From NCBI GenBank assembly GCA_027484055.1, contig JAIXQH010000042.1, positions 1-64,000 on the forward strand: a stretch of DNA of 64,000 bases. Direction: 5' to 3'. Below, piece by piece: positions 1 to 64,000 of this stretch; position 1 is the first letter of the stretch, and the number at the start of each line of letters is the position of its first letter. The stretch comes from Verrucomicrobiaceae bacterium (GTDB lineage Bacteria > Verrucomicrobiota > Verrucomicrobiia > Verrucomicrobiales > Akkermansiaceae). A model generated the notes under the pieces. The model was not told the origin of the DNA. It saw only the letters and a list, made by a program, of their open reading frames with translations, and did no database searches. The translations under genes and the position numbers were made by a program.

Positions 1-402
1 ACACCAACTCCGACACCAACTCCGACACCAACTCCGACACCAACTCCGACACCAACTCCGACGCCAACGCCAACGCCAACGCCAACTCCGACGCCAACGC
101 CAACTCCGACGCCAACTCCGACGCCAACTCCGACGCCAACTCCGACGCCAACGCCAACGCCAACGCCAACGCCAACGCCAACGCCAACGCCGACACCAAC
201 TCCGACGCCAACTCCAACGCCAACGCCAACGCCAACTCCAACGCCAACGCCAACTCCAACGCCAACACCAACGCCAACACCAACGCCAACGCCAACGCCA
301 ACGCCAACGCCAACGCCAACGCCAACGCCAACGCCAACGCCAACGCCAACGCCAACGCCAACTCCAACGCCCACGCCAACGCCTTCTCCAACACCTACCC
401 CA
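1..402 (+). repeat. Tandem hexanucleotide repeat coding for (Thr-Pro)n
   Basis: Units ACGCCA, ACTCCG, ACACCA and ACTCCA follow each other without interruption, with one Ser-Pro unit near 385. Each unit is 6 bp, so gain or loss of units keeps the reading frame and changes only the linker length. The array probably extends upstream of the window. Confidence 0.95.
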
Positions 403-1014
403 CCGCCTCCGCTCACCGCGCTCCAAATCGGAATCACTGGCTCGCCTCAACCGCTCAACGGTCTCTCCGAGGTCACCGTTGATGTCACCAACACCACGAC
501 ACTGCCGATCAACGGTTTCCGTCTCCGCGTCAATTTTGCGTCATACCTTGCTGCCTACCCAAGCCTGCGTCTTTACAACGCCTCCAGCGCACCCGGCAGT
601 CCTGATGTTTATGTCGATTTCCCCTATCCCGTCGCGGTCAATGTCACCATCCCGGTGAAGCTATCCTTCTACACCAGCACTCGCACCTTCCCGAGCCCCT
701 TCGCTCCGGTCCTTTCCGTGCAAACCCTCCCCACATCCGCCGTGCCTGACTCGAATGGTGCCGGTGTCGAGCCGAGACTCGTCGTGCTGCCTGACCGCAA
801 CGTCATGCTCGAGTTCGACTCCACCCCAGGTACTTGGTATCGCGTCCGCTACAGTCAAAACCTCACTGAGTGGTTCGACTGCCCAGTTCCGATCCAAGCG
901 GCAAACAACCGCATGCAGTGGATCGATAGCGGTGCTCCCTTCACCAGCGCCCCGCCGTCCACCGTGCCAAACCGCTACTATCGCGTGAACGAAATCAATC
1001 TCTCTGACGACTGA
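1..1014 (+). CDS. Secreted protein with long Thr-Pro repeat (5' end outside window)
   Basis: The reading frame is open from the first base and ends with TGA at 1012-1014, so the N-terminus lies upstream. About 134 residues (bases 1-402) are almost pure Thr-Pro dipeptides, a rigid extended linker of the kind that joins domains of secreted or cell-surface proteins. After it come about 200 residues. The first part is probably beta-rich. The second contains a pattern common at the C-terminus of secreted Verrucomicrobia and Planctomycetes proteins: [13 protein letters not shown] near residue 280, then QWIDSG, and RYYRV close to the end. No catalytic motif is visible. A short form starting at GTG 655 is unlikely because coding continues upstream without a break. 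Function unknown; the surface location is an inference. Confidence 0.8.
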
Positions 1015-1054
1015 GACGCCGCTCAGCCCTGAAAAACCTATCCCTTTCATCGCC

Positions 1055-2125
1055 ATGAATGCCCGCCTTTTCCCGCTGCCACTGCTCATTCTCACCGCCG
1101 CAACTGCTTACGCAGGTGAGACCCGTCTAGCCGACATCACCGCCACCCCTGCTACGACTTCACCTTGGCGGATCGGTGCCGGTTACGCTCAGTTCCTCGG
1201 CCTCAAAACCAAGTTCTCCGGCCTCGGGACCTTTAATAATCCCAACACCTTGCAGCCCCTCGGCAGTGGCATTAATCGCAACTATGACAACGGCTACGTC
1301 CGTCTCGACTCATCTGGAAACCTAGGCGGCCAAACCTGGAATTGGTCCTACAACAACAGCTCCCAATACAACTCTGCTGGCAGCGGCTCCATCAACCAAT
1401 CCATCACCAACAGCCTCGCCAACGCCAATACCGACGAAGATGGCAGCTCCAAGCCCGGTGCTGAAATTTTTGCCTATTACGACATGGGAGCCGCCGGCTT
1501 CAACGGTCGCGGCAACCGGCCCGCCACTTGGGGCTTTCGCGCGGGGCTCCAATATTCGCGGATTAACGAGGACAACCAAGACCTTCTTTCCTCCGGCCTC
1601 ACCACCACCACGGACAGCTTTAGCCTCGGCGGAACCCCAGCGCCCGCGGCCCCTTTCGTTGGCAACCCCAGTGGACCCGGCCCCTTGCTCTCCGACAACC
1701 CCACCCGCAGCACGGCTAACGGCGGTTCCGGGCTGGTCTCCGGCAACCGCGAGCTGGATGTGGATCTCACCCTCCTCAACCTCGGCAGCTATTTGGAAAT
1801 CCCCGTCACCGAAAAGTTCGACGTCCTAGTCGAAGCCGGTGTCAGCCTCGGCCTCGCTGATGGCAGTTACTCCTTCCGATCCTCCACCACCATCACCAAC
1901 GTCGGCACTCAGACCAGCAGCGGCAGCGACTCCAGCACCGATTTCCTCCCCGGCATCTACCTCGGCCTAGGCAGCACTTATAAGATCAACGATGACTGGT
2001 CGATCCTCGGCAGCGCCCGCTACCAGTATCTTCAAAGCTACGACCTCAGCGCTAGCGGCTCCCAAGCGTCCCTCTCCTTCAATTCCGCCTTCGTCATTTC
2101 GCTCAGCGTAGCCTATTCCTTCTAA
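1055..2125 (+). CDS. Predicted outer-membrane beta-barrel protein
   Basis: 356 residues with a clear signal peptide (cleavage likely after TAYA, residue 20). The mature part alternates polar and hydrophobic residues with many Gly, Ser and Asn, and contains segments like amphipathic strands (YLEIPVTEKFDVLVEAG, SILGSARYQYLQ). It ends in VAYSF; a terminal Phe after a beta strand is the usual BAM recognition signal of outer-membrane barrels. The start is 40 bp after the stop of the preceding gene, so the two may be cotranscribed. No specific family is recognised. Role as porin or structural protein is an inference. Confidence 0.65.
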   Translation: MNARLFPLPLLILTAATAYAGETRLADITATPATTSPWRIGAGYAQFLGLKTKFSGLGTFNNPNTLQPLGSGINRNYDNGYVRLDSSGNLGGQTWNWSYNNSSQYNSAGSGSINQSITNSLANANTDEDGSSKPGAEIFAYYDMGAAGFNGRGNRPATWGFRAGLQYSRINEDNQDLLSSGLTTTTDSFSLGGTPAPAAPFVGNPSGPGPLLSDNPTRSTANGGSGLVSGNRELDVDLTLLNLGSYLEIPVTEKFDVLVEAGVSLGLADGSYSFRSSTTITNVGTQTSSGSDSSTDFLPGIYLGLGSTYKINDDWSILGSARYQYLQSYDLSASGSQASLSFNSAFVISLSVAYSF

Positions 2126-2180
2126 AGCAGGCGGGAGCCATTCTCTCCGTGCTCCGCCTCAGCTCGCTCTCATTGATCGT

Positions 2181-2222
2181 CGCCCCGCACCCGCCGCTGC
2201 GGGGGGCGAAAAAATCCTTTTT
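2181..2222 (+). terminator. Possible terminator after the outer-membrane protein gene
   Basis: A GC-rich hairpin (CGCCCCGCA paired with TGCGGGG..GCG, 2181-2208, one or two bulged G) is followed by AAAAAATCC and then six T. The T-run is 8-9 nt from the stem, so this is a weaker match than a classical terminator. Confidence 0.4.
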
Positions 2223-2266
2223 TCCGGCTTGGCCAGCGGGCGACATCTCGGTGATATGGTCTCGCC

Positions 2267-3676
2267 ATGGCTTACCTCGACGAAAATTTTCTGCTTCATT
2301 CTCCCACTGCCCGCCGTTTGTTCCATGAGGTGGCTAAGGATCAGCCAATCATCGACTACCATTGTCATCTCTCGCCACGGGAAATCGCCAGTAACCGCCG
2401 CTGGGCGGACATCTCTGAGATTTGGTTAGGGGGGGATCATTATAAGTGGCGGTTGATGCGGGCGAATGGGATCGACGAAAACCTCATCACCGGCGCGTCG
2501 TCTCCACGGGAAAAATTCCAAGCCTGGGCGGAAACGGTGCCATACACGCTGCGGAATCCGATCCACCACTGGACGCACATCGAGCTGCAGCGCTACTTCG
2601 GCATCGATTTGCTGCTCTCGCCCGACACGGCGGATGAAATCTGGGAGCGGACGAATGCGACGCTGGCTGAGCCGGACTTCTGTGTGCATGGCTTGTTGAA
2701 AAAGTTCGATGTGCGGGTCGTGGGCACGACAGATGACCCGGCGGACCCGCTGACGGACCACTTGGCGATCGCCGCATCTGACTTGAGCACGGTGGTGGCA
2801 CCGACCTTCCGCCCGGACAAGGCGTTCCTCGTGGATCGGCCCGATTTACTGGCGCAATGGTTGGAGAAACTTGAGACGAACTCGGGCACCAGCATCGCCA
2901 CGCTTTCGCATTTGCTGGCGGCCTTGCAGAAGCGTCACGATGCGTTCCATGCGGCGGGGGGGCGGCTCTCGGATCATGGGTTTGACTGCTTACCTGCGCT
3001 CCACTGCACGGATGAAGAGGCGGCGATGATTTTCAATGATGCGCGCATGGGTCGCGCTGCGAGCCCGGAGCAGAAGGAGAAATTCTCATTTTACCTGATG
3101 GTTTTCTTTGGCCAGCTTGATGCGGCGAAGGGCTGGACAAAGCAGCTTCACCTAGGTGCGTTCCGGAATGTGAACTCGCAACTCGCCGCGAAACTCGGCC
3201 CTGACACGGGCTACGACACCATCGGTGATTCGCGGCAGGGCGCGGCGCTGATTAACTACTTGGATGCGCTTTCCAGCAATGGCGCTCTGCCGAAAATGGT
3301 GATTTATAACCTCAATCCGAGCGACAATTACCTCTTCGCCTGCCTCACCGGGGCCTTCCAAGACGGCACGGTGGCTGGGAAAATCCAGTTTGGCTCGGGT
3401 TGGTGGTTTCTCGATCAGAAAAACGGGATCGAGCTGCAGCTGGAGGCGCTTTCCTCGACCGGGCTACTGTCCAGATTCGTGGGCATGTTGACGGATTCAC
3501 GGTCATTCCTCTCGTTTCCACGGCATGAGTATTTCCGACGGATTCTATGCAACATGGTCGGTGGTGAAGCGGACCGTGGTGAGCTGCCGGATGATTTCAC
3601 GGCGCTGTCTCAGCTGGTGAGTGGCGTGTGCTATGGGAATGCCGAGCGTTATTTCGGCTTCGCGCTCAAGGAATGA
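2267..3676 (+). CDS. uxaC: Glucuronate isomerase
   Basis: 469 residues, the normal length for UxaC, an amidohydrolase-superfamily enzyme that interconverts D-glucuronate and D-fructuronate (or galacturonate and tagaturonate) in hexuronate catabolism. The N-terminal IIDYHCHLSP (His32, His34) is the family metal-binding HxH motif, followed by the typical WLGGDHYKWRLMRANG. The conserved region FGSGWWFLDQKNG near residue 380 is also present. The start ATG is preceded by a pyrimidine-containing spacer and no Shine-Dalgarno site. No other uronate genes adjoin it, but an alginate lyase family gene lies 16 kb away. Its 3' end overlaps the convergent downstream gene by 11 bp. Confidence 0.95.
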   Translation: MAYLDENFLLHSPTARRLFHEVAKDQPIIDYHCHLSPREIASNRRWADISEIWLGGDHYKWRLMRANGIDENLITGASSPREKFQAWAETVPYTLRNPIHHWTHIELQRYFGIDLLLSPDTADEIWERTNATLAEPDFCVHGLLKKFDVRVVGTTDDPADPLTDHLAIAASDLSTVVAPTFRPDKAFLVDRPDLLAQWLEKLETNSGTSIATLSHLLAALQKRHDAFHAAGGRLSDHGFDCLPALHCTDEEAAMIFNDARMGRAASPEQKEKFSFYLMVFFGQLDAAKGWTKQLHLGAFRNVNSQLAAKLGPDTGYDTIGDSRQGAALINYLDALSSNGALPKMVIYNLNPSDNYLFACLTGAFQDGTVAGKIQFGSGWWFLDQKNGIELQLEALSSTGLLSRFVGMLTDSRSFLSFPRHEYFRRILCNMVGGEADRGELPDDFTALSQLVSGVCYGNAERYFGFALKE

Positions 3677-5069
3677 TGATGACTTGGCCGACTTCGAGGC
3701 CGGCGAGGATTTCTGTGTCATCCTTGGAAGAGCGGCCGCGCTGGACGCTGCGTTGCTCGGTCTTGCCATCGGCCATTTTCACGGCGATGGTCCAGCCTTG
3801 AGGGGCGTAGCTGAGGGCCTTAGTCGGGACACTGATGGCGGCTGGTTGGTGATAAGAAATCAACCGGATCTGCGCGGTAGTGCCGAGGCTGGGAGTGATT
3901 TCCTTAGGCCAGGTGAGCGAGAAGTCTGCACGATAGGTGCCATCCGGCGCGGGGATGGTTGCGAGTTTTTCGAGTTTCACCGAGATGCTGAGATCTTCGC
4001 GGCCAGTGAGGATGGCGTCACCCTTGGCATCTGGAACCAGTGAGCGGGCCGTGGCCTCATCGAGAAAAGCGATCAGGGCGAAGGGTGTGCTCAGCGGGAC
4101 AAAGGTGGCGTAAGTCTTGTGCAGCGGTGGCTGGCCTTGAGGGATGAGAGTTTTGACGATTTCTGATGGCGTCCAGCGACCGTTTTCAATCGGGCCGTGA
4201 TAGAAAAAACCGGCGGCAGGAGCCGTGATTTCGCAGAGTGCGCGGTCGGCTTCGAGCTGGCTGAGGGTTTCTGCGGCACGGCGCTGGGCAACTTTGAGGG
4301 CTTCGAGAGTGAGTTGACTGGTTTCCACGGCGCGTGGGATGTCGGCCTCGGCTTTTTTCAGCGCGAGTGCGGTGTCGCGCTCGGCATCGGCAAGGGTTTT
4401 CGCTTCGCGGGGGAGGGTGACCTCCAGGGTGCGCTTGTGGTCCAGTGCTTCCATGCGGAGGGCAAATTCCGCAGAGGCGACGGCATCTTGCTGACGGACG
4501 AGGATGATTTCCTCCGTGTTTTCCGTGACGTCGTCAGCCTCATACATTTTCGAGAGCTGTTTGAGTTCTTCGCGCTGGTTGGAGAGGATTTGCTCGCCGT
4601 GTTTGAGGGCTTGAGTGGCGGTATCTTCTTTGGCTTTGCGGAGCGTGGTGGTGAAATACGCATTTTCCTCTTTGGCGATGTCCGCAGCGCGGCGCATGGC
4701 TTCGAGCTTGATCGGGGCGTTTTGTTGCAGCGTCTGAGCGTCCAGTTCGGCTTGGGCGAGGCTTAGCTTGCCGACGGCGACGGCGCGGCGAGCGTCCTCG
4801 ATTTTCTGGTCGAGCTCCTCGGTGTCGAAGGCTACGAGGCGATCGCCTTTTTTCACCTGAGTGCCATGGGGTGTGAGGTGGGTGAGGGTGAATTTTTCCC
4901 AGAGCTTAGGCTCTAACTTAAGCAGCATCAAGAAGTCCGCAGAAGGGAGAGCGGTCGCAGCAAACGATTTCTCGATGGAAAATGGGCGTTTTTCTACAGT
5001 GACTTCACTGGCATGTGAGGCGGCGGCGATCAAGGCAGGAATGAGATGCAAAGGGGTGTAGCGAGCCAT
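3666..5069 (-). CDS. HlyD/RND-type periplasmic adaptor protein
   Basis: About 467 residues from the chosen start MARYTP, which begins directly with a signal peptide (cleavage probably after ASHA). A GTG start 21 bp upstream is possible but adds nothing recognisable. The protein has the order of a membrane-fusion protein: a short lipoyl-like half (THGTQVKKGDRLVAFD), a long alpha-helical hairpin rich in Ala, Glu and Lys (about residues 80-270), the second half-motif (ITAPAAGFFYH), then a beta-barrel region (TAQIRLISYHQPAAISVP). Such proteins link inner-membrane exporters to an outer-membrane channel. No pump or TolC gene adjoins it, so the partner is unknown. It overlaps the end of uxaC. Confidence 0.75.
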   Translation of the reverse strand: MARYTPLHLIPALIAAASHASEVTVEKRPFSIEKSFAATALPSADFLMLLKLEPKLWEKFTLTHLTPHGTQVKKGDRLVAFDTEELDQKIEDARRAVAVGKLSLAQAELDAQTLQQNAPIKLEAMRRAADIAKEENAYFTTTLRKAKEDTATQALKHGEQILSNQREELKQLSKMYEADDVTENTEEIILVRQQDAVASAEFALRMEALDHKRTLEVTLPREAKTLADAERDTALALKKAEADIPRAVETSQLTLEALKVAQRRAAETLSQLEADRALCEITAPAAGFFYHGPIENGRWTPSEIVKTLIPQGQPPLHKTYATFVPLSTPFALIAFLDEATARSLVPDAKGDAILTGREDLSISVKLEKLATIPAPDGTYRADFSLTWPKEITPSLGTTAQIRLISYHQPAAISVPTKALSYAPQGWTIAVKMADGKTEQRSVQRGRSSKDDTEILAGLEVGQVIIIP

Positions 5070-5105
5070 GGAGTTGGGGGGATGATGCACGCTGTGAGAG
5101 AAAGA

Positions 5106-5783
5106 TCAATCGGCAGCTTTGCCCTTGCGAGCCAGCCAAATGGGCAGGAAGCGGGGGCGTTTGGCGTGGGGTGAGGATGGGACGGTGAATTCGGCGACTT
5201 CGAAGCCGGAGCCTTGAAGGCGACGAGTCAAACTGGCAACATGGCGCGATCCGGCGATCGCAAGCAGACCGCCTTGCTGAAGCGCTTCGTAAGCCGCGGA
5301 GACCCAGCGTCGTTCATCGACCCAAGTGCGGTTGCGCGGACCTGTCGGCGAGGCATCCAGGTGGACCAAAATCGCATGGAGTCGTCCAGCGTGGCGAATT
5401 AGGCCTTGGGGGCCACAATCATTTTCGAGTGTGACACGTGGCTCGGTGAGTAAGGGGCTCTCGGGGATGTGATGGCGATGCCACTCCGGAATCGCGGCCA
5501 GCGGTTCTGCGACGATGAACGTAGCGCGTTTCTGCGGCAGCTCTTTCGCGACAGCGGAGATGGTATGTCCGAGGCCAAGGCCAGAAAACCAGATCAGTGG
5601 CTGGCGCGCTGGGCGAAATGGCGCACAGGCGAGCCGTGCCAATTCTTCCTCGGCCGCACGCGTGACAGGACCACAAATTTGCTGGCCGTGAACTAGCAGC
5701 GACTTGCGTCCGTCGTGCTCTTGCAGGGCGAGTGTCGTGCCATCCAGAAGTTGGGTTTCGGCGAGGGTGATTCTTGGTTTCAT
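5106..5783 (-). CDS. Spermidine-synthase-like methyltransferase-fold protein
   Basis: 225 residues. The segment IWFSGLGLGHTISAVAKEL (about 67-85) followed by FIVAEP has the form of the glycine-rich nucleotide-binding loop and the acidic beta-2 end of a Rossmann methyltransferase. ILVHLDASPTGPRNRTWVDERRW and YEALQQGGLLAIAG resemble the later strands of spermidine-synthase-like proteins. The catalytic Asp pattern of true spermidine synthases is not evident, so polyamine synthesis should not be assumed. It lies 36 bp upstream of the adaptor protein gene on the same strand, so cotranscription is possible. Substrate unknown. Confidence 0.55.
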   Translation of the reverse strand: MKPRITLAETQLLDGTTLALQEHDGRKSLLVHGQQICGPVTRAAEEELARLACAPFRPARQPLIWFSGLGLGHTISAVAKELPQKRATFIVAEPLAAIPEWHRHHIPESPLLTEPRVTLENDCGPQGLIRHAGRLHAILVHLDASPTGPRNRTWVDERRWVSAAYEALQQGGLLAIAGSRHVASLTRRLQGSGFEVAEFTVPSSPHAKRPRFLPIWLARKGKAAD

Positions 5784-5901
5784 GATTGGCTTGGCGATTG
5801 CTTTGTGAAAGGAGACCTAGAAGAACAAGCGCATAATGTCGAAATCCCAGATACTTCCTGTCGCACGCCACTCAACAATTTGGGTGAATCGTGTTTTCAC
5901 G

Positions 5902-5932
5902 AAAAAACCCCGACCGATTGGCCGGGGCTTTT
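5902..5932 (-). terminator. Rho-independent terminator after the HU gene
   Basis: Stem CCCCG/CGGGG plus CC/GG with one mismatch around loop GATT (5908-5927). On the minus strand the stem is followed by six T (the A-run 5902-5907), which suits the HU-type gene upstream. On the plus strand four T follow, so it may act both ways. Confidence 0.75.
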
Positions 5933-5975
5933 GTGGATTTTTAAGTGAAAATAAGAGACCGGAGTCTCATTGGGT

Positions 5976-6251
5976 TCACAGGCTTGCTTTGAGCACAGAA
6001 GAAGGCTTGAAACCGACCGACTTGGATGCGGCGATTTTCATCGCTTCTCCGGTCTTCGGGTTGCGGCCTTGGCGAGCTGCGCGCTTTTTGACTTCGAATG
6101 TTCCGAAGCCGATGATTTGGACTTTCTTGTCCTTCTTCACGCCTTTGGCGATGGAGGAGAGGACGGCTTCGAGTGCTTCGTCGGCGGAGCGCTTGGTGGC
6201 TTCTTTTCCGAGGGCGGCTTGGATGGCTTCGATCAATTCAGATTTGTTCAT
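5976..6251 (-). CDS. hup: HU-type DNA-binding protein
   Basis: 91 residues from the start MNKSELIEAI, the usual N-terminus and length of HU/IHF proteins. A start 13 codons upstream is less likely. HU proteins are dimers that bend and wrap DNA in the nucleoid. The signature region IIGFGTFEVKKRAARQGRNPKTGE is present, including the Arg-Asn-Pro tip of the DNA-binding beta arm, and the hydrophobic core helices match the family. It stands alone and is followed by a clear terminator 44 bp downstream, which fits a highly expressed monocistronic gene. Assignment to HU rather than IHF is by general similarity. Confidence 0.92.
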   Translation of the reverse strand: MNKSELIEAIQAALGKEATKRSADEALEAVLSSIAKGVKKDKKVQIIGFGTFEVKKRAARQGRNPKTGEAMKIAASKSVGFKPSSVLKASL

Positions 6252-6582
6252 GGCAGGGACGTTTGTGCGAACGTGCTTACGCCTTGGCAAGAGAAAACCT
6301 ATTGAAAATACAGGGATTTTTTCGCATTGGTGGCTTGACTAGTGGCTGGAGAAAAGTGTTATGCGCCGTTTTTTAGAAGGGTTTTGCAATCGCCAGGAAG
6401 GGAAAGGAGGCGCGGGAAAATGACGAAAGGAGTGGTATTTCTCGAAATAATGGAATTTAAGGCCGACTGGAATTAGGGTTCTTTACTCAAAATGACAGCT
6501 CTGGGTGGAGGGAAATCACCGCGAGAAAAGGTTAAATGCGTGGGTGGTAACACAGGGCGACAGGTCGCGGGTTGGAAAACTT

Positions 6583-6611
6583 TTGAGAAATTGTAATTTG
6601 CTGATTATCAG
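6583..6611 (+). promoter_or_regulatory. Candidate sigma-70 type promoter of the atp operon
   Basis: TTGAGA (6583-6588), a 17-bp spacer, then TATCAG (6606-6611); five and four of six positions match the consensus. It is about 100 bp upstream of atpB in the AT-rich part of the leader. A prediction by pattern only. Confidence 0.3.
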
Positions 6612-6625
6612 TCAAATGAATGGGC

Positions 6626-6643
6626 TTGTGAAATTTTTCACAA
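6626..6643. promoter_or_regulatory. CRP/FNR-type palindrome upstream of atpB
   Basis: TTGTGAAATTTTTCACAA is a perfect 18-bp inverted repeat whose core TGTGA-N6-TCACA is identical in form to the E. coli CRP consensus. It is centred about 73 bp before the atpB start and just downstream of the candidate -10 element. If that promoter is real, a protein bound here would more likely repress than activate. Confidence 0.5.
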
Positions 6644-6707
6644 ATAGAACTTGCTGAGGTTAGCGGTGATTCATTATCACCCTCGCCTGCCGTAGCAGGA
6701 ATCTTTC

Positions 6708-7595
6708 ATGCGTTACCTCCTTACCACGCTTGCCCTAAGCTCACTCACTCTGACCTCTGCCTTTGCGGCCGGAGGCGAAGAGCACCACGCGTTACCACTC
6801 TACGCACAGAAGCTCCATGAGTCTCTCCCGATCAGCAACTCAATGGTCATGGTTTGGATTGCGGCACTTGTGATCGTTGTTTTTTGTCGGATGGCGACTG
6901 GGAAGATGTCGCTGATTCCTTCTGGATTGCAGAACTTCGCAGAATGGGCTTTTGAATCCCTTTACAACTTCCTCGAAAGTCTGATGGGCAAACATTTGAC
7001 GCATCGAACATTTTGGTTCTTCGGTTCCATTTTCTTTTTCATCTTAGTGAGTAACTACCTCGGCTTGATCCCAGGTGTCGGCACTGTCGGATGGACTGCG
7101 CTGGATTCACACGGGCATGCTTCTTTCACGCCCTTACTTCGAGGCGCAAACGCAGACATCAACATGACTGCGGCCATGTCATTCAGTTTTGCTCTTCTCT
7201 GGTTTTACTGGGCGCTCACAGAAAACAGCGTGTCAGGCTTCTTCGCACACATTTTTGCTCCCAAAGGTAGCTTCAGTGGAATCATGTTGTTGATGATGGT
7301 GCCGATCTTCCTGTTCGTCGGAGTATTGGAAATGGTTTCCATTGCAATTCGTCCGGTGGCTTTATCTTTCCGATTGTTCGGTAACATTTACGGCGGCGAA
7401 CAAACCTTGGAATCCTTGATGAACTTGGTTCCTAAGAGCATCGCGTTCCTGCCAGCACTACCTTTCTATTTTATGGAGCTTCTTGTGGGCTTCGTCCAAG
7501 CACTCGTGTTCACACTACTGTGTGCGATTTTCCTCAAACTGATCTGTGATCACGGAGATGAGCACCACGAGGCTGGCGACCACGGACATCATTAA
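6708..7595 (+). CDS. atpB: F-type ATP synthase subunit a
   Basis: 295 residues; the membrane stator subunit that forms the proton half-channels next to the c-ring. It begins with a cleavable-looking signal peptide (to TSAFA, residue 20), then several membrane segments. The essential arginine is in SFRLFGNIYGGE (about residue 224), and the helix PFYFMELLVGFVQALVF carries the conserved Glu and Gln. The N-terminus after the signal (GGEEHH) and the C-terminus (CDHGDEHHEAGDHGHH) are histidine-rich. First gene of the atp operon; 74 bp to atpE. Confidence 0.95.
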   Translation: MRYLLTTLALSSLTLTSAFAAGGEEHHALPLYAQKLHESLPISNSMVMVWIAALVIVVFCRMATGKMSLIPSGLQNFAEWAFESLYNFLESLMGKHLTHRTFWFFGSIFFFILVSNYLGLIPGVGTVGWTALDSHGHASFTPLLRGANADINMTAAMSFSFALLWFYWALTENSVSGFFAHIFAPKGSFSGIMLLMMVPIFLFVGVLEMVSIAIRPVALSFRLFGNIYGGEQTLESLMNLVPKSIAFLPALPFYFMELLVGFVQALVFTLLCAIFLKLICDHGDEHHEAGDHGHH

Positions 7596-7669
7596 ACACT
7601 TTCTCTATCCGACCATGGCAAAGACTGTGGGGATAGTAAGGAAACAACAACACAAACTAAATCAACACT

Positions 7670-7864
7670 ATGTTCACTAAAGCATTTGCAGTAGCTCTCG
7701 CAGCAGTAGGCGGCGCAATCGGTATCGGTATCCTCGGCTCCAAAGCCGCTGAAGCCACAGGTCGTAACCCAGGCGCAGCGACACCGATTCTCGTTCTTTC
7801 CATCATTCTTGCGGCGCTTATCGAAGGTATCTTCATTCTCTCCGCTTTCGCTGTCCCGTTCTAA
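7670..7864 (+). CDS. atpE: F-type ATP synthase subunit c (short)
   Basis: 64 residues, forming the hairpin that oligomerises into the rotor ring. Helix 1 carries the glycine pattern GGAIGIGILGSKA, the polar loop is GRNPG (31-35), and helix 2 has the ion-binding Glu52 in ALIEGIF. The residue after this Glu is Gly and no Gln is present in helix 1, so the Na+-binding signature is absent and protons are the likely ion. The start is firm because an in-frame TAA lies four codons upstream. It is shorter than common c subunits (about 70-85 residues), mostly at the N-terminus. A strong hairpin follows the stop codon. Confidence 0.95.
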   Translation: MFTKAFAVALAAVGGAIGIGILGSKAAEATGRNPGAATPILVLSIILAALIEGIFILSAFAVPF

Positions 7865-7871
7865 TTTATGA

Positions 7872-7911
7872 TTGCTGCACAGGCTTCATCGCCTGTGCAG
7901 CAGTTCTTTTT
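7872..7911 (+). terminator. Strong hairpin between atpE and atpF
   Basis: GCTGCACAGGC (7874-7884) pairs perfectly with GCCTGTGCAGC (7891-7901), extended by a T-A and a T-G pair, with loop TTCATC. It is followed by TTCTTTTTC. This has the form of an intrinsic terminator or mRNA-stabilising hairpin inside the operon and could raise the ratio of c subunit to the other subunits. Confidence 0.7.
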
Positions 7912-7932
7912 CTCCAGCAAATTTTACATTAC

Positions 7933-8478
7933 ATGATCACCCTACTTGCTTCCACCGCTGCCGAAAATCCAGGTATCTTGGAAAGTATTACATCCACCTT
8001 TGGATTGAACGTTCCGCTGTTCATTGCCCAAGTGGTCAACTTTTTCTTGGTGATCATTGTGTTGAAAAAATTTGCCTTCGGCCCTGTCCAGAAAATGCTT
8101 GAAGAGCGCCGGATCCGCATCGCCGACGGTGAATCGAAGCTGAAGCAAATCGAAAAGCAGCTTGCTGAGTCGGCTACGACCACCGCCGCCGCCATCGCGG
8201 CAGCAAACGCCGAAGCTGTCCGCCTCGTGGAAGAAGCCAAGGCCGGTGCGGCCGCTTTTTCCGAACAAAAATCACAAGAAGCCATCGCGAGCGCCCAGAG
8301 CATCCTCACAAAGGCAGAAGCTGCTGCCAAGGCTGACCGCGACCGTCTCGCGACTGAGTTGAAGCGCGAATTCGGCCGCCTCGTCGCCGCCACCACTTCA
8401 CAGGTGACTGGGAAAATTCTCAATGCGGACGACCAGAAACGCATCAACGAAGACGCACTCGCCAAAGTCGAAGCGTAA
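7933..8478 (+). CDS. atpF: F-type ATP synthase subunit b
   Basis: 181 residues; the peripheral stalk that connects Fo to F1. One N-terminal membrane segment (FIAQVVNFFLVIIVLKKFAF, about 31-50) is followed by the typical PVQKMLEERRIRIADGE and a long Ala/Glu/Lys-rich helix to the C-terminus (GRLVAATTSQVTGKILNADDQKRI), as expected of a dimeric coiled coil. Normal length. It begins 68 bp after atpE, behind the hairpin, and atpH starts 25 bp after its stop. There is a single b gene, with no b' gene in the window. Confidence 0.93.
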   Translation: MITLLASTAAENPGILESITSTFGLNVPLFIAQVVNFFLVIIVLKKFAFGPVQKMLEERRIRIADGESKLKQIEKQLAESATTTAAAIAAANAEAVRLVEEAKAGAAAFSEQKSQEAIASAQSILTKAEAAAKADRDRLATELKREFGRLVAATTSQVTGKILNADDQKRINEDALAKVEA

Positions 8479-8503
8479 GACCCTTTCGTTCCTCCTCCAC
8501 TGT

Positions 8504-8896
8504 ATGAAAATTTCAAAGACTGCCGCCGCTGCTGCTCGTCGCCTATTTGGCCTCTGCGAGACAGACGGTCGCTTTGACGAGACGAAGCTGAAATCCGTAG
8601 TCACTCGTCTCATTGAGGCGAAACCACGCGATTTCAAAGCGATCCTCGCCGCCATTCAGCGCCTGACACGCCTCGAAATCGAGCGTCGCCAAGTGACGGT
8701 GGAAAGCGCAGTTGAAATGGACAGCGCCACCCAAGACCGCGTCGTCTCAGGCTTGGCCAAGCAATATGGTCCAGATCTTGTGATCCAATACCTCATCACT
8801 CCCACCCTCCTTGGCGGCCTCCGCATCCGGGTCGGAAATGATGTGTTCGACGGCTCGGTCAAAGGCCGCCTCGAACGTCTCGCCAACGCCTTCTAA
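8504..8896 (+). CDS. atpH: F-type ATP synthase subunit delta (short)
   Basis: 130 residues from the ATG at 8504, the only start after the atpF stop. The C-terminal half is clearly delta: VTVESAVEMD, then TLLGGLRIRVGNDVFDGSVKGRLERL. The N-terminal part before the first beta strand is about 65 residues, whereas the six-helix domain of standard delta subunits is about 105. An in-frame upstream ATG (8423) lies inside atpF and its 27 extra residues (Lys/Ser/Thr-rich) do not resemble delta. The subunit links the b stalk to the top of F1; a shortened N-domain should alter how it meets the alpha N-termini. Confidence 0.85.
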   Translation: MKISKTAAAAARRLFGLCETDGRFDETKLKSVVTRLIEAKPRDFKAILAAIQRLTRLEIERRQVTVESAVEMDSATQDRVVSGLAKQYGPDLVIQYLITPTLLGGLRIRVGNDVFDGSVKGRLERLANAF

Positions 8897-8933
8897 CTTT
8901 ATCCTTTCTTAACTTTTTAACAGAAACCTTGTC

Positions 8934-10475
<1,542 letters not shown>

Positions 10476-10484
10476 TCATTCGGG

Positions 10485-10565
10485 GTTATTTGTTAAAAGT
10501 TATTCGTCTAAGATACACTTCTTGCAGATTTCCCACCCTATAACTTCCAACTAATAACAAATAAC
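10485..10565. repeat. Inverted-repeat module between atpA and atpG
   Basis: GTTATTTGTTA (10485-10495) and its perfect complement TAACAAATAAC (10555-10565) flank a nested pair AAGTTAT/ATAACTT. The transcript could fold into a long imperfect hairpin. The same 11-bp arms occur again between atpD and atpC. Confidence 0.75.
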
Positions 10566-10579
10566 TTTTTTCATCCAAA

Positions 10580-11425
10580 ATGGCCAACCTCCGCGACATC
10601 CGCCGACGCATCAAATCGGTAAAAAACACCGCGCAAATCACCCGCGCGATGCAGCTTGTCGCTGCTGCCAAGATGAAGAAGGCGCAAGACCAAGCGCTTG
10701 CCGGTCGTGAATATTCGAAGCAGCTCAACGGTGTCCTCCAAGACATCAGCGAAGGCTTCAGTGACGCGACACATCCACTTTTGGAAAAACGCGCGGGAGA
10801 TCGTGAGCTCGTTCTGATTATTTCCACGGACAAAGGACTCTGCGGTGCCATCAACACCAACTTGGCTCGCGTCATTCGTAACGAGACCTCCGCCACTGCC
10901 GACTACGTCACCGTGGGTCGCAAGTTACGCATCATGATGGAGAAACAAGGCCGCAAGGTGCTTGCAGATTTCTCGGTGAAAGATCCAGTGCCTTTTGCCG
11001 ATGCACGTGCCATCGCCGCATTGCTTTCCAAGCAATTCCTAGAAGGCAGCTACGATAAGGTCAGCGTCGGCTACACTCGCTTCGTCAACACGATGACACA
11101 GAAGCCAGAAGTCATTCAGCTCCTCCCAGTGATACCTCCGACGGGTTCGGGCGCGGAGGCTGAGACCAACGATTTCCTCTTCGAACCCTCCCCTGTGGAT
11201 GTACTCGGCGCGATTCTGCCGCTGTATGTGAATTTCCTCGTTTTCCAAGCCCTCGTCGAGGCACGCGCTTCCGAGCATTCCGCCCGAATGGTCGCCATGA
11301 AGTCGGCCACCGACAATGCGAAGAAGTTCATCAAGGAACTCACTCTCGATTATAACAAACTCCGCCAAGGTGCCATCACCGCAGAGCTACTCGAAATCAC
11401 GACGGCCATGAAGGCTATGGAATAA
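10580..11425 (+). CDS. atpG: F-type ATP synthase subunit gamma
   Basis: 281 residues, near the usual 285-290. Central rotor shaft of F1. The N-terminus ANLRDIRRRIKSVKNTAQITRAMQLVAAAKM and the C-terminus ATDNAKKFIKELTLDYNKLRQGAITAELLEI are the two long coiled-coil helices and match the family signature; the central STDKGLCGAINTN is the conserved Rossmann-like part. It is followed 20 bp later by a lipoprotein gene rather than by atpD, which is unusual. Confidence 0.96.
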   Translation: MANLRDIRRRIKSVKNTAQITRAMQLVAAAKMKKAQDQALAGREYSKQLNGVLQDISEGFSDATHPLLEKRAGDRELVLIISTDKGLCGAINTNLARVIRNETSATADYVTVGRKLRIMMEKQGRKVLADFSVKDPVPFADARAIAALLSKQFLEGSYDKVSVGYTRFVNTMTQKPEVIQLLPVIPPTGSGAEAETNDFLFEPSPVDVLGAILPLYVNFLVFQALVEARASEHSARMVAMKSATDNAKKFIKELTLDYNKLRQGAITAELLEITTAMKAME

Positions 11426-11954
11426 CTCATTATTTTAATCATCCCATGAAACTTACCTACGCCTTACTCTCGTGTATTTTGCTTTTTCTATCAAGTTGCG
11501 CAACGATCGTATCTTCCAATCAGATCGTCACACGCATTGATAGCTCACCATCGAAGCTGGCTTACAAGGTGAAGGATCATAACGGCTCTGTCGTTTCTGA
11601 AGGCGTCACCCCTTCTAGTGCGACACTCAATCGCTCACCAAGCTACTTCAAGTCCGGGAAATATACTGTCGAGATCAGTAAAAATGGAAAAGTTGTCGCT
11701 ACAGAAACGGTCACGGCTTCCCTGAATGGCTGGTATTTCGGTAATATCCTATTCGGTGGCCTCATCGGAATGCTCATCGTAGATCCCATCTCTGGAGCAA
11801 TGTACCGCATGCCAGAATCAGTAACCGTAAACGCAAGTTCGGTCACCGCGATTGAAAGCCCAAGCAATTCACTTAAAATCGTTGATATTTCTACTCTCAC
11901 CCCGGAACAGCGCAGCAAGCTAGTTCGCATCTAATACTCCGATCACTCATTATT
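11425..11954. repeat. 10-bp direct repeats flanking the gene inserted in the atp operon
   Basis: ACTCATTATT occurs at 11425-11434, at the atpG stop, and again at 11945-11954, just after the lipoprotein gene. A duplication like this could mark an insertion, but a 10-bp match in AT-rich spacers can also arise by chance. Confidence 0.4.
11446..11934 (+). CDS. Lipoprotein of unknown function inside the atp operon
   Basis: 162 residues with a lipoprotein signal peptide and lipobox LSSC (Cys18). The body resembles PEGA-like envelope lipoproteins: a beta-rich part (SGKYTVEISKNGKVVATETVTAS), then NGWYFGNILFGGLIGMLIVDPISGAMYRMPE, a glycine-rich hydrophobic hairpin followed by the 'GAMYRMP' ending seen in many small Gram-negative lipoproteins. 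It lies between atpG (20 bp) and atpD (40 bp) on the same strand, so it must be cotranscribed with F1 genes although it should act in the periplasm or outer membrane. It looks AT-richer than its neighbours. No role in ATP synthesis is known to me. Confidence 0.75.
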   Translation: MKLTYALLSCILLFLSSCATIVSSNQIVTRIDSSPSKLAYKVKDHNGSVVSEGVTPSSATLNRSPSYFKSGKYTVEISKNGKVVATETVTASLNGWYFGNILFGGLIGMLIVDPISGAMYRMPESVTVNASSVTAIESPSNSLKIVDISTLTPEQRSKLVRI

Positions 11955-11956
11955 GA

Positions 11957-13438
<1,482 letters not shown>

Positions 13439-13445
13439 ATCTGTT

Positions 13446-13502
13446 AAGCGTTATTTGTTAGTGGTTAGAAGTGAATATGACTCATAACAAATAACTTCTA
13501 AC
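13446..13502. repeat. Inverted-repeat module between atpD and atpC
   Basis: Contains GTTATTTGTTA with its complement TAACAAATAAC, and GGTTAGAAGT with its complement ACTTCTAACC. The arms are in the order a-b-a'-b', so the two stems interleave; they could be alternative hairpins or a pseudoknot. The first arm pair is identical to that between atpA and atpG. Confidence 0.7.
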
Positions 13503-13520
13503 CTAGAACTACATTCAATA

Positions 13521-13934
13521 ATGCCTCTCCTACTCGACATCGTCACCCCTGAGAAAAAGATTTTCTCCGGCACCGTGGAAAACGTCTATCTCCCAGGAGC
13601 TGACGGAGAAATGGGAATTCTCTCCATGCACGCGGGACTTGTGACCGCTTTGCAGCCTGGAGAACTCCGCTACTTGGTGGATGGAAAAGTGAATGCGTTG
13701 GCCATCGGCTCCGGATTTGCAGAAGTTACTCAGACCAAGGTCATCGTCCTCACGGATAGTGCCCTAGGTGAAGCGGAAATCGACGCGGAACAAGTCGAAG
13801 CCGCCATCAAGCGTGCCCAAGAGAAACTCGCCGCTATCGATCATAACCTAGACGCCGAAGAGGTTGCCTACCTGCAAGGAGTCATCGCGCGTTCCACCGC
13901 TGCTCTGCTCTTCAAGCGGAAAGGGAATCAATGA
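13521..13934 (+). CDS. atpC: F-type ATP synthase subunit epsilon
   Basis: 137 residues. Rotor subunit that contacts the c-ring and can inhibit hydrolysis. The beta-sandwich domain is clear (DIVTPEKKIFSGTVENVYLPGADGEMGILSMHAGLVTALQPGEL) and a C-terminal helical hairpin follows (AEIDAEQVEAAIKRAQEKLAAI). Last gene of the operon, with a strong terminator 30 bp downstream. Confidence 0.95.
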   Translation: MPLLLDIVTPEKKIFSGTVENVYLPGADGEMGILSMHAGLVTALQPGELRYLVDGKVNALAIGSGFAEVTQTKVIVLTDSALGEAEIDAEQVEAAIKRAQEKLAAIDHNLDAEEVAYLQGVIARSTAALLFKRKGNQ

Positions 13935-13962
13935 GTTCTATCTAGCTACCCGCTTTACGACA

Positions 13963-13994
13963 CCCACCCCAGAGTTTCTGGCGGTGGGTTTTTT
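13963..13994 (+). terminator. Terminator of the atp operon
   Basis: CCCACC+CCAGA pairs with TCTGG+GGTGGG (one bulged C, loop GTT) at 13963-13988 and is followed by TTTTTTAT. Classical intrinsic terminator just after atpC. Confidence 0.9.
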
Positions 13995-14032
13995 ATGGAT
14001 GCAGGCACTCGAGATTTCCGTAAACTGACCTC

Positions 14033-15880
14033 ATGATTTTCTCAAACGAACGCATCACTCGACTCGCTGAGACCATGGCGATTCAGCCGGATGAGTTGGA
14101 AGTGCTCATCGGTCAGGGTAGCACGCATTGCTTCCCCACCGGAGCCTACCTTTTTCATGAATCCATGCCGCGCTTATGGATGGGCATCGTCGAGGAGGGC
14201 GAAATCGAAATCATTCGGGGAAATCATGGCAGCTCCACTCGTCTCGCGACCTTGACGCGTGGCACAGCATTTAGCGAGGGCGTGCTGTTGGATGATCTCC
14301 CGCATTCGGCATCGGCGGTGGCGCTCACGGAGGTAAAAGTCCGGTTAATTCCACGAGAGGTGTTTGAAAAAATCCGGACCGAGCAGCCGGAGGTTTTTTA
14401 CCGTATGGTCGGTCACGTCGCCCGGCGCTTAAGTGCGCGTCTGCGAGCGGCGAACGAGCACCTCGTTTCCGGACGCTCACCCGTCGTCGCGACTTGGCGG
14501 AAAGAGCATGACTCGCTGGGTGAGCGCGAGCTTCCCGACACAGCCTACTACGGAGTGCAGACGCTGCGTGGCATGGAGAATTTTCCCATTTCGGGCATCC
14601 CGCTTCACCACTTCGGGCACTTTGTTCGCAGCTTGGCCTATGTGAAAAAAGCAGCAGCGCGGGCGAACATGGAACTCGGCGTGGTGAAACCAGACCGTGC
14701 TGCCGCGATCATCGCTGCCTGTGACGAGATCATCGCCGGGAAATGGCATGAGCATTTCACCATCGACATGATCCAAGGCGGCGCTGGCACCTCGACCAAC
14801 ATGAATGCCAACGAGGTCATCGCCAACCGCGCGCTCGAAATCCTCGGTCATCGTAAAGGCCAGTACGAATTTCTCCACCCGAACGACGACGTCAACCGCT
14901 CGCAATCCACCAACGACGCCTACCCCACCGCGATCAAGCTGGGCGTCATTCTCACCATGCGCGACGCCACCTCCGCGCTTCGTGAACTCAGGGCGGCCCT
15001 CGCTGCCAAGGCCACTGAATTCGCCGATGTCATCAAAATGGGTCGCACGGAAAATCAGGACGCAGTGCCCATGACCCTCGGACAAGAATTCTCCGCCTAC
15101 GCCTCTTCCATCAAGGACGGCATCCGCTACATCGAGCGTGCGGCAGACGAATTTCTCGACGTGAACATGGGCGCCACCGCCGTCGGCACCGGCATCAACA
15201 GCCCGCCCGGCTATGCGGAACTCTGCACCCGCCACCTCGCGGAAGTCAGTGGACTTCCGGTCCGCCTTGCGGAAAACCTGGTGCAATCCACCCAGGACAG
15301 CGGCTCATTCTCCCTGATGAGTGGTGCGATGAAAACCGCCGCCGTCCAGCTCTCGAAAATCTGCAACGACCTGCGCTGGCTTTCGTCCGGCCCGCGTTGT
15401 GGCCTTTATGAAATCCGGCTCCCAGCCATGCAGCCCGGCTCCTCGATCATGCCCGGCAAGGTGAACCCGGTCATTCCGGAAATGGTCAGCCAAGTTTGTT
15501 ACCAAATCATCGGTGCCGACGTCACCATTTCCATGGCCTGTGAAGCCAGTGAGTTAGAGCTGAACATGGCGGAACCGATCATCGCCTTCAATCTCTTCTT
15601 CGGCCTTACCTTGTTGCGGAATGCCGCCATCGCCCTGCACACCCGCTGCATCTCCGGCATCCAGCCGAACCGCGAACGCTGCCTCGCCTATGTGCAAAAT
15701 TCCATCGGCCTCGTCACCGCGCTCAACCCCGTGCTCGGCTACGAACGCAGCGCCGCCATCGCCAAGGAAGCACTTGCCACCGGTAATAGTGTTTACAGCC
15801 TCGTGCTCGAAAAAGGTTGGCTGAGCAAGGAGCATCTCGACGATTTGCTAACTCCCGAGAAAATGACGAAGCCCCGGTAG
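14033..15880 (+). CDS. aspA: Aspartate ammonia-lyase with N-terminal cNMP-binding-like domain
   Basis: 615 residues; aspartases normally have about 470. Residues 155-615 form a complete aspartase/fumarase enzyme that would convert L-aspartate to fumarate and ammonia: start motif DSLGERELPDTAYYGVQTLRG, GGAGTSTNMNANEV, and the superfamily signature GSSIMPGKVNP near 469-479. Residues 1-145 resemble a cyclic-nucleotide-binding domain of the CRP type (YLFHESMPRLWMGIVEEGEIEII, then AFSEGVLLDDLPHSASAVAL). Its phosphate-binding cassette reads FSE...PHSAS where CRP has GE...RSA, so the phosphate-contacting Arg is missing and the ligand may differ. Fumarase cannot be excluded by eye, but the sequence is closer to AspA. 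A single gene with its own start just after the atp terminator. Confidence 0.85.
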   Translation: MIFSNERITRLAETMAIQPDELEVLIGQGSTHCFPTGAYLFHESMPRLWMGIVEEGEIEIIRGNHGSSTRLATLTRGTAFSEGVLLDDLPHSASAVALTEVKVRLIPREVFEKIRTEQPEVFYRMVGHVARRLSARLRAANEHLVSGRSPVVATWRKEHDSLGERELPDTAYYGVQTLRGMENFPISGIPLHHFGHFVRSLAYVKKAAARANMELGVVKPDRAAAIIAACDEIIAGKWHEHFTIDMIQGGAGTSTNMNANEVIANRALEILGHRKGQYEFLHPNDDVNRSQSTNDAYPTAIKLGVILTMRDATSALRELRAALAAKATEFADVIKMGRTENQDAVPMTLGQEFSAYASSIKDGIRYIERAADEFLDVNMGATAVGTGINSPPGYAELCTRHLAEVSGLPVRLAENLVQSTQDSGSFSLMSGAMKTAAVQLSKICNDLRWLSSGPRCGLYEIRLPAMQPGSSIMPGKVNPVIPEMVSQVCYQIIGADVTISMACEASELELNMAEPIIAFNLFFGLTLLRNAAIALHTRCISGIQPNRERCLAYVQNSIGLVTALNPVLGYERSAAIAKEALATGNSVYSLVLEKGWLSKEHLDDLLTPEKMTKPR

Positions 15881-15887
15881 TTGATCA

Positions 15888-16472
15888 CTACTCCACATCA
15901 TCTTCCCAAGCCGGTGCCGCTTCCGCCTTGGCCTCAGCGAGGATTTCCAGCGTTCCGTGGGTGCTGCACCATGACTCGATGTAGGACCAGTCGAGTGCGC
16001 GTTCTCCCTGAACGCCCATCACCGCGACGACATCGTCGAAGTCCTTGGTTCTTTTCGCGCCTTTCGACCAACGGAGTTTCTGAACGATTACATCCTCTGG
16101 AGTAGGCAGCCACGAGTCGCGAGATAACAGCGTGAGCTTCTTCCTGCGGGAAAATCGACTTTGATCATGAGCATCCGAGCTGAGTTCAAACAACTCGATC
16201 ATAAACGGAATTTCGGGCACTTGGATGATTTGTCGCCAGGTGCCGGTGACCATTTCGAAACTCACTTGAGGATCAACTTTGAAAGCGGCTGGCAGCATCG
16301 CGAAAAGGCGTTCACGGTCGGCAGCGACGATTTTCAAAACAAAATCCGCATCTTTCGTTGCACGTGGAACTCCGTAACGATTGGATGAAAAAGAGCCGAC
16401 AACCATGTAGTCCAAGCCCAGTTCGTTCAGCGCATCTAGTAAAACGCCCACCGCTTCCTCCCCTTGTTTCAT
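15888..16472 (-). CDS. MenT/AbiEii-like nucleotidyltransferase, putative toxin
   Basis: 194 residues. The N-terminal part has the minimal nucleotidyltransferase motif: MVVGSFSSNRYGVPRATKDADFVL (about 23-46), i.e. GS, a short helix, then DxD (Asp42, Asp44). EDVIVQKLRW further on matches the conserved Lys region of AbiEii/MenT-type proteins. It overlaps the upstream small gene by 4 bp, as in a toxin-antitoxin operon. Short enzymes of this kind (for example mycobacterial MenT1, Rv0078A) add nucleotides to tRNA 3' ends. Toxicity is inferred. The alternative is a plain housekeeping nucleotidyltransferase of unknown target. Confidence 0.65.
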   Translation of the reverse strand: MKQGEEAVGVLLDALNELGLDYMVVGSFSSNRYGVPRATKDADFVLKIVAADRERLFAMLPAAFKVDPQVSFEMVTGTWRQIIQVPEIPFMIELFELSSDAHDQSRFSRRKKLTLLSRDSWLPTPEDVIVQKLRWSKGAKRTKDFDDVVAVMGVQGERALDWSYIESWCSTHGTLEILAEAKAEAAPAWEDDVE

Positions 16473-16714
16473 GGCATTACACGGCGCGAGGTATCTATTT
16501 TTCGCAAACGGGCGAGGCGTTGGAGCAGCAATCGATGAATTTCAGGCTCGGAAGCGCCGGGCCGTTCATCTCGCAGGCCCTCTTTCATCCGCTCGCACAC
16601 CCCTGCAAAAAGTCGCGGCCCTTCAAGCACCCGCTGTTCTTCGGTCAACAAACGCGCCTGACGCACCTTGGCCAAGTCGGCAAAGCGGGCGTCGCTGATG
16701 ATGCGGTCTTCCAT
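16469..16714 (-). CDS. Small antitoxin-like protein (Rv0078B-like)
   Basis: 81 residues, helical and highly charged, with no membrane segment. The pattern 'F..L..VRQ..LLTEEQRVLEGPRLFAGVCERM...LRDERPGASEPEIHRLLLQRLARL' resembles the small antitoxins of the Rv0078B/MenA1 type that precede MenT1-like nucleotidyltransferases. The stop overlaps the start of the downstream nucleotidyltransferase gene by 4 bp (ATGA), so translation is coupled and the gene order is antitoxin first. The assignment rests on pattern and context. Confidence 0.6.
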   Translation of the reverse strand: MEDRIISDARFADLAKVRQARLLTEEQRVLEGPRLFAGVCERMKEGLRDERPGASEPEIHRLLLQRLARLRKIDTSRRVMP

Positions 16715-16818
16715 GGCCAGAAAATTACATGAATCCCCCGCCGCTGACCAGATAATCTCCGCCCGGAAATTTCAAATCCAGCTTGCCAGAAACTCACGTC
16801 CCGCCAAAAACTCCATCC

Positions 16819-18303
16819 ATGACTTCCGAAAAAGTATTCATCGCCGTGGATTTAGGGGCTGGTAGCGGACGCGTGATCGCCGCCAAGACGAATTTTTCCA
16901 AACTCGAGCTTGAGGAAGTCCATCGTTTCGACAATCCGGGCACCGATTTACCCGGTGGCTCGTTCTGGAACATCATCGGCCTCTACCGCGAAATCCTCGA
17001 AGGCCTGCGCCGCGCCGTCGCCCTGCATGGCGACAAAATCGTCTCCATCGGCATCGACACCTGGGGCTGTGACTTCGGCCTGCTCGACTCGCACGGCGAA
17101 CTGCTCGGGCTGCCGCACCAATACCGCGACCCACGCTTTGAAGGCATGGCGGAAGCGATGCACGCCATCCTGCCCGAGGTGGAAATCTACGCCCAGACCG
17201 GCGTGAAAACGAATTTTTACAACAGCTCCCTCCACCTGCTCGCCGAAGCACGCAAACAAAGCCCTGCCCTGCTCAATGCGGCACAACTCCTCTTCGTCCC
17301 CGACCTTCTCGCCTACTGGCTCACCGGAAAACAAGCGGTCGAGCGCACCGTCGCCTCCACCTCGCAACTGCTCGACGCCCGTACCGGCGACTGGGCTTGG
17401 GGCGTCATCGAGTCCCTGGGCCTACCGAAAGCGATCTTCGGTGAGGTCGTTGCACCCGGTACTGTGCTCGGACCGATCCGGGAGGAAGTCGCCAGTTTCA
17501 TCGGGAAATCCGGCATCCCCGTCGTCGCCACCGCCTGTCACGACACCGCAGCCGCCGTCGCTGGCATCCCCATGAGCGGTCAGGAAAACCTTTGGCTCTC
17601 ATCCGGCACTTGGTCGATCTTGGGCGTAGAAGCCGCAGACGCCATCACCAGCCCAGAAGCCTTCGAGCTTGGATTCTGCAACGAACTCGGCGTGGCCGGC
17701 ACCGTGCGTTTCCTCAAAAACATCGGCGGCCTCTGGCTCATCCAAGAATGCAAACGCCAATGGGAACTCGACGGCGAGACCTTCAGCTTCGCCGAAATGG
17801 CGACCATGGCCACCGACGCCGAAGCCTTCAGCGCCTTCATCGACCCCGACGACGCCTCCTTCGCCAGCCCCGGTGAAATGCCCGCCAAGATCCGCGCCTA
17901 CTGCGAAAAAACCGGCCAAGCCGTCCCGGCCGATCACGGCCAAGTCCTCCGCGTGGCCACCGAGTCACTCGCGCTGAAATACCGCGTCGTTTACGAGCGC
18001 CTCTGCCAACTCACCGGCCGCACCTACCAACGCCTCCACGCTGGTGGTGGCGGCATCCAGAACGAACTCCTCAGCCAAGCCACTGCCAATGCCCTTGGCG
18101 TGGAAGTCCTCGCCGGCCCGGTCGAAGCGACCTCATGCGGCAACGTCATCACTCAGATGATCGGCACCGGAAATCTCCCCGATTTCAAGTCCGGCCGCGA
18201 TCTCATCCGCCGTTCCTTCGAGTTCCGCTCCTTCGCCCCCACCGATACCGAGCAATGGGACGCCGCCTTCCTCCGCTTCAAAGCAGTGATCGGGATGGAT
18301 TGA
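16819..18303 (+). CDS. rhaB: Rhamnulokinase
   Basis: About 494 residues from ATG 16819; a TTG 36 bp upstream is unlikely because the sequence MTSEKVFIAVDLGAGSGRV starts right at the phosphate-1 loop. FGGY-family sugar kinase that phosphorylates L-rhamnulose. WNIIGLYREIL, GIDTWGCDFGLLD, LLFVPDLLAYWLTG, SSGTWSILGVE and the adenosine-binding HAGGGGIQNELLSQATANALG are as in RhaB. No rhamnose isomerase or aldolase gene adjoins it. The preceding toxin-antitoxin pair is divergent. Confidence 0.85.
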   Translation: MTSEKVFIAVDLGAGSGRVIAAKTNFSKLELEEVHRFDNPGTDLPGGSFWNIIGLYREILEGLRRAVALHGDKIVSIGIDTWGCDFGLLDSHGELLGLPHQYRDPRFEGMAEAMHAILPEVEIYAQTGVKTNFYNSSLHLLAEARKQSPALLNAAQLLFVPDLLAYWLTGKQAVERTVASTSQLLDARTGDWAWGVIESLGLPKAIFGEVVAPGTVLGPIREEVASFIGKSGIPVVATACHDTAAAVAGIPMSGQENLWLSSGTWSILGVEAADAITSPEAFELGFCNELGVAGTVRFLKNIGGLWLIQECKRQWELDGETFSFAEMATMATDAEAFSAFIDPDDASFASPGEMPAKIRAYCEKTGQAVPADHGQVLRVATESLALKYRVVYERLCQLTGRTYQRLHAGGGGIQNELLSQATANALGVEVLAGPVEATSCGNVITQMIGTGNLPDFKSGRDLIRRSFEFRSFAPTDTEQWDAAFLRFKAVIGMD

Positions 18304-18377
18304 AAAAGTCGATTCCCGAAAGTCCCGGTCGTTTCAGCAACAGCCGGGAGAGGCCGTTCAACTAAAGCATTCCACCC

Positions 18378-18683
18378 GTGATTACCGAAAAAGAGCGTGA
18401 TGATCTACTTGAAGCCGAAGTCGAAGAGCAGCGTGCTTTGGAAGCGGCATTGAAGATCGCTAGGCTTGAAGAAGCGGCAGCGGGTCCGAAAATCACGTGT
18501 ATTGATTGGATTTTCAGCGTTGTTGTAATTGTTATTGTAATTCTTGTTTACCAGAAACACCCAGGAATCTGGACGTTAGTTGTTCTGATCTGCGTGCAAA
18601 GTTGTTACTTATCGATCCACCGGAGAATTGATGCTTTGGTGGAACTTGGGAAACTCAATCGTCCAAAGGACCGCGCGAGATAA
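18378..18683 (+). CDS. Small membrane protein with N-terminal coiled coil
   Basis: 101 residues from GTG 18378. Residues 1-35 are charged and helical (EKERDDLLEAEVEEQRALEAALKIARLEE), followed by two hydrophobic segments (WIFSVVVIVIVILVY and WTLVVLICVQSCYL) and a basic tail that would lie in the cytoplasm. No family recognised. It lies 74 bp after rhaB on the same strand. The codon use and hydrophobic pattern support a real protein, but there is no clear ribosome-binding site. Confidence 0.6.
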   Translation: MITEKERDDLLEAEVEEQRALEAALKIARLEEAAAGPKITCIDWIFSVVVIVIVILVYQKHPGIWTLVVLICVQSCYLSIHRRIDALVELGKLNRPKDRAR

Positions 18684-18788
18684 TCGTTTTTCGAATTTCA
18701 ACAACTCCGCTAAAGCACTCGATCCCTTCGTCAGCTAGGCCAACTTCACCTACAGCATCCGTGAAATGGCGGACGATTTCATGGAGCC

Positions 18789-19547
18789 TTATTTTCTTCT
18801 CTGCGCCAGTAGGCCAATGCTGAGGAGGCTGCTGAGCCCCATCACACTGGGCTCTGGCACGGGCGCAATATCCCAAGACATGGGGCCGATGTAGCCCGGC
18901 CCTGAAATCCCGTTCCGGGTGGAGATTAGTTGGAAGGCATCACCTGCCAAGAGGTTCGTAATATCGAAGAAATAGATTTCAGGCGTGCTGCTACCAGCTG
19001 CACCGGCGCGCAGGGAGATGTCGCCACTGTCACCGCCGCCGGGTCCAGTTAGGCGATACGTTCTATTCATATCTGCGCCGGCTTCATCCGCACCCAGTAT
19101 GTCCGCAAAAACCCCGACCCGCACGACCATGCCGGTATAGGTGGAGGTGCTGCCTTCAAGGCCGAAAGTAAATACTGAAGGATCACCGTAGATCAAACCA
19201 GGGAAGTTGTCCCCGCCTCCGGTATTAATGTTATCGATAGTCGGATAGCGGGCGTCACCAGCATACATACCATTGTCGCCAGAAATTCCTTGGTACGACC
19301 ATGACAGCGTGCCAGATCCCGGAGCGCTGTAGCCTTCCCCAACGTTACCCCAGTCCACGGCACCGATGCTACTTCCGTAGATGTTGCTGCCAGTGAAGCT
19401 CATGGTTTTCGCCACGCCAGCGGTCCGCCAGCTCGTGGCTTCGAGTCCAGTCACGAAGCCAGCATAGGTGATGGTGGCAGCTTGCGTGGTCTTGGCGAGA
19501 CTCCCGAGCAAGAGGAGGGAAAGCGAAAGAGTGCAAGTGGTCTTCAT
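18789..19547 (-). CDS. PEP-CTERM sorting-domain protein
   Basis: 252 residues from ATG 19547, which opens a signal peptide (MKTTCTLSLSLLLLGSLAKTTQA). A longer frame upstream lacks such a start. The body is Gly/Ser/Thr-rich and low in Lys, as in secreted proteins. It ends with VPEPSVMGLSSLLSIGLLAQRRK: PEP motif, hydrophobic helix and basic tail, the signal recognised by exosortase-type systems in Verrucomicrobia. The protein is therefore probably cleaved and anchored or released at the surface. Function of the mature domain unknown. No exosortase gene is in the window. Confidence 0.85.
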   Translation of the reverse strand: MKTTCTLSLSLLLLGSLAKTTQAATITYAGFVTGLEATSWRTAGVAKTMSFTGSNIYGSSIGAVDWGNVGEGYSAPGSGTLSWSYQGISGDNGMYAGDARYPTIDNINTGGGDNFPGLIYGDPSVFTFGLEGSTSTYTGMVVRVGVFADILGADEAGADMNRTYRLTGPGGGDSGDISLRAGAAGSSTPEIYFFDITNLLAGDAFQLISTRNGISGPGYIGPMSWDIAPVPEPSVMGLSSLLSIGLLAQRRK

Positions 19548-19908
19548 GAGAACTTTGAGTGTATAGTGCAGGTTTATTAAAGGAAAAATGTACCTGAAAA
19601 AACAAGCCTGACGATTGAATACTAAAATTTTCTTTTGGCGACGGTTCGTTCTCTGGAGTCTCCGCAATGGCATATTTTCTCATCATCGGAGACGTGTTTG
19701 TTCAGGTCTGCGAACTGACCCGAGTGATTAGCCGTCGTCGCACCCTAAACGACCAAGCGAAGCTCTAAGGCGCTCTATCCAATGGAGTTAAGCGTCCTGT
19801 TTTTACTCATGCTTCTATTTTGCAGTGGATGCGACTCGCAAGTCGCTATGCCCTTATTGAACAAGTTCCGGTTTGTGCAGGTCTCGCGCTTATGGAATGC
19901 TACAATGC
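19548..19908. other. Divergent intergenic region
   Basis: 361 bases between the leftward PEP-CTERM gene and the rightward alginate-lyase-like gene. It must hold both promoters. I see an inverted repeat GTCTCCG...CGGAGAC with a 22-base loop near 19660-19695, and a short frame from 19782 that looks like a lipoprotein start but runs into the next gene out of frame. Nothing else recognisable. Confidence 0.5.
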
Positions 19909-21096
19909 ATGAAGATTCTTATGTCTCTGTTCATGGCGTTCGGGATGTGGGGCACCTCCGCTTCCGGCATGATTTTTGTCCCCCCTGGTGCGCTTGATTC
20001 CAGAGCAGAACTGGACTTTGTGAAGGTCAAGATCAAGGAAGGATCCCAACCGTGGAAAGGCGAGTTTGATCGACTCAAGAGTTCGGGCCATGCGACACGT
20101 GGCCCGCATGGATTGGCGACTATCAATTCCAAGAATCGCGATGCTGAAGTCTCGCGAGATGACGCCATCGCGGCTTACAGCCAAGCCCTTTTGTGGTATT
20201 TCACCGATGACGCGATCTATGCAGAGAGATCCATCGCAATTCTCAATTCGTGGGCGGGATTGCAGGCCTTCACCGGCGGCTCGGATCAAGATCGGTTGCA
20301 GGCGGGCTGGATCGGAGCGGTCCTTGCCCCGGCGGCTGAAATAATGCGCCTTTATCCCGGATGGCCTCCAAGCGAGATCGCGAACCTTCAAGCCATGTTC
20401 AAGCGCGCTTTTTATGCCCAGTTGACCACCGCGAGTTCTTGGAATGGCAACGTGGATCTGACCCAAATTGACGCTATGATGGCGATTTCCGTTTTCAACG
20501 AAGACGAAGAATTATTCCTCCAAGGTCTCGCGCGTTTGAAGATCAGAAGTCAGGCCTATTTCTATCTGAAAACGGACGGTCCCAAGCCTAAACCGATTGC
20601 GGGCGACGGTGGTGACTTGGACAAGTTCTGGTCATTTCCGACGAAGTGGGTTGACGGACTGTCTCAAGAAACATGTCGCGATAATGGGCACCATTCCCAG
20701 TTTGCTCTGGGATCGGCCCTCCACGCAGCGGAGGTTGCCTGGCACCAAGGGGTGGACGTGTATTCAGAAAATCAGGAGCGATACACTGCCGCGATGGAAC
20801 TTCTCGCCACCCAGCTTCTTACCAATTCGATGCATGGCGTGTGCCGCAATCCTATCCCGACCGGTGACCTATACGATACATGGGAGGTGGGTTACAACCA
20901 CTACCACAACCGTGCTGGAGTCGCCCTGACGAACACTCGGAAGCTGATTATCGAGCAAATCAGGCCTCGGGCCTCAAGGACTGATTGGAATCTGAACTGG
21001 GAAACGCTGACTCATGCGGATCTTCCGAGTGACCTCTCTTCACGCAGAGGGGCAACAGTCTTGGGAGCTGATCGCAGTCATTCAGAACCTAAATGA
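19909..21096 (+). CDS. Alginate lyase family protein
   Basis: 395 residues from ATG 19909, which begins a signal peptide (MKILMSLFMAFGMWGTSASG), so the enzyme is exported. The fold is a single alpha-toroid: YSQALLWYFTDDAIYAERSIAILNSWAG, then SSWNGNVDLTQIDAMMAISVF (the Asn-containing active-site helix region), and SQETCRDNGHHSQFALGSALHAAEVAWHQGVDVY, the His-rich motif that matches the alginate_lyase (PF05426) family. It would cleave polymannuronate or a related uronate polymer by beta-elimination. The GHYNHYHNR region is present as GYNHYHNR near the C-terminus. Exact substrate not determined. Confidence 0.8.
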   Translation: MKILMSLFMAFGMWGTSASGMIFVPPGALDSRAELDFVKVKIKEGSQPWKGEFDRLKSSGHATRGPHGLATINSKNRDAEVSRDDAIAAYSQALLWYFTDDAIYAERSIAILNSWAGLQAFTGGSDQDRLQAGWIGAVLAPAAEIMRLYPGWPPSEIANLQAMFKRAFYAQLTTASSWNGNVDLTQIDAMMAISVFNEDEELFLQGLARLKIRSQAYFYLKTDGPKPKPIAGDGGDLDKFWSFPTKWVDGLSQETCRDNGHHSQFALGSALHAAEVAWHQGVDVYSENQERYTAAMELLATQLLTNSMHGVCRNPIPTGDLYDTWEVGYNHYHNRAGVALTNTRKLIIEQIRPRASRTDWNLNWETLTHADLPSDLSSRRGATVLGADRSHSEPK

Positions 21097-21201
21097 AGTC
21101 GCTTAACAAAATCACTGGATTGAGCACCTTCAATCGTCTGCAGGAGTTGATTATTTTCAATAGTCTCCCAAATGAAAACTCACCGTTCATGAGGACCCGG
21201 T

Positions 21202-21816
21202 TCAAGACTTCGCAAGAAAGCGAATCATCAGCGCCGCAGTCGTAACTCCGATAAGATTCGCCACCAGATCCCAGCCAGTATTTTCATAACCGCCGACATT
21301 GGTGTTAGGAATCGTCAGCACGGCGATGAATTCGACCACTTCATTCAGCGCACCAAAGCCTGCGCCAGCTGCGGCGCTCAGGACGAGGAGTCCAAAAGTT
21401 GGCTGGAGTCGTGGGTGGCCGACACGCTGCAGCATGGATCGCAACGCGTGCCAGCAGACCCAAGTCGTGGTACCAAAGCCGTAGGCATGGATGATTTGAT
21501 CATATTTCAGCCGATGTGGGATGATCCACCCGCTGTAGAGCACGGCCTGCTCACCACTATAAGGCCAGCCTTTGGGTAGCGGCGCTAGGCCGCCCGCCAT
21601 GTGCAGCAGCCCCCAGATGGAAAGAGCCCACAGCAAACCTGTTGTCAGTGAAATCGCCCGATGTACTAGCGTGACGACACTGATCAGGATCAGCATCACC
21701 ACGATGTAAAAGATAAACTCCGAGTTCCCCTGAGCCATCGAAGTCGCCACGGCCGCGATCATGTAGAGCGCCGTAAACACGGCGAGTGGCAGTAGGCGTG
21801 GAGAGGAGTGGGTCAT
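21202..21816 (-). CDS. Integral membrane protein, DUF2238/YjdF-like
   Basis: 204 residues with about five or six membrane segments. KYDQIIHAYGFGTTTWVCWHAL, FGALNEVVEFIAVL and YENTGWDLVANLIGV match the conserved polar positions of the DUF2238 group (Asp/His in one helix, Asn-Glu-x-x-Glu in the next, Asp-x-x-x-Asn in the last). These suggest a buried metal or polar site. Function unknown. The gene stands alone between convergent and same-strand neighbours. Confidence 0.6.
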   Translation of the reverse strand: MTHSSPRLLPLAVFTALYMIAAVATSMAQGNSEFIFYIVVMLILISVVTLVHRAISLTTGLLWALSIWGLLHMAGGLAPLPKGWPYSGEQAVLYSGWIIPHRLKYDQIIHAYGFGTTTWVCWHALRSMLQRVGHPRLQPTFGLLVLSAAAGAGFGALNEVVEFIAVLTIPNTNVGGYENTGWDLVANLIGVTTAALMIRFLAKS

Positions 21817-21940
21817 GGCACGGAGCTCGGATGATTAAGAAATTATATCTGCGATTAGCTCTTTGAAAAACTCATGCAGAGATCATACGAAACAGGCCTG
21901 ATCGGAAGAAAAGATCGAAGTAACGATGCTTTCAAGCCGC

Positions 21941-22537
21941 TTACTTGGGGATGATCCCGTCGGCTGCCATTTTTTGAATCAAATCGCGATACATGTTTTC
22001 CTGCACTTTCGGGATGACGGTGGTGGGGCTATTAAAGGGCATTGCGAAGATCATAGGTAACCAGATGACGGTGGTGACTCCGTCATCGATAAGATACTTT
22101 TTTGATTTGCCCGAAGAGCTTCGAGCCGTTGCAGTGACTTTATAATTGTCAGAGGCAACTGCTGGAATGGTAAGAAAGGTAAATCCGCTGATGAATCCTG
22201 AGATCATCGCCACGGCGCCGTTGCCGTAGTTTAGCATTTCGACGTCAAGATGCACATCGCCGCCCTTGCCTGAGCTGACGGAGGAAAAGCGATCACTATG
22301 GGTCGCGGCAGCTACGAGAGGTCTGGCAGCCTGTTCATTTGCCGCAGGTGGCGCCACTTGGCGATTCCCTTCGAACATTTCTGACGCACTCGTGATGGAA
22401 TAGGTCAGAGATGTCTTTTTGGCAGTGGCGCTCGCGGAAGATGAAACCTCTTGAACTCGATTGCTTGGAAAGGTGGCGCAACTGGTCGCTAAAAGACTGA
22501 TGCCGCAGAGAATCGGTAATATGGCTAGAATTTTCAT
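21941..22537 (-). CDS. Lipoprotein of unknown function
   Basis: 198 residues with a lipoprotein signal peptide and lipobox ATSC (Cys20). The mature part contains a Ser/Ala-rich stretch, a glycine-rich hydrophobic segment (GAVAMISGFISGFTFLTIPAVASDNYKVTATA) like that in bacterial lipoproteins of the TRL/'DUF' type, and a short second hydrophobic segment (TTVIWLPMIFAMPFN). Some resemblance in layout to the lipoprotein in the atp operon. AT-richer than neighbours. Function unknown. Confidence 0.65.
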   Translation of the reverse strand: MKILAILPILCGISLLATSCATFPSNRVQEVSSSASATAKKTSLTYSITSASEMFEGNRQVAPPAANEQAARPLVAAATHSDRFSSVSSGKGGDVHLDVEMLNYGNGAVAMISGFISGFTFLTIPAVASDNYKVTATARSSSGKSKKYLIDDGVTTVIWLPMIFAMPFNSPTTVIPKVQENMYRDLIQKMAADGIIPK

Positions 22538-22784
22538 AAGTTATAAATGATTTAATAGGCGATGAAACAGACTCTAATTGATTCAGGATTTAGTCAATTC
22601 TGGATCTATCATTTATGACGATGCGTTTGCGATTCTCCCTGTGAAGAATCGACTGTGACACAATGAGCTTAGGTCGTGATAAGTGGGACTTGTTGGTTTT
22701 TAGAGAGTTCGCCTGCTTTGCTTCGCTAGTAGACTGTACTTCAGCTGTCGCTCTCGGCGGAGACCTGGATCGACTCACAGGCCA

Positions 22785-23678
22785 TCATGGAGAAGGTGCG
22801 GGTAGTTGTGGCACTGGCAAGCGGATGATGGGGGAGCTTTTCCCTTCTGAGATGGCGAAGACCGTTTCTCCGTTTTTCGCTAAGGCGACAGCTTCGGCTT
22901 GTTTGAGATGGTGAGGCGGGAGTGCGGTGGGTCGGCGAGAGAGGGCAATGGCCCAAGTCTCCTTTGGCTGGCGTGGGAAAAGGAAGATCTCGCTGTAGGT
23001 GATGACGGCGGCGAGTTGGCCATCGGCGCTGATGTCAAGGCCGGTGGGTTGATTTCCGTAGGGCATGAAAGGCAAGGCGGCGGAAACGACAGCGGTGTTA
23101 CCGATGAGGACGGCGCTGAGTGGGATGCTTGCCTCCGTCTTGGTTGGCCTGAGCGGGAGCTCGTAAACTTCCGGGGGCTTGGTGCGCTTAGAAATGAGGA
23201 GGATTTTCCCCGCTTTCGAATCCACGGCCACGGACTCGCAATCCCGGGGGCCACCGGGGTAAGTGAAGTGAATCTGCCAAGCAGGGGCGACGGTCGCTTC
23301 GAGACGTTTTCCTGCTGCGGGCAGGCTCGGCTCGGGGATGATGATGAGCGAGACGCTGGGGCGCTTGGCGTCGTTGTCCCCGGTATCGGCGATGAGCAGG
23401 TAGTTTTTTCCCGCGAGGGTGAAGGAGGCGAGGTCTTCCCAATCCGTGTTCGCGCAGCCGGAGACCGTGACTTGCCCGTGGTCCGAGCCGTCACTGCCGA
23501 TCAAGTGGACCTGTGGAGTACCGCCGCTGTCGTTGTGGGTCCAGAGGAACTCAGGATTCGCGCTGGAAACGGCGAGGCCACTGGCTTCGGTGATGGCGGG
23601 TGACTGGATTCTCGGGAGCTCTTCCGCCGCTAGCGGGAGCAGACTGAGGAGGGAAACTGAGAGGATGAGACGATTCAC
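22785..23678 (-). CDS. Secreted beta-propeller protein of unknown function
   Basis: 297 residues with a signal peptide (to LPLAAEE). ITEASGLAVSSANPEFLWTHNDSGG, NTDWEDLASFTLAGKNYLLIADTGDN and DCESVAVDSKAGKILLISKR are the repeated blade motifs of a family of secreted beta-propellers in which WTHNDSG and DWEDLA are characteristic. Possibly binds calcium or a carbohydrate; no catalytic residues stand out. The stop of the upstream gene is 3 bp from this start (23678/23682), so the two form an operon. Confidence 0.65.
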   Translation of the reverse strand: MNRLILSVSLLSLLPLAAEELPRIQSPAITEASGLAVSSANPEFLWTHNDSGGTPQVHLIGSDGSDHGQVTVSGCANTDWEDLASFTLAGKNYLLIADTGDNDAKRPSVSLIIIPEPSLPAAGKRLEATVAPAWQIHFTYPGGPRDCESVAVDSKAGKILLISKRTKPPEVYELPLRPTKTEASIPLSAVLIGNTAVVSAALPFMPYGNQPTGLDISADGQLAAVITYSEIFLFPRQPKETWAIALSRRPTALPPHHLKQAEAVALAKNGETVFAISEGKSSPIIRLPVPQLPAPSP

Positions 23679-23681
23679 GGC

Positions 23682-25064
23682 TTAGCGTTTTTCTTTGGGT
23701 TTGGCAGCCTTCGCGGCAGCGAGTGCGGCTTGCGCGGTGGCGGCATCTTCAGGGCTTAGCTTGAGCGCGGCAATTTGGCTTTCTGCGATGGCGAAGTCGT
23801 TCGCATTGAGGCGAGATGAGCGTGAGGAATCTTCGATGGATTTGGTGAGGTTCTGAAAGCTGGTGGTGAGGAGTTTGGCTTTTTCCGCCGGATCTTGGAT
23901 GGCGTGTGTGAGTGTTAAAAGGGAGTCAAAGCCGTTATAAAACGAATTATTCGATTGGTTTTTGAGGTCATCAGCTTTGATTTCAACTCCAGGGGGAAGC
24001 AGGCTGGTGATTTTTTCGATGTCGCCGGGTCGGTAGGAGTAGGTGTTTCCCAAAGCTCTGAGCAGGACTTCCTTTTCCTTGCCAGAGTTTTGAGAGAGGG
24101 TGCGGCTGAGCGCGTCTTGAGCAATCTCAGTTTTACCACTTCGGAAGAGACTGCTGGCGTAGGTGAGTTCGAGACTGGTTCGCCCTTCTCCGGGCTTGAG
24201 GGTGGCGAGCCAGGCTTGGATTTTGGCAGGCGGAAGAGAGGAGTTCGATAAGAGATTGGAGAAGCTGTAGTTTTCCATCCTCCCGTCTTGCGAGCGTTGG
24301 TAGAGTTCGTCGAGCACGGCGCTTTGTTCACCCTCGGGGAGCTCGCGAATGGCGCTATGTAGACTATTGTTTTGAAGTTGGCTTGGGAGAGAGTCTAAAA
24401 ACGCGAGGAGGCTGTCTTTACCGAGTTTCGCCATCGCGCCAGTGACGCTGTAAGTTGTGCTGTAGATGTCGTTGGAGTTGAATGAGCCATTCATGAGGCC
24501 AGCGCGGAGGGCTTCAGCCGCCCCCGTTGGATCGTCCTTAGCAGTGTTTGAGAGGATCATCCCAACGAGCCGTTCTGGGTTGGGCTGAGACTTGGCCCAG
24601 GCCATGGCTCCTTGCGGATCTCGGGCGGAGAGGGCGGCGATGACATAGTAGCTGCCCATGTTCTGCTTGGAGTCAGGATCCTTCAGGAGGGACTCCGCAA
24701 CTTCCTTGAGGCGGGCGGGGGAGATTTTACGCAGCAGGAGCTGGAGCTGGTAGTTCTGCTTGGCTGAGGTTAACGGATCTTGATTGCGGTCAAAGGTGGT
24801 GAGTTGCGCCAGGATTTTTGAGAGTTCGGTGCTGGAAAGTTCCTGAACCGCGTGCCCCTTGAGCAGACTGGAGAGGAGTTCGTCGCTAGAGCTTTCCTGA
24901 GGCCGAGTGGCGGAACGGTCTGCGGAACGGGTCGGGCGGCTCTCAGCCGTCTGGGCGGTGGCACCAGCACGACGGGTGTCGCTTTCGCGCTGCCCGCCTA
25001 AGATGAATCCAATGACCAAACCAACGAGGGATGCAGCCGCGATGAGACTGAGGGGGCTTTTCAT
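23682..25064 (-). CDS. Membrane-anchored helical-repeat protein of unknown function
   Basis: 460 residues. An N-terminal hydrophobic helix followed by a glycine-rich end (SLIAAASLVGLVIGFILGG) acts as signal anchor. A Ser/Arg/Thr-rich linker (about 30-60) leads to an all-helical domain with TPR-like spacing (DPQGAMAWAKSQPNPERL, DPTGAAEALRAGLMNG) and an Ala-rich C-terminal helix. Similar proteins are abundant paralogues in Verrucomicrobia, with no assigned role. It is the first gene of a two-gene unit with the beta-propeller gene downstream. Confidence 0.6.
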   Translation of the reverse strand: MKSPLSLIAAASLVGLVIGFILGGQRESDTRRAGATAQTAESRPTRSADRSATRPQESSSDELLSSLLKGHAVQELSSTELSKILAQLTTFDRNQDPLTSAKQNYQLQLLLRKISPARLKEVAESLLKDPDSKQNMGSYYVIAALSARDPQGAMAWAKSQPNPERLVGMILSNTAKDDPTGAAEALRAGLMNGSFNSNDIYSTTYSVTGAMAKLGKDSLLAFLDSLPSQLQNNSLHSAIRELPEGEQSAVLDELYQRSQDGRMENYSFSNLLSNSSLPPAKIQAWLATLKPGEGRTSLELTYASSLFRSGKTEIAQDALSRTLSQNSGKEKEVLLRALGNTYSYRPGDIEKITSLLPPGVEIKADDLKNQSNNSFYNGFDSLLTLTHAIQDPAEKAKLLTTSFQNLTKSIEDSSRSSRLNANDFAIAESQIAALKLSPEDAATAQAALAAAKAAKPKEKR

Positions 25065-25596
25065 GTTCGTGGTCTAGCGGATGCGATGGGGCCTGACAAG
25101 GTGCGAGTGGGTGGATGAGCGGCTTGTAGCTGCATCTCGACGAGCGTGGGTGCGGCTGGGTAGCGCGGAGCTTCTTCATTCGCTTTTCCCGGCACGTTTT
25201 GCCTCGCGGCGAGTTTGCGACGGTCATAGACGCGTAAGTGAATTTGAAATCCAGTGCTCCTTCACCCATTTGGGTGAATCGTTGGTTTTCGTCTTCAAAC
25301 GCAGCTCCGATCAGCACTTGCGCCTCCGATCCTCCATCTCATCGGCGGATTAGAGATTGATCAGGCGTGGTGCTCGAAATTTTAGGCATAAAAAAGCCGC
25401 CGGAGCACCCACTCCGACGGCTAAGCTGATCAACTTCAACACACTGGCGATTTAACTCGCCGGTCTAGAGACTTTGAACAACTGCTGTTCACCCTTACAT
25501 GAAGACCGAACCGGAGTCTGGTCTTCGGCGAAATTAGACACACAGGGTGGCGTCTTGTTCAAAAGTTTAATGAAACTATTTTCAGAAGAAATCCGG
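25065..25596. other. Intergenic region upstream of the helical-repeat gene and downstream of the secretin operon
   Basis: 532 bases without a credible gene. It contains the terminator at 25390-25422 and two inverted repeats nearer to the secretin gene: TGAACA/TGTTCA (25475-25491) and GAAGACC/GGTCTTC (25501-25526). The left part should hold the promoter of the leftward helical-repeat gene. Confidence 0.55.
25390..25422 (-). terminator. Terminator of the type II secretion operon
   Basis: AGCCG-C-CGGAG pairs with CTCCG-A-CGGCT around loop CACCCA (25395-25422). On the minus strand it is followed by six T. It lies about 170 bp after the secretin stop codon. Confidence 0.8.
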
Positions 25597-28167
25597 TCAC
25601 TTGCGGAGCATCGGAGTGGAGTGAGATTTTTTCGAAACGGCGGCAGGGCTGGCGGGCTTGGGCGCTGGTGCGGCCTTGTGAGTGCTTTCTTTCTCAGCGA
25701 GTGGCGGCAGCGGGACAGGTGGGAGATCCTGGGGTAGTGGCTCCACGTCACCCTCATCCGCAAATTTACGGGCTCTGCCGGAAACTTTGTAGCGGGCGTC
25801 CATGTCGGCTTGCACGGCGTTGAGTGAGCGCTCGCTCTCGACGATGGACGGCTGCATGAAGACCATCAGCTCGGTGCGGTCCTTATTGTTGGTGGTGCTG
25901 CCGAAGAGTGAGCCGAGGTAGGGAATGCTGGAAAGAATAGGGATGCCGCTCTTGTCCTTGTTGTTTTTGGAAATAATCAGACCGCCGAGGACGATGGTCT
26001 CATTGTTCGGCACGGTGACCGTGGTGAGGATTTCGCGGGTGGAGATTCGTGGGACGGTGAGGGCACCACCATTTGCTCCCGCTCCGTCGATGGTTTGGTT
26101 GCCGTTTTGCTCGTCGCTGAGGAGTGCGATTTGCAAGGTGATTTCTTTATCCGAGTTGACGAGTGGGATAACCTCCAATTTCAGCACCACGTCTTGGTAT
26201 TCGATGTTGGTGGAGGCGTTGCCGGTGTTGCCGAAGCTATTGCTGCTGGTAGGAATGGCGATTCGTTCACCACTGGAGATGGTGCCTTTTTGATTGTTCG
26301 CCGTGAAAATACTCGGGCGGGAGAGCACGGTGAAGTCGGTTTTCTGCTGGAGGGCGTTGAGGTAAACGTTCAGGTTATTGCCGATTTTTCCATACACTTG
26401 GAGGCCTGAGCGGCTTTGGAGTTGGCCGGGGTTAAAGGTGCTTTGTCCGGGTGTGCCGGGCGTGGGGGCGACATAGCCTGGTTGGCCTGGAGTGCCAGAA
26501 CCGGGTGTACCGGGAATCGCGGCGATGACTTGGTTGAGAATCGGCAAGATCGGTCCGCCACCGCTGCCACCTCTGCCGACGACGTCGCCGCCGAGTTGGA
26601 GGTAGTCGAGACCGACCGTGTAATTGTCGTTGAGGGTGAGCTGGCCGATGACGGTGGAGATCATGACTTGGTCTGGCTTGACGTCGATCTGGTCGAGCAG
26701 GCGGCCGATGATTTCGAGGCTGGACGGTGGGCCTTGGACGACGATCGAGTTGGTGATGTTGTCCGCGACGAGGAAGGTGCGGCCCACGAGCAGGCGCTCT
26801 GGGGCGGAGCTGGTTTCTGGGGCGTTAAGGCCGTCGCTCGTCCCCCCGCCACCACCACCGCCGCCAGCGAAGCCGCTAGAGCCGCTGGAGTTGGAGTTGC
26901 TGCCAGAACGGTTGGCGGTGGAGTTGTTGCCGCGGTTGGAAGAGCCGGAGCGGTTGTTGGTGCCGTTGGACTGGGGTGCGCCGGCGGTGCCGGGAGGGTT
27001 ACCTGCGGCACCGGAGTTTCCGGAGTTCCCGGTGCCGTTGAAGGCGCGGGTGATGGCATCCCCGGCGATGGGGAGGAACTCGGACACTTTCAGGAAGCGA
27101 AGCTTGCGGCGGAGGTAGTTTTTCTCGCTGGTCTCCACGTCAAACTCGCGGATGAGCCCTTCGACGAAGACCAGATCGACCGGGCGGCCCATGGCAAAGA
27201 TGCGGTTGGTGCGGGGGTCGGGGACGATTTGGATGGGTGGGGCTTCCGCGCTGGAGGCCTCGCCGGGGCTAGCGGGTGGCTGGCCACTGGCGGGGGCGTC
27301 GGTACCGGTTGGGGCGCGCTGGATGCCGGCGGTTTGTTGAGTGGTCTGCTGGGCAGTGAGGAGGGTGGTGAGGGTCTCGGCGATTTCGGTGACGTCCGCG
27401 TACTTGACGGTGATGAAGCGCGTGCCCTGCACGGAGCCGGGCTTGTCGATTTCCTTTTTGAGGTCGATGAGCTTGCGGATGAGCGAGGTGTTTTCCGTGA
27501 TGACGACGGCGGAGGCATTTGGCACGGCGGCGATGGAGCCATAGGTGCCGAATGCGCCGACGATCTGGTTGAAGGTGTTCACGGCTTCGACCGGCTTGAT
27601 GTAGCTAAGCGTCATGACGTAGGAAATGACAGCGTCGCCCTCGGGGAGGACGGAGTTCTCGTTGTAAACGGCCACACCGCGCTGGGTCGGCTTGATGCCA
27701 GCGGCGGCGGTGAGCACGTCGAGGTTCGGGTCCTGCTCATCTGGGACGAAGACGAAGCCCTCGATGGTGGCGGCCTTTTTCAGGAGTTCGGCAGCACTTG
27801 CGAACGTGAGTGGGTCTTGGGGAGTGGCTTCTTGGACGAAGGTGAACTCGGCAACGGCGGCGGCGGAGGAGACGATGACACGGCGACCGGTGTATTTCCG
27901 GTAAAGGCCGGCGAGGGCATTTCCGCTGAGTTTCTGCTCGTTGATGTCGCTGGTGATCTTGGTGTCTCCAAGGGCGACGGTGGCAGGCGCGGCGGGGGCC
28001 GGTTCGACAGGCGCGGGTGCGGCGGGCTTGCGGATGACGGGTTTCCCAGCAGCAGGTGCCGGGACCTCACCTGGGATGGGAACGCCGGGTGGGGCTTCGG
28101 TGGCGTCTTGGGCGGTGGCGGTGGCGAGGCCGAGGAGAAGCAGGCTGAGTGGACGTGAGAATGTCAT
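25597..28167 (-). CDS. gspD: Type II secretion secretin GspD-like
   Basis: About 856 residues from ATG 28167, which opens a signal peptide (MTFSRPLSLLLLGLATATAQ). Forms the outer-membrane channel. After a Pro/Ala-rich stretch come N-domains (VMTLSYIKPVEAVNTFNQIVG; FITVKYADVTEIAETL; DPRTNRIFAMGRPVDLVFVEGLIREFD). A long Gly/Asn/Ser-rich insertion (about residues 395-470) precedes the last N-domain (SIVVQGPPSSLEIIGRLLDQIDVKPDQV). The C-terminal secretin domain is clear (STREILTTVTVPNNETIVLGGLI, then GIPILSSIPYLGSLFG). The Lys/Pro-rich tail after the domain is unusual. Last gene of the operon. Confidence 0.88.
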   Translation of the reverse strand: MTFSRPLSLLLLGLATATAQDATEAPPGVPIPGEVPAPAAGKPVIRKPAAPAPVEPAPAAPATVALGDTKITSDINEQKLSGNALAGLYRKYTGRRVIVSSAAAVAEFTFVQEATPQDPLTFASAAELLKKAATIEGFVFVPDEQDPNLDVLTAAAGIKPTQRGVAVYNENSVLPEGDAVISYVMTLSYIKPVEAVNTFNQIVGAFGTYGSIAAVPNASAVVITENTSLIRKLIDLKKEIDKPGSVQGTRFITVKYADVTEIAETLTTLLTAQQTTQQTAGIQRAPTGTDAPASGQPPASPGEASSAEAPPIQIVPDPRTNRIFAMGRPVDLVFVEGLIREFDVETSEKNYLRRKLRFLKVSEFLPIAGDAITRAFNGTGNSGNSGAAGNPPGTAGAPQSNGTNNRSGSSNRGNNSTANRSGSNSNSSGSSGFAGGGGGGGGTSDGLNAPETSSAPERLLVGRTFLVADNITNSIVVQGPPSSLEIIGRLLDQIDVKPDQVMISTVIGQLTLNDNYTVGLDYLQLGGDVVGRGGSGGGPILPILNQVIAAIPGTPGSGTPGQPGYVAPTPGTPGQSTFNPGQLQSRSGLQVYGKIGNNLNVYLNALQQKTDFTVLSRPSIFTANNQKGTISSGERIAIPTSSNSFGNTGNASTNIEYQDVVLKLEVIPLVNSDKEITLQIALLSDEQNGNQTIDGAGANGGALTVPRISTREILTTVTVPNNETIVLGGLIISKNNKDKSGIPILSSIPYLGSLFGSTTNNKDRTELMVFMQPSIVESERSLNAVQADMDARYKVSGRARKFADEGDVEPLPQDLPPVPLPPLAEKESTHKAAPAPKPASPAAVSKKSHSTPMLRK

Positions 28168-28202
28168 GAGAAAGGAATTTGGGAAAAGGAGCAGCACGGA
28201 GA

Positions 28203-28844
28203 TCAATTACCGTGGCGGGTAGGGCGCGTGTTCTGGATGGCGGCAGGAGCGGCAGGAGCTGGGGCTTGGACGCTAGGTGGTGGGATCACCCGTGGGCGGG
28301 GCTGGCGGATGACGGGGGTCTGGCCATTTGGCACCGGCTGACCGTTGACGATGGTCTGACCGACTGGCGCGGGCTGGCCATTTGCCATGACGGGAGCGGG
28401 CTGACCGTTCGGGTTCATGACTGGCTTGGGAGGCGCTGCTGGGGTGAGGACCAGGAGCTTGGAGTCGAAGGCGACCTTGCCGGTCATGGAGCCGGAGGAC
28501 ATGCGGACTTCGGTGCCGAGGGGGTCGCCGGATTTACGGATGACTTCGAGGATTTTAAAACCGGTGTTGGATTTGTCAGAATCGACGGTGATGCGTTCGT
28601 CTGGCTGTTTTTTGTTGATTAGGGTGACGCGGTAGCCGGTGGGGCCGATGGATGAGACTCCCAGCAGCGCGTAGTCGTCGAGCGGATTGACGGCTTCGAC
28701 GGCGTCAGGTGGTGGCGGCTTGGCGGTGAAGGGTGAGTTCGACCAGAGAGTGGTGTAGCGGGTGAGTGGGATTTTTTTCGGTAAATCCGCCTCGGCGAGG
28801 CCGCTGAGGGCGAGGAAAAAGGTGATGAGGGATTTTGAGATCAT
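28203..28844 (-). CDS. GspC/PilP-like periplasmic protein of the secretion operon
   Basis: 213 residues from ATG 28844 with a signal peptide (to LAEA). The N-terminal half has a beta-rich domain (DDYALLGVSSIGPTGYRVTLINKKQPDERITVD) of the size and layout of the HR domain of GspC or of PilP, which contacts the secretin in the periplasm. The C-terminal half is a low-complexity Pro/Gln/Asn/Gly repeat (NGQPAPV, NGQPVPN). It sits between the GspM-like gene and the secretin gene, where an adaptor between inner-membrane platform and secretin is expected. No specific family match by eye. Confidence 0.5.
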   Translation of the reverse strand: MISKSLITFFLALSGLAEADLPKKIPLTRYTTLWSNSPFTAKPPPPDAVEAVNPLDDYALLGVSSIGPTGYRVTLINKKQPDERITVDSDKSNTGFKILEVIRKSGDPLGTEVRMSSGSMTGKVAFDSKLLVLTPAAPPKPVMNPNGQPAPVMANGQPAPVGQTIVNGQPVPNGQTPVIRQPRPRVIPPPSVQAPAPAAPAAIQNTRPTRHGN

Positions 28845-28849
28845 GGATT

Positions 28850-29386
28850 TCAAAGGGCGGGGTCGGTGGCGGGGACGAACCATTGCTCGATGGTGGCGGT
28901 GCAGTCGATTTTGGTGTCGTCGGTGGTGTTGGGAGAAAGCCGGATCTGTGAGGCGATGCGGAATTGCTCAGGCATGTTGAGGCGGTCGAACCAGCGGTAG
29001 AGGGCTTCTTCGGGGCCGGTGACGGTGATCTGGAGCTTGGCGCGGTGGTAATGGAGGCCGGTGGCGTCGGTGGGCAGGGGTTTTTGAGTTTTGATAGTGA
29101 GGCCGGTGGCGCGGGCCTCGCGCTCGGCGAGTTGCTGAAGAGCGGTCTGGACTTCTTGGTTGGCGGCGGGCTGAGGCTCGTGCTCGCGGAGCCAGTCCAT
29201 TTCATCGGTCACTTGTGCGCTATTTTCCTGAAAGGTCTCGGCGGTGGCGAGCTTTGCCAAGGCGTCTCTGCGTTTGGCGTCCACTTGGAGGCGCTTTTCT
29301 TGGGCGTAGTTGTAGCCGAGGATGTTGAGGATGATGAATCCCGCGAGGGCAAAGAGGATGAGGAGTTTTTTTTCGCGGGGTGACAT
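28850..29386 (-). CDS. GspM/PilO-like inner-membrane assembly protein
   Basis: 178 residues: a short cytoplasmic start (MSPREKKLL), one membrane helix (LILFALAGFIILNILGYNY), a helical coiled-coil region with heptads (about 30-105), and a ferredoxin-like end (LHYHRAKLQITVTGPEEALYRWFDRLNMPEQFRI). This is the layout of GspM and PilO, which bind GspL/PilN in the inner-membrane platform. The stop is 5 bp from the start of the next gene. Function is inferred from layout and position. Confidence 0.65.
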   Translation of the reverse strand: MSPREKKLLILFALAGFIILNILGYNYAQEKRLQVDAKRRDALAKLATAETFQENSAQVTDEMDWLREHEPQPAANQEVQTALQQLAEREARATGLTIKTQKPLPTDATGLHYHRAKLQITVTGPEEALYRWFDRLNMPEQFRIASQIRLSPNTTDDTKIDCTATIEQWFVPATDPAL

Positions 29387-29482
29387 GAATGAGGAATGAG
29401 GCAGGTGAAATGGAAGGCGCTGACTGGAAAATGCCGCTGGGGCGAGGAATTGTCGGTGAAGAATGAGCGCGGTGTGGCTGGG

Positions 29483-30718
29483 TTATTGAGAAACAGGAAT
29501 TTCACCGATGTAGCGGAATTCCCAACCACGGGTGGACTGGGAGGGCTCTGGGACTTGCCATTTGAATTGGGCGAGGTCGTTGTTTTTCTCCAAGTTGAGG
29601 TTGAAGGTGTTGGCAGCTTGGAGGAGCGGTGCTTCACCGATGAGGGTGAGCTCATTAGCGGTGATATCGGCGGATTTGAGGCGTAGGCCGCTGTTGGGCG
29701 GGATGCAGGAAGCGACTCGGTTGAGGATGTCCACGGGTGAATTTTTGAGATCGATGGCGTTAGCGAGCTCGTCCCATTTCGCGATGTGGAGCAGGTAGGC
29801 GTCGCCTTCGGGGGCGGCGTCGGTGGCTTGCTGGATGAGGGCGGCGGTTTCTTTACTATCTTTCCAGAGGCCATAACCAAACCAGCCGATGGCTCCTAGG
29901 TAGAGCAGGGCAACGGCGGCGATGCCGAGCAGGATATTCTGGCGGCGGAGTGCCTCCCGGCGGGCGGCACGGACATCGGCCGGGAGGAGCTTGCTGAGGG
30001 GTTGAGGCAGGACAGGGGCGGGGCGGGCGGAAATTTCCACGGGTGCGCCGAAGGCTTGGGTGATGGCGCTGGGATCACAATCGTCCGCGTGGGTCCAGAT
30101 GACGATGCGGGTGGGCTCGATTTCCAGGCTCTGCATGGCGAGCTGCATGAGCGCGATGCGGATTTCCCGGGCGAGGGCGGCGTCTGGGCTATGGGAGGTG
30201 CCGGTGGTGGCTTGGCAGTACACGAGATTCCCCTGGTGGGAGAGAGAGAAGACCCAACGGTCAAACTCCTTCCAGATCGCGAGGGTGTCGCCCGTGAGGG
30301 GGTAGGCTCGGGCGGAGAGGTCGAAGCTTTTGGGGCCACGTGGGGGCAAGTCGCCCTCGGCAGGGACGCGGAGCTGCACAGAGAGCAGTGCGGTATTTTC
30401 CGCTTCCCGGGAGATGATGAAGACGTCTGCAAGCTGCCCGGCCATGGGATCTGGGCGGAGGCCGAGACGCTCGGCGTGAAGGCTGGCAAGATCTGGGAAG
30501 AGGGCGGGATCTTCACTCGTGACGCGCATGGGCAAGGCGGTGACAGCCTTGACGGGAAATAGGAGCAGCAGCTCGCCCGATGGGATGGCACCGAGATCCG
30601 CAGCACGGTAGGTGGTGGTGGCGGTGTGGAGGGTGAACTCGGCGGTAGTCTGGCCGGTCCAAATTTCCCAGCCGGATTCGCCGGGGACTAGAAGAACGTT
30701 TTGGGTCGTTTTACTCAC
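29483..30718 (-). CDS. gspL: GspL-like inner-membrane platform protein
   Basis: 411 residues from a GTG that overlaps the gspK stop (GTGA). The first ~240 residues form an actin-like cytoplasmic domain that in GspL/PilM recruits the assembly ATPase. A membrane helix follows (NILLGIAAVALLYLGAIGWFGYGLW, about 260-285), then a periplasmic ferredoxin-like domain (SPVDILNRVASCIPPNSGLRLKSADITANELTLIGEA) typical of GspL/PilN. The protein therefore looks like a PilM-PilN type fusion, as GspL is. Its ATPase partner GspE is not encoded nearby. Confidence 0.7.
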   Translation of the reverse strand: MSKTTQNVLLVPGESGWEIWTGQTTAEFTLHTATTTYRAADLGAIPSGELLLLFPVKAVTALPMRVTSEDPALFPDLASLHAERLGLRPDPMAGQLADVFIISREAENTALLSVQLRVPAEGDLPPRGPKSFDLSARAYPLTGDTLAIWKEFDRWVFSLSHQGNLVYCQATTGTSHSPDAALAREIRIALMQLAMQSLEIEPTRIVIWTHADDCDPSAITQAFGAPVEISARPAPVLPQPLSKLLPADVRAARREALRRQNILLGIAAVALLYLGAIGWFGYGLWKDSKETAALIQQATDAAPEGDAYLLHIAKWDELANAIDLKNSPVDILNRVASCIPPNSGLRLKSADITANELTLIGEAPLLQAANTFNLNLEKNNDLAQFKWQVPEPSQSTRGWEFRYIGEIPVSQ

Positions 30719-31647
30719 GGGATGATTTCTTCGGTGCGTTCAAGGAGAGCCGGCTTGCCGGTGCGATTTCTGACGATGACGGTAATTTTCCGCTTAGAGC
30801 CTTCCGCGGAGCCGATGCTCTCGATGCGGGTGGTCTCGTCTCTGGCGGCGAAGCGGCTAAGGATGTCTGTGCGTTGTGAATCCACTCCGATGAGGGTAAG
30901 GGCCTGTTCGACACTTTGGAAAGGAACATCGTCGAGGGTGTCGCGCAGGCCGTCTGCGCCGCGGACGGTCTCGGGGATGATTTGAGCGCGGTCCACGGAG
31001 ACTTCGGCGGCGGCGGCGATGAGCTCGGCGGGGGCCTCGTTGATGTCGAGCCCGGAGCTGCTCCAGATGGTGAACCAGTCGCGCCAGTCTGGGCGAACGG
31101 CTTCGACGAGGTTCATGCCACGGACGAGGCTGACTTCACCGAGGTCGTAGAAAGGGCGGTTGAAGGGCTGGTTGATACGGCCTTCTTTTTCGTAGTAGCC
31201 TATCTCGGCACCGTTAAGGGCTTCGTTGTCGTCGGGGTCGATCCAATCGCCGAGGGCGTCGGTAATTTCTTGGGCGGCATCGAGGTCGAGGCCCCAGCCG
31301 ATGAAGATGTCGCGGAGGAGGGGTTTGTCGTTTTGGAGGAGGATGCGGTTGATGTTGAAGCGGCCGCCTTCGGAGATGATGCGGACGTTGTAGCCTTCGC
31401 CGAATTCTTCGTTGAAGGACTGGAGCATGGGGTCGGAGCGTTTGACGGCGGGGTTGGAGCCGATGGCGATGCCCATTTCCGCCACTTGACGGGCGCGCGA
31501 GCCGTGGACTTTGGCGGTGGCGAGTTCCATGTCGAAGGAGATGACCCGAAGGGTGGCCAAGCAGGCGATGCCGAGGATGGCGATGAGCCAGAGCACGGCA
31601 ATGAGTGCGACGCCCCGAGGATTTTGGAGGTGGGAGGGCGAGATCAT
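30715..31647 (-). CDS. gspK: Minor pseudopilin GspK
   Basis: 310 residues. The N-terminal segment GVALIAVLWLIAILGIACLATLR is a pseudopilin helix that lacks the usual Glu at +5, which is characteristic of GspK. The large globular domain contains GRFNINRIL, ALGDWIDPDDNEALNGAEIGYY and GLDINEAPAELI, all typical of GspK family members; they lie near the calcium and helix-hairpin-helix-like parts. GspK caps the pseudopilus tip with GspI and GspJ. ATGA-type overlap with the gene upstream and GTGA overlap with gspL. Confidence 0.88.
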   Translation of the reverse strand: MISPSHLQNPRGVALIAVLWLIAILGIACLATLRVISFDMELATAKVHGSRARQVAEMGIAIGSNPAVKRSDPMLQSFNEEFGEGYNVRIISEGGRFNINRILLQNDKPLLRDIFIGWGLDLDAAQEITDALGDWIDPDDNEALNGAEIGYYEKEGRINQPFNRPFYDLGEVSLVRGMNLVEAVRPDWRDWFTIWSSSGLDINEAPAELIAAAAEVSVDRAQIIPETVRGADGLRDTLDDVPFQSVEQALTLIGVDSQRTDILSRFAARDETTRIESIGSAEGSKRKITVIVRNRTGKPALLERTEEIIP

Positions 31648-32456
31648 GGTTTCCGAGGGCTCGGTGGGCGGGGGCTACCGGGGGTGGGATTTGGGTTCAG
31701 TTCACCGCCTGGCAGGGTGAAGCCGCCGCCGGGATTGCCTGCACCGCCCGGATTTCCGGCACCAGCGGGTGTTTCTCCGCCGGCTTGGACCATCTGGCGC
31801 ATGAGAACTTCGGGATTCTGCTTGGGCGGTACCCAGAAAATTTGCCGGATTTCCTCACCCTTGGCACCGATGGCCATGGTGAGTTCAATTTGGAGAGGGA
31901 TGCGGCCTTGGAGGTCCCAGTCGAACTGCCACTCCATGGAGCGTCCATCTAGGACTTTCCACTCGAAGTAGGCGACGTCGGTGAGGAGGATGATTTCGGC
32001 GAAGGGTTTTTCATCGCTCGGGGTCGCACTCGCGGCGGATGGGTCCACGAGAATCTCATTTTCGTAGTATTTGAGGACGATGTCGAGGTAGCCGCTGCGC
32101 TTCTTAACGGTGCTGAGCTGGATGGCTTTGGCGATGCGCTCTTGGCCGCCCCAGGTGAAGCTGAGGGGGACGTTTTGGAGGGTGAGATCGGAAAGGTAGT
32201 GGGAGCCGGAGTCTTCGACCTTGAGGTCAAAGCGGGTATTTCCGGGGAGGGTGGAGAAGCGGTTGCTGAGGAGCTCGAAGAAGGCTTGCTCGAGCATTTC
32301 CTCGTTCTGGGATTTGACAATGCTATTACCGAGGGCGAGCGACGAGCGGGCGGTCCCGAAGACCATGCCGACGAGCAGCGTGAGCAGGAGCATCGCCAGA
32401 ATCAACTCTAGAAGGGTGAAGCCGGCGTTTCTGGATCTGACGGGGCCTAGGTTCAT
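31644..32456 (-). CDS. gspJ: Minor pseudopilin GspJ-like
   Basis: 270 residues from ATG 32456 (start overlaps the gspI stop). Prepilin-type signal: RNAGFTLLELILAMLLLTLLVG, with Gly-Phe processing site and Glu at +5. The remainder is a beta-rich globular domain, then a low-complexity Gly/Pro/Asn tail (GGAGNPGGAGNPGGGFTLPGG). The position between gspI and gspK supports GspJ. The start upstream at 32507 would put 17 extra residues before the leader and is less likely. Confidence 0.75.
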   Translation of the reverse strand: MNLGPVRSRNAGFTLLELILAMLLLTLLVGMVFGTARSSLALGNSIVKSQNEEMLEQAFFELLSNRFSTLPGNTRFDLKVEDSGSHYLSDLTLQNVPLSFTWGGQERIAKAIQLSTVKKRSGYLDIVLKYYENEILVDPSAASATPSDEKPFAEIILLTDVAYFEWKVLDGRSMEWQFDWDLQGRIPLQIELTMAIGAKGEEIRQIFWVPPKQNPEVLMRQMVQAGGETPAGAGNPGGAGNPGGGFTLPGGELNPNPTPGSPRPPSPRKP

Positions 32457-32863
32457 GGTTGATACATGCGTCCGTAGCGCCAGGTGTCCACGGAGCGCTC
32501 TTGCCATTGACCGTTTTCAAACCATTTGGCGACGACGGTGATGGAATACATTTCTTGGAGGAGCTGGCCGTCTTCGTTTTCGAGTTGGTCGAGGATTTTG
32601 ACGGTGGTGTCGAGTTCGATGCCAGTCTGACCGACCGCGGTGTTGCTGACGCCTTCTTCGAGAACGGGGAGGGAGAGCGTCTCGTCGAGTGCGCTTTCAA
32701 GGATTCGAGTGATGCGGAGCTCGCTCTGCACGAGTTGTGCGGCATTCCCCATGCTGTGCAGAGCCACGACAAATCCGGTCGCCGCGACGCTAAAGATGGC
32801 GATGGCCATGACGACTTCGAGGAGCATGAAGCCAGATTTCTGGTGGTGTGGGCAGCGGGTCAC
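32453..32863 (-). CDS. gspI: Minor pseudopilin GspI-like
   Basis: 136 residues. Prepilin leader SGFMLLEVVMAIAIFSVAATGFVVAL with Glu at +5. The short globular domain (LDTTVKILDQLENEDGQLLQEMYSITVVAKWFENGQWQERSVDTWRY) has the size of GspI. Overlaps its neighbours on both sides by 4 bp, so it is translationally coupled. The specific I assignment rests on operon order and length. Confidence 0.7.
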   Translation of the reverse strand: MTRCPHHQKSGFMLLEVVMAIAIFSVAATGFVVALHSMGNAAQLVQSELRITRILESALDETLSLPVLEEGVSNTAVGQTGIELDTTVKILDQLENEDGQLLQEMYSITVVAKWFENGQWQERSVDTWRYGRMYQP

Positions 32864-33453
32864 TTGATTTCAAATTGGCTGTCGCTGATGGTGGCATTGA
32901 GCGGGTGGTAGGCGTCTTGAGTCCAGCTTTTGCCGAGTTCGAGCCGGACGGAGACCGGTTCTGAGAGACCGTCTGGATCGAAGCGCCAGACTTGGGGTTT
33001 ACCGTCTTTCATGGGTTGCCAGTCATCGCTATTCCAACGGCGGATCAGCACGGCCATATCGGCCGACGGACTGAAGCTGGCGTAGGTGGGAGTATGGCTG
33101 TGGGCCTCTTCTGGGGAGGTGGGGGTGGTTTTTTCGACTTTGCGCCCGCCGATGGGATTTCCAAGGGCGGTGTGTTTGGTGGATTGACCGGCTTGGGCGA
33201 AGGGCAGTAGCCGGATCAGCCCTGGGGTGAATTCAAGCGCGTAAGGAGTCTGCTGCAAGATGGCGGTGGTGCGAGCGCGCCGAGCGAGGGACTCGATTTC
33301 TCCGGACGTTTTACGCAAATCACGCTCGTCCGAGGAGAAGATGAGGAAGGTGATGGCTCCGCCCGAGACAATCGCAGCGATTGCCAAGACCATGACGATC
33401 TCGATGAGTGTGAACCCTGGGCGAGTATCACTCGTCTTGGTTGCTGAGGTCAT
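32860..33453 (-). CDS. gspH: Minor pseudopilin GspH-like
   Basis: 197 residues. Leader RPGFTLIEIVMVLAIAAIVSGGAITFLIF with Glu at +5. The globular part carries ESLARRARTTAILQQTPYALEF, the usual beginning of the GspH domain, and ends with a beta segment (VWRFDPDGLSEPVSVRLELG). It overlaps the end of gspG by 26 bp. Confidence 0.75.
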   Translation of the reverse strand: MTSATKTSDTRPGFTLIEIVMVLAIAAIVSGGAITFLIFSSDERDLRKTSGEIESLARRARTTAILQQTPYALEFTPGLIRLLPFAQAGQSTKHTALGNPIGGRKVEKTTPTSPEEAHSHTPTYASFSPSADMAVLIRRWNSDDWQPMKDGKPQVWRFDPDGLSEPVSVRLELGKSWTQDAYHPLNATISDSQFEIK

Positions 33454-33871
33454 CGGCAGTTCCTAGTTGGCCATCGGGTCCTTTGCTTATGAGTTCGAAG
33501 GTGGTGGCATTCTTTTTACCGGGGAAGCTGTAGATGTAGTCGTTATTCCAAGGGTCCAAAATAATTTTATCCATGATGGCAGACCAACGGCGTGGGACCG
33601 GAGTGCTGGTTGGCTTTTCTTTGAGCGATTTCAGGCCCTGCTGGGTGGTGGGGTAGCTGCCGGCGAGCGTGCGGTATTGCATCAAATTCGTCTCGTAGGT
33701 TTTAAAGTCCGAGTCGACACGACCGATCTTGGCGTTGTCCATGATGCCCTTACTGGCGAAAATGGCACCGCCTAGGAGGATGGAAATGATTCCGAGAACA
33801 ATGACGATTTCGAGCAAGGTGAAGCCTGCGGCACGGCGGAAAGTGGAGTTGATGGGGCGATGAAGATTCAT
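33428..33871 (-). CDS. gspG: Major pseudopilin GspG
   Basis: 147 residues. Leader AAGFTLLEIVIVLGIISILLGG with Glu at +5, followed by the conserved N-terminal helix, NLMQYRTLAGSYPTTQQGLKSL, and the calcium-binding region DPWNNDYIYSFPGKKN...GPDGQLGTADDLSNQD. This is the main subunit of the pseudopilus that pushes substrates through GspD. First gene of the minus-strand operon; its promoter must lie in the 160-bp divergent gap with the dehydrogenase gene. Confidence 0.9.
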   Translation of the reverse strand: MNLHRPINSTFRRAAGFTLLEIVIVLGIISILLGGAIFASKGIMDNAKIGRVDSDFKTYETNLMQYRTLAGSYPTTQQGLKSLKEKPTSTPVPRRWSAIMDKIILDPWNNDYIYSFPGKKNATTFELISKGPDGQLGTADDLSNQDE

Positions 33872-34030
33872 ACGGCTGGTTGCTTTTCGGTTCGGGCGCT
33901 ACCCTTACAAGGATGAAAACGCCGGGCGAATCAAAAATTGTCACAAATTTTTATAAGAGATGGCCGATCGTCACGGGGAATTTCTTGCAAGCCTGCCGCA
34001 TTTCTTCCACGCATTGTTTCTATTCAGCTT

Positions 34031-35254
34031 ATGAACAACGTCCTAATTATCGGAGCCGGAGGAGTCGGCAGTGTCGTCGCCCACAAATGTGCCATGGTTC
34101 CTGAGGTTTTTGGGGAAATCACGCTCGCCTCACGAACCTTGTCGAAGTGCGATGCCATCGCTGAAGAGATCAAAAAGCGGACAGGTCGTGTCATTTCAAC
34201 CGCAAAAGTCGATGCGGATAACGCGGAGGAGACCGCTGCACTGATCCGAGAAACAGGGGCCAAGCTTCTGATCAATGTGGCCCTGCCCTACCAAGATCTC
34301 AACTTGATGGATGCCTGTCTGCTGGCGGGCTGCGATTACATGGATACCGCCAACTATGAGCCTTTGGATGTCGCAAAATTCGAATACTCTTGGCAGTGGG
34401 ATTATCAGGATCGCTTTACAGAAAAAGGGCTTTCGGCCTTGCTGGGTTCTGGTTTTGACCCAGGAGTGACGAATGTGTTCACGGCATGGGCGCTAAAGCA
34501 TCATTTTGATGAAATCCACACGCTCGACATCATCGACGTCAATGGTGGCAACCACGGCAAGGCCTTTGCGACGAATTTCAATCCAGAAATCAACATTCGC
34601 GAGGTCACGGCGGAATGTCGGCACTTTGAAGCAGGTGAATTCGTCGTCACAGAACCGATGTCTAAGCATCAGTCATTCACCTGCCCCGAAGGAGTGGGGA
34701 CTTATGAAATCTACCGAATGTATCACGAAGAACTGGAGTCACTGGTGAAGCACATCCCGACTCTACGCCGTGCGCAATTTTGGATGTCGTTCTCTACCAA
34801 CTACTTAAATCACCTAGAAGTTCTTCAAAACGTCGGCATGACCCGGATTGATCCGGTGATTTACCAAGGAGTTGAAATCGTACCATTGCAATTTCTCAAG
34901 GCCGTGTTGCCCAATCCGAGCGACCTGGGAGTCTCCACGAAAGGACGAACTTGTATTGGCAATGTAATTACCGGAATAAAAAATGGACAGGCAAAGGCCA
35001 TCTACATTTACAACATTTGTGACCATGAAGCCTGTTTTGAAGAAGTCGGGTCGCAAGCGATTTCGTACACAACCGGAGTTCCGGCCATGATTGGCGCCAA
35101 GCAAATACTCACTGGGGATTGGAAAAAGTCGGGAGTTTGGAACATCGAGCAGCACGATCCCGATGCATTCATGAACGACCTGATGCAGCACGGCCTGCCG
35201 TGGAAGGTGATGGAATTAACTCCGGATCAGGCCGCAAAATTTCAAGTTATCTAA
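34031..35254 (+). CDS. Carboxynorspermidine/saccharopine dehydrogenase family protein
   Basis: 407 residues from ATG 34031; the longer frame from 33938 adds 31 residues without homology, and MNNVLIIGAGGVGSVVAHK begins right at the Rossmann fold. The sequence closely follows bacterial carboxynorspermidine dehydrogenases: SRTLSKCDAIAEEI, GAGFDPGVTNVFTAWALKH-like region, DVNGGNHGKAFATNFNPE, and HEACFEEVGSQAISYTTGVPAM. Such enzymes condense aspartate semialdehyde with a diamine in norspermidine or spermidine synthesis. The decarboxylase partner is not in the window. Saccharopine dehydrogenase activity is the alternative. Confidence 0.85.
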   Translation: MNNVLIIGAGGVGSVVAHKCAMVPEVFGEITLASRTLSKCDAIAEEIKKRTGRVISTAKVDADNAEETAALIRETGAKLLINVALPYQDLNLMDACLLAGCDYMDTANYEPLDVAKFEYSWQWDYQDRFTEKGLSALLGSGFDPGVTNVFTAWALKHHFDEIHTLDIIDVNGGNHGKAFATNFNPEINIREVTAECRHFEAGEFVVTEPMSKHQSFTCPEGVGTYEIYRMYHEELESLVKHIPTLRRAQFWMSFSTNYLNHLEVLQNVGMTRIDPVIYQGVEIVPLQFLKAVLPNPSDLGVSTKGRTCIGNVITGIKNGQAKAIYIYNICDHEACFEEVGSQAISYTTGVPAMIGAKQILTGDWKKSGVWNIEQHDPDAFMNDLMQHGLPWKVMELTPDQAAKFQVI

Positions 35255-35342
35255 ATATTGGTAACTACAAAGTATTCGAAATTTTGTGAAAACTTACAAA
35301 TTTCCACTTGTCAGACCTAGCACAGGGTTACAGATTGCTCTC

Positions 35343-37013
35343 ATGTCGCGATACAAAACCCTTTCTGTCTCAACTTTTACCGCAGCCATGGCGATAGCGG
35401 TCCTCCCTGCTGCGGCGGAAATCGTGTTTTCAACGAGCACCAACAAAACCTACCGATCTGGCCCAAACGGACTCGTCTTCTCGGGCGGGACTTTTGATGT
35501 GAATGTTCGCGACGGTAACGCCACTTACACCACTGGCTGCAGGCGCTTTGCTTATTGGCCTCCCAATATTGTCGGTGATCCATGCCCGCTAGGCTCTACG
35601 GGATACCTGTTGTATGGGAATATAGAAGACCAAGAGGGAAGCTCAGCAAATTATTATTCGATTGTCAGTGTCATTCCCGCATTGGCCATCGAGCCGAGAA
35701 GCCCGAGCACAGCTAGGCTCATCGCGGCACCGGCCTCTAAATTACCAAGACCGTCCGGCGGCTTCACCGACAGAAGTTTCGGACTCTACTACAACCTCCA
35801 CAACGGCTCGGCTCCAGAGTATAACATTTCAATCTATGACAAATCGGAGTCTTACTCCGCTGCGCAAAGATCAAAATTTGAATCAGAAGTCGTACGAGGG
35901 GTCTATCAATACGTGTTTCCTCGTCTGAACCAACCGACAGTTCCTGCCCCGCTAAAATCTACCATTTTCCAAATGGCTGAAGGGACTGCTAAATTAAATA
36001 ATAGAGTAAGCGGTTTTGACTTCGCAAGAACTCTCAATAATAAACTAATAAAACCCAATAACGCTGACGGGTTACCCCCTGGATTTGTTGAGTTCAGTCA
36101 ATCTATACCAACCACCGTCAATTGGCAGGGGCTAACCCCCTCAAATGTATTCTCGAATGTGGACAAGCTTCATGTCTCCATAAGACGCATGGTCGATCCG
36201 CAGAACCCCTCTTCAACTACTCTCGATCTAATCGATAATGCGTCCGGATCACCTGCTGCCGTTTTTCCACCCTATCTCACAGGGCGAGATCCGCGGGTCT
36301 TACTGACATCTCCTTACAATACATCTTTTGTATTTCCTCCTCTCCTGCGGGGCGGTAGTCGGGGAATGCTCCAGCTCGAGCTGAGTCGCACTTTCAACAC
36401 CGGGGGAGTTGCCTATGATTTTTCCAATCGTAAATTTGAGATCCCAATTTTAGTTGTTAACCGCTACACAGACTACGCCATCACAAACGGCATCACTAAA
36501 GCAAACATTCTTGATGACACCGATGGCGACGGTTTTAACAACATGACAGAATGGATACTCGATAGTAGCGCTAGATTCGAAAGAAGCATTCCTACAATTG
36601 AAGCACCTAGAAATCATGCTATCGAATATACCACCGTTGTGACTAACGACGTAGGGGGAGTTACCATCATCACCCTAGAGGTAAAAGAAAGACAATACTA
36701 CGGATTTCAGGTAGACCAAAAATTACAAACAATCCCTGCTGTCCAGTATACTCTACAACGTAGCTTTGACGGGGGTCTGACTTGGAACAACTTTGTCTCT
36801 GACTCAAAATGGAATGTATTCACTCAGGTCTACGGACCCGGCCAAAGACCAGTCCTAGATGAAACCGATACTGCAGGCCGTGTTCGTATCCGGGTTGAGA
36901 GTAAGTATGATACAGATGGGAGAATTTATGATCCTCTGTTAAGAGATTTCATTACCCAAGGCCCGCCACCCGGCATCCAGAACGAATCTTACCGCGTTAA
37001 AATTACTAAGTAA
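35343..37013 (+). CDS. Secreted protein of unknown function with EF-hand-like motif
   Basis: 556 residues from ATG 35343, which directly begins a signal peptide (to LPAAAE); an upstream GTG at 35286 gives a longer, less typical leader. No family recognised. DDTDGDGFNNMTEWIL (about residue 395-410) is a dockerin-like calcium-binding loop common in Verrucomicrobia secreted proteins. The part after it is beta-rich (TLQRSFDGGLTWNNFVSDSKWN). Base composition is clearly AT-richer than neighbouring genes (for example runs of AATAATAAACTAATAAAA near 36048), which may indicate recent acquisition. Confidence 0.6.
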   Translation: MSRYKTLSVSTFTAAMAIAVLPAAAEIVFSTSTNKTYRSGPNGLVFSGGTFDVNVRDGNATYTTGCRRFAYWPPNIVGDPCPLGSTGYLLYGNIEDQEGSSANYYSIVSVIPALAIEPRSPSTARLIAAPASKLPRPSGGFTDRSFGLYYNLHNGSAPEYNISIYDKSESYSAAQRSKFESEVVRGVYQYVFPRLNQPTVPAPLKSTIFQMAEGTAKLNNRVSGFDFARTLNNKLIKPNNADGLPPGFVEFSQSIPTTVNWQGLTPSNVFSNVDKLHVSIRRMVDPQNPSSTTLDLIDNASGSPAAVFPPYLTGRDPRVLLTSPYNTSFVFPPLLRGGSRGMLQLELSRTFNTGGVAYDFSNRKFEIPILVVNRYTDYAITNGITKANILDDTDGDGFNNMTEWILDSSARFERSIPTIEAPRNHAIEYTTVVTNDVGGVTIITLEVKERQYYGFQVDQKLQTIPAVQYTLQRSFDGGLTWNNFVSDSKWNVFTQVYGPGQRPVLDETDTAGRVRIRVESKYDTDGRIYDPLLRDFITQGPPPGIQNESYRVKITK

Positions 37014-37076
37014 TCCAGAAGCTTCTAGGCAGTCCACTTACTTCCTAGATGAACCAAGCTAATGGATTCCTAAGTA

Positions 37077-38153
37077 ATGTGTCCATCCATGATCGATACA
37101 GCCGAACAGCTCTCACACCACTTGCGCTTGAGCTGTGGCGACTCTTCGAGCCCGGTGTGTGCCATCGACACTGAAGCGGATAGTCTTCATCGTTACCGTG
37201 AATCACTCTGCTTGATACAATTCGCTGATCGCGAAAAGTGTGTTTTAATCGATCCCCTTGCCATTGAGGACTTGTCATCCTTGGCATCCTATCTCTCGAT
37301 CGCAACGGTCTGGATGCACGGAGCTGATTATGACATGACCATGTTCAAACGCCAGTTTGGAGCGCTGCCGGCGCGGGTCTATGATACTCAAATTGGCGCA
37401 CGCTTACTGGGTGTAAAACGTTTTGGGCTAGGTGATTTGGTGAATTTATACTTCGGTGTCGAGTTATCAAAATCTTCACAAAAAGCCGATTGGGGGAAGC
37501 GCCCTCTTTCACCCAAAATGGTCGAATATGCGCTGAACGATGTTTTTTACCTATTGGAAATGGGTGATAAAATCGTCACAGCTCTGAAAGAAAAAGATCG
37601 TTATCACTGGTTCGAGGAAAGCTGCAAAGCAGCACAGCAGCGCGTTTTGCTACGCGACGACACGAAAGAAGAAAGTTGGCGAGTGCAAGGTTCGGGGCGG
37701 CTTGAACGTTATGGGTTAGCCTGTCTCAAGGCGCTCTGGCACTGGCGAGATGAAGAGGCAAAGGCGTGGGATAGACCTTCATTCATGGTAGCTCCAAATC
37801 GTCAACTTCTCGAATGGTGCATAGAACTCGACGCCAATAAACAATTCCCGATTCCACCGCATTATCGTCCAGACCGCGCGAAACGTCTTCGTAGCACTCT
37901 TGCGTTTGTTCAAAAGATGCCGGAGTCCGAGTGGCCTGTCCGACCCAGCACCACCCGAAGGAAGCGAGATCGCGATTTTGAAAATAGAGTCGATGCTCTT
38001 CTTCTTGCTCGCGAGCAAGCTGCTAAGAGGTTTGACATAGATGGCTCATTGATTGCTCCACGCGCAATTCTCGAAGCTATCGCTGCGGGTGAACTCGAGC
38101 CTGAAAACGCTCTATTGAATTGGCAACGCGAGTGTTTGGCAATCAAACCGTGA
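37077..38153 (+). CDS. rnd: Ribonuclease D
   Basis: 358 residues. 3'-5' exoribonuclease of the DEDD family used in tRNA 3' maturation. Motifs: AIDTEAD (Asp/Glu, about 28-34), MHGADYDMTMF (Asp in helix), and MVEYALNDVFYL (Tyr-x3-Asp). The C-terminal half holds an HRDC-like helical domain (GRLERYGLACLKALWHWRDEEAKAWDRPSFMVAPN). Normal length for RNase D (about 370). Starts at ATG 37077; MIDTAEQ at 37089 is a possible alternative. Confidence 0.9.
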   Translation: MCPSMIDTAEQLSHHLRLSCGDSSSPVCAIDTEADSLHRYRESLCLIQFADREKCVLIDPLAIEDLSSLASYLSIATVWMHGADYDMTMFKRQFGALPARVYDTQIGARLLGVKRFGLGDLVNLYFGVELSKSSQKADWGKRPLSPKMVEYALNDVFYLLEMGDKIVTALKEKDRYHWFEESCKAAQQRVLLRDDTKEESWRVQGSGRLERYGLACLKALWHWRDEEAKAWDRPSFMVAPNRQLLEWCIELDANKQFPIPPHYRPDRAKRLRSTLAFVQKMPESEWPVRPSTTRRKRDRDFENRVDALLLAREQAAKRFDIDGSLIAPRAILEAIAAGELEPENALLNWQRECLAIKP

Positions 38154-38213
38154 CCTAATTGAGATAAGAATTTCCTGCTTGATGTCCGATTCCACATCAA
38201 CATAAATTTAAAT

Positions 38214-38618
38214 GTGCGATCAGCTCAGGAACAGTGCAGTTACCAACGCCTATCTTTCACCTGCCTAGGGTGTGGTTTACGGCTTTCCGTGAGCCAAAAC
38301 CTCGCAGGCATATCAGGACCCTGCCCTTGCTGTAGGATGACGATACAGGCTCCATTGATCCCGCTGGCCACGATCGTAGTTGCTCATCAAACTCAACCCA
38401 CTTTAGAATCTCCTCCTCGTGAGCAGCCCGTAAATATCCCACGTTTACCCGTCTCTCCAACGCGAAAAGGCCATATCATGGCAGACTTGTTGGTGGATCA
38501 GAAGCACTTGGAATGGAGCGAAACGACCGGCACCGTTCGACTCATTACCTACTCAATTTTGGCAGCGAGCCTCTGTGTTTTAGTCACTTGGATTTTAAGC
38601 GGCTGGGTCGCGAAATAA
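38214..38618 (+). CDS. Small zinc-ribbon membrane protein
   Basis: 134 residues from GTG 38214. Residues 17-42 have the pattern CLGC...CPCC, a four-cysteine zinc ribbon of the type seen in short regulatory or membrane proteins. A polar Pro-rich middle is followed by one C-terminal membrane helix (LITYSILAASLCVLVTWILSGWV). No known family by eye. It lies 60 bp after rnd and 123 bp before gyrB. Low GC codons and no ribosome-binding site; moderately sure it is real because the Cys spacing is regular. Confidence 0.55.
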   Translation: MRSAQEQCSYQRLSFTCLGCGLRLSVSQNLAGISGPCPCCRMTIQAPLIPLATIVVAHQTQPTLESPPREQPVNIPRLPVSPTRKGHIMADLLVDQKHLEWSETTGTVRLITYSILAASLCVLVTWILSGWVAK

Positions 38619-38710
38619 AAGGGGTGTAATCTAATGATAACCAGATGGTTATGATTTTTATTTGGACACCAAAAAAAGCCTGATTTTATGACGAAGTTCC
38701 TTGTATCTAG

Positions 38711-41284
<2,574 letters not shown>

Positions 41285-41316
41285 GCTAACCCTGATTCCT
41301 GACCCTTTTTGATACG

Positions 41317-43920
41317 ATGTCCGAAGCTAATATTAAACCGATCAACGTCGCCGAAGAACTTTCCAAGTCCTTCTTGGAATACTCGATGTCCGTGATCATT
41401 TCCCGCGCACTTCCCGATGTGCGCGATGGCCTCAAGCCCTCCCAGCGCCGCATTCTCTATGCCATGCGGCAGCTCGGCGTCGGTCCCGGCAAGCCTCACG
41501 TGAAATGCGCCAAAATCGTCGGTGAAACGATGGGTAACTTCCACCCACACGGCGACATGTCCATCTACACCTCCCTCGTCAACATGGGCCAGCCTTGGTC
41601 GATGCGGGAAATGCTCATCGACGGTCAGGGTAACTTCGGCTCCGTAGAAGGCGACTCTGCAGCGTCCATGCGTTACACCGAAGCCCGTCTCCACCCGCTC
41701 GGCCTCGCGATGATGGATGACCTCGACAAGGACACGGTCGATATGATTCCGAACTACGACGGCTCCCAGTTAGAGCCATCCGTTCTGCCATCCGCATTCC
41801 CTAACTTTTTGGTCAACGGCAGCACCGGCATCGCCGTCGGCATGGCCACCAATCTCGCGTCACACAACCTCGGCGAAGTCGTCGATGCAATCTGCGCGCA
41901 GATCGACAATCCAGAGATCTCACTGCCCGAGCTCATGCAGCACATGAAAGGGCCGGATTTCCCAGTTGCCTGCGAAATCCGCGGCATCCGTGGCATCGAG
42001 GAATACTTCCGCACCGGCCGCGGCTCGATGCGGATGCGTGGAAAAATGGAAATCGAGGAAAATGCCAATGGCCGCTCCATCATCATCATTCGCGGCGTCC
42101 CATACGGCGTGAACCGTGCAACCCTGCAGGAACGCATCGCTGAACTCGTGAATGAAAAGATCCTCACCGGCATCTCCGGCATGCGGGATCTATCCGCAGA
42201 AGACACTTGCATCGAAATCGAACTCAAGCGCGACGCCCGCCCGCAAGTGGTCATGGCGCAGCTCTTCAAGCTGACCTCCATGGAGACCTCGTTCTCCGTG
42301 AACATGCTGGCGATTCATAAAAATCGCCCGAAGCAACTCTCACTCAAGGAAGCCATCGATGCCTACATCGAGCACCGCCGCGAAGTCGTCATCCGCCGCA
42401 CTCGCTATCTCTTGGGAAAAGCGGAAGAACGCGCCGAGTTGCTCGAAGCCTTCCTGCTCGCACTCGGCCACCTTGATGAATTCATCAAGATCATCCGCAA
42501 CTCGAAAAATCGCGACGAAGCCCGCGAGCGCCTCGCGGCTTACAACTTCCCCGTCGCCACCGCAGAAGGATTGGGCATCCTCATCCGTTCGCAGGCATCT
42601 ATTTCGGGTGATACCTACACGTTCAGCGAGCGTCAGGTAAACGCCATCCTCGAACTCCGCCTCTATCAGCTCACGGGCATGGAGCGGGACAAGGTGAAAG
42701 CGGAATACGACGCCGTGCTTGCCGACATACTCGACCTAATGGACATCCTCGCCCGCGAAGAACGGGTTCTTACGATCATCAAGGACGAGCTGCGCGTCAT
42801 CAAAGACCGCTTCGCCAGCCCACGGAAGTGCAACATCGTCGCAGAAGTGGGTGAAGTTGCCATGGAAGACCTCATCGCCAACGACGCGATGATCGTGACC
42901 CTCTCGCACCGCGGCTACATCAAGCGCACCCTTTCCAGCGAATACCGCGTCCAAGGCCGTGGTGGAAAAGGCCTCAAAGGCATGGAGACACGCGGCACGA
43001 AAAAGGACGAAGCGGCCGATTTCATCGAGCACCTTTTCAGCGTGCAGGCGCACGATTACCTACTCTTCTTCACCAACACCGGCCGCATGTATGTGGAGCG
43101 CGTTTATGAACTCCCAGAAGGTTCCCGCACCGCGATGGGCCGCAGCATCCAGAACGTGCTGAACCTCAAGCCCGAGGAAAAAATCGCCGCCCTCCTCCGC
43201 CTTGAGCGCACCGTGGATGAAAATGGCAATGACATCACCTTCCGCGAGGAGGCGGGCTACGTCTTCTTCGCCACCCGCAGCGGTAAGGTGAAAAAGACCG
43301 CCGTCAACGACTTCAGAAACTACCGCAAGGACGGCATCATCGCCATCAACCTTGAAGAAAACAACGAGCTCATCGGCGTCCGGCTCACTTCCGGTGGCGA
43401 CGAAATCATCCTCGTCACCCACGAAGGCATGAGCCTCCGCTTCCACGAGGACGACACCCGCCCACTCGGTCGCGGCACCGCGGGCGTCATGGGCATCCGC
43501 CCGAGCGAGACGGATTACGTCATCGGCCTCGCCCTCGTGACCCAAGGCAGCACGCTGCTGGTCGCCTCGGAAAATGGCATCGGCAAGCGCACCACCTTCG
43601 AGGACTACCGCCTGCAATCCCGTGGTGGCAAGGGGATCATCACCATGAAAGTCACCGACAAGACCGGCCCCGTCGTGGGTGCGGTCACCGTCACCGAGCA
43701 AGACGAACTCATGCTCATGACCTCGAGCGGCCAAAGCATCCGCATCCGTGCGGCAGAAGTCCGTGAAACAGGCCGGAATGCCCAAGGCGTTAAACTCCTC
43801 ACGCTCAAGGGCTCGGAGAAACTTCAGGACATATCCATCGTTATCCCAGACGGCGACGACTCGACGAGCGCAGACGTAGAAGCGAGCGACGACGAAGCCA
43901 CACCGACCGACGAGGGCTGA
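41317..43920 (+). CDS. gyrA: DNA gyrase subunit A
   Basis: 867 residues. DNA-cleaving subunit; the catalytic Tyr is in MRYTEARL (about 119-126). GyrA-box QGRGGKG (about 545) in RVQGRGGKGLKGME shows it is gyrase and not topoisomerase IV. Six beta-pinwheel blades follow, and an acidic tail ends the protein. The quinolone-determining segment reads HPHGDMSIYT, so the positions equivalent to E. coli Ser83 and Asp87 are Met81 and Thr85. Confidence 0.96.
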   Translation: MSEANIKPINVAEELSKSFLEYSMSVIISRALPDVRDGLKPSQRRILYAMRQLGVGPGKPHVKCAKIVGETMGNFHPHGDMSIYTSLVNMGQPWSMREMLIDGQGNFGSVEGDSAASMRYTEARLHPLGLAMMDDLDKDTVDMIPNYDGSQLEPSVLPSAFPNFLVNGSTGIAVGMATNLASHNLGEVVDAICAQIDNPEISLPELMQHMKGPDFPVACEIRGIRGIEEYFRTGRGSMRMRGKMEIEENANGRSIIIIRGVPYGVNRATLQERIAELVNEKILTGISGMRDLSAEDTCIEIELKRDARPQVVMAQLFKLTSMETSFSVNMLAIHKNRPKQLSLKEAIDAYIEHRREVVIRRTRYLLGKAEERAELLEAFLLALGHLDEFIKIIRNSKNRDEARERLAAYNFPVATAEGLGILIRSQASISGDTYTFSERQVNAILELRLYQLTGMERDKVKAEYDAVLADILDLMDILAREERVLTIIKDELRVIKDRFASPRKCNIVAEVGEVAMEDLIANDAMIVTLSHRGYIKRTLSSEYRVQGRGGKGLKGMETRGTKKDEAADFIEHLFSVQAHDYLLFFTNTGRMYVERVYELPEGSRTAMGRSIQNVLNLKPEEKIAALLRLERTVDENGNDITFREEAGYVFFATRSGKVKKTAVNDFRNYRKDGIIAINLEENNELIGVRLTSGGDEIILVTHEGMSLRFHEDDTRPLGRGTAGVMGIRPSETDYVIGLALVTQGSTLLVASENGIGKRTTFEDYRLQSRGGKGIITMKVTDKTGPVVGAVTVTEQDELMLMTSSGQSIRIRAAEVRETGRNAQGVKLLTLKGSEKLQDISIVIPDGDDSTSADVEASDDEATPTDEG

Positions 43921-43942
43921 TCCCAGCACCCGCTAAACTGCT

Positions 43943-43970
43943 GCGCCTCATGCTGAGAAGAGGGAGGCGC
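43943..43970. terminator. GC-rich hairpin between gyrA and lptB
   Basis: GCGCCTC (43943-43949) and GAGGCGC (43964-43970) form a 7-bp stem between the two convergent genes. There is no T-run on either strand, so termination here would have to rely on other factors. Weak evidence. Confidence 0.3.
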
Positions 43971-43974
43971 GGCG

Positions 43975-44751
43975 TTACAATTTAAAGTCGTCGCCGAGGT
44001 AGTATTTCCGGGCGATTGGGTCGTTGACGAGTTCTTCAGAATCACCTTCGAGGATGACCCGTCCATCGTGAATGAGGAACGCGCGGTCGGTGATGCTCAA
44101 GGTCTCGCGGACAGAGTGGTCGGTGATGAGGATGGCAAGACCATCGCGATCCCGCAGGTCGCGGACGATGCGCTGGATGTCCTCAACGGCGATGGGGTCG
44201 ATGCCGGCGAAGGGCTCGTCGAGCATGAGGAGGGTGGGGTCTGAGCAAAGCGAGCGGGCGATGGCTAAGCGGCGCTTTTCTCCTCCAGAAAGTGTGATGG
44301 CGAGGGACTTGGCCAGTTTGGTGATCCTGAATCGGGCCAACAGCTCATGGGCACGTTCGAGGCGGTCGGCGCGGTTGAGGTGGGGGCGCGTTTCGAGGAT
44401 GGCGAGCAGATTATCCAGAACAGAAAGTTTCCGGAAGGTGGATTCTTCTTGGGGCAAGTAGCCGAGGCCGAGCCGCGCCCGGCGGTGCATGGGCATATGG
44501 GAGAGGTCGTGACCATTGAAACAGACACTCCCGCTATCGGCAGGGACGAGGCCGGCGATCATGTAGAAGGACGTGGTCTTCCCTGCCCCATTGGGTCCTA
44601 GCAGGCCGACGATTTCACGAGGCTGGACGGTGATGGATACCCCATCTACGACGGCGCGGCCACCGTAGGTTTTCCGGAGTTCCTTGGCGTGGAGGACGGC
44701 TGTCTCGGTGTGGGAACAGGACGAGCCGGGCAGGTGCGAGATTTCGGACAT
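43975..44751 (-). CDS. lptB: LPS export ABC transporter ATPase
   Basis: 258 residues. Walker A GPNGAGKT (52-59), signature LSGGEKRR (about 153), Walker B LLMLDEPFAGID and the switch His in LITDHSV are all present and canonical, and the C-terminal extension YLGDDFKL is typical of LptB. It powers extraction of LPS from the inner membrane with LptFG and passes it to the Lpt bridge. About 12 extra residues precede the first strand. Last gene of the kdsA-Lpt operon. Confidence 0.9.
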   Translation of the reverse strand: MSEISHLPGSSCSHTETAVLHAKELRKTYGGRAVVDGVSITVQPREIVGLLGPNGAGKTTSFYMIAGLVPADSGSVCFNGHDLSHMPMHRRARLGLGYLPQEESTFRKLSVLDNLLAILETRPHLNRADRLERAHELLARFRITKLAKSLAITLSGGEKRRLAIARSLCSDPTLLMLDEPFAGIDPIAVEDIQRIVRDLRDRDGLAILITDHSVRETLSITDRAFLIHDGRVILEGDSEELVNDPIARKYYLGDDFKL

Positions 44752-44774
44752 GAAATGGGGAGGCTAGCGGCGTG

Positions 44775-46061
44775 TTAGGGCTTTTGCTTAATGTCGAGCA
44801 CGGTTTCCCAGACGCCTTCGGTGACAACACTGAATGGCTTGAGAAAAATCCGGAGGTTCAAGTCCGGCTGCTTGGCACGCTGATACTGGTTTCCACGGAC
44901 GATCCACGGGTAACCACCGCTGAGCGTGATTTGTTCGGCCTTGGCATTATAGGTGAAAATCGCGGCGCTGGCCTCGACGCGTTCCTGACCTTCACTGGCT
45001 TCTTTGACCACCCGGATTGCACCTGTCGCGACGATGCGCTCCACCCCGTCGAACCCACCGCCGAGACCGGTCTCTTTCTTGGGCTTGGGCGTCTTCTCAG
45101 CGTTCGGCTCTTCTGAAGACTTGGGGTCTTTGGTGACTGGGGCTTTCTTCGCGAGGAAGATTTTCAATTCATTGGCCCCAGAGAGGGTGAAGCGTGGATC
45201 CTTGACGGTGACGTTTTTTAAATAAACGAAGACGCCCTCGGCCGCATCGAAGTAAAATCCGCCGTCGCTGGTAATGATCGTGTCCGTCGGGCCAGGTTTT
45301 TTGTCGAGCGGCTTATCAGGTGCGGGGATGGTCGCTGCTGGCACGCCGGGTAGGCCTGCTTGGCGGAGCAAGTCGCTGGTCGCTTGATTGGCTTTTTCAG
45401 AAGCGGCAAGATCCGCCGCTAAGCTAGCCTTGGCAGCAGCAGCGGCCGTTGCCGCGACGGGAGCATGCGGCGCGGCATCCGCCTGGATCGCGGCGACTTC
45501 CTCTGAAGTCATCGGTGCCGGGGGGGCGGCGGTGAGTTGCTGAGCCAGAAGCGTCATGCCAAGAGCGGCCGTGGCTGGGAGCTTAGTGGAGGATGCTTTC
45601 ATGGTCTTCTCGTTAGGATTTTGGCGGATGTGCGTATTGACGGGACCAAGGAGAAAGCCCTGGCGTTGCTCAAAGAAGTAGCGTAGCCCGGTGCCGCTAG
45701 AGGTCATCTGGTCGTATTGAATCTCCACGGGTTCGTCCGCACTGAGGAGTCCTTTCCCTCGGTCCATCAGCGCCTGGACGAGATTCACGTGCCCGCGTGA
45801 ACTTTGGTCTGGGTTGAAAAATTCGATGGATACCGCCTGAGCCGCGATCTGCTCTGGGGTGACGAGGGTCATGATTTTCGCCTTCAGCGCACTCACCAGA
45901 CCTTTATTCTCATCATAGGCGGGAAAAATAACGTCCTTGAGCTCGCTCCCTGGAGGCAGCAGCGCGGTGGCTTGGAATTTACTCTTGGGAAGTTGCAGCG
46001 CGTCCTCCTCACCCGCAGCACAGGGCGATATGAGCGCAAAAATGGTGATAAAGCGACGCAA
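44775..46061 (-). CDS. Fused LptC/LptA-like LPS transport protein
   Basis: 428 residues from a TTG start that begins a signal peptide (RRFITIFALISPCAAG). Residues 30-147 resemble LptC (LKDVIFPAYDENKGLVSALKAKIMTL, ADEPVEIQYDQMTSSGTGLRYFFEQRQGFLLGPVNTHI). Residues about 250-428 resemble LptA/OstA (GGFYFDAAEGVFVYLKNVTVKD, VERIVATGAIRVVKE, VEASAAIFTYNAKAEQITLSGG). Between them is Met154 with what looks like a second signal peptide (MKASSTKLPATAALGMTL), then an Ala-rich linker. There is no stop codon between the halves. Flanked by kdsA and lptB, as lptC and lptA are in other Gram-negative bacteria. The start could also be internal at 45602 for the second half. Confidence 0.7.
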   Translation of the reverse strand: MRRFITIFALISPCAAGEEDALQLPKSKFQATALLPPGSELKDVIFPAYDENKGLVSALKAKIMTLVTPEQIAAQAVSIEFFNPDQSSRGHVNLVQALMDRGKGLLSADEPVEIQYDQMTSSGTGLRYFFEQRQGFLLGPVNTHIRQNPNEKTMKASSTKLPATAALGMTLLAQQLTAAPPAPMTSEEVAAIQADAAPHAPVAATAAAAAKASLAADLAASEKANQATSDLLRQAGLPGVPAATIPAPDKPLDKKPGPTDTIITSDGGFYFDAAEGVFVYLKNVTVKDPRFTLSGANELKIFLAKKAPVTKDPKSSEEPNAEKTPKPKKETGLGGGFDGVERIVATGAIRVVKEASEGQERVEASAAIFTYNAKAEQITLSGGYPWIVRGNQYQRAKQPDLNLRIFLKPFSVVTEGVWETVLDIKQKP

Positions 46062-46072
46062 GTGCTTGAGAA

Positions 46073-46894
46073 TTAGGAGTGCGAGGCGTGGTGAATGGAA
46101 ATGAGTTTCACAAGGAGGTCTTCGATGAATTCCAAAGGAATTTGATTTGGGCCGTCGGACATCGCATTCAGCGGGTCTGAGTGCACTTCCATGAACAGGC
46201 CATCGAGGCCGGTCGCCACTGCCGCGCGGGCTAGGACGGGGGCGAGTTCACCATCACCACCCGTCGCGCCACCAAGTCCGCCGGGACGTTGCACGGAGTG
46301 AGTGGCATCAAAAATGACAGGAAGCCCTTCTTTCCGCATCCAGTAAAGCGAGCGCATGTCCACCACCAGATTGTTGTAACCGAAGGTCGTGCCGCGCTCC
46401 GTGATGAGAAAATTCGTGCAGCCGAAGCCGCGCATTTTCCCGGCGATATTGACCGTGTCGAGTGGGGCAAGGAATTGGCCCTTTTTCACATTCACCGCGC
46501 GGCCGGTCTTGGCGGCCGCTTCGAGAAGGTCGGTCTGGCGGCAGAGGAAGGCCGGTATTTGAAGGAGATCGATGAATTCCGCAGCGATTTCTGCCTGCTC
46601 AGCGGTATGGATGTCGGTGGTGACGGGGACGCCCAGTTCTTTGCCGATTTCACCCAAAATACGGCAGCCCTCAAGCACGCCCGGCCCCCGAAATGCTCCG
46701 AGCGAGGTGCGGTTGGCCTTGTCGAAGGAGGCTTTAAAAATGAAATGAATCCCGGTGCGGTCTGCCACTTCCTTGAGCGAGCGCGCCATTTCCCAAGCAA
46801 AGGCCTCGCTCTCAAGCGCACAAGGCCCGAGGATAAAAAAGGGAACGGGTCCGCCGACGGGGACGTTGCCAATATGGAAGGGGTCGAAATTCAT
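46073..46894 (-). CDS. kdsA: 3-deoxy-8-phosphooctulonate synthase
   Basis: 273 residues; condenses arabinose 5-phosphate and phosphoenolpyruvate to KDO 8-phosphate for LPS inner core. ILGPCALESEAFAWEMA (Cys25), FIFKASFDKANRTSLGAFRGPG, TTDIHTAEQAE and VIFDATHSVQRPGG are characteristic. The Cys in GPCALES indicates the metal-dependent class (E. coli has Asn at this position). Five base pairs after the DUF1844 gene and 11 bp before the fused Lpt gene. Confidence 0.95.
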   Translation of the reverse strand: MNFDPFHIGNVPVGGPVPFFILGPCALESEAFAWEMARSLKEVADRTGIHFIFKASFDKANRTSLGAFRGPGVLEGCRILGEIGKELGVPVTTDIHTAEQAEIAAEFIDLLQIPAFLCRQTDLLEAAAKTGRAVNVKKGQFLAPLDTVNIAGKMRGFGCTNFLITERGTTFGYNNLVVDMRSLYWMRKEGLPVIFDATHSVQRPGGLGGATGGDGELAPVLARAAVATGLDGLFMEVHSDPLNAMSDGPNQIPLEFIEDLLVKLISIHHASHS

Positions 46895-46899
46895 AGGAT

Positions 46900-47172
46900 T
46901 CAGTGCGTGGAGGTAGAGGTGGCGACTTGCAGGAGTGGGCGGAGATTTCGCAGAGCGGTATGAAGGAGCTTATCTTCGGATTCTGTCAGATTTCCATCAG
47001 TTTTAGAAACCAGCATTTCGAGCGAATCGATCACTGACTGCGCGGCACGGAGATTGACTTGCGTTTGTCCGGTCATGGGATTGGGGATCTGACCGAGGAA
47101 AAGTCCGGCATTTTGAGCCTGCAGGATAATGAACTCGTTGAAACGGGGGTCGGCATCTGGCTCTCGGGGCAT
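46900..47172 (-). CDS. DUF1844 protein
   Basis: 90 residues. The pattern FNEFIILQAQNAGLFLGQIPNPMTGQTQVNLRAAQSVIDSLEMLVSKTDGNLTESEDKLLHTALRNLR is that of the DUF1844 family, small helical proteins of unknown function. It is the first gene of the LPS operon and its stop is 5 bp from the kdsA start, so it may have an envelope-related role, but that is inference. Confidence 0.8.
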   Translation of the reverse strand: MPREPDADPRFNEFIILQAQNAGLFLGQIPNPMTGQTQVNLRAAQSVIDSLEMLVSKTDGNLTESEDKLLHTALRNLRPLLQVATSTSTH

Positions 47173-47329
47173 GAAGGACAGTCCAAAGTCTCGTTCGATT
47201 TTACAAGAGGTAAGACACTAAATCAAAAATCAGCTCCGAGTCTACCCACCCTTAATCCTCCCGGCAAATTCTTGATTCTAGCCACATCCTAGCTTGGCGC
47301 AGCACCTTGCCCGTGGTAAATAACGCCAC

Positions 47330-48808
47330 GTGAACCGACGCTTTCAAATTGAAGACCTTATCGTTCAGGACTCCAGTGGGGTCGTGTTCCACGCCATCGA
47401 TCAGGAAACGGGACTGCCCGCAGCGGTGCGTCGACTATTCCCCTTCGGCGTGAATGGCGGTGGCCTCGAGGCCGCTGAACAAGAAGTTTACCAACTCGCG
47501 ATCGACAAAATCTCTGAGGTGAAACACCCCGCATTGCGTGCGATCCTGCTCGGCGGTATCGATCCTGTCGATGGTCTCCCCTTCTTGGCCACCGAGTGGG
47601 TGGAAGGTGCTACACTTCAATCCTTCGTCGATAAAGAACCCCTATCCTCCGGCGAAGCGGTCTATCTCATCACCCAAGCCTTGGAGGTTTGTGGGCTGCT
47701 ATCCCAAACACTTGGCCGCGAATCCGTCTGGGTGGAGACGGACTTGAGCACCATCGTCATCGGCGCTGCTGAAACAGGGCGGGGCTTTACCTTCTGGGTC
47801 TCACCGATGAAATGCATCGGTAAAAACGACGGCCAACGCGGCTTAGAACTGATCGTCACACTGGTCGAACACGTGCTAGGCTGGCGCGGTAAAGCGGTCT
47901 TGGATCAAGATGGCGGCGGCCTCGGGGCATGGCTTAAGTGGCTCCGCCTCACCGCCGCGAGCACCACCCTCGCTCAGGCACGTGAAAAGCTCGCCGAATC
48001 GCTGAACGTCGCAGCCCCCTCACCGGTTCGCAGGGCGGTGCGCCAAGCCGAGCGATCCACGCCGCCTAAGAAATTGAAAAAAAAGTCCAATTTACCCGCC
48101 ATCCTCGCGTCCATCACCGGTCTGGGTGTGCTGGCTCTCGGCGGCTTCGCCTTGATCAAGTGGAACGAATCCAAGCTCAGTAGCGAGTCCGTCGCGCTTG
48201 CTGCTACCGAAGCGCCAGCCACTGAAGAAAAACCCACCAAGAAGAAAAAATCCGCCCCAGTTGACCCAGAACCCGCCCCCAGCTCCGTGCCAGAGCCGGA
48301 ACCCACACCCGAGCCGGAAGTGATTGTAAATAAAGAAGCTCCCCCGGAAGCACCCATTGTGCTCGGCGAGACCCCTGAGCAAAAAGCCTCCCGCCGCGCT
48401 GCAGAGTTTTTAGACATCTCCCATAAGGAATCGACCGCCAAAGAAACCAAAGCCGCCGAACAAAAAGCCGCCATGACCGAAAAGGGCGGCGTCTTCACCA
48501 TCGCAGACTCCGAGCTTCTCGCCAGCCAAGACGGCACCGAGGTCTCACTCCAAGGCACGCTCTCGGAAATCGGTAAATCCACCTCGGGCAAGACACTCTA
48601 CCTCCTCTTTTCTCAAAAAGCCGCCCGCAACGAAGCTCGCGGCTCCATCCTCATCAGCAGCGTCGGTGCCGATCTCAGCGAAGAAAGCCTCACACCACTG
48701 ATCGGTAGAAATCTCAAGATCACCGGTAAAATCAAGGTGGACACCTTTCAAGGGATGAATCGCCCTTTGATCGTTATCGAAAAGCGCGCCTCCATCGAGC
48801 TGCAATGA
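47330..48808 (+). CDS. Pseudokinase-like membrane protein
   Basis: 492 residues from GTG 47330. Residues 5-230 align in layout with a eukaryotic-type Ser/Thr kinase: FQIEDLIVQDSSGVVFHAIDQETGLPAAVRRLFPF, then LATEWVEGATLQSFVD and a helical end. The invariant Lys is replaced by Arg (AAVRRL), and the HRD and DFG motifs are absent (SVWVETDLSTIVIG, FTFWVSP), so catalysis is unlikely. A membrane helix (LPAILASITGLGVLALGGFALI, about 260-280) follows, then a Lys/Pro/Glu-rich linker. The C-terminal beta domain (SLQGTLSEIGKSTSGKTLYLLFS...NLKITGKIKV) resembles an OB-fold. The stop overlaps the start of the GTPase gene by 4 bp. Confidence 0.65.
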   Translation: MNRRFQIEDLIVQDSSGVVFHAIDQETGLPAAVRRLFPFGVNGGGLEAAEQEVYQLAIDKISEVKHPALRAILLGGIDPVDGLPFLATEWVEGATLQSFVDKEPLSSGEAVYLITQALEVCGLLSQTLGRESVWVETDLSTIVIGAAETGRGFTFWVSPMKCIGKNDGQRGLELIVTLVEHVLGWRGKAVLDQDGGGLGAWLKWLRLTAASTTLAQAREKLAESLNVAAPSPVRRAVRQAERSTPPKKLKKKSNLPAILASITGLGVLALGGFALIKWNESKLSSESVALAATEAPATEEKPTKKKKSAPVDPEPAPSSVPEPEPTPEPEVIVNKEAPPEAPIVLGETPEQKASRRAAEFLDISHKESTAKETKAAEQKAAMTEKGGVFTIADSELLASQDGTEVSLQGTLSEIGKSTSGKTLYLLFSQKAARNEARGSILISSVGADLSEESLTPLIGRNLKITGKIKVDTFQGMNRPLIVIEKRASIELQ

Positions 48809-50262
48809 GCACCGGTTCTGCGCGACCGGTCGTCCCCACCTTCGCCGTCGTCGGGCGAGTGAATATGGGGAAATCTGCCGTCATCGCGACCTTGCTGGAG
48901 ATCGACGACAACGACCTGATCCGCATCAGCCCCACGCCCGGTGAGACCACCGCTTGCCAAGCTCATCCAGTGATCTTCGGCGGGCAAGAATGCCTACGCT
49001 TCATCGACACCCCTGGATTTTCCCGCCCCATCGAGGCCATGAGAGCGATCCAGGCACTCCACGGTGAAGGCACGCCCAGCCTCGCCACCTTGCGAACCTT
49101 TTGTGCCCAAGCCAGTGACGAATTCGGTGACGAAACACGCCTGCTCACCCCCCTCCTCGACGGTGCCGGCATCCTTTACATCGTCGATCCAGCCAAGCCA
49201 CTGCGGGATGATTTCCTCGCGGAAATGGAAATCCTCCGTTGGACCGGTCGACCGCGCCTCGCCGTCCTGAATCGTAGAAATGAATCACTTGGAAACGACG
49301 AAGATGCCTGGAGATCACATCTCGGTGCAGCCTTCAATCTCGTCCGTAGCTTCGACGCTCACCACGCCCGCTACGATGAACGCCTACGCCTGCTGAAAGC
49401 GCTGCTAGAAATCGAAGAAACCCAGCGACCCAAGTTAGAAGAAACCATCCGCCTCCTCGAAGGCGAGTGGGAACGCCGTCGCGAAGAAACGGCAGAGATC
49501 ATCATCACTTTCCTAGAATCCGCCTTCAGCCTCCGAGTCAGCGCGACCCTAGAAGAGCGAGATCTAAGTATCCCCGCGCGCCGCGAAAGGAAAACCACCG
49601 AACTCTCAAAACGCTACTTCGCCGCACTCTCCGACTTGGAACGCACCTGTTTCTCCCAGCTGCTCAACATTTACCGCCATCACCTGCTCACCGCACAAAC
49701 CCAGTTGGACAGCTTCCAAGAGATCGATCTCGAGAGCGGTGAAACTTGGACCAAGTGGGGACTTGGCCGGGGGCAGCTCGCCACCATTTCCGCCCTCCTT
49801 GGTGGCACCGCCGGATTGGCGGTGGATGCTGCGACTGGTGGACTCACTCATGGCGCAGGCAGCCTTTTTGGTGCCCTCAGCGGAGGCATCGCCGCGTGGT
49901 TCAAAGGTGGCAGCTTGCCCGACTTACGCATCTCGCTCAGAGGTGGGATGAAGCTGGCCACCGGGGAAGAAAAATCACTCGCACTCGGTCCCCCGAAAAA
50001 CCCGAATTTCCCTTGGGTTTTACTCGACGGAGTCCTCACCCGCTACCAAGCCATCCTCGCCCGTGCCCACGGTCGCCGCGATGAAGCGACACTCCACGGT
50101 CTCGCCGCAGGGTTCACCCGGGACTTCTCCGCCGAGCAGCGCAGCCTGCTTGGAAAATGGTTCAGCACCTGCCTCAAGGGCAGCCCCAACCGAGGATTAG
50201 AGCCCGAGGTTTACACCACCCTCATCCGCGTTTTGAAAGATGTGAATGAGCGCGCCCCATAA
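48805..50262 (+). CDS. DUF3482-type membrane-associated GTPase
   Basis: 485 residues. G1 loop GRVNMGKS (17-24) and G3 DTPGF (68-72) are clear, but the G4 NKxD is not (VLNRRNE at about 153), so guanine specificity is uncertain. The middle is a long helical region (about 190-320). The C-terminal part has two hydrophobic glycine-rich segments (ATISALLGGTAGLAVDAATGG, AGSLFGALSGGIAAWFKGG) that could insert in the membrane, as in the DUF3482 family. It is coupled to the pseudokinase gene by an ATGA overlap, suggesting the two work together. Confidence 0.7.
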   Translation: MSTGSARPVVPTFAVVGRVNMGKSAVIATLLEIDDNDLIRISPTPGETTACQAHPVIFGGQECLRFIDTPGFSRPIEAMRAIQALHGEGTPSLATLRTFCAQASDEFGDETRLLTPLLDGAGILYIVDPAKPLRDDFLAEMEILRWTGRPRLAVLNRRNESLGNDEDAWRSHLGAAFNLVRSFDAHHARYDERLRLLKALLEIEETQRPKLEETIRLLEGEWERRREETAEIIITFLESAFSLRVSATLEERDLSIPARRERKTTELSKRYFAALSDLERTCFSQLLNIYRHHLLTAQTQLDSFQEIDLESGETWTKWGLGRGQLATISALLGGTAGLAVDAATGGLTHGAGSLFGALSGGIAAWFKGGSLPDLRISLRGGMKLATGEEKSLALGPPKNPNFPWVLLDGVLTRYQAILARAHGRRDEATLHGLAAGFTRDFSAEQRSLLGKWFSTCLKGSPNRGLEPEVYTTLIRVLKDVNERAP

Positions 50263-50436
50263 ACTGAAGTCAGAAGCAGCACTCCGACTTGCGGGTGAGT
50301 CAGCCGTAAAAAGCCGTTTATTTGCTCCGTCAATTGTAATTCACAAAAAAAGTCACACTTGTAAAAAACGGAGTTCTTGGCCTGTAGTCTGCCCTTCAAC
50401 GCTCCTTCACGGTTCCTGAACCGCACCCCTGCAAGC

Positions 50437-52653
50437 ATGGCCTCCGATCTCGACACGCACTCTTCAAATCATCCATTTTCTGCCGCGATAAGCCGAGATG
50501 CCGAGGCGCTCCTCTGTCTAGCAGATGCACTGGACCTCAGAGTCAACAGCACATTTGCCCAGCGAGCTGCCAAACAAGCGGCAGATTCATACCCAGAAGA
50601 TGCACTAGAACGACTGGCGTCCGCCGCAGAAGTCGTCGGCATCCGGCTCAATGTGTTTCGGCAGGCTCTCGGGGATGCACTGTGGATGGCGCGAAATGAC
50701 CAGCCGCTTGTCATCTGGCAGGCTGATCCCGGCTGCTGGCTGCTTGTCCGGCGCTGCGGATTTTTCCGGGCGCATCTATCAGTCCCGGATCTGGGAAATG
50801 AATCAGAAGTCATCTCTCGGCGAGACTTGGTCAAGCGCTTGGGCTTGGCAAATTTAAATGAAGTCGTCGATCTCGCAGTCGCAGCGCCAGAGCGACATGC
50901 GGAGGGGATCCGCGGAAATGACGAGCAGCAAGCACCAGCCTTGTTGCCTGTCTATCACCTGCATGACGTGGCAGATGACCACCATCATGCTCACATTTCC
51001 CCGATTAAGCGCTTCTTCGGCTTGCTCCAGCCGGAGATGAAGGACGTCCGGACGCTATTGCTTTTCAGCGTCATAACCAGTCTGCTCTATCTGGCAGCTC
51101 CCTTGGCGGTGAGCGCCTTGGTGAGTAATTTAGCATTCGGCACCCAGAGCGCCCCGTTCCAACAAGCGCTGCTCGTCATCGCTCTAGCACTGTTTACCTT
51201 CCTCTTTCTTTCCGGGGTCATCCGGGGTTTGCAATACTATATCGCGGAAGTCATCCAGCGGCGGATGTTCGTCCGCTTGTCGGCAGACATGGCCTACCGA
51301 CTGCCGCGGGTGAAGGCGGACTCGCTGGATGGCATCCATGCTCCTGAGATGGTCAATCGCTTTTTGGACGTGGTGACCGTGCAGAAAGGCACTTCATTAC
51401 TCATGTTGGAAGGCTTCAACGTGGTGCTGGGGAGTGGTGTCGGGCTCATCGTCTTGGGCTTCTACCACCCTTTCCTGCTCGCCTTCACCGTGGGCTTGGT
51501 GCTGGCGCTGGCCTTCATCATCTTCGTTCTGGGACGGGGTGCGGTGGCTACAAGTATTCAAGAGTCGATTTGTAAATACGACATGGTCAACTGGCTAGAA
51601 GAGCTGGCCCGGTATCCTCGACTTTTCAAAGGGCGCGGAGGCTATGAAATGGCTACGGTGCGAGCGGATGAATTGGCCAGAGCTTTCCTACGCGCACGGA
51701 GCAGCCATTTCCGAATCCTCTTCGGCCAAATCAGCGGACTGATCTTGCTGGAAGTGGTGGCGAGCTCAGCTCTGTTGATGGTGGGTGGCTGGTTAGTACT
51801 ACAAGCCCAGTTGACACTAGGGCAACTGGTGGCCAGTGAGCTGATCGTCAGCTCGATCGTGGTTTCGCTCGCGAAGTTGGCGAAGAAGTTTGAAGCATGG
51901 TACGACATGCTCGCGGCGGTTGATAAGCTGGGCCACTTGGTCGATTTACAAATCGAAACAGAAGATGGAGATTTCCCACAAGTGCTCTCAGGTGGCTTGG
52001 AAGTATCAGTCGAGAATGTCAGTTTCGCTTACCCGGGTGGGCGGGAAATTCTCAGTGATGTGACTTTCATGGTCGCTTCAGGAGGGCGTGTGGCGCTGAC
52101 GGGGTCGCAGGGGAGTGGGTGCAGTACCTTGCTGGATTTATTGCTCGCGTTGCGCTTTCCGACAGGCGGCCACATCGCAATCAACGGCTTAGATGTCAGA
52201 TCCTGGTATTTGGAACAACTTCGCAACCATGTCATGCTGATCCGGTCCCTCGACATCGTCAACGGCACCATCGCCGAGAACGTCAGGCTCGGGCGGCCAG
52301 AAGTCGGGTTGGATACCGTTCAGAAAGTGCTGAAAGCGGTGGGCTTGGCGGAGGATATCCTCGTCTTGCCAGCGGGTGTGCAGACGCAGTTGGTAACGGG
52401 TGGTTTGACACTATCCTCACGGCAACGCACTCGCCTGTTGCTCGCGCGGGCTCTGGCGCTGCAACCCAAGTTGCTGCTGCTAGACGATATTTTCGATGGA
52501 ATGGACACCGCAAGCATGACCGAACTCACCGCCGTGATTCTGTCTCCCGAACTGCCGTGGACCGTGATCATCGGCACCCGTGATCCCCTCGTCGCTGCCA
52601 AATGTGGCCAGCAGGTGTCACTCGATCAATCTCTCACTTCTTCTGCCTCATGA
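50437..52653 (+). CDS. Type I secretion-like ABC exporter with degenerate ATPase domain
   Basis: 738 residues from ATG 50437; a TTG 60 bp upstream is unlikely. Residues 1-175 form an N-terminal domain that may be a remnant peptidase C39-like domain without active-site Cys/His. Six membrane helices follow (about 205-480). The nucleotide-binding domain starts near 525 (VENVSFAYPGGREIL). Its Walker A reads GSQGSGCST, so the essential Lys is Cys562. The signature is LSSRQ (659-663), the Walker B end is LLLLDD with Asp684 in place of the catalytic Glu, and the switch His is missing (IIGTRDP). First of three overlapping genes with HlyD and TolC partners. Confidence 0.85.
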   Translation: MASDLDTHSSNHPFSAAISRDAEALLCLADALDLRVNSTFAQRAAKQAADSYPEDALERLASAAEVVGIRLNVFRQALGDALWMARNDQPLVIWQADPGCWLLVRRCGFFRAHLSVPDLGNESEVISRRDLVKRLGLANLNEVVDLAVAAPERHAEGIRGNDEQQAPALLPVYHLHDVADDHHHAHISPIKRFFGLLQPEMKDVRTLLLFSVITSLLYLAAPLAVSALVSNLAFGTQSAPFQQALLVIALALFTFLFLSGVIRGLQYYIAEVIQRRMFVRLSADMAYRLPRVKADSLDGIHAPEMVNRFLDVVTVQKGTSLLMLEGFNVVLGSGVGLIVLGFYHPFLLAFTVGLVLALAFIIFVLGRGAVATSIQESICKYDMVNWLEELARYPRLFKGRGGYEMATVRADELARAFLRARSSHFRILFGQISGLILLEVVASSALLMVGGWLVLQAQLTLGQLVASELIVSSIVVSLAKLAKKFEAWYDMLAAVDKLGHLVDLQIETEDGDFPQVLSGGLEVSVENVSFAYPGGREILSDVTFMVASGGRVALTGSQGSGCSTLLDLLLALRFPTGGHIAINGLDVRSWYLEQLRNHVMLIRSLDIVNGTIAENVRLGRPEVGLDTVQKVLKAVGLAEDILVLPAGVQTQLVTGGLTLSSRQRTRLLLARALALQPKLLLLDDIFDGMDTASMTELTAVILSPELPWTVIIGTRDPLVAAKCGQQVSLDQSLTSSAS

Positions 52654-53933
52654 GCCACTCGACAAATCAACGTTTTGATTACAAGGGCAGTTTGCCCGCC
52701 ATCGCCCGAGCGGGTTCCTCCCGATTCCCTCGGATGGTGGCTCGCTACTTAGCGGTCGCCGCAGTCATCATCATGTTAGGAGTCTGGTTCCTGCCGTGGC
52801 AGCAGTTCGTCGGCGGTACCGGCAAGGTGATCGCCTTCGATCCCTTAGATCGGCGCATCAATGTTGAGGCTCCGGTCTCAGGAAATGTGCGCAAGCTCCA
52901 TGTGGTGGAAGGGCAGTCTGTGAAAAAGGGTGCGGTGATTGCAGAAATCGAGGACAACGACCCGAATCTACTTGTGAATTTGCGCGCGCAAAACGATGCC
53001 CTCATGGTCCGGAAAGCCGCCGCCTCGCAACGGGTCGATGACTTTGAATCTCAAATCCGCCAACAAGAGCAGGCAAAAGGTCAAGCGATCGATGCGGCAG
53101 CGCAACGCGTCGCAGCGGAAAAAATCACCGCTGAGATCGCAGTCTTAAACCTAAATCGAATCGCCGATTTACAAAAATCAGGTTTGGTCTCGACTCGTGA
53201 ATTCGAGGTCGCCCGACAACTCCAAGAGAGTTCCGATGCGAACTGGAAAGCCGCAGAAGCCAATCTGAAGCGCACGGTGAATGACTTTGATTCGACGATT
53301 TCCGGCACCCGCGCCCAGAAAGGAACGGCCCAGGCTGAAGTGGGCGCAGCGGAACGTGACATCAAGTCGCTCGACATCCAAATTAGCCAAAACATGCGCC
53401 AAGTGGTCGAATCACCACGCGACGGGATCGTGCTCAGTGTGCAGGCGACAGACGGCACCTATCTTCGCCCAGGCTCGCTGATCTGTGTGATCATCCCAGA
53501 AACGGATAGCCGTTTTGTGGAAATGTTCTTGGATGGAAACGACATGCCATTGATCACGCCGCGCACGACGAATGCACAGGGCATCGTAGTGCCGGGAAGT
53601 GATGTGAGAATCCAGTTTGAGGGCTGGCCAGCGATTCAATTCATCGGTTGGCCGAGTGTCGCCGTCGGCACTTTCGGTGCAGAGGTCGTCTTCATCGATC
53701 CCGCAGATGATGGGAAGGGCAAGTTCCGCGTGGTGGTGGCACCTAAGCCAGATCGCTTCACCAGAAACGGTCAGATCACAGAAGAGCGCTGGCCAAGCAA
53801 CCGTTTCCTCCGCCAAGGCGTGCGGGCAAATGGCTGGGTCCTCCTGAATCGTGTGCCGCTCTGGATGGAAATCTGGCGTCAAATCAACGGCTTCCCACCC
53901 GTCATTTCGAATGCTGAACCCACCCAGAAATGA
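52650..53933 (+). CDS. HlyD-family membrane fusion protein
   Basis: 427 residues from ATG 52650, whose ATGA overlaps the ABC gene stop. One N-terminal membrane helix (YLAVAAVIIMLGVWFLPWQQF), then the lipoyl half-motif (APVSGNVRKLHVVEGQSVKKGAVIAEIED), a long coiled-coil hairpin (about 110-250), the second half-motif (VVESPRDGIVLSVQATDGTYLRPGS), and a beta-barrel. Connects the inner-membrane ABC protein to the TolC-like channel. The substrate is unknown; no small secreted gene is adjacent. Confidence 0.85.
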   Translation: MSHSTNQRFDYKGSLPAIARAGSSRFPRMVARYLAVAAVIIMLGVWFLPWQQFVGGTGKVIAFDPLDRRINVEAPVSGNVRKLHVVEGQSVKKGAVIAEIEDNDPNLLVNLRAQNDALMVRKAAASQRVDDFESQIRQQEQAKGQAIDAAAQRVAAEKITAEIAVLNLNRIADLQKSGLVSTREFEVARQLQESSDANWKAAEANLKRTVNDFDSTISGTRAQKGTAQAEVGAAERDIKSLDIQISQNMRQVVESPRDGIVLSVQATDGTYLRPGSLICVIIPETDSRFVEMFLDGNDMPLITPRTTNAQGIVVPGSDVRIQFEGWPAIQFIGWPSVAVGTFGAEVVFIDPADDGKGKFRVVVAPKPDRFTRNGQITEERWPSNRFLRQGVRANGWVLLNRVPLWMEIWRQINGFPPVISNAEPTQK

Positions 53934-55321
53934 TGCTTAAGTCTCTGTGCCTTTTCCTACTGCCGCTACTCGCTCACGCAGCCACGGTGGAACCGATCTC
54001 GCTGGCCGCAGTGGTCAAGTCGGTCAACTCACAATACCCGCCCTACCTCATGGCCCTCATTGAGCGGGACATCGCCGCCGGACGACTCCGCCAAGCGCAG
54101 GGTGCCTTTGATTTAAACTTCCTCTCCAAGGGCAGTTTCAATCCGTCCGGGTTTTATGACGGATCATCGGCCGATTTCGTATTCGACCAGCCCCTGCCGT
54201 TTTGGGGTGGAAATGCCTTTGCCGGCTACCGAATCAGTAGCGGATATCTAGCGGACTACGACAAATCCCGGACTCAAGTCGATGGTGAACTCCGCATGGG
54301 ACTCCGCCTCAACTTACTCCGGGACGGCCCGATCGACTCGCGACGCGCCGCACTCTGGAAAGCTCGGCTAGACCAAGAAATCGCCGATCCCTTCATTCAA
54401 CGGCAGCGCTTGGACATTGTGCGCACGGCCTCACGCGCCTACGTCAACTGGCTGGCCATGGGCCTACGACTGGGAGTGACGGAAAATCTGCGGCGGATTG
54501 CACAAGACCGCGACGACTCCATCGGCCAGTTAGTCGCAGCTGGGCAATTGGCACCGATTGTAAAAGTGGACAATGAGCGCCTCGTCCTGAGCCGTGAGCT
54601 CGCCGTGGTGCAGGCGCGGCGGCGCTTCGAGGCGGCGAGCATCGAGCTCTCACTGTTCTTTCGCGATGCTCTAGGCCAGCCGATCCAGGTGACACGCCAG
54701 CACCTGCCCGCTCAATTTCCCAACGTGGAGCTACTGGTGAAGGAAAATTTAGGCCCCGCCACCAAGGCTGCGTACCGACTACGCCCAGAACTACGGCGCA
54801 TCAATCTCGTGGCACAAAAGTTCGGCATCGATGAAAAATTGGCAAAAAACGGCCTTCTTCCCAACCTCGATCTCACCGCCACGGTCAGTGAAGATATCGG
54901 CTCATCTCCCTACAAAGACTTGAATCAGACCGAGTCCATGCTGGGGCTCGAATTCAAAATGCCCTTGCCGCTCAACGAAGCAAATGGCCGGCTTGAAGTG
55001 GTCAAGGCCGAGCTAGCCCGCCTCGACAACGACGCCAAGTTCACCCGCGAACGCATCACCGCAGAGATCCTCGACGGCTGGTCCGCTATCTCCGCCGCCG
55101 CCGAACAAATCGGCCAGACACGTCGCAACGTCGAGCTTTCTGAGCAGCTAGAACGCGGGGAACGGGAGCGTTTTGAAAAAGGCGCATCAGACCTACTCGC
55201 CCTTCAAATCCGCGAGCAAGCAGCCTTCGACGCACGCCTGCTGGAAGTGGATGCACGTGCTGATTTTTTCCGCGCGAAGGCAGATTTTGAAGCCGCCACG
55301 GCAGAAGGATTAAAGCGCTAA
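53930..55321 (+). CDS. TolC-family outer-membrane efflux protein
   Basis: 463 residues, overlapping the HlyD gene by 4 bp. Signal peptide LCLFLLPLLAHAATVE. Two repeats of the outer-membrane efflux domain are visible (helical hairpins around 130-215 and 325-440), with the strand-containing parts FDLNFLSKGSFNPSGF and LLPNLDLTATVSEDIG. It would form the outer-membrane channel of the tripartite exporter. Last gene of the operon. Confidence 0.85.
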   Translation: MMLKSLCLFLLPLLAHAATVEPISLAAVVKSVNSQYPPYLMALIERDIAAGRLRQAQGAFDLNFLSKGSFNPSGFYDGSSADFVFDQPLPFWGGNAFAGYRISSGYLADYDKSRTQVDGELRMGLRLNLLRDGPIDSRRAALWKARLDQEIADPFIQRQRLDIVRTASRAYVNWLAMGLRLGVTENLRRIAQDRDDSIGQLVAAGQLAPIVKVDNERLVLSRELAVVQARRRFEAASIELSLFFRDALGQPIQVTRQHLPAQFPNVELLVKENLGPATKAAYRLRPELRRINLVAQKFGIDEKLAKNGLLPNLDLTATVSEDIGSSPYKDLNQTESMLGLEFKMPLPLNEANGRLEVVKAELARLDNDAKFTRERITAEILDGWSAISAAAEQIGQTRRNVELSEQLERGERERFEKGASDLLALQIREQAAFDARLLEVDARADFFRAKADFEAATAEGLKR

Positions 55322-55446
55322 GCCATTCGCCGCATCCGTCCCTGCCGATTTGCAGTCTTGCCAACTCGGCGCTTGGGAACTAGGCTCCCGCCACTCCGCA
55401 GGACTTACCGTGAGTCTCGATCTGCCTAAACGAATCATTTATCACC

Positions 55447-57087
55447 GTGGGATTTCTGGATGCCATCAAGCGCTGGCGCTTAGCCCGGCAAGGACTCTCG
55501 TCCGGGAAAAAGCGCAGGGTGCATAGCGAAAATCGCTTGGTCCAAGTCCTTGAGGATAGCTTCTGGGTGAAATTATCCCTCTATGCCCTGTTCGTGGTGG
55601 GAGCAGCCGTTTTGGTGTTAAAATCTTCAGCCGGCACGGCTTTCCCTGACGATTCGTTGAGCGGCGCACTCGGCGGGCTGGTCATCGCGGCCACGGCGGT
55701 GGTCATTTTCCAGGTCAGCCTACAATCCTCCTGCCGTCGCAATAGCCGGGTGGTGCTGGTGCTGGGTGGCTTGATCATTCATTTGCTCATGCTGCGCCTG
55801 ATGATGGGCCTAGTGGACAGTGGCGCCATCCCTGAGCAGCTCCGGTTCTTCGCCGTTCCTTTCGCCCTCGCACCGATGCTCCATGGCGTCTTACTTGGGC
55901 GGGCGGTTTCTTCGTTTTCCGCTGTCTTCGTCACCCTCATCGGCTGCTTGCTGATCCCCAAGCCAGACATTCTGGCCTATATGATCCTCAGCCTCGTCGG
56001 CGGGATGACCAGTGTGCTGCTGGCTTTTCAAATCCGGAAACGCCTGCAACTCCTTCAATCCGGGATCTATGTCGGCGCGGTGACGCTCGTCATCGGGGTG
56101 GTGCTCGGTCGCCTCGACATCGCCGCATGCTTTGGGCCAAATGCGATGGAACACCTACAAGCACTCACCGCCGGCAGCATCACCGCCTTCGGCACGGCGG
56201 TGGTCACCGCACTGCTGATCAGTGGTTTACTGCCGATGTTCGAAGGCACCTTCCATCTCACCACCGACATCAGTTGGCTGGAGCTCAGCGATTTAAATCA
56301 CCGCCTACTCCGTCAAATGCAGCTGGAAGCGCCCGGCACCTTTCACCACAGCCTCGTCGTGGCGGCGCTGTCTGAGGCGGCGGCTGAGAAAATCGGGGCC
56401 AACGCTCCGATGTGCCGAGTCTGCTCATACTTTCACGACGTAGGAAAACTGAAGAAGCCCAACTATTTCATCGAGAACCAACACGACGGCTCTGAAAATC
56501 CCCACGACACGCTCACTCCGACGATGAGCTCGTTGATCATTCTCGCCCACGTCAAAGACGGCATCGACCTCGCCGTGAAGAACAAGCTCAACCCCCGAAT
56601 CATCGACGTGATCCAAGAACACCACGGGGATTCCTTGGTCTATTTTTTCTATCGCCGCGCCCAAGAGCAGAAGAAGGCGGAGTTGGAAAAAGTCGATCGG
56701 CGCTTGGAAAATCCAGAGGATCTACCGGTGGTGGAGGAAAAAAACTTCCGCTACCCCGGCCCCCGCCCCAGCACCCGGGAGAGCGGCATCATCGCTCTGG
56801 CAGACACGATCGAGAGCGCATCCCGCTCCTTGAAAAAACCGACCCCCTCAAAAATCCGCACCCTCGTGGACGATCTGGTGCGGGCGAAAATCAACGATGG
56901 CCAGCTCGACGATTGCCCGCTCACGCTCCGTGAGTTGGCGCTTGTGAAAGACAGCTTCACCGGCACGCTGCGCAGCATGCTTCACAGCCGCATCGACTAC
57001 CCGAAGGATGACGCCAGCGCGACCAAGCGTGGCAATTCGGACGCGACCCAAGGCGGGCGGATGATCACAGCCCCCAAACGCGCCTGA
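55447..57087 (+). CDS. Membrane HD-domain phosphodiesterase, PgpH-like
   Basis: 546 residues from GTG 55447. Seven hydrophobic segments (about 50-270) precede an HD domain with GTFHHSLVVAALSEAAAEKIGA (about 298) and CSYFHDVGKLKKPNYF (about 330), then VIQEHHGDSLVYFFYRRAQ and SGIIALADTIESASRSL. This is the layout of the PgpH c-di-AMP phosphodiesterases, although the large extracellular domain of the full-size proteins is absent. It stands 8 bp before ybeY, the same order as in other bacteria. A role in cyclic nucleotide turnover is inferred. Confidence 0.8.
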   Translation: MGFLDAIKRWRLARQGLSSGKKRRVHSENRLVQVLEDSFWVKLSLYALFVVGAAVLVLKSSAGTAFPDDSLSGALGGLVIAATAVVIFQVSLQSSCRRNSRVVLVLGGLIIHLLMLRLMMGLVDSGAIPEQLRFFAVPFALAPMLHGVLLGRAVSSFSAVFVTLIGCLLIPKPDILAYMILSLVGGMTSVLLAFQIRKRLQLLQSGIYVGAVTLVIGVVLGRLDIAACFGPNAMEHLQALTAGSITAFGTAVVTALLISGLLPMFEGTFHLTTDISWLELSDLNHRLLRQMQLEAPGTFHHSLVVAALSEAAAEKIGANAPMCRVCSYFHDVGKLKKPNYFIENQHDGSENPHDTLTPTMSSLIILAHVKDGIDLAVKNKLNPRIIDVIQEHHGDSLVYFFYRRAQEQKKAELEKVDRRLENPEDLPVVEEKNFRYPGPRPSTRESGIIALADTIESASRSLKKPTPSKIRTLVDDLVRAKINDGQLDDCPLTLRELALVKDSFTGTLRSMLHSRIDYPKDDASATKRGNSDATQGGRMITAPKRA

Positions 57088-57095
57088 AACCTTTC

Positions 57096-57572
57096 ATGTC
57101 TCTAGAAATCATCATCGGTAACAACCAAGAAGTGGTCGAAATCCCAGAGTGCTGGTTGACGGCCTTCGAGGCGATCTCTGAAGAAGCCGCGCGTCTCGCC
57201 TTGGAGGCTGCTGCCGAGGAAGAGTCGCCGCTCGCCCTGCTGGCCACGGTGGAAGTGGCCTTGGTGGACGATGTGACGAGCGACCGGGTGCATCGGGATT
57301 TCATGGAAATCGAGGGCGCGACGGATGTGATCACCTTTCACCACGGGGAAATCGTCATCGGCGTGGAAGTCGCAGAGCGTCAGGCAGCGGATTATGGAGA
57401 GCCACTGGCGCGGGAGCTTTTACGCTACTTCATCCACGGCTTACTGCATCTGGCGGGTCATGAAGATGCAGACCCAGCGGACCACGCACGGATGGAAGAT
57501 GCTCAGGAGATAATCGTCCGCCAGCTATGGACCGCAGAATTCCAAGAGCGGCTTCGCCCGCTCAATGACTAG
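57096..57572 (+). CDS. ybeY: Endoribonuclease YbeY
   Basis: 158 residues. Metal-dependent endoribonuclease for 16S rRNA 3' maturation and ribosome quality control. ATDVITFHHGEIVIGVEVA and the zinc-binding HGLLHLAGHEDADPADHARMEDAQEIIV (about 114-140) define the family. Immediately downstream of the PgpH-like gene. Its end overlaps the convergent YhaM-like gene by 11 bp. Confidence 0.92.
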   Translation: MSLEIIIGNNQEVVEIPECWLTAFEAISEEAARLALEAAAEEESPLALLATVEVALVDDVTSDRVHRDFMEIEGATDVITFHHGEIVIGVEVAERQAADYGEPLARELLRYFIHGLLHLAGHEDADPADHARMEDAQEIIVRQLWTAEFQERLRPLND

Positions 57573-58581
57573 GCAGCGGCCGCACCAGATTTGTCGGAAA
57601 AGGAAAAACGCGGTCGTAGATCCCGGGTGCGATTTCCGTCGCCTGTGCGTAAGCGTCCCGTAGCATTTCCAGCTTCGCATCGAGATTGTCGATGTGGTGG
57701 AGAGCGTGGGCTTCTGGAGTGCGGGGAAGCACGGGCGAGCCAAACTCATACTGCCCATGATGGCTGCCGATGAGATGGAGCAGGTGCAGCCGAGTCAGCT
57801 CAGTGCTGGGCTTCAGCACCTTCCAAGCCTCGGCTTCGGGGCCGGCGAGTAGGTCGTTCCAGAGCTTATTCACCAACTCGATACCGAGCGGGATGTGCCC
57901 CAGCATTTCCCCATGGATGCTATGAATCTGGGCGAATCCATCTTCTGGGTAAGAATTTTCCCAAAGCTTCCCGCAGTCGTGGAAAAGGATGCCAGTGAGC
58001 AGCAGGTCGCGGTTCAGCTCAGGGTAAACCGGGCAGAGCGCCACGGCGGAGCGCATCATTTGCGCGACGTGCTCCACCAAGCCACCGCGGCGGGCGTGGT
58101 GATTCTTCTTCGCGGCGGCGGTGCGCCGGAAGCGGTCACCCATCTGCCCGAGGAAATGCGCGGCCAAGGCGTGCAACCGTGGATCGCGGAGGCTGGCGCA
58201 GAGGGCTTGGATCTCGGCGTAGTCGGCCTCTTGTTTGTAACGAATCTCCGGGTCACCAGCGAGGAAGTCGGCGATGGCGGACTCGTCGAGGTGATGCCAT
58301 GCGAGGTGGTTCGGATTCACGCCATAGGTATTCTGAGTCCACTCCGCTTCGAGCCGGAGCACCGTATTTTCCACCAGCGTCTCGGCGGCGGCATACATGG
58401 GTGAGTCGGACCAGATTTTGAGGGAAAAGCCACCGGTGGAATCCGCGAATGCCAACTCGAAGTAGGGCTTGCCGCCTTTCGTCGTGCGCACCGCCTTCGA
58501 CTGGAGCTGGGCATGCACGGCCGCGATGATCGGGATTTCCCCGGCTTGTTCTTTGACGGCAGCAATGGTGATGGGGCTCAT
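57562..58581 (-). CDS. YhaM-like 3'-5' exonuclease (OB plus HD domains)
   Basis: About 339 residues from ATG 58581; a longer start is possible. The N-terminal OB-fold (about 20-90; GKPYFELAFADSTGGFSLKIW) is followed by an HD domain with RRGGLVEHVAQMM and ILFHDCGKLWE (near residue 198), then GSHHGQYEFGSPVLPRTPEAHALHHIDNLDAKL. This is the YhaM arrangement, a 3'-5' exoribonuclease or exonuclease. Divergent from menA with a 91-bp gap. Confidence 0.85.
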   Translation of the reverse strand: MSPITIAAVKEQAGEIPIIAAVHAQLQSKAVRTTKGGKPYFELAFADSTGGFSLKIWSDSPMYAAAETLVENTVLRLEAEWTQNTYGVNPNHLAWHHLDESAIADFLAGDPEIRYKQEADYAEIQALCASLRDPRLHALAAHFLGQMGDRFRRTAAAKKNHHARRGGLVEHVAQMMRSAVALCPVYPELNRDLLLTGILFHDCGKLWENSYPEDGFAQIHSIHGEMLGHIPLGIELVNKLWNDLLAGPEAEAWKVLKPSTELTRLHLLHLIGSHHGQYEFGSPVLPRTPEAHALHHIDNLDAKLEMLRDAYAQATEIAPGIYDRVFPFPTNLVRPLPSH

Positions 58582-58672
58582 GGAAAAATGCGGCACACAA
58601 CTCATTGATGGTTTCCGCGCCCTCGGCAACTATGAACTCGTCTCCTCGCGGGATGAGCGTTTCACTCCCGCC

Positions 58673-59563
58673 ATGCCCGTGCCGCTCAAAGCCTGCTTCC
58701 TCGCTGCCCGCCCCAAGACCCTGCCTGCCGCGATCGTGCCGGTGTGGACGGGCTGCGTGCTGGCTTGGAAACTGAGCGGCACCTTCAACCTCTTGCTGGC
58801 CCTCTGCACCCTCGGCGGAGCAATCGCCATCCAGATCGCTACGAACTTTTTCAACGATGCAATCGACGCCGAAAAAGGGGCCGACACCGCGCGCAGACTC
58901 GGCCCGACTCGGGTGACCGCCGCTGGCCTGCTGAAGCCGAAGACGGTGATGCAGCTCGCCGTGGGCTTTCTCGCGCTGGCAACGTTCTGCGGTGCGGTGC
59001 TAGTGCAAGCGCGTGGCTGGCCAATCGTCGCCATCGGCATCCCATCGCTCTTTTTTGCCTACGGCTACACCGGCGGGCCATTTCCCCTGGCGTATCGCGG
59101 GATGGGTGAGCTGTTTGTCATCGGCTTCTTCGGGCTGGTGGCGGTGACGGGGACGGTCTTCATCCAGCTCGGCACCTGGCCACCGGAGGCGTTCTTACTT
59201 GGATTCCAAGTCGGCTTGCTCTCGGCGGTGTTGATCTCGATCAATAACTTCCGAGACCGCGCCGAGGATTCGACGACCGGAAAACGCACGCTCGCCGTCA
59301 GATTCGGGCCGAAGGTGGCGGTGGCCGTGATCTGGCTGGAGGTGAAGGTGGCCGTCTTCGTAGGGCTGCTCTGGATCTACTACGGTCACCCGACCTTTGC
59401 CATCGCGGGCGCACCGGTATTTCTCATCGGCCTGCGGATCATCTGGGGTGTGCTGACCTTCGCCCCAGGTCCGGCGTTCAATCGCCTACTGGCGCTGGGC
59501 GGGGTGCAATTGATCCTGTTCGCGATTTTATTTCAAATCTGCGCGACGGCCAATTTCCGCTGA
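58673..59563 (+). CDS. menA: 1,4-dihydroxy-2-naphthoate polyprenyltransferase
   Basis: 296 residues from ATG 58673, chosen because LKACFLAARPKTLPAAIVPVWTG begins the UbiA fold; the frame is open further upstream but overlaps the divergent gene. UbiA-type motifs NFFNDAIDAEKGAD (about 60) and INNFRDRAEDSTTGKRTLAVRFG (about 190) bind the Mg-prenyl diphosphate. About eight membrane helices. Attaches the prenyl chain in menaquinone synthesis, so the organism probably respires with menaquinone. Confidence 0.9.
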   Translation: MPVPLKACFLAARPKTLPAAIVPVWTGCVLAWKLSGTFNLLLALCTLGGAIAIQIATNFFNDAIDAEKGADTARRLGPTRVTAAGLLKPKTVMQLAVGFLALATFCGAVLVQARGWPIVAIGIPSLFFAYGYTGGPFPLAYRGMGELFVIGFFGLVAVTGTVFIQLGTWPPEAFLLGFQVGLLSAVLISINNFRDRAEDSTTGKRTLAVRFGPKVAVAVIWLEVKVAVFVGLLWIYYGHPTFAIAGAPVFLIGLRIIWGVLTFAPGPAFNRLLALGGVQLILFAILFQICATANFR

Positions 59564-59568
59564 GTGGA

Positions 59569-60822
59569 TCACACAAGGCCGTCCTTGCGGGCTTGTTTCC
59601 AATACGCGTATTCCGAGCGATTGAAGTCGATGTATTCGGGTGAGAGGTCACTGGAATACATCGTGTATTCGGCGTCGCCTTGGTTGAGATTGATGCTGAT
59701 TTCAAACTCGGGCAGGGAAACGGCGGCGCGGAGTTCGTCCATGGGGGTTTCTGCCTGAAGGCCGCCGAGGCAAGCCGCCTTGCCGCCGATGTGGATGTCC
59801 ACCAACTCCTCACGGATGCGGGCGCGGGAGTAACCAACGGCGTGGATGATGCGGCCCCAGTTCGGATCGCCGCCGTTCCACGAAGCTTTGACGAGGGCGG
59901 ACTTGCAAACCGCCTCGGCGACTTTTTTCGCATCAAGATAAGTGCGTGCTCCTTTCACGGTGACGGTGACGAACTTGGTGACGCGCTCACCATCGCGGAC
60001 AACCGCTTTGGCCAGCTCAAGCATCAACCAGCGCAGGGCACAGCGGAACTGCTTGCAGAGCGCACTATTTCGGCGGAAGGACGGCATGCCAGAGGCGCCA
60101 TTTGCCAAGACGATGACGGTGTCATTGGTGGACATGTCGCCGTCGATGGTGATGCGGTTGAAGCTGTCCTCTACACATTCCAGCACGGCTTTACGGAGAT
60201 TATCACTGGAGATTTTCGCGTCCGTGGTGATGAAGCAGAGCATGGTGGCCATGCTGGGTGAGATCATGCCGGCCCCCTTGACACAGCCTCCGATGCGGAC
60301 GCGGTGCTCGCCGAGATCGAAGGAAATAGCGACTTCCTTGGCGTGGGTGTCGCTAGTGATGATGGCCGCAGCGACGTCTGAGCCGTGGTCTGGGCTGAGT
60401 TTTTCGAGGAGCTGAACATACTGTGGCTCTAGGCGGACCATCGGCATGGGCAGGCCGATGACCCCGGTGGAGGCCACACCGATTTCGGTGCGCTTGAGCT
60501 TGAGCGGCTTGGCGACAGCGTCACACATGGCATTCGCATCGCGGATGCCGAGCAGACCCGTGCAGGCATTCGCGTTCCCGGAGTTCGCGATGACGGCGCG
60601 GAGCTCACCCTTGCGGAGGTGTGCTTGGGAGACGCGGACTGGCGCAGCCTTGACCCGGTTGGTGGTGAAGGTACCAGCAGAGGTGCAGGGCTTTTCCGAG
60701 TAAATCAGGGCTAGATCGAGGCGGTCGCTATCTGGATTCTTAATCCCGCAACTGACCGCGCTGGTGAGAAATCCTTGAGGCGCGCCTACGCCGCCTTTGA
60801 GTCGAGTGAATGGAGTTTCCAT
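59569..60822 (-). CDS. argJ: Glutamate N-acetyltransferase / amino-acid acetyltransferase
   Basis: 417 residues. Self-cleaving enzyme of arginine synthesis; the nucleophile Thr193 lies in PSMATMLCFITTDA. KGAGMISPSMATML, NSALCKQFRCALRWLMLELAKAVVRDGE and the C-terminal SPEYIDFNRSEYAYWKQ are typical. Gene order argC-argJ with a 39-bp gap. ArgJ recycles the acetyl group by transfer from acetylornithine to glutamate. Confidence 0.95.
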   Translation of the reverse strand: METPFTRLKGGVGAPQGFLTSAVSCGIKNPDSDRLDLALIYSEKPCTSAGTFTTNRVKAAPVRVSQAHLRKGELRAVIANSGNANACTGLLGIRDANAMCDAVAKPLKLKRTEIGVASTGVIGLPMPMVRLEPQYVQLLEKLSPDHGSDVAAAIITSDTHAKEVAISFDLGEHRVRIGGCVKGAGMISPSMATMLCFITTDAKISSDNLRKAVLECVEDSFNRITIDGDMSTNDTVIVLANGASGMPSFRRNSALCKQFRCALRWLMLELAKAVVRDGERVTKFVTVTVKGARTYLDAKKVAEAVCKSALVKASWNGGDPNWGRIIHAVGYSRARIREELVDIHIGGKAACLGGLQAETPMDELRAAVSLPEFEISINLNQGDAEYTMYSSDLSPEYIDFNRSEYAYWKQARKDGLV

Positions 60823-60861
60823 GGGGTGCTGTGGGGGCGGGTCGACAAATGCTGGGTGAAC

Positions 60862-61905
60862 TTAAAAATTTTGCAACCCGGCAGTGGGAGTCAGCCCGAA
60901 CATCAGGTTAAAACACTGCACGGCTTGCCCGCCTGCGCCTTTGCCGAGATTATCCTCAGCACTCATGAGCAGCACACGCCCCGTGCGGGGATCGTGCTGC
61001 CAGCCGATGTCGATGAAGTTGGTGCGGGTGACATTTTTCGTATCCGCACAGCCGCCGCGCCCGAGGAGGCGGACGAAATAGGAATCCTGATAGGCTTGAT
61101 CAAGCGCAGCGCCGACAGCCTCCGGAGTGACGCCTTCACGCAGCTTCGCCGTGGTGGTGGTGGCGATGCCGGAGTTCACCGGGATGAGGTGGGGGATGAA
61201 AGTGATGACCACCGTTTCGCCTGCGGCGAGGCTGAGCTCCTGCTCGATTTCAGATAAGTGACGATGCTTCGGCACGCCGTAGGCACGGGCGCTTTCGTTG
61301 CACTCGCAAAACAGAAATGGGATGCTCGCCGTGCGCCCGGCACCGCTAACGCCGCTCATGGAATTCGCCACGATGGTGCTGGGATCGATCAAATTGGCAC
61401 GCAGGAGCGGCAGGAGTGGTAGTAAAATACTCGTGGGGTAGCATCCCGGAGCTGCCAGCAGCTGAGCGGCGGCGATTTCCTCGGAACGAATCTCCGGCAA
61501 ACCATAAACCGCCCCGACCAACAGTTCCGGAGCCGGGTGTGCGTGCCCGTAAAACTCGGCGTAAACCCCCGCATCACGCAGGCGGAAATCCGCGCTGAGG
61601 TCGATGACACGCAGCCCACGATCCAGCAAGGCACGGGCAATTTCCGCAGCCACGCCGTGGGGAAGAGCCAGAAACGCCACCTCCGCACCCGTCGCGTGGA
61701 TGGCATCCGGATCGGGCAACATGAACGTCAAGTCCGCGCCCGGCGCTTTTTGGAAGCGGGGGAAGACTTGACCCAAGGATTTCCCCACTTCTTGGCGCGA
61801 CGTCGCCGCGACGAGATCCACACCCGGATGGACCAAAAGCAGGCGGAGAAGCTCCATGCCGGTGTAGCCACTGGCCCCGACGATGGCCGTTTTAATGCGA
61901 TTCAT
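60862..61905 (-). CDS. argC: N-acetyl-gamma-glutamyl-phosphate reductase
   Basis: 347 residues. NADP-binding start GASGYTGMELLRLLLVHP (10-27); active-site Cys155 in AAPGCYPTSILLPL; ADFRLRDAGVYAEFYGHAHPAPELL and IPFLFCECNES are as in ArgC. Third step of arginine synthesis, paired with argJ downstream. No argB or argD in the window. Confidence 0.95.
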   Translation of the reverse strand: MNRIKTAIVGASGYTGMELLRLLLVHPGVDLVAATSRQEVGKSLGQVFPRFQKAPGADLTFMLPDPDAIHATGAEVAFLALPHGVAAEIARALLDRGLRVIDLSADFRLRDAGVYAEFYGHAHPAPELLVGAVYGLPEIRSEEIAAAQLLAAPGCYPTSILLPLLPLLRANLIDPSTIVANSMSGVSGAGRTASIPFLFCECNESARAYGVPKHRHLSEIEQELSLAAGETVVITFIPHLIPVNSGIATTTTAKLREGVTPEAVGAALDQAYQDSYFVRLLGRGGCADTKNVTRTNFIDIGWQHDPRTGRVLLMSAEDNLGKGAGGQAVQCFNLMFGLTPTAGLQNF

Positions 61906-62028
61906 TCAGGTGAAATGTCAGGATTTCGCGGAATTGCCAATCCACATTTGCGATAAGCGCGAGTCTCCCTGCTTTCCGTGCTTGCCAAGTCCAGCGGGGA
62001 CTGGTTTCTTCCCCCCTCCGTTCAACAA

Positions 62029-62105
62029 CGGGCTGTAGCGCAGTCTGGTAGCGCACCTGCCTGGGGGGCAGGGGGTCGTGGGTTCGAATCCCGCCAGCCC
62101 GACCA
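62029..62105 (+). tRNA. tRNA-Pro (anticodon GGG)
   Basis: 77 nt including encoded CCA. Acceptor arms CGGGCTG (62029-62035) and CAGCCCG (62095-62101) pair fully; discriminator A, then CCA. The anticodon arm CCTGC-CTGGGGG-GCAGG puts GGG at 62063-62065 (proline). T-arm GTGGGTTCGAATCCCGC is normal. Confidence 0.97.
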
Positions 62106-62161
62106 CTTTTCCGCGCTTCCCGCTTGCGTCATGGCGGCAAGAGGCGTTGGTTTCTGGAGCG

Positions 62162-63433
62162 ATGGCGGAATCTTTGATGCAAGTGGTGGCATGTCCCAAG
62201 CGACTTGAAGGCTTGTCGCCCATCGACGTCGCCGCGCACTTGCGGCATTTGCCGGGTTTGGTGTTTTTCGACACCGCAGGAAACCAGCCTTCCGGTGCGC
62301 CGCGGCCGATATCCGTCATCGCCGCTCGCCCGACGCAGATGCTGCGCGGGCACATCCATTGTGCTGAAGATCTGAACCGACTTCGGGCAGCGCTCTCGAT
62401 CGATAAGCGGCCGACGCGCGATCTTGGATTCCCCTGCGGCGGGCTTTGTGGCTGGGTCGATTACGAGGGGGATTTCGTCTTCGGCGACTACCCGGAAATG
62501 CTGGTGTTCGACCACAGCAAGCGGACTTGGTGGGAAATCGGCGGGCTTTCCGAGCAACTCCAGCGCCCCAGTCAGTGCCATGCTGCGCTGGGAGATTTTA
62601 CGCCACTCACGTCGAAATCGCGCTTCATCGAAGGCGTGGAACGGATCAAGGAATGGATCGCCGCCGGGCATTGTTACCAGGCGAATCTCTCTCAAGGCTT
62701 CAGCGCGACGGTCACGGGCGAGCTATTTCCGCTTTACGAAACGCTCCGTGAAGCATCCCCCGCACCGATGGCGGCCTACCTCGCGCTGGACGGCCGGGAG
62801 GTGCTGAGCTCGTCACCAGAGGCGTTTTTGAAAATTTCCGGGCGCGGCATCGAGACCCGCCCGATCAAAGGCACGCGCCCCCGCTTCACCGATCCGGACG
62901 AAGACCGCCGCTCGGCCTACGAACTCCAGACGTCCGCCAAGGAGATTTCCGAGCTCATCATGATCACCGACTTGCTGCGGAACGACCTCGGCCAAGTCTG
63001 CGAATTCGGCAGCGTCGAGGTCACGGAAATGCTGCGGCTGGAGACGCTCGCCCAGGTTCACCACCTCGTTTCCACCGTCGTCGGCACCTTGCGGCCTGAG
63101 ATCGATGGGCTGGACGCCATCGCCGCGTGTTTCCCCGGCGGCAGCATCACCGGCGCACCGAAGAAGCGGGCCATGGAAATCATCCACGAGTTAGAATCCG
63201 CACCCCGTGGCCTCTACTGCGGGGCCATCGGCTGGCTCGGCTACCATGGAGAAAGCAGTTTCAACATCGCCATCCGCACGCTCATTCGCACGGGCGAGCA
63301 GCTCATTTACCAAGTCGGAGCCGGGATCGTCGCCGACTCGGACGCGGAAAAAGAGTATGAAGAAACGCTCCACAAGGCCGCAGGCATCCGCTTAGCGATG
63401 GAGCGTTTTGCATCCGGACTCATCCGGGCTTGA
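62162..63433 (+). CDS. pabB: Aminodeoxychorismate synthase component I
   Basis: 423 residues from ATG 62162; the open frame reaches back into tRNA-Pro, so the upstream part is not coding. Chorismate-binding domain with CYQANLSQGF, SSSPEAFLKISGRGIETRPIKGTRPR (Lys in PIKGT marks PabB; TrpE has Ala), ELIMITDLLRNDLGQV and FPGGSITGAPKKRAMEIIHELE. Makes 4-amino-4-deoxychorismate for p-aminobenzoate and folate. It lies 57 bp after tRNA-Pro. Confidence 0.88.
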   Translation: MAESLMQVVACPKRLEGLSPIDVAAHLRHLPGLVFFDTAGNQPSGAPRPISVIAARPTQMLRGHIHCAEDLNRLRAALSIDKRPTRDLGFPCGGLCGWVDYEGDFVFGDYPEMLVFDHSKRTWWEIGGLSEQLQRPSQCHAALGDFTPLTSKSRFIEGVERIKEWIAAGHCYQANLSQGFSATVTGELFPLYETLREASPAPMAAYLALDGREVLSSSPEAFLKISGRGIETRPIKGTRPRFTDPDEDRRSAYELQTSAKEISELIMITDLLRNDLGQVCEFGSVEVTEMLRLETLAQVHHLVSTVVGTLRPEIDGLDAIAACFPGGSITGAPKKRAMEIIHELESAPRGLYCGAIGWLGYHGESSFNIAIRTLIRTGEQLIYQVGAGIVADSDAEKEYEETLHKAAGIRLAMERFASGLIRA

Positions 63434-63472
63434 TCGTTCGCCGGGTGGGGGCTAGTCCCTTGCGCCCGCATC

Positions 63473-64000
63473 ATGTCCGTCTCTCCTTACGCCATCCCAT
63501 CGCCCGCTTTGCAGCGTGAGGTGAAACGCCGTCGCTCGTTTGCGATCATTTCCCACCCCGATGCCGGGAAAACGACACTGACGGAAAAATTCCTGCTCTA
63601 CGGCGGTGCCCTCAATCTCGCTGGCAGCGTCACCGCGCGGAAAAACCAACGCGCGACGACCTCCGACTGGATGGACTTGGAAAAGCAACGGGGCATTTCC
63701 GTTTCCTCCACCGTGCTGCAATTTGAATACAAGGACTGCGTGGTGAACATCCTCGACACCCCTGGGCACAAGGATTTCTCGGAAGACACCTATCGCGTGC
63801 TCACCGCCGTGGACGCCGCCGTGATGGTGGTGGACGCAGGCAAAGGCATCGAAAGCCAGACGCGGAAATTGTTTGAAGTCTGCCGCCGCCGGGGGGTGCC
63901 GATTTTCACGTTCATGAACAAGCTGGACCGCCCAGCACGCTCGTCCATGGACCTGCTCGACGAGTTGGAATCCGTGCTCGGCATCCATGCCTATCCCGTG
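63473..64000 (+). CDS. prfC: Peptide chain release factor 3 (3' end outside window)
   Basis: The frame opens at ATG 63473 and runs off the window after 176 residues. [35 protein letters not shown] contains the G1 loop (28-35). The switch region [28 protein letters not shown]3 [33 protein letters not shown] and G4 NKLD (about 156) define RF3, the GTPase that removes RF1 and RF2 from the ribosome. The gene starts 40 bp after pabB. Confidence 0.95.

Follow-up and report, generated by a model that had tools for sequence, protein, structure and literature searches.

A probable Rex operator in the leader of the ATP synthase genes of a Verrucomicrobiales bacterium, and its counterparts at respiratory-chain genes

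The leader of the ATP synthase (atp) genes in the window – by which we mean the whole 64,000-nucleotide stretch of DNA analysed here – carries a perfect palindrome, and the question it raises is which regulator, if any, reads it. Its core, TGTGA-N6-TCACA, is the site pattern of E. coli CRP, and the first-pass annotation took it for a CRP-type operator through which a CRP/FNR-family factor would tie the atp genes to energy or oxygen status. The operator, and the tie with energy and redox state, have stood up; the regulator has changed. The element at 6626–6643 is very probably an operator for Rex, which would repress the atp, nuo and act genes at low NADH/NAD+ and be released by NADH – the binding, the response to NADH and the sense of control (repression rather than activation) being argued from homology and precedent.

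The palindrome and the promoter behind it

The perfect palindrome originally described, TGTGAAATTTTTCACA (6627–6642), was borne out and extends to an 18-bp element, TTGTGAAATTTTTCACAA, whose perfect 8-bp arms, TTGTGAAA and TTTCACAA, flank a central TT (Table 1). The element is an exact fit both to the published Rex consensus TTGTGAA-N4-TTCACAA and to the general Rex consensus TTGTGAANNNNTTCACAA, given by Ravcheev et al. 2012 as quoted in passages of PMC6391272 and PMC5317091.

Might such an element have arisen by chance in an AT-rich leader, as the first-pass annotation allowed? The leader of atpB does have a GC content of 0.44 against 0.57 in the window, and the CRP core by itself is unremarkable there, with one match at up to one mismatch where shuffles lead one to expect 1.44. 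The 18-bp form, by contrast, is remarkable: in the genome (4.4 Mb in 70 contigs, 95% complete) TTGTGAA-N4-TTCACAA has five exact matches, where base composition predicts about 0.004–0.016, and the reversed control pattern has none; the 16-mer TGTGAAATTTTTCACA occurs five times genome-wide. The element is also conserved. In a first sample of 39 genomes – the source genome and 38 relatives – AtpB was matched in 38, with a readable leader in 37 of these, and across this order the exact operator is present in 29 of the 37 (own included), 64–240 bp upstream of the match, and absent from eight. With a genome count so far above expectation, and with this conservation, the probability that the palindrome is fortuitous is negligible, and we rejected that explanation.

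At up to two mismatches the genome holds 24 sites – the five exact ones, none with one mismatch and 19 with two – and the reversed control pattern seven; with the one-mismatch class empty and seven control matches once two mismatches are allowed, the exact sites form a class of their own. For ten of the 19 two-mismatch sites the loci were tested against 15 reference proteins (of the respiratory chain, plus polyprenyl synthase, Pgk and RpsL), and because the only site to match was one inside atpB, two-mismatch sites in the source genome are probably chance occurrences.

Base composition around the operator was tabulated over 118 sites of the order, namely 93 sites minus three (L176, L179 and L202) plus 28 atp sites of relatives. 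The site is palindromic and its surroundings are asymmetric: the bases at 6624–6625, on its 5' side, are G (0.75) and C (0.78), and its 3' side is mostly A followed by C or T. A second, imperfect palindrome, ATTTGCTGATTATCAGTCAAAT (6596–6617), lies just upstream; a similar stretch is found in one relative (G009) and is, by eye, absent from the leaders of 19 others compared.

Table 1. Features at and behind the operator (positions in the window)
Feature	Position	Strand	Remark
Rex-type operator TTGTGAAATTTTTCACAA	6626–6643	.	64 bp between operator and atpB start codon
Conserved −35-like element TTGCTG	6651–6656	+	starts at 8th base past the operator
Likely −10 region TTATCAC	6674–6680	+	placed by the A/T-rich columns at +30 to +34
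atpB, F0F1 ATP synthase subunit a	6708–7595	+	TIGR01131, E 5.3e-30, above cut-off
atpE-like, c subunit	7670–7864	+	c-subunit-like ORF, by eye; only 64 aa
atpF	7933–8478	+	ORF, named by eye
atpH	8423–8896	+	ORF, named by eye
atpA	8934–10475	+	ORF, named by eye
atpG	10580–11425	+	ORF, named by eye
atpD	11975–13438	+	ORF, named by eye
atpC	13521–13934	+	ORF, named by eye

The same leaders reveal a conserved promoter. TTGC starts 6 to 8 bases after the operator in all 29 operator-bearing atp leaders (at +8 in 26), and CTTGC falls within the following 16 nt in 26 of them, as compared with a mean of 0.4 and a maximum of 3 in shuffled leaders; further downstream, at +30 to +34, the composition over the 118 sites shows an A/T-rich stretch. 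A sigma-70 scan by strict E. coli rules returned no plus-strand promoter in the atpB leader, so the promoter is assigned from conservation alone. From these conserved −35 and −10 elements, transcription of atpB is expected to start at about 6687, probably. Most of 20 other leaders compared show, by eye, no conservation of the candidate −10 proposed earlier, at 6606–6611. A start downstream of 6643 had been taken as an argument against the site; one at about 6687 would indeed lie there, yet what it alters is the geometry, placing the operator centre at about −52, upstream of the −35 element and not over the −10, and the conclusion that the site is an operator is unaffected.

The eight operator-less atp leaders all keep CTTGC within their last 150 nt (counted without a shuffle control), from which it follows that the promoter stands where the operator is absent. 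By eye they also have an A/T-rich box about 17 nt past CTTGC, and three (G006, G016 and G019) carry operator-like letters, with five, four and four mismatches, just before the promoter box.

On the minus strand, a promoter-like match (10 of 12 positions) runs from 6632 to 6604, a single match where shuffles give 0.6; with its −35 within the Rex operator, it faces a divergent HU/IHF-type gene (5976–6290). The genes from atpB to atpC form one co-directional run, presumed to be an operon. Between atpG and atpD lies a plus-strand ORF (11446–11934) for a 162-aa protein, lipoprotein-like by eye and with no Pfam match.

The regulator: CRP/FNR or Rex

A CRP/FNR-family protein – an activator or repressor responsive to cAMP or oxygen that would bind TGTGA-N6-TCACA and control atp – is suggested by the core itself, which equals the E. 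coli pattern, and by four cyclic-nucleotide-domain matches, in three frames of the genome. One short protein weakly matches the CRP model (32.6 bits against a cut-off of 266), and the lyase fusion in the window weakly matches FtrB (26.8 bits against 211), each over the sensor domain. The DNA-binding half tells against such a protein: although the source genome shares the core with E. coli, the CRP-type HTH (PF13545) has no match in it (G000), whereas 14 of 14 control genomes are positive. The 174-aa frame (149 aa scanned) holds the cyclic-nucleotide domain alone, the second frame carries it fused to an aspartate ammonia-lyase-type enzyme and the third is 590 aa long. Nor does the domain follow the operator among relatives. 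At E 0.001 PF13545 has hits in 31 of the 39 genomes, mostly short, partial matches, and in 14 it passes the cut-off, namely in 11 of the 31 operator-bearing and three of the eight operator-less genomes. With neither a CRP-type HTH in the genome nor a tie between CRP domain and operator across relatives, the CRP/FNR reading is very unlikely and was rejected. Where the first-pass annotation called for a CRP/FNR regulator, the genome was found to hold a single rex gene.

The fusion is encoded right after atpC by a 615-aa ORF (14033–15880, plus strand). At its N terminus is a cyclic-nucleotide-binding domain (PF00027, E 6.4e-13), and the remainder is an enzyme of the aspartate ammonia-lyase/fumarase type; a metabolic enzyme thus bears a CRP-like sensor domain, with no match to a DNA-binding domain.

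The one Rex gene of the genome is a 217-aa frame on another contig (C41) and the sole match to PF06971. Its product exceeds the cut-off of the NCBIfam model NF003995 (E 8.8e-71), has both the N-terminal winged-helix domain (PF06971, E 1.7e-18) and the C-terminal Rossmann NAD(H) domain (PF02629, E 2.1e-18), and aligns with eight solved Rex sequences at E values from 3.3e-45 (the best, 5zz5) to 8.6e-37; in the DNA-binding half it reads QLRKDLAYFG where 5zz5 has QIRKDLSYFG. The gene sits 15 bp behind an ORF for a 2-oxoacid dehydrogenase E2, an arrangement shared by 14 of the 29 other loci from the rex search, all 14 of the window's genus. Autoregulation of rex in the source genome was considered and set aside, there being no good operator directly before the gene: the rex locus has one operator match with three mismatches and none better, a GC-rich one that lies about 30 bp upstream of the preceding E2 ORF.

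The resemblance to a CRP site has an explanation in the Rex literature. Passages of PMC2883068 on S. aureus Rex give the consensus TTGTGAAW4TTCACAA, also written TGTGAn6TCACA after earlier work, and it is this second spelling that accounts for the CRP-like look. The 18-bp consensus there is identical to that of the source genome; the targets set out in those passages – fermentation and nitrate/nitrite genes induced without oxygen – differ from the aerobic chain found here (PMC2883068). As a rule for annotation, TGTGA-N6-TCACA in genomes such as this one is to be read as Rex, not CRP.

Targets and mode of control

Searching the genome for the palindrome at promoters, as had been proposed, proved productive: the five exact 18-bp sites precede nuoB, nuoD, nuoG, actA and atpB, and the targets of all five belong to NADH and energy metabolism. 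From gene direction and spacing, the nuoB site would serve nuoB and nuoC, and the nuoD site nuoD and nuoE. The nuoG site would serve nuoG followed by nuoH, I, J, K, L and M-type genes, between which lie two further small ORFs of other kinds (L221, 4299–4700 and 7784–8221, both on the minus strand). The actA site would serve a single run that continues with an ActB-like Fe–S protein, NrfD, ActD, a cytochrome c, and FixO-type and two COX1-type oxidase genes. The actA product is a multihaem cytochrome c (of alternative complex III), named from its gene order with ActD (PF11821, E 2.5e-60) and from a below-cut-off match to the related QrcA.

The targets in relatives are of the same kind. We surveyed 88 non-atp sites from 19 of 30 site-bearing relatives by tblastn against reference proteins, with a hand tally; references past the first five came from the surveyed sites and were assigned with Pfam, NuoF being named by eye and Ndh2 by Pyr_redox_2 plus a below-cut-off NDH2_C match. 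Complex I, NDH-2 or alternative complex III genes follow 82 of the 88 sites. The downstream gene is most often actA (19), nuoB (15), nuoD (13, one of these sites being shared with a divergent ndh2), nuoG (12), nuoF (8), ndh2 (5) or nuoH (4), and less often a nuoM/N-type gene (2), an actE-like cytochrome c gene (2), nuoE (1) or nuoJ (1). Outside the respiratory set there are sites before polyprenyl synthase (2), rpsL (2) and pgk (1), and one unassigned site near a contig end. The rpsL sites are exact, about 100 bp before the gene, in two genomes of one genus (L210 and L215), and the pgk site is exact in another genome (L176); they may mean that ribosomal and glycolytic genes are under redox control, or may be fortuitous.

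Does Rex repress from these sites? An alternative, which we consider unlikely, is that Rex binds and activates atp and nuo, or works in both modes at different promoters. The position of the atp operator, centred at about −52 and upstream of the −35 element, is in itself compatible with activation, and the tight spacing seen in the atp leaders is repeated at the nuo promoters, with TTGC or TTGA at +6 to +8 in 16 of 16 sites at nuoB, 13 of 13 at nuoD and 11 of 13 at nuoG (40 of 42 for the three), and in three of eight at nuoF. The spacing is not general, however, for at 18 of the 20 actA sites neither TTGC nor TTGA begins within 14 nt past the operator; operator position relative to promoters is therefore not fixed. 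Against activation there is also the fact that operator-less leaders hold the same promoter box with, by eye, no obvious replacement site. Finally, S. avermitilis Rex, according to the relevant passages of PMC5355995, directly binds and represses atpIBEFHAGDC and nuoA1–N1 through TTGTGA..TTCAC-type operators, protecting −50 to −22 at atpI and −42 to −16 at nuoA1. The variable position of the operator together with this precedent favours repression by polymerase block over activation.

If Rex acts as a repressor, then at low NADH/NAD+ it would occupy the operator just upstream of the atpB −35 element and hinder RNA polymerase. When NADH accumulates, whether because an electron acceptor is short or because fuel is in excess, NADH-bound Rex would leave the operator, and atpB to atpC would be derepressed together with nuoB–C, nuoD–E, and nuoG and the genes behind it; alternative complex III and the oxidase genes downstream of it would be derepressed in the same response. 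The derepressed chain would return NADH to NAD+ and set up the proton gradient. The CRP/FNR guess would thus give way to a specific wiring in which NADH acts through Rex on ATP synthase, complex I and alternative complex III together. To our knowledge, joint control of these three by one redox sensor is uncommon.

The arrangement has a close described counterpart in S. avermitilis, whose Rex operators likewise stand at atp and nuo. As set out in the same passages, Rex there also controls cydA1B1CD and rex–hemAC1DB, and the operators quoted are imperfect copies (PMC5355995); the source genome, unlike it, has exact sites at atp, three nuo units and the alternative complex III/oxidase genes, and none good before rex. 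The survey by Ravcheev et al. 2012, as reported in papers that cite it, describes Rex control of central and energy metabolism and gives the general consensus that is matched here. What we describe thus belongs to a familiar type, a Rex operator serving a regulon of respiratory-chain genes; for this phylum, our literature search found no description of a Rex regulon. Verrucomicrobiota are not mentioned in the main text of RegPrecise 3.0. For Rex together with alternative complex III, a Caldithrix paper names both, in the passages concerned not as regulator and target, and in a paper on freshwater Verrucomicrobia the word Rex belongs to an author.

Rex and its operator among relatives

Within the 39 genomes of the first sample, Rex was found in 29 and the operator in 31: 29 have both, eight have neither, two have the operator only and none has Rex only (Fisher p 7e-7, kinship ignored). 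The reversed control pattern gave one hit in the 39 (in G011). Eight of the ten genomes with no Rex hit thus have no operator; the other two are G005 (94% complete) and G028 (83%), and their rex genes may lie in missing sequence. In G028 the AtpB leader on one contig is five bases long, and a different contig has a second AtpB fragment with an exact site before it. Two of the eight genomes with neither are themselves incomplete (G020, 59%; G007, 88%), and G012 counts as Rex-positive through a fragment at the end of a contig (E 3.2e-10).

On the best AtpB tree the eight operator-less genomes require four changes, or two if only well-supported branches are counted, the tree being that of one protein and not distinguishing gain from loss. 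An independent-pairs test over well-supported branches gave four pairs, of which two agree and two have no operator difference (p 0.5).

A second sample took in 288 genomes of the phylum, 38 of them of the same order (five, G000, G027, G031, G035 and G038, are in both samples). Within the order, Rex and sites (5–11 per genome) coincide in 15 of 38 genomes, and the other 23 – 22 of one genus, plus G249 – have neither.

We consider it likely that in Verrucomicrobiales Rex co-controls most of aerobic oxidative phosphorylation – complex I, alternative complex III with the oxidase genes, and ATP synthase, joined in relatives by NDH-2 and polyprenyl synthase – as a regulon undescribed in the phylum, and that this circuit has been dropped several times, leaving the promoters behind. 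The drops would have occurred several times within one genus and also in another genus of the family, and some of the promoters left would have decayed operator letters beside them. The joint absence of Rex and operators in close relatives would then offer natural experiments on a chain freed from its NADH gauge.

Beyond the order, the exact site occurs in 11 of 250 genomes, although 160 of the 175 Rex-positive genomes of the second sample (171 of the 175 above cut-off) lie there; more distant Rex proteins thus probably use other operator spellings. Two genomes outside the order (G094 and G199) have a single site about 50 bp upstream of the rex domain match, which ties the motif to Rex independently, and a third, of the same class (G291), has four sites and a Rex hit.

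Named atpB loci extend the picture. Those that score best with the AtpB family of the window come from Akkermansiaceae and other Verrucomicrobiota, and on this ground the source genome is placed in Verrucomicrobiota. Among the best 80, searched up to 500 bp upstream, 20 have an exact site, seven a site with one mismatch, three with two and two with three, and the remaining 48 have none at up to three mismatches. Eight of these 80 are Akkermansia-titled records, with the operator in two and absent from six, and one of the exact sites lies upstream of atpB in Chthoniobacter flavus Ellin428.

Follow-up and report, generated by a model that had tools for sequence, protein, structure and literature searches.

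ABC exporters are defined by ATP hydrolysis. An operon in the window (the whole stretch of DNA analysed, 64,000 nucleotides of contig JAIXQH010000042.1 from a Verrucomicrobiaceae bacterium) encodes an exporter of this kind in which the catalytic residues of the ATPase are replaced. This locus raises the questions of whether the loss belongs to one genome or to a family, and of how export could be driven by such a protein.

The operon and its nucleotide sites

A type I secretion gene set was found together on the forward strand of the window, consisting of an ABC half-transporter of 738 amino acids with a degenerate nucleotide-binding domain (NBD; a putative pseudo-ATPase; 50437..52653), a HlyD-type membrane fusion protein (52650..53933), and a TolC-type outer membrane factor (53930..55321). 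The genes overlap by ATGA junctions at 52650-52653 and 53930-53933, as described in the initial annotation. The longest open reading frame for the HlyD-type protein opens at 52602, and the ATGA start at 52650 was preferred as the better fit. No substrate gene was recognised among the neighbours of the operon. Upstream lies a protein-kinase-like gene (weak similarity; 47330-48808), which has an ATGA overlap with a GTPase gene (DUF3482; 48805-50262). This pair was considered as an energy source and rejected because it is not conserved beside the operon in relatives.

The ABC protein has the layout of a type I (ABCB-like) exporter, in which an ABC_membrane domain of six helices is joined to an NBD fold in one chain. 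Pfam scores were 30 bits for ABC_membrane, which is weak, and 68 bits for ABC_tran, while the best NCBIfam models (NHLM, MsbA, and type I secretion permease/ATPases) all scored far below their cut-offs. The predicted structure matched PCAT1, HlyB, and TM287/288 in Foldseek. Whole-length Foldseek alignments to PCAT1 and HlyB placed a C39-like domain at the N-terminus (residues ~55-150; 50599..50886); the region had no match in Pfam, so its identity is proposed at the level of the fold, and it is missing from several more distant family members. The transmembrane domain (TMD; 50995..51960) is the most conserved part of the protein. It is preceded by a His-rich linker (the DDHHHAHISP region; 50956..50994). 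Most members are His-rich here, and nearly all verrucomicrobial members carry such a stretch before TM1 (e.g. DDHHHAH, GHGHGHGHGN), which may bind metal ions or serve as a flexible linker.

The degenerate NBD occupies 51994..52611. In its Walker A region (GSQGSGCST; 52102..52128) the Lys is replaced by Cys562 (codon TGC, 52120-52122), the ABC signature is LSSRQ (residues 659-663; 52411..52425), and in Walker B (LLLLDD; 52471..52488) Asp684 stands in place of the catalytic Glu. At the expected switch His, in IIGTRDP, the protein has Thr714-Arg715 (52576..52581); gapless alignment places Arg715 at the switch position and a shift by one places Thr714 there, with no His in either case. The Q-loop Gln is also lost. 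The four replacements named in the initial annotation were confirmed, and the reading frame is intact.

Loss of catalytic residues across three phyla

A sequence search found the ABC gene in 64 of 289 genomes of the same order (Verrucomicrobiales). All orthologues that have an NBD, about 60, carried another residue in place of the Walker A Lys (Cys, Ser, Thr, Ala, Val, or Ile), and the switch His was absent from all orthologues of the order. The closest relative, from an Akkermansiaceae MAG (L041; 79% identity), also has Cys at the Walker A position. Most orthologues kept the catalytic Glu, with Asp found in the window's own clade, and the P-loop glycines, the Walker B Asp, and a signature-like LSxxQ were mostly kept in this order. 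A sequencing error or an isolated oddity was rejected because about 60 orthologues share the loss of the Lys; the initial annotation had named relatives with the normal Lys and Glu, or an error at 52120-52122, as evidence that would count against it, and the orthologues were all found to be Lys-less. A few genomes, G141 (locus L068) and G111 (locus L078) among them, have an interrupted ABC frame, which reflects either local decay or faulty assembly. ActA/ActB-like genes of alternative complex III, recognised by eye, were seen upstream of the operon in L041, the closest relative, and in L065, from another genome of the genus to which the window belongs.

A wider search with the family profile, made against 388 genomes of the phylum and then against the class and order of two outliers, extended the family to another order and another class of Verrucomicrobiota. 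In one group from a single genus (G580) the Walker A Lys was kept and the catalytic Glu was changed to Gly, while in G496 the entire P-loop was wrecked; in the predicted structure of the latter, strands and helices nevertheless followed one another as in an NBD, at fair confidence. A tblastn search of plasmid records returned relatives in Persicobacter, Aureibacter, and Riemerella (Bacteroidota) and in Novosphingobium, and a further search returned additional relatives in sphingomonads. With the family profile, these plasmid-borne relatives reached 250-471 bits, whereas canonical exporters did not exceed about 140 bits. A tree of the membrane domain placed the family apart from 27 canonical exporters of Verrucomicrobiota, with a support of 1.0 for the canonical clade and 0.79 for the family clade.

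The residues lost differed from clade to clade. Persicobacter has the Lys with Walker B Asp changed to Asn, Riemerella has Walker B Asp changed to Lys, the sphingomonads have lost the P-loop, the Walker B Asp, and the Glu, and the P-loop is also gone in Aureibacter. None of the 89 sequences combined the Lys, the Walker B Asp, and the Glu, and the switch His was likewise present in 0 of 89, the NBD alignments being approximate at such distances. That the broken residues vary between clades speaks against a requirement for ATP hydrolysis. A family-wide loss of catalytic residues, as read from these alignments, is well supported, and the operon with a catalysis-dead ABC ATPase proposed in the initial annotation thereby extends to a trans-phylum family. 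No description of this family was found in the open-licence literature, and many proteins that carry the annotation "ABC transporter ATP-binding protein" probably lack ATPase activity.

Selection, invariant membrane residues and gene context

Identity was higher in the TMD than in the NBD in 96% of family pairs (means of 65.9% and 56.3%), whereas among canonical exporters of the same genomes, paralogues included, this was so in 2.5% of pairs and the opposite held in 97%. In orthologous canonical pairs at comparable TMD identity, NBD identity was mostly above or near that of the TMD. For recently diverged family pairs, omega was mostly 0.01-0.15 in both domains and usually somewhat higher in the NBD; dN/dS of canonical exporters was left out because synonymous sites were saturated. 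The low omega indicates that the NBD has been retained and that the constraint on it, though relaxed, is real; this bears out the earlier view of a frame under selection and led to the rejection of plain pseudogenisation as the cause of NBD decay.

Nine TMD residues were invariant across the three phyla in the sequences scored (R308, K317, H344, S377, K380, W386, Q431, E468, and Y489), while position 424 was His or Tyr and position 490 was Asp or Glu (H424 and D490 in the window). Canonical exporters mostly have hydrophobic or variable residues at these positions, R308 excepted. His344 lies in a YH motif (51466..51468), and Glu468 (51838..51840) lies in TM6 of the model; the latter is not Glu in canonical exporters and is also missing from HlyB and BmrA. 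A polar network that stays fixed despite the lost motor agrees with coupling to ions or with a specific polar substrate, as far as residue conservation can indicate.

LmrA and MsbA deprived of their NBDs offer a precedent for ion-driven transport, one that is disputed and has been reported largely from one laboratory. Ion-coupled transport was reported for the LmrA membrane domain without its NBD, and in LmrA with the Walker A Lys deleted currents remained and Glu314 of TM6 was essential (PMC6155054). For MsbA, substrate transport driven by ion gradients was claimed without the NBD, while full-length MsbA with the Lys deleted showed no transport in cells (PMC4979069). Glu314 of LmrA lies 74 residues before the Walker A Lys, and Glu486 of the family lies 76 residues before Cys562; position 486 was Glu in 78 and Asp in 4 of 83 sequences. 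A correspondence of Glu486 with Glu314, based on spacing to Walker A, is suggestive only. Exact homology of E468 with E314 was rejected, as the residue spacing does not support it.

The order ABC-HlyD-TolC was kept in nearly all members with loci long enough to judge, while other neighbours varied; in the G580 group, HlyD was the one partner gene recognised beside the ABC gene. Neighbours found repeatedly in relatives were DabA, DabB-like subunits, SulP transporters (one of them fused to a carbonic anhydrase), and LysR regulators. Eight DabA-ABC pairs lay within 10 kb of each other, against 0.27 expected. Of the 64 genomes that have the family, 50 also have DabA, compared with 28 of the 225 that lack it; these co-occurrence counts are confounded by kinship. 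A DabB-DabA-AmtB-GlnK-ABC-HlyD run was found in the second verrucomicrobial order (L090) and a DabB-DabA-ABC-HlyD-TolC run with LysR on a Sphingobium plasmid (L169). The clade that retains the Lys and lacks the Glu (L145-L149, L090) has AmtB and a PII protein upstream, and three DabA/DabB-linked loci (L066, L052, and L057) encode, next to the DabB-like antiporter subunit, a further one that is NuoM/N-like.

DabAB is a proton-driven vectorial carbonic anhydrase (PMC13144422). No DabA was found in the window genome, which has one SulP gene located away from the operon, so the carbon link is not a general rule. The linkage to inorganic-carbon genes in some lineages can be taken as a lead for the substrate, and the best contextual guess is an inorganic anion such as bicarbonate. 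Among the literature hits listed, no open-licence paper combined DabA with HlyD/TolC. The repeated association with DabA/DabB and SulP-carbonic anhydrase supplies a first concrete hypothesis on the substrate.

Proposed mechanism, its rivals and known systems

The catalytic set is lost in all sampled members while the membrane part and HlyD-TolC are conserved over three phyla. As the ATP engine has been lost family-wide and the membrane channel has been conserved, transport is probably driven or gated by something besides ATP hydrolysis. The reading preferred here, with a probability of about 0.5, is that the tripartite exporter belongs to a pseudo-ATPase family, works as a homodimer without hydrolysing ATP, and is either ion-coupled or gated. 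The ABC-type protein would sit in the inner membrane, with the HlyD adaptor and the TolC duct completing the exporter, and would most likely act as a homodimer. Its NBDs would keep their fold as a dimerisation or coupling scaffold and would not hydrolyse ATP, although those of the window clade may retain weak nucleotide binding. Transport would pass through the membrane domain, using the invariant polar residues, either as secondary transport on an ion gradient or as gated passive flux. Judging from the motifs kept, nucleotide binding or slow hydrolysis is possible, given the P-loop glycines, Walker B Asp, and LSxxQ of the window clade and the Walker B Glu of many Verrucomicrobiales. The broader proposal is tentative and more doubtful than probable: that ATP hydrolysis was abandoned across phyla and that the members are secondary-active tripartite exporters or conduits for bicarbonate-type anions, tied in several lineages to DabAB.

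Among the rivals, an ATP-gated conduit that does not hydrolyse, in which nucleotide binding opens or closes a passive HlyD-TolC path in the manner of CFTR or of degenerate sites, is rather unlikely. The nucleotide-binding residues that remain in Verrucomicrobiales, among which the A-loop Tyr is counted together with the P-loop glycines, Walker B Asp, and LSxxQ, agree with it, as does purifying selection on the NBD, and degenerate sites elsewhere bind ATP without hydrolysis (PMC7756269). The P-loop is gone, however, in the sphingomonads, Aureibacter, and G496, and the sphingomonads also lack the Walker B Asp, which means that the members cannot all share a nucleotide-gated mechanism. A heterodimer, in which the degenerate site here is paired with an ATP-hydrolysing canonical half-transporter encoded elsewhere, is improbable. 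Well-studied degenerate exporters (TAP, TM287/288, and Pdr5) keep one working site in the partner or second half (PMC7756269), and the signature LSSRQ/LSGNQ could complete the active site of a partner; but no second ABC gene was found in the conserved operon, and the signature and Walker B are both altered in distant members, which could hardly complete such a site. Seven genomes were found to encode 4 to 7 recognisable type I exporters each. Those with readable motifs, apart from the family, were canonical, with LSGGQ/LSGGE/LSVGE-type signatures, so none looks as a partner should, judging by known degenerate heterodimers; a partner whose signature is normal could escape such a comparison of sequences. 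Of the three options offered in the initial annotation, the non-ATP-driven gate or pump therefore fits best, the heteromer with another ABC subunit is disfavoured, and no positive evidence was found for ATP hydrolysis in a partner.

A noncanonical but real ATPase, with R603 (near the Q-loop) or R715 (at the switch) taking over from the Lys like a relocated catalytic lysine, is very improbable. R715 is invariant and R603 nearly so in sampled Verrucomicrobiales, and the Walker B Glu is kept by many members, but neither Arg is conserved outside the order, the switch His and Q-loop Gln are lost, and the window clade has lost the Glu as well. A decaying relic or sequencing error, which the broken frames of a few relatives could suggest, is scarcely credible and, where the whole family is concerned, already refuted, since the same loss recurs in independent assemblies and complete plasmids, omega is far below 1, the TMD residues are invariant, and the operon is intact over three phyla.

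To our knowledge, known degenerate-site ABC exporters have at least one working site per dimer, and among described transporters complete loss is indeed uncommon, as remarked in the initial annotation. The family resembles HlyB, LssB, PCAT1, and NHLM transporters in its TMD-NBD half-transporter and adjacent HlyD and TolC, and the window clade also resembles them in the C39-like domain by fold. It differs from them in the loss of the Walker A Lys, Glu, His, and Q-loop, in its own invariant TMD residues, in the NCBIfam scores far below cut-off, and in that no adjacent substrate gene was found. In the degenerate NBD1 of the fungal PDR transporter Pdr5, the Walker A Lys is also replaced by Cys, and the Glu and His are lost at the same site (PMC7756269). 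The Pdr5 chain has a second, intact site, whereas the operon here has one half-transporter gene, so that both sites of a homodimer would be dead. Degenerate catalytic residues are likewise shared with TM287/288, TmrAB, and TAP, which have a canonical site in their partner, while no partner was found here. The SecA_DEAD/HlyD/Peptidase_M50 loci (PMC4452313) are similar as T1SS-like proteins of PVC bacteria with unusual energisation, but they are a different type of locus without an ABC protein, and SecA was rejected on this ground as an alternative motor. The LmrA and MsbA constructs without NBD or Lys share with the family an acidic TM6 residue and a type I membrane domain, which here too would work without ATP hydrolysis; the position of E468 differs from that of E314, while E486 is close by residue count. 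What was engineered in those constructs is natural and conserved here, and with this family the long-disputed idea of an ABC membrane domain acting as a secondary transporter can be tested in nature.
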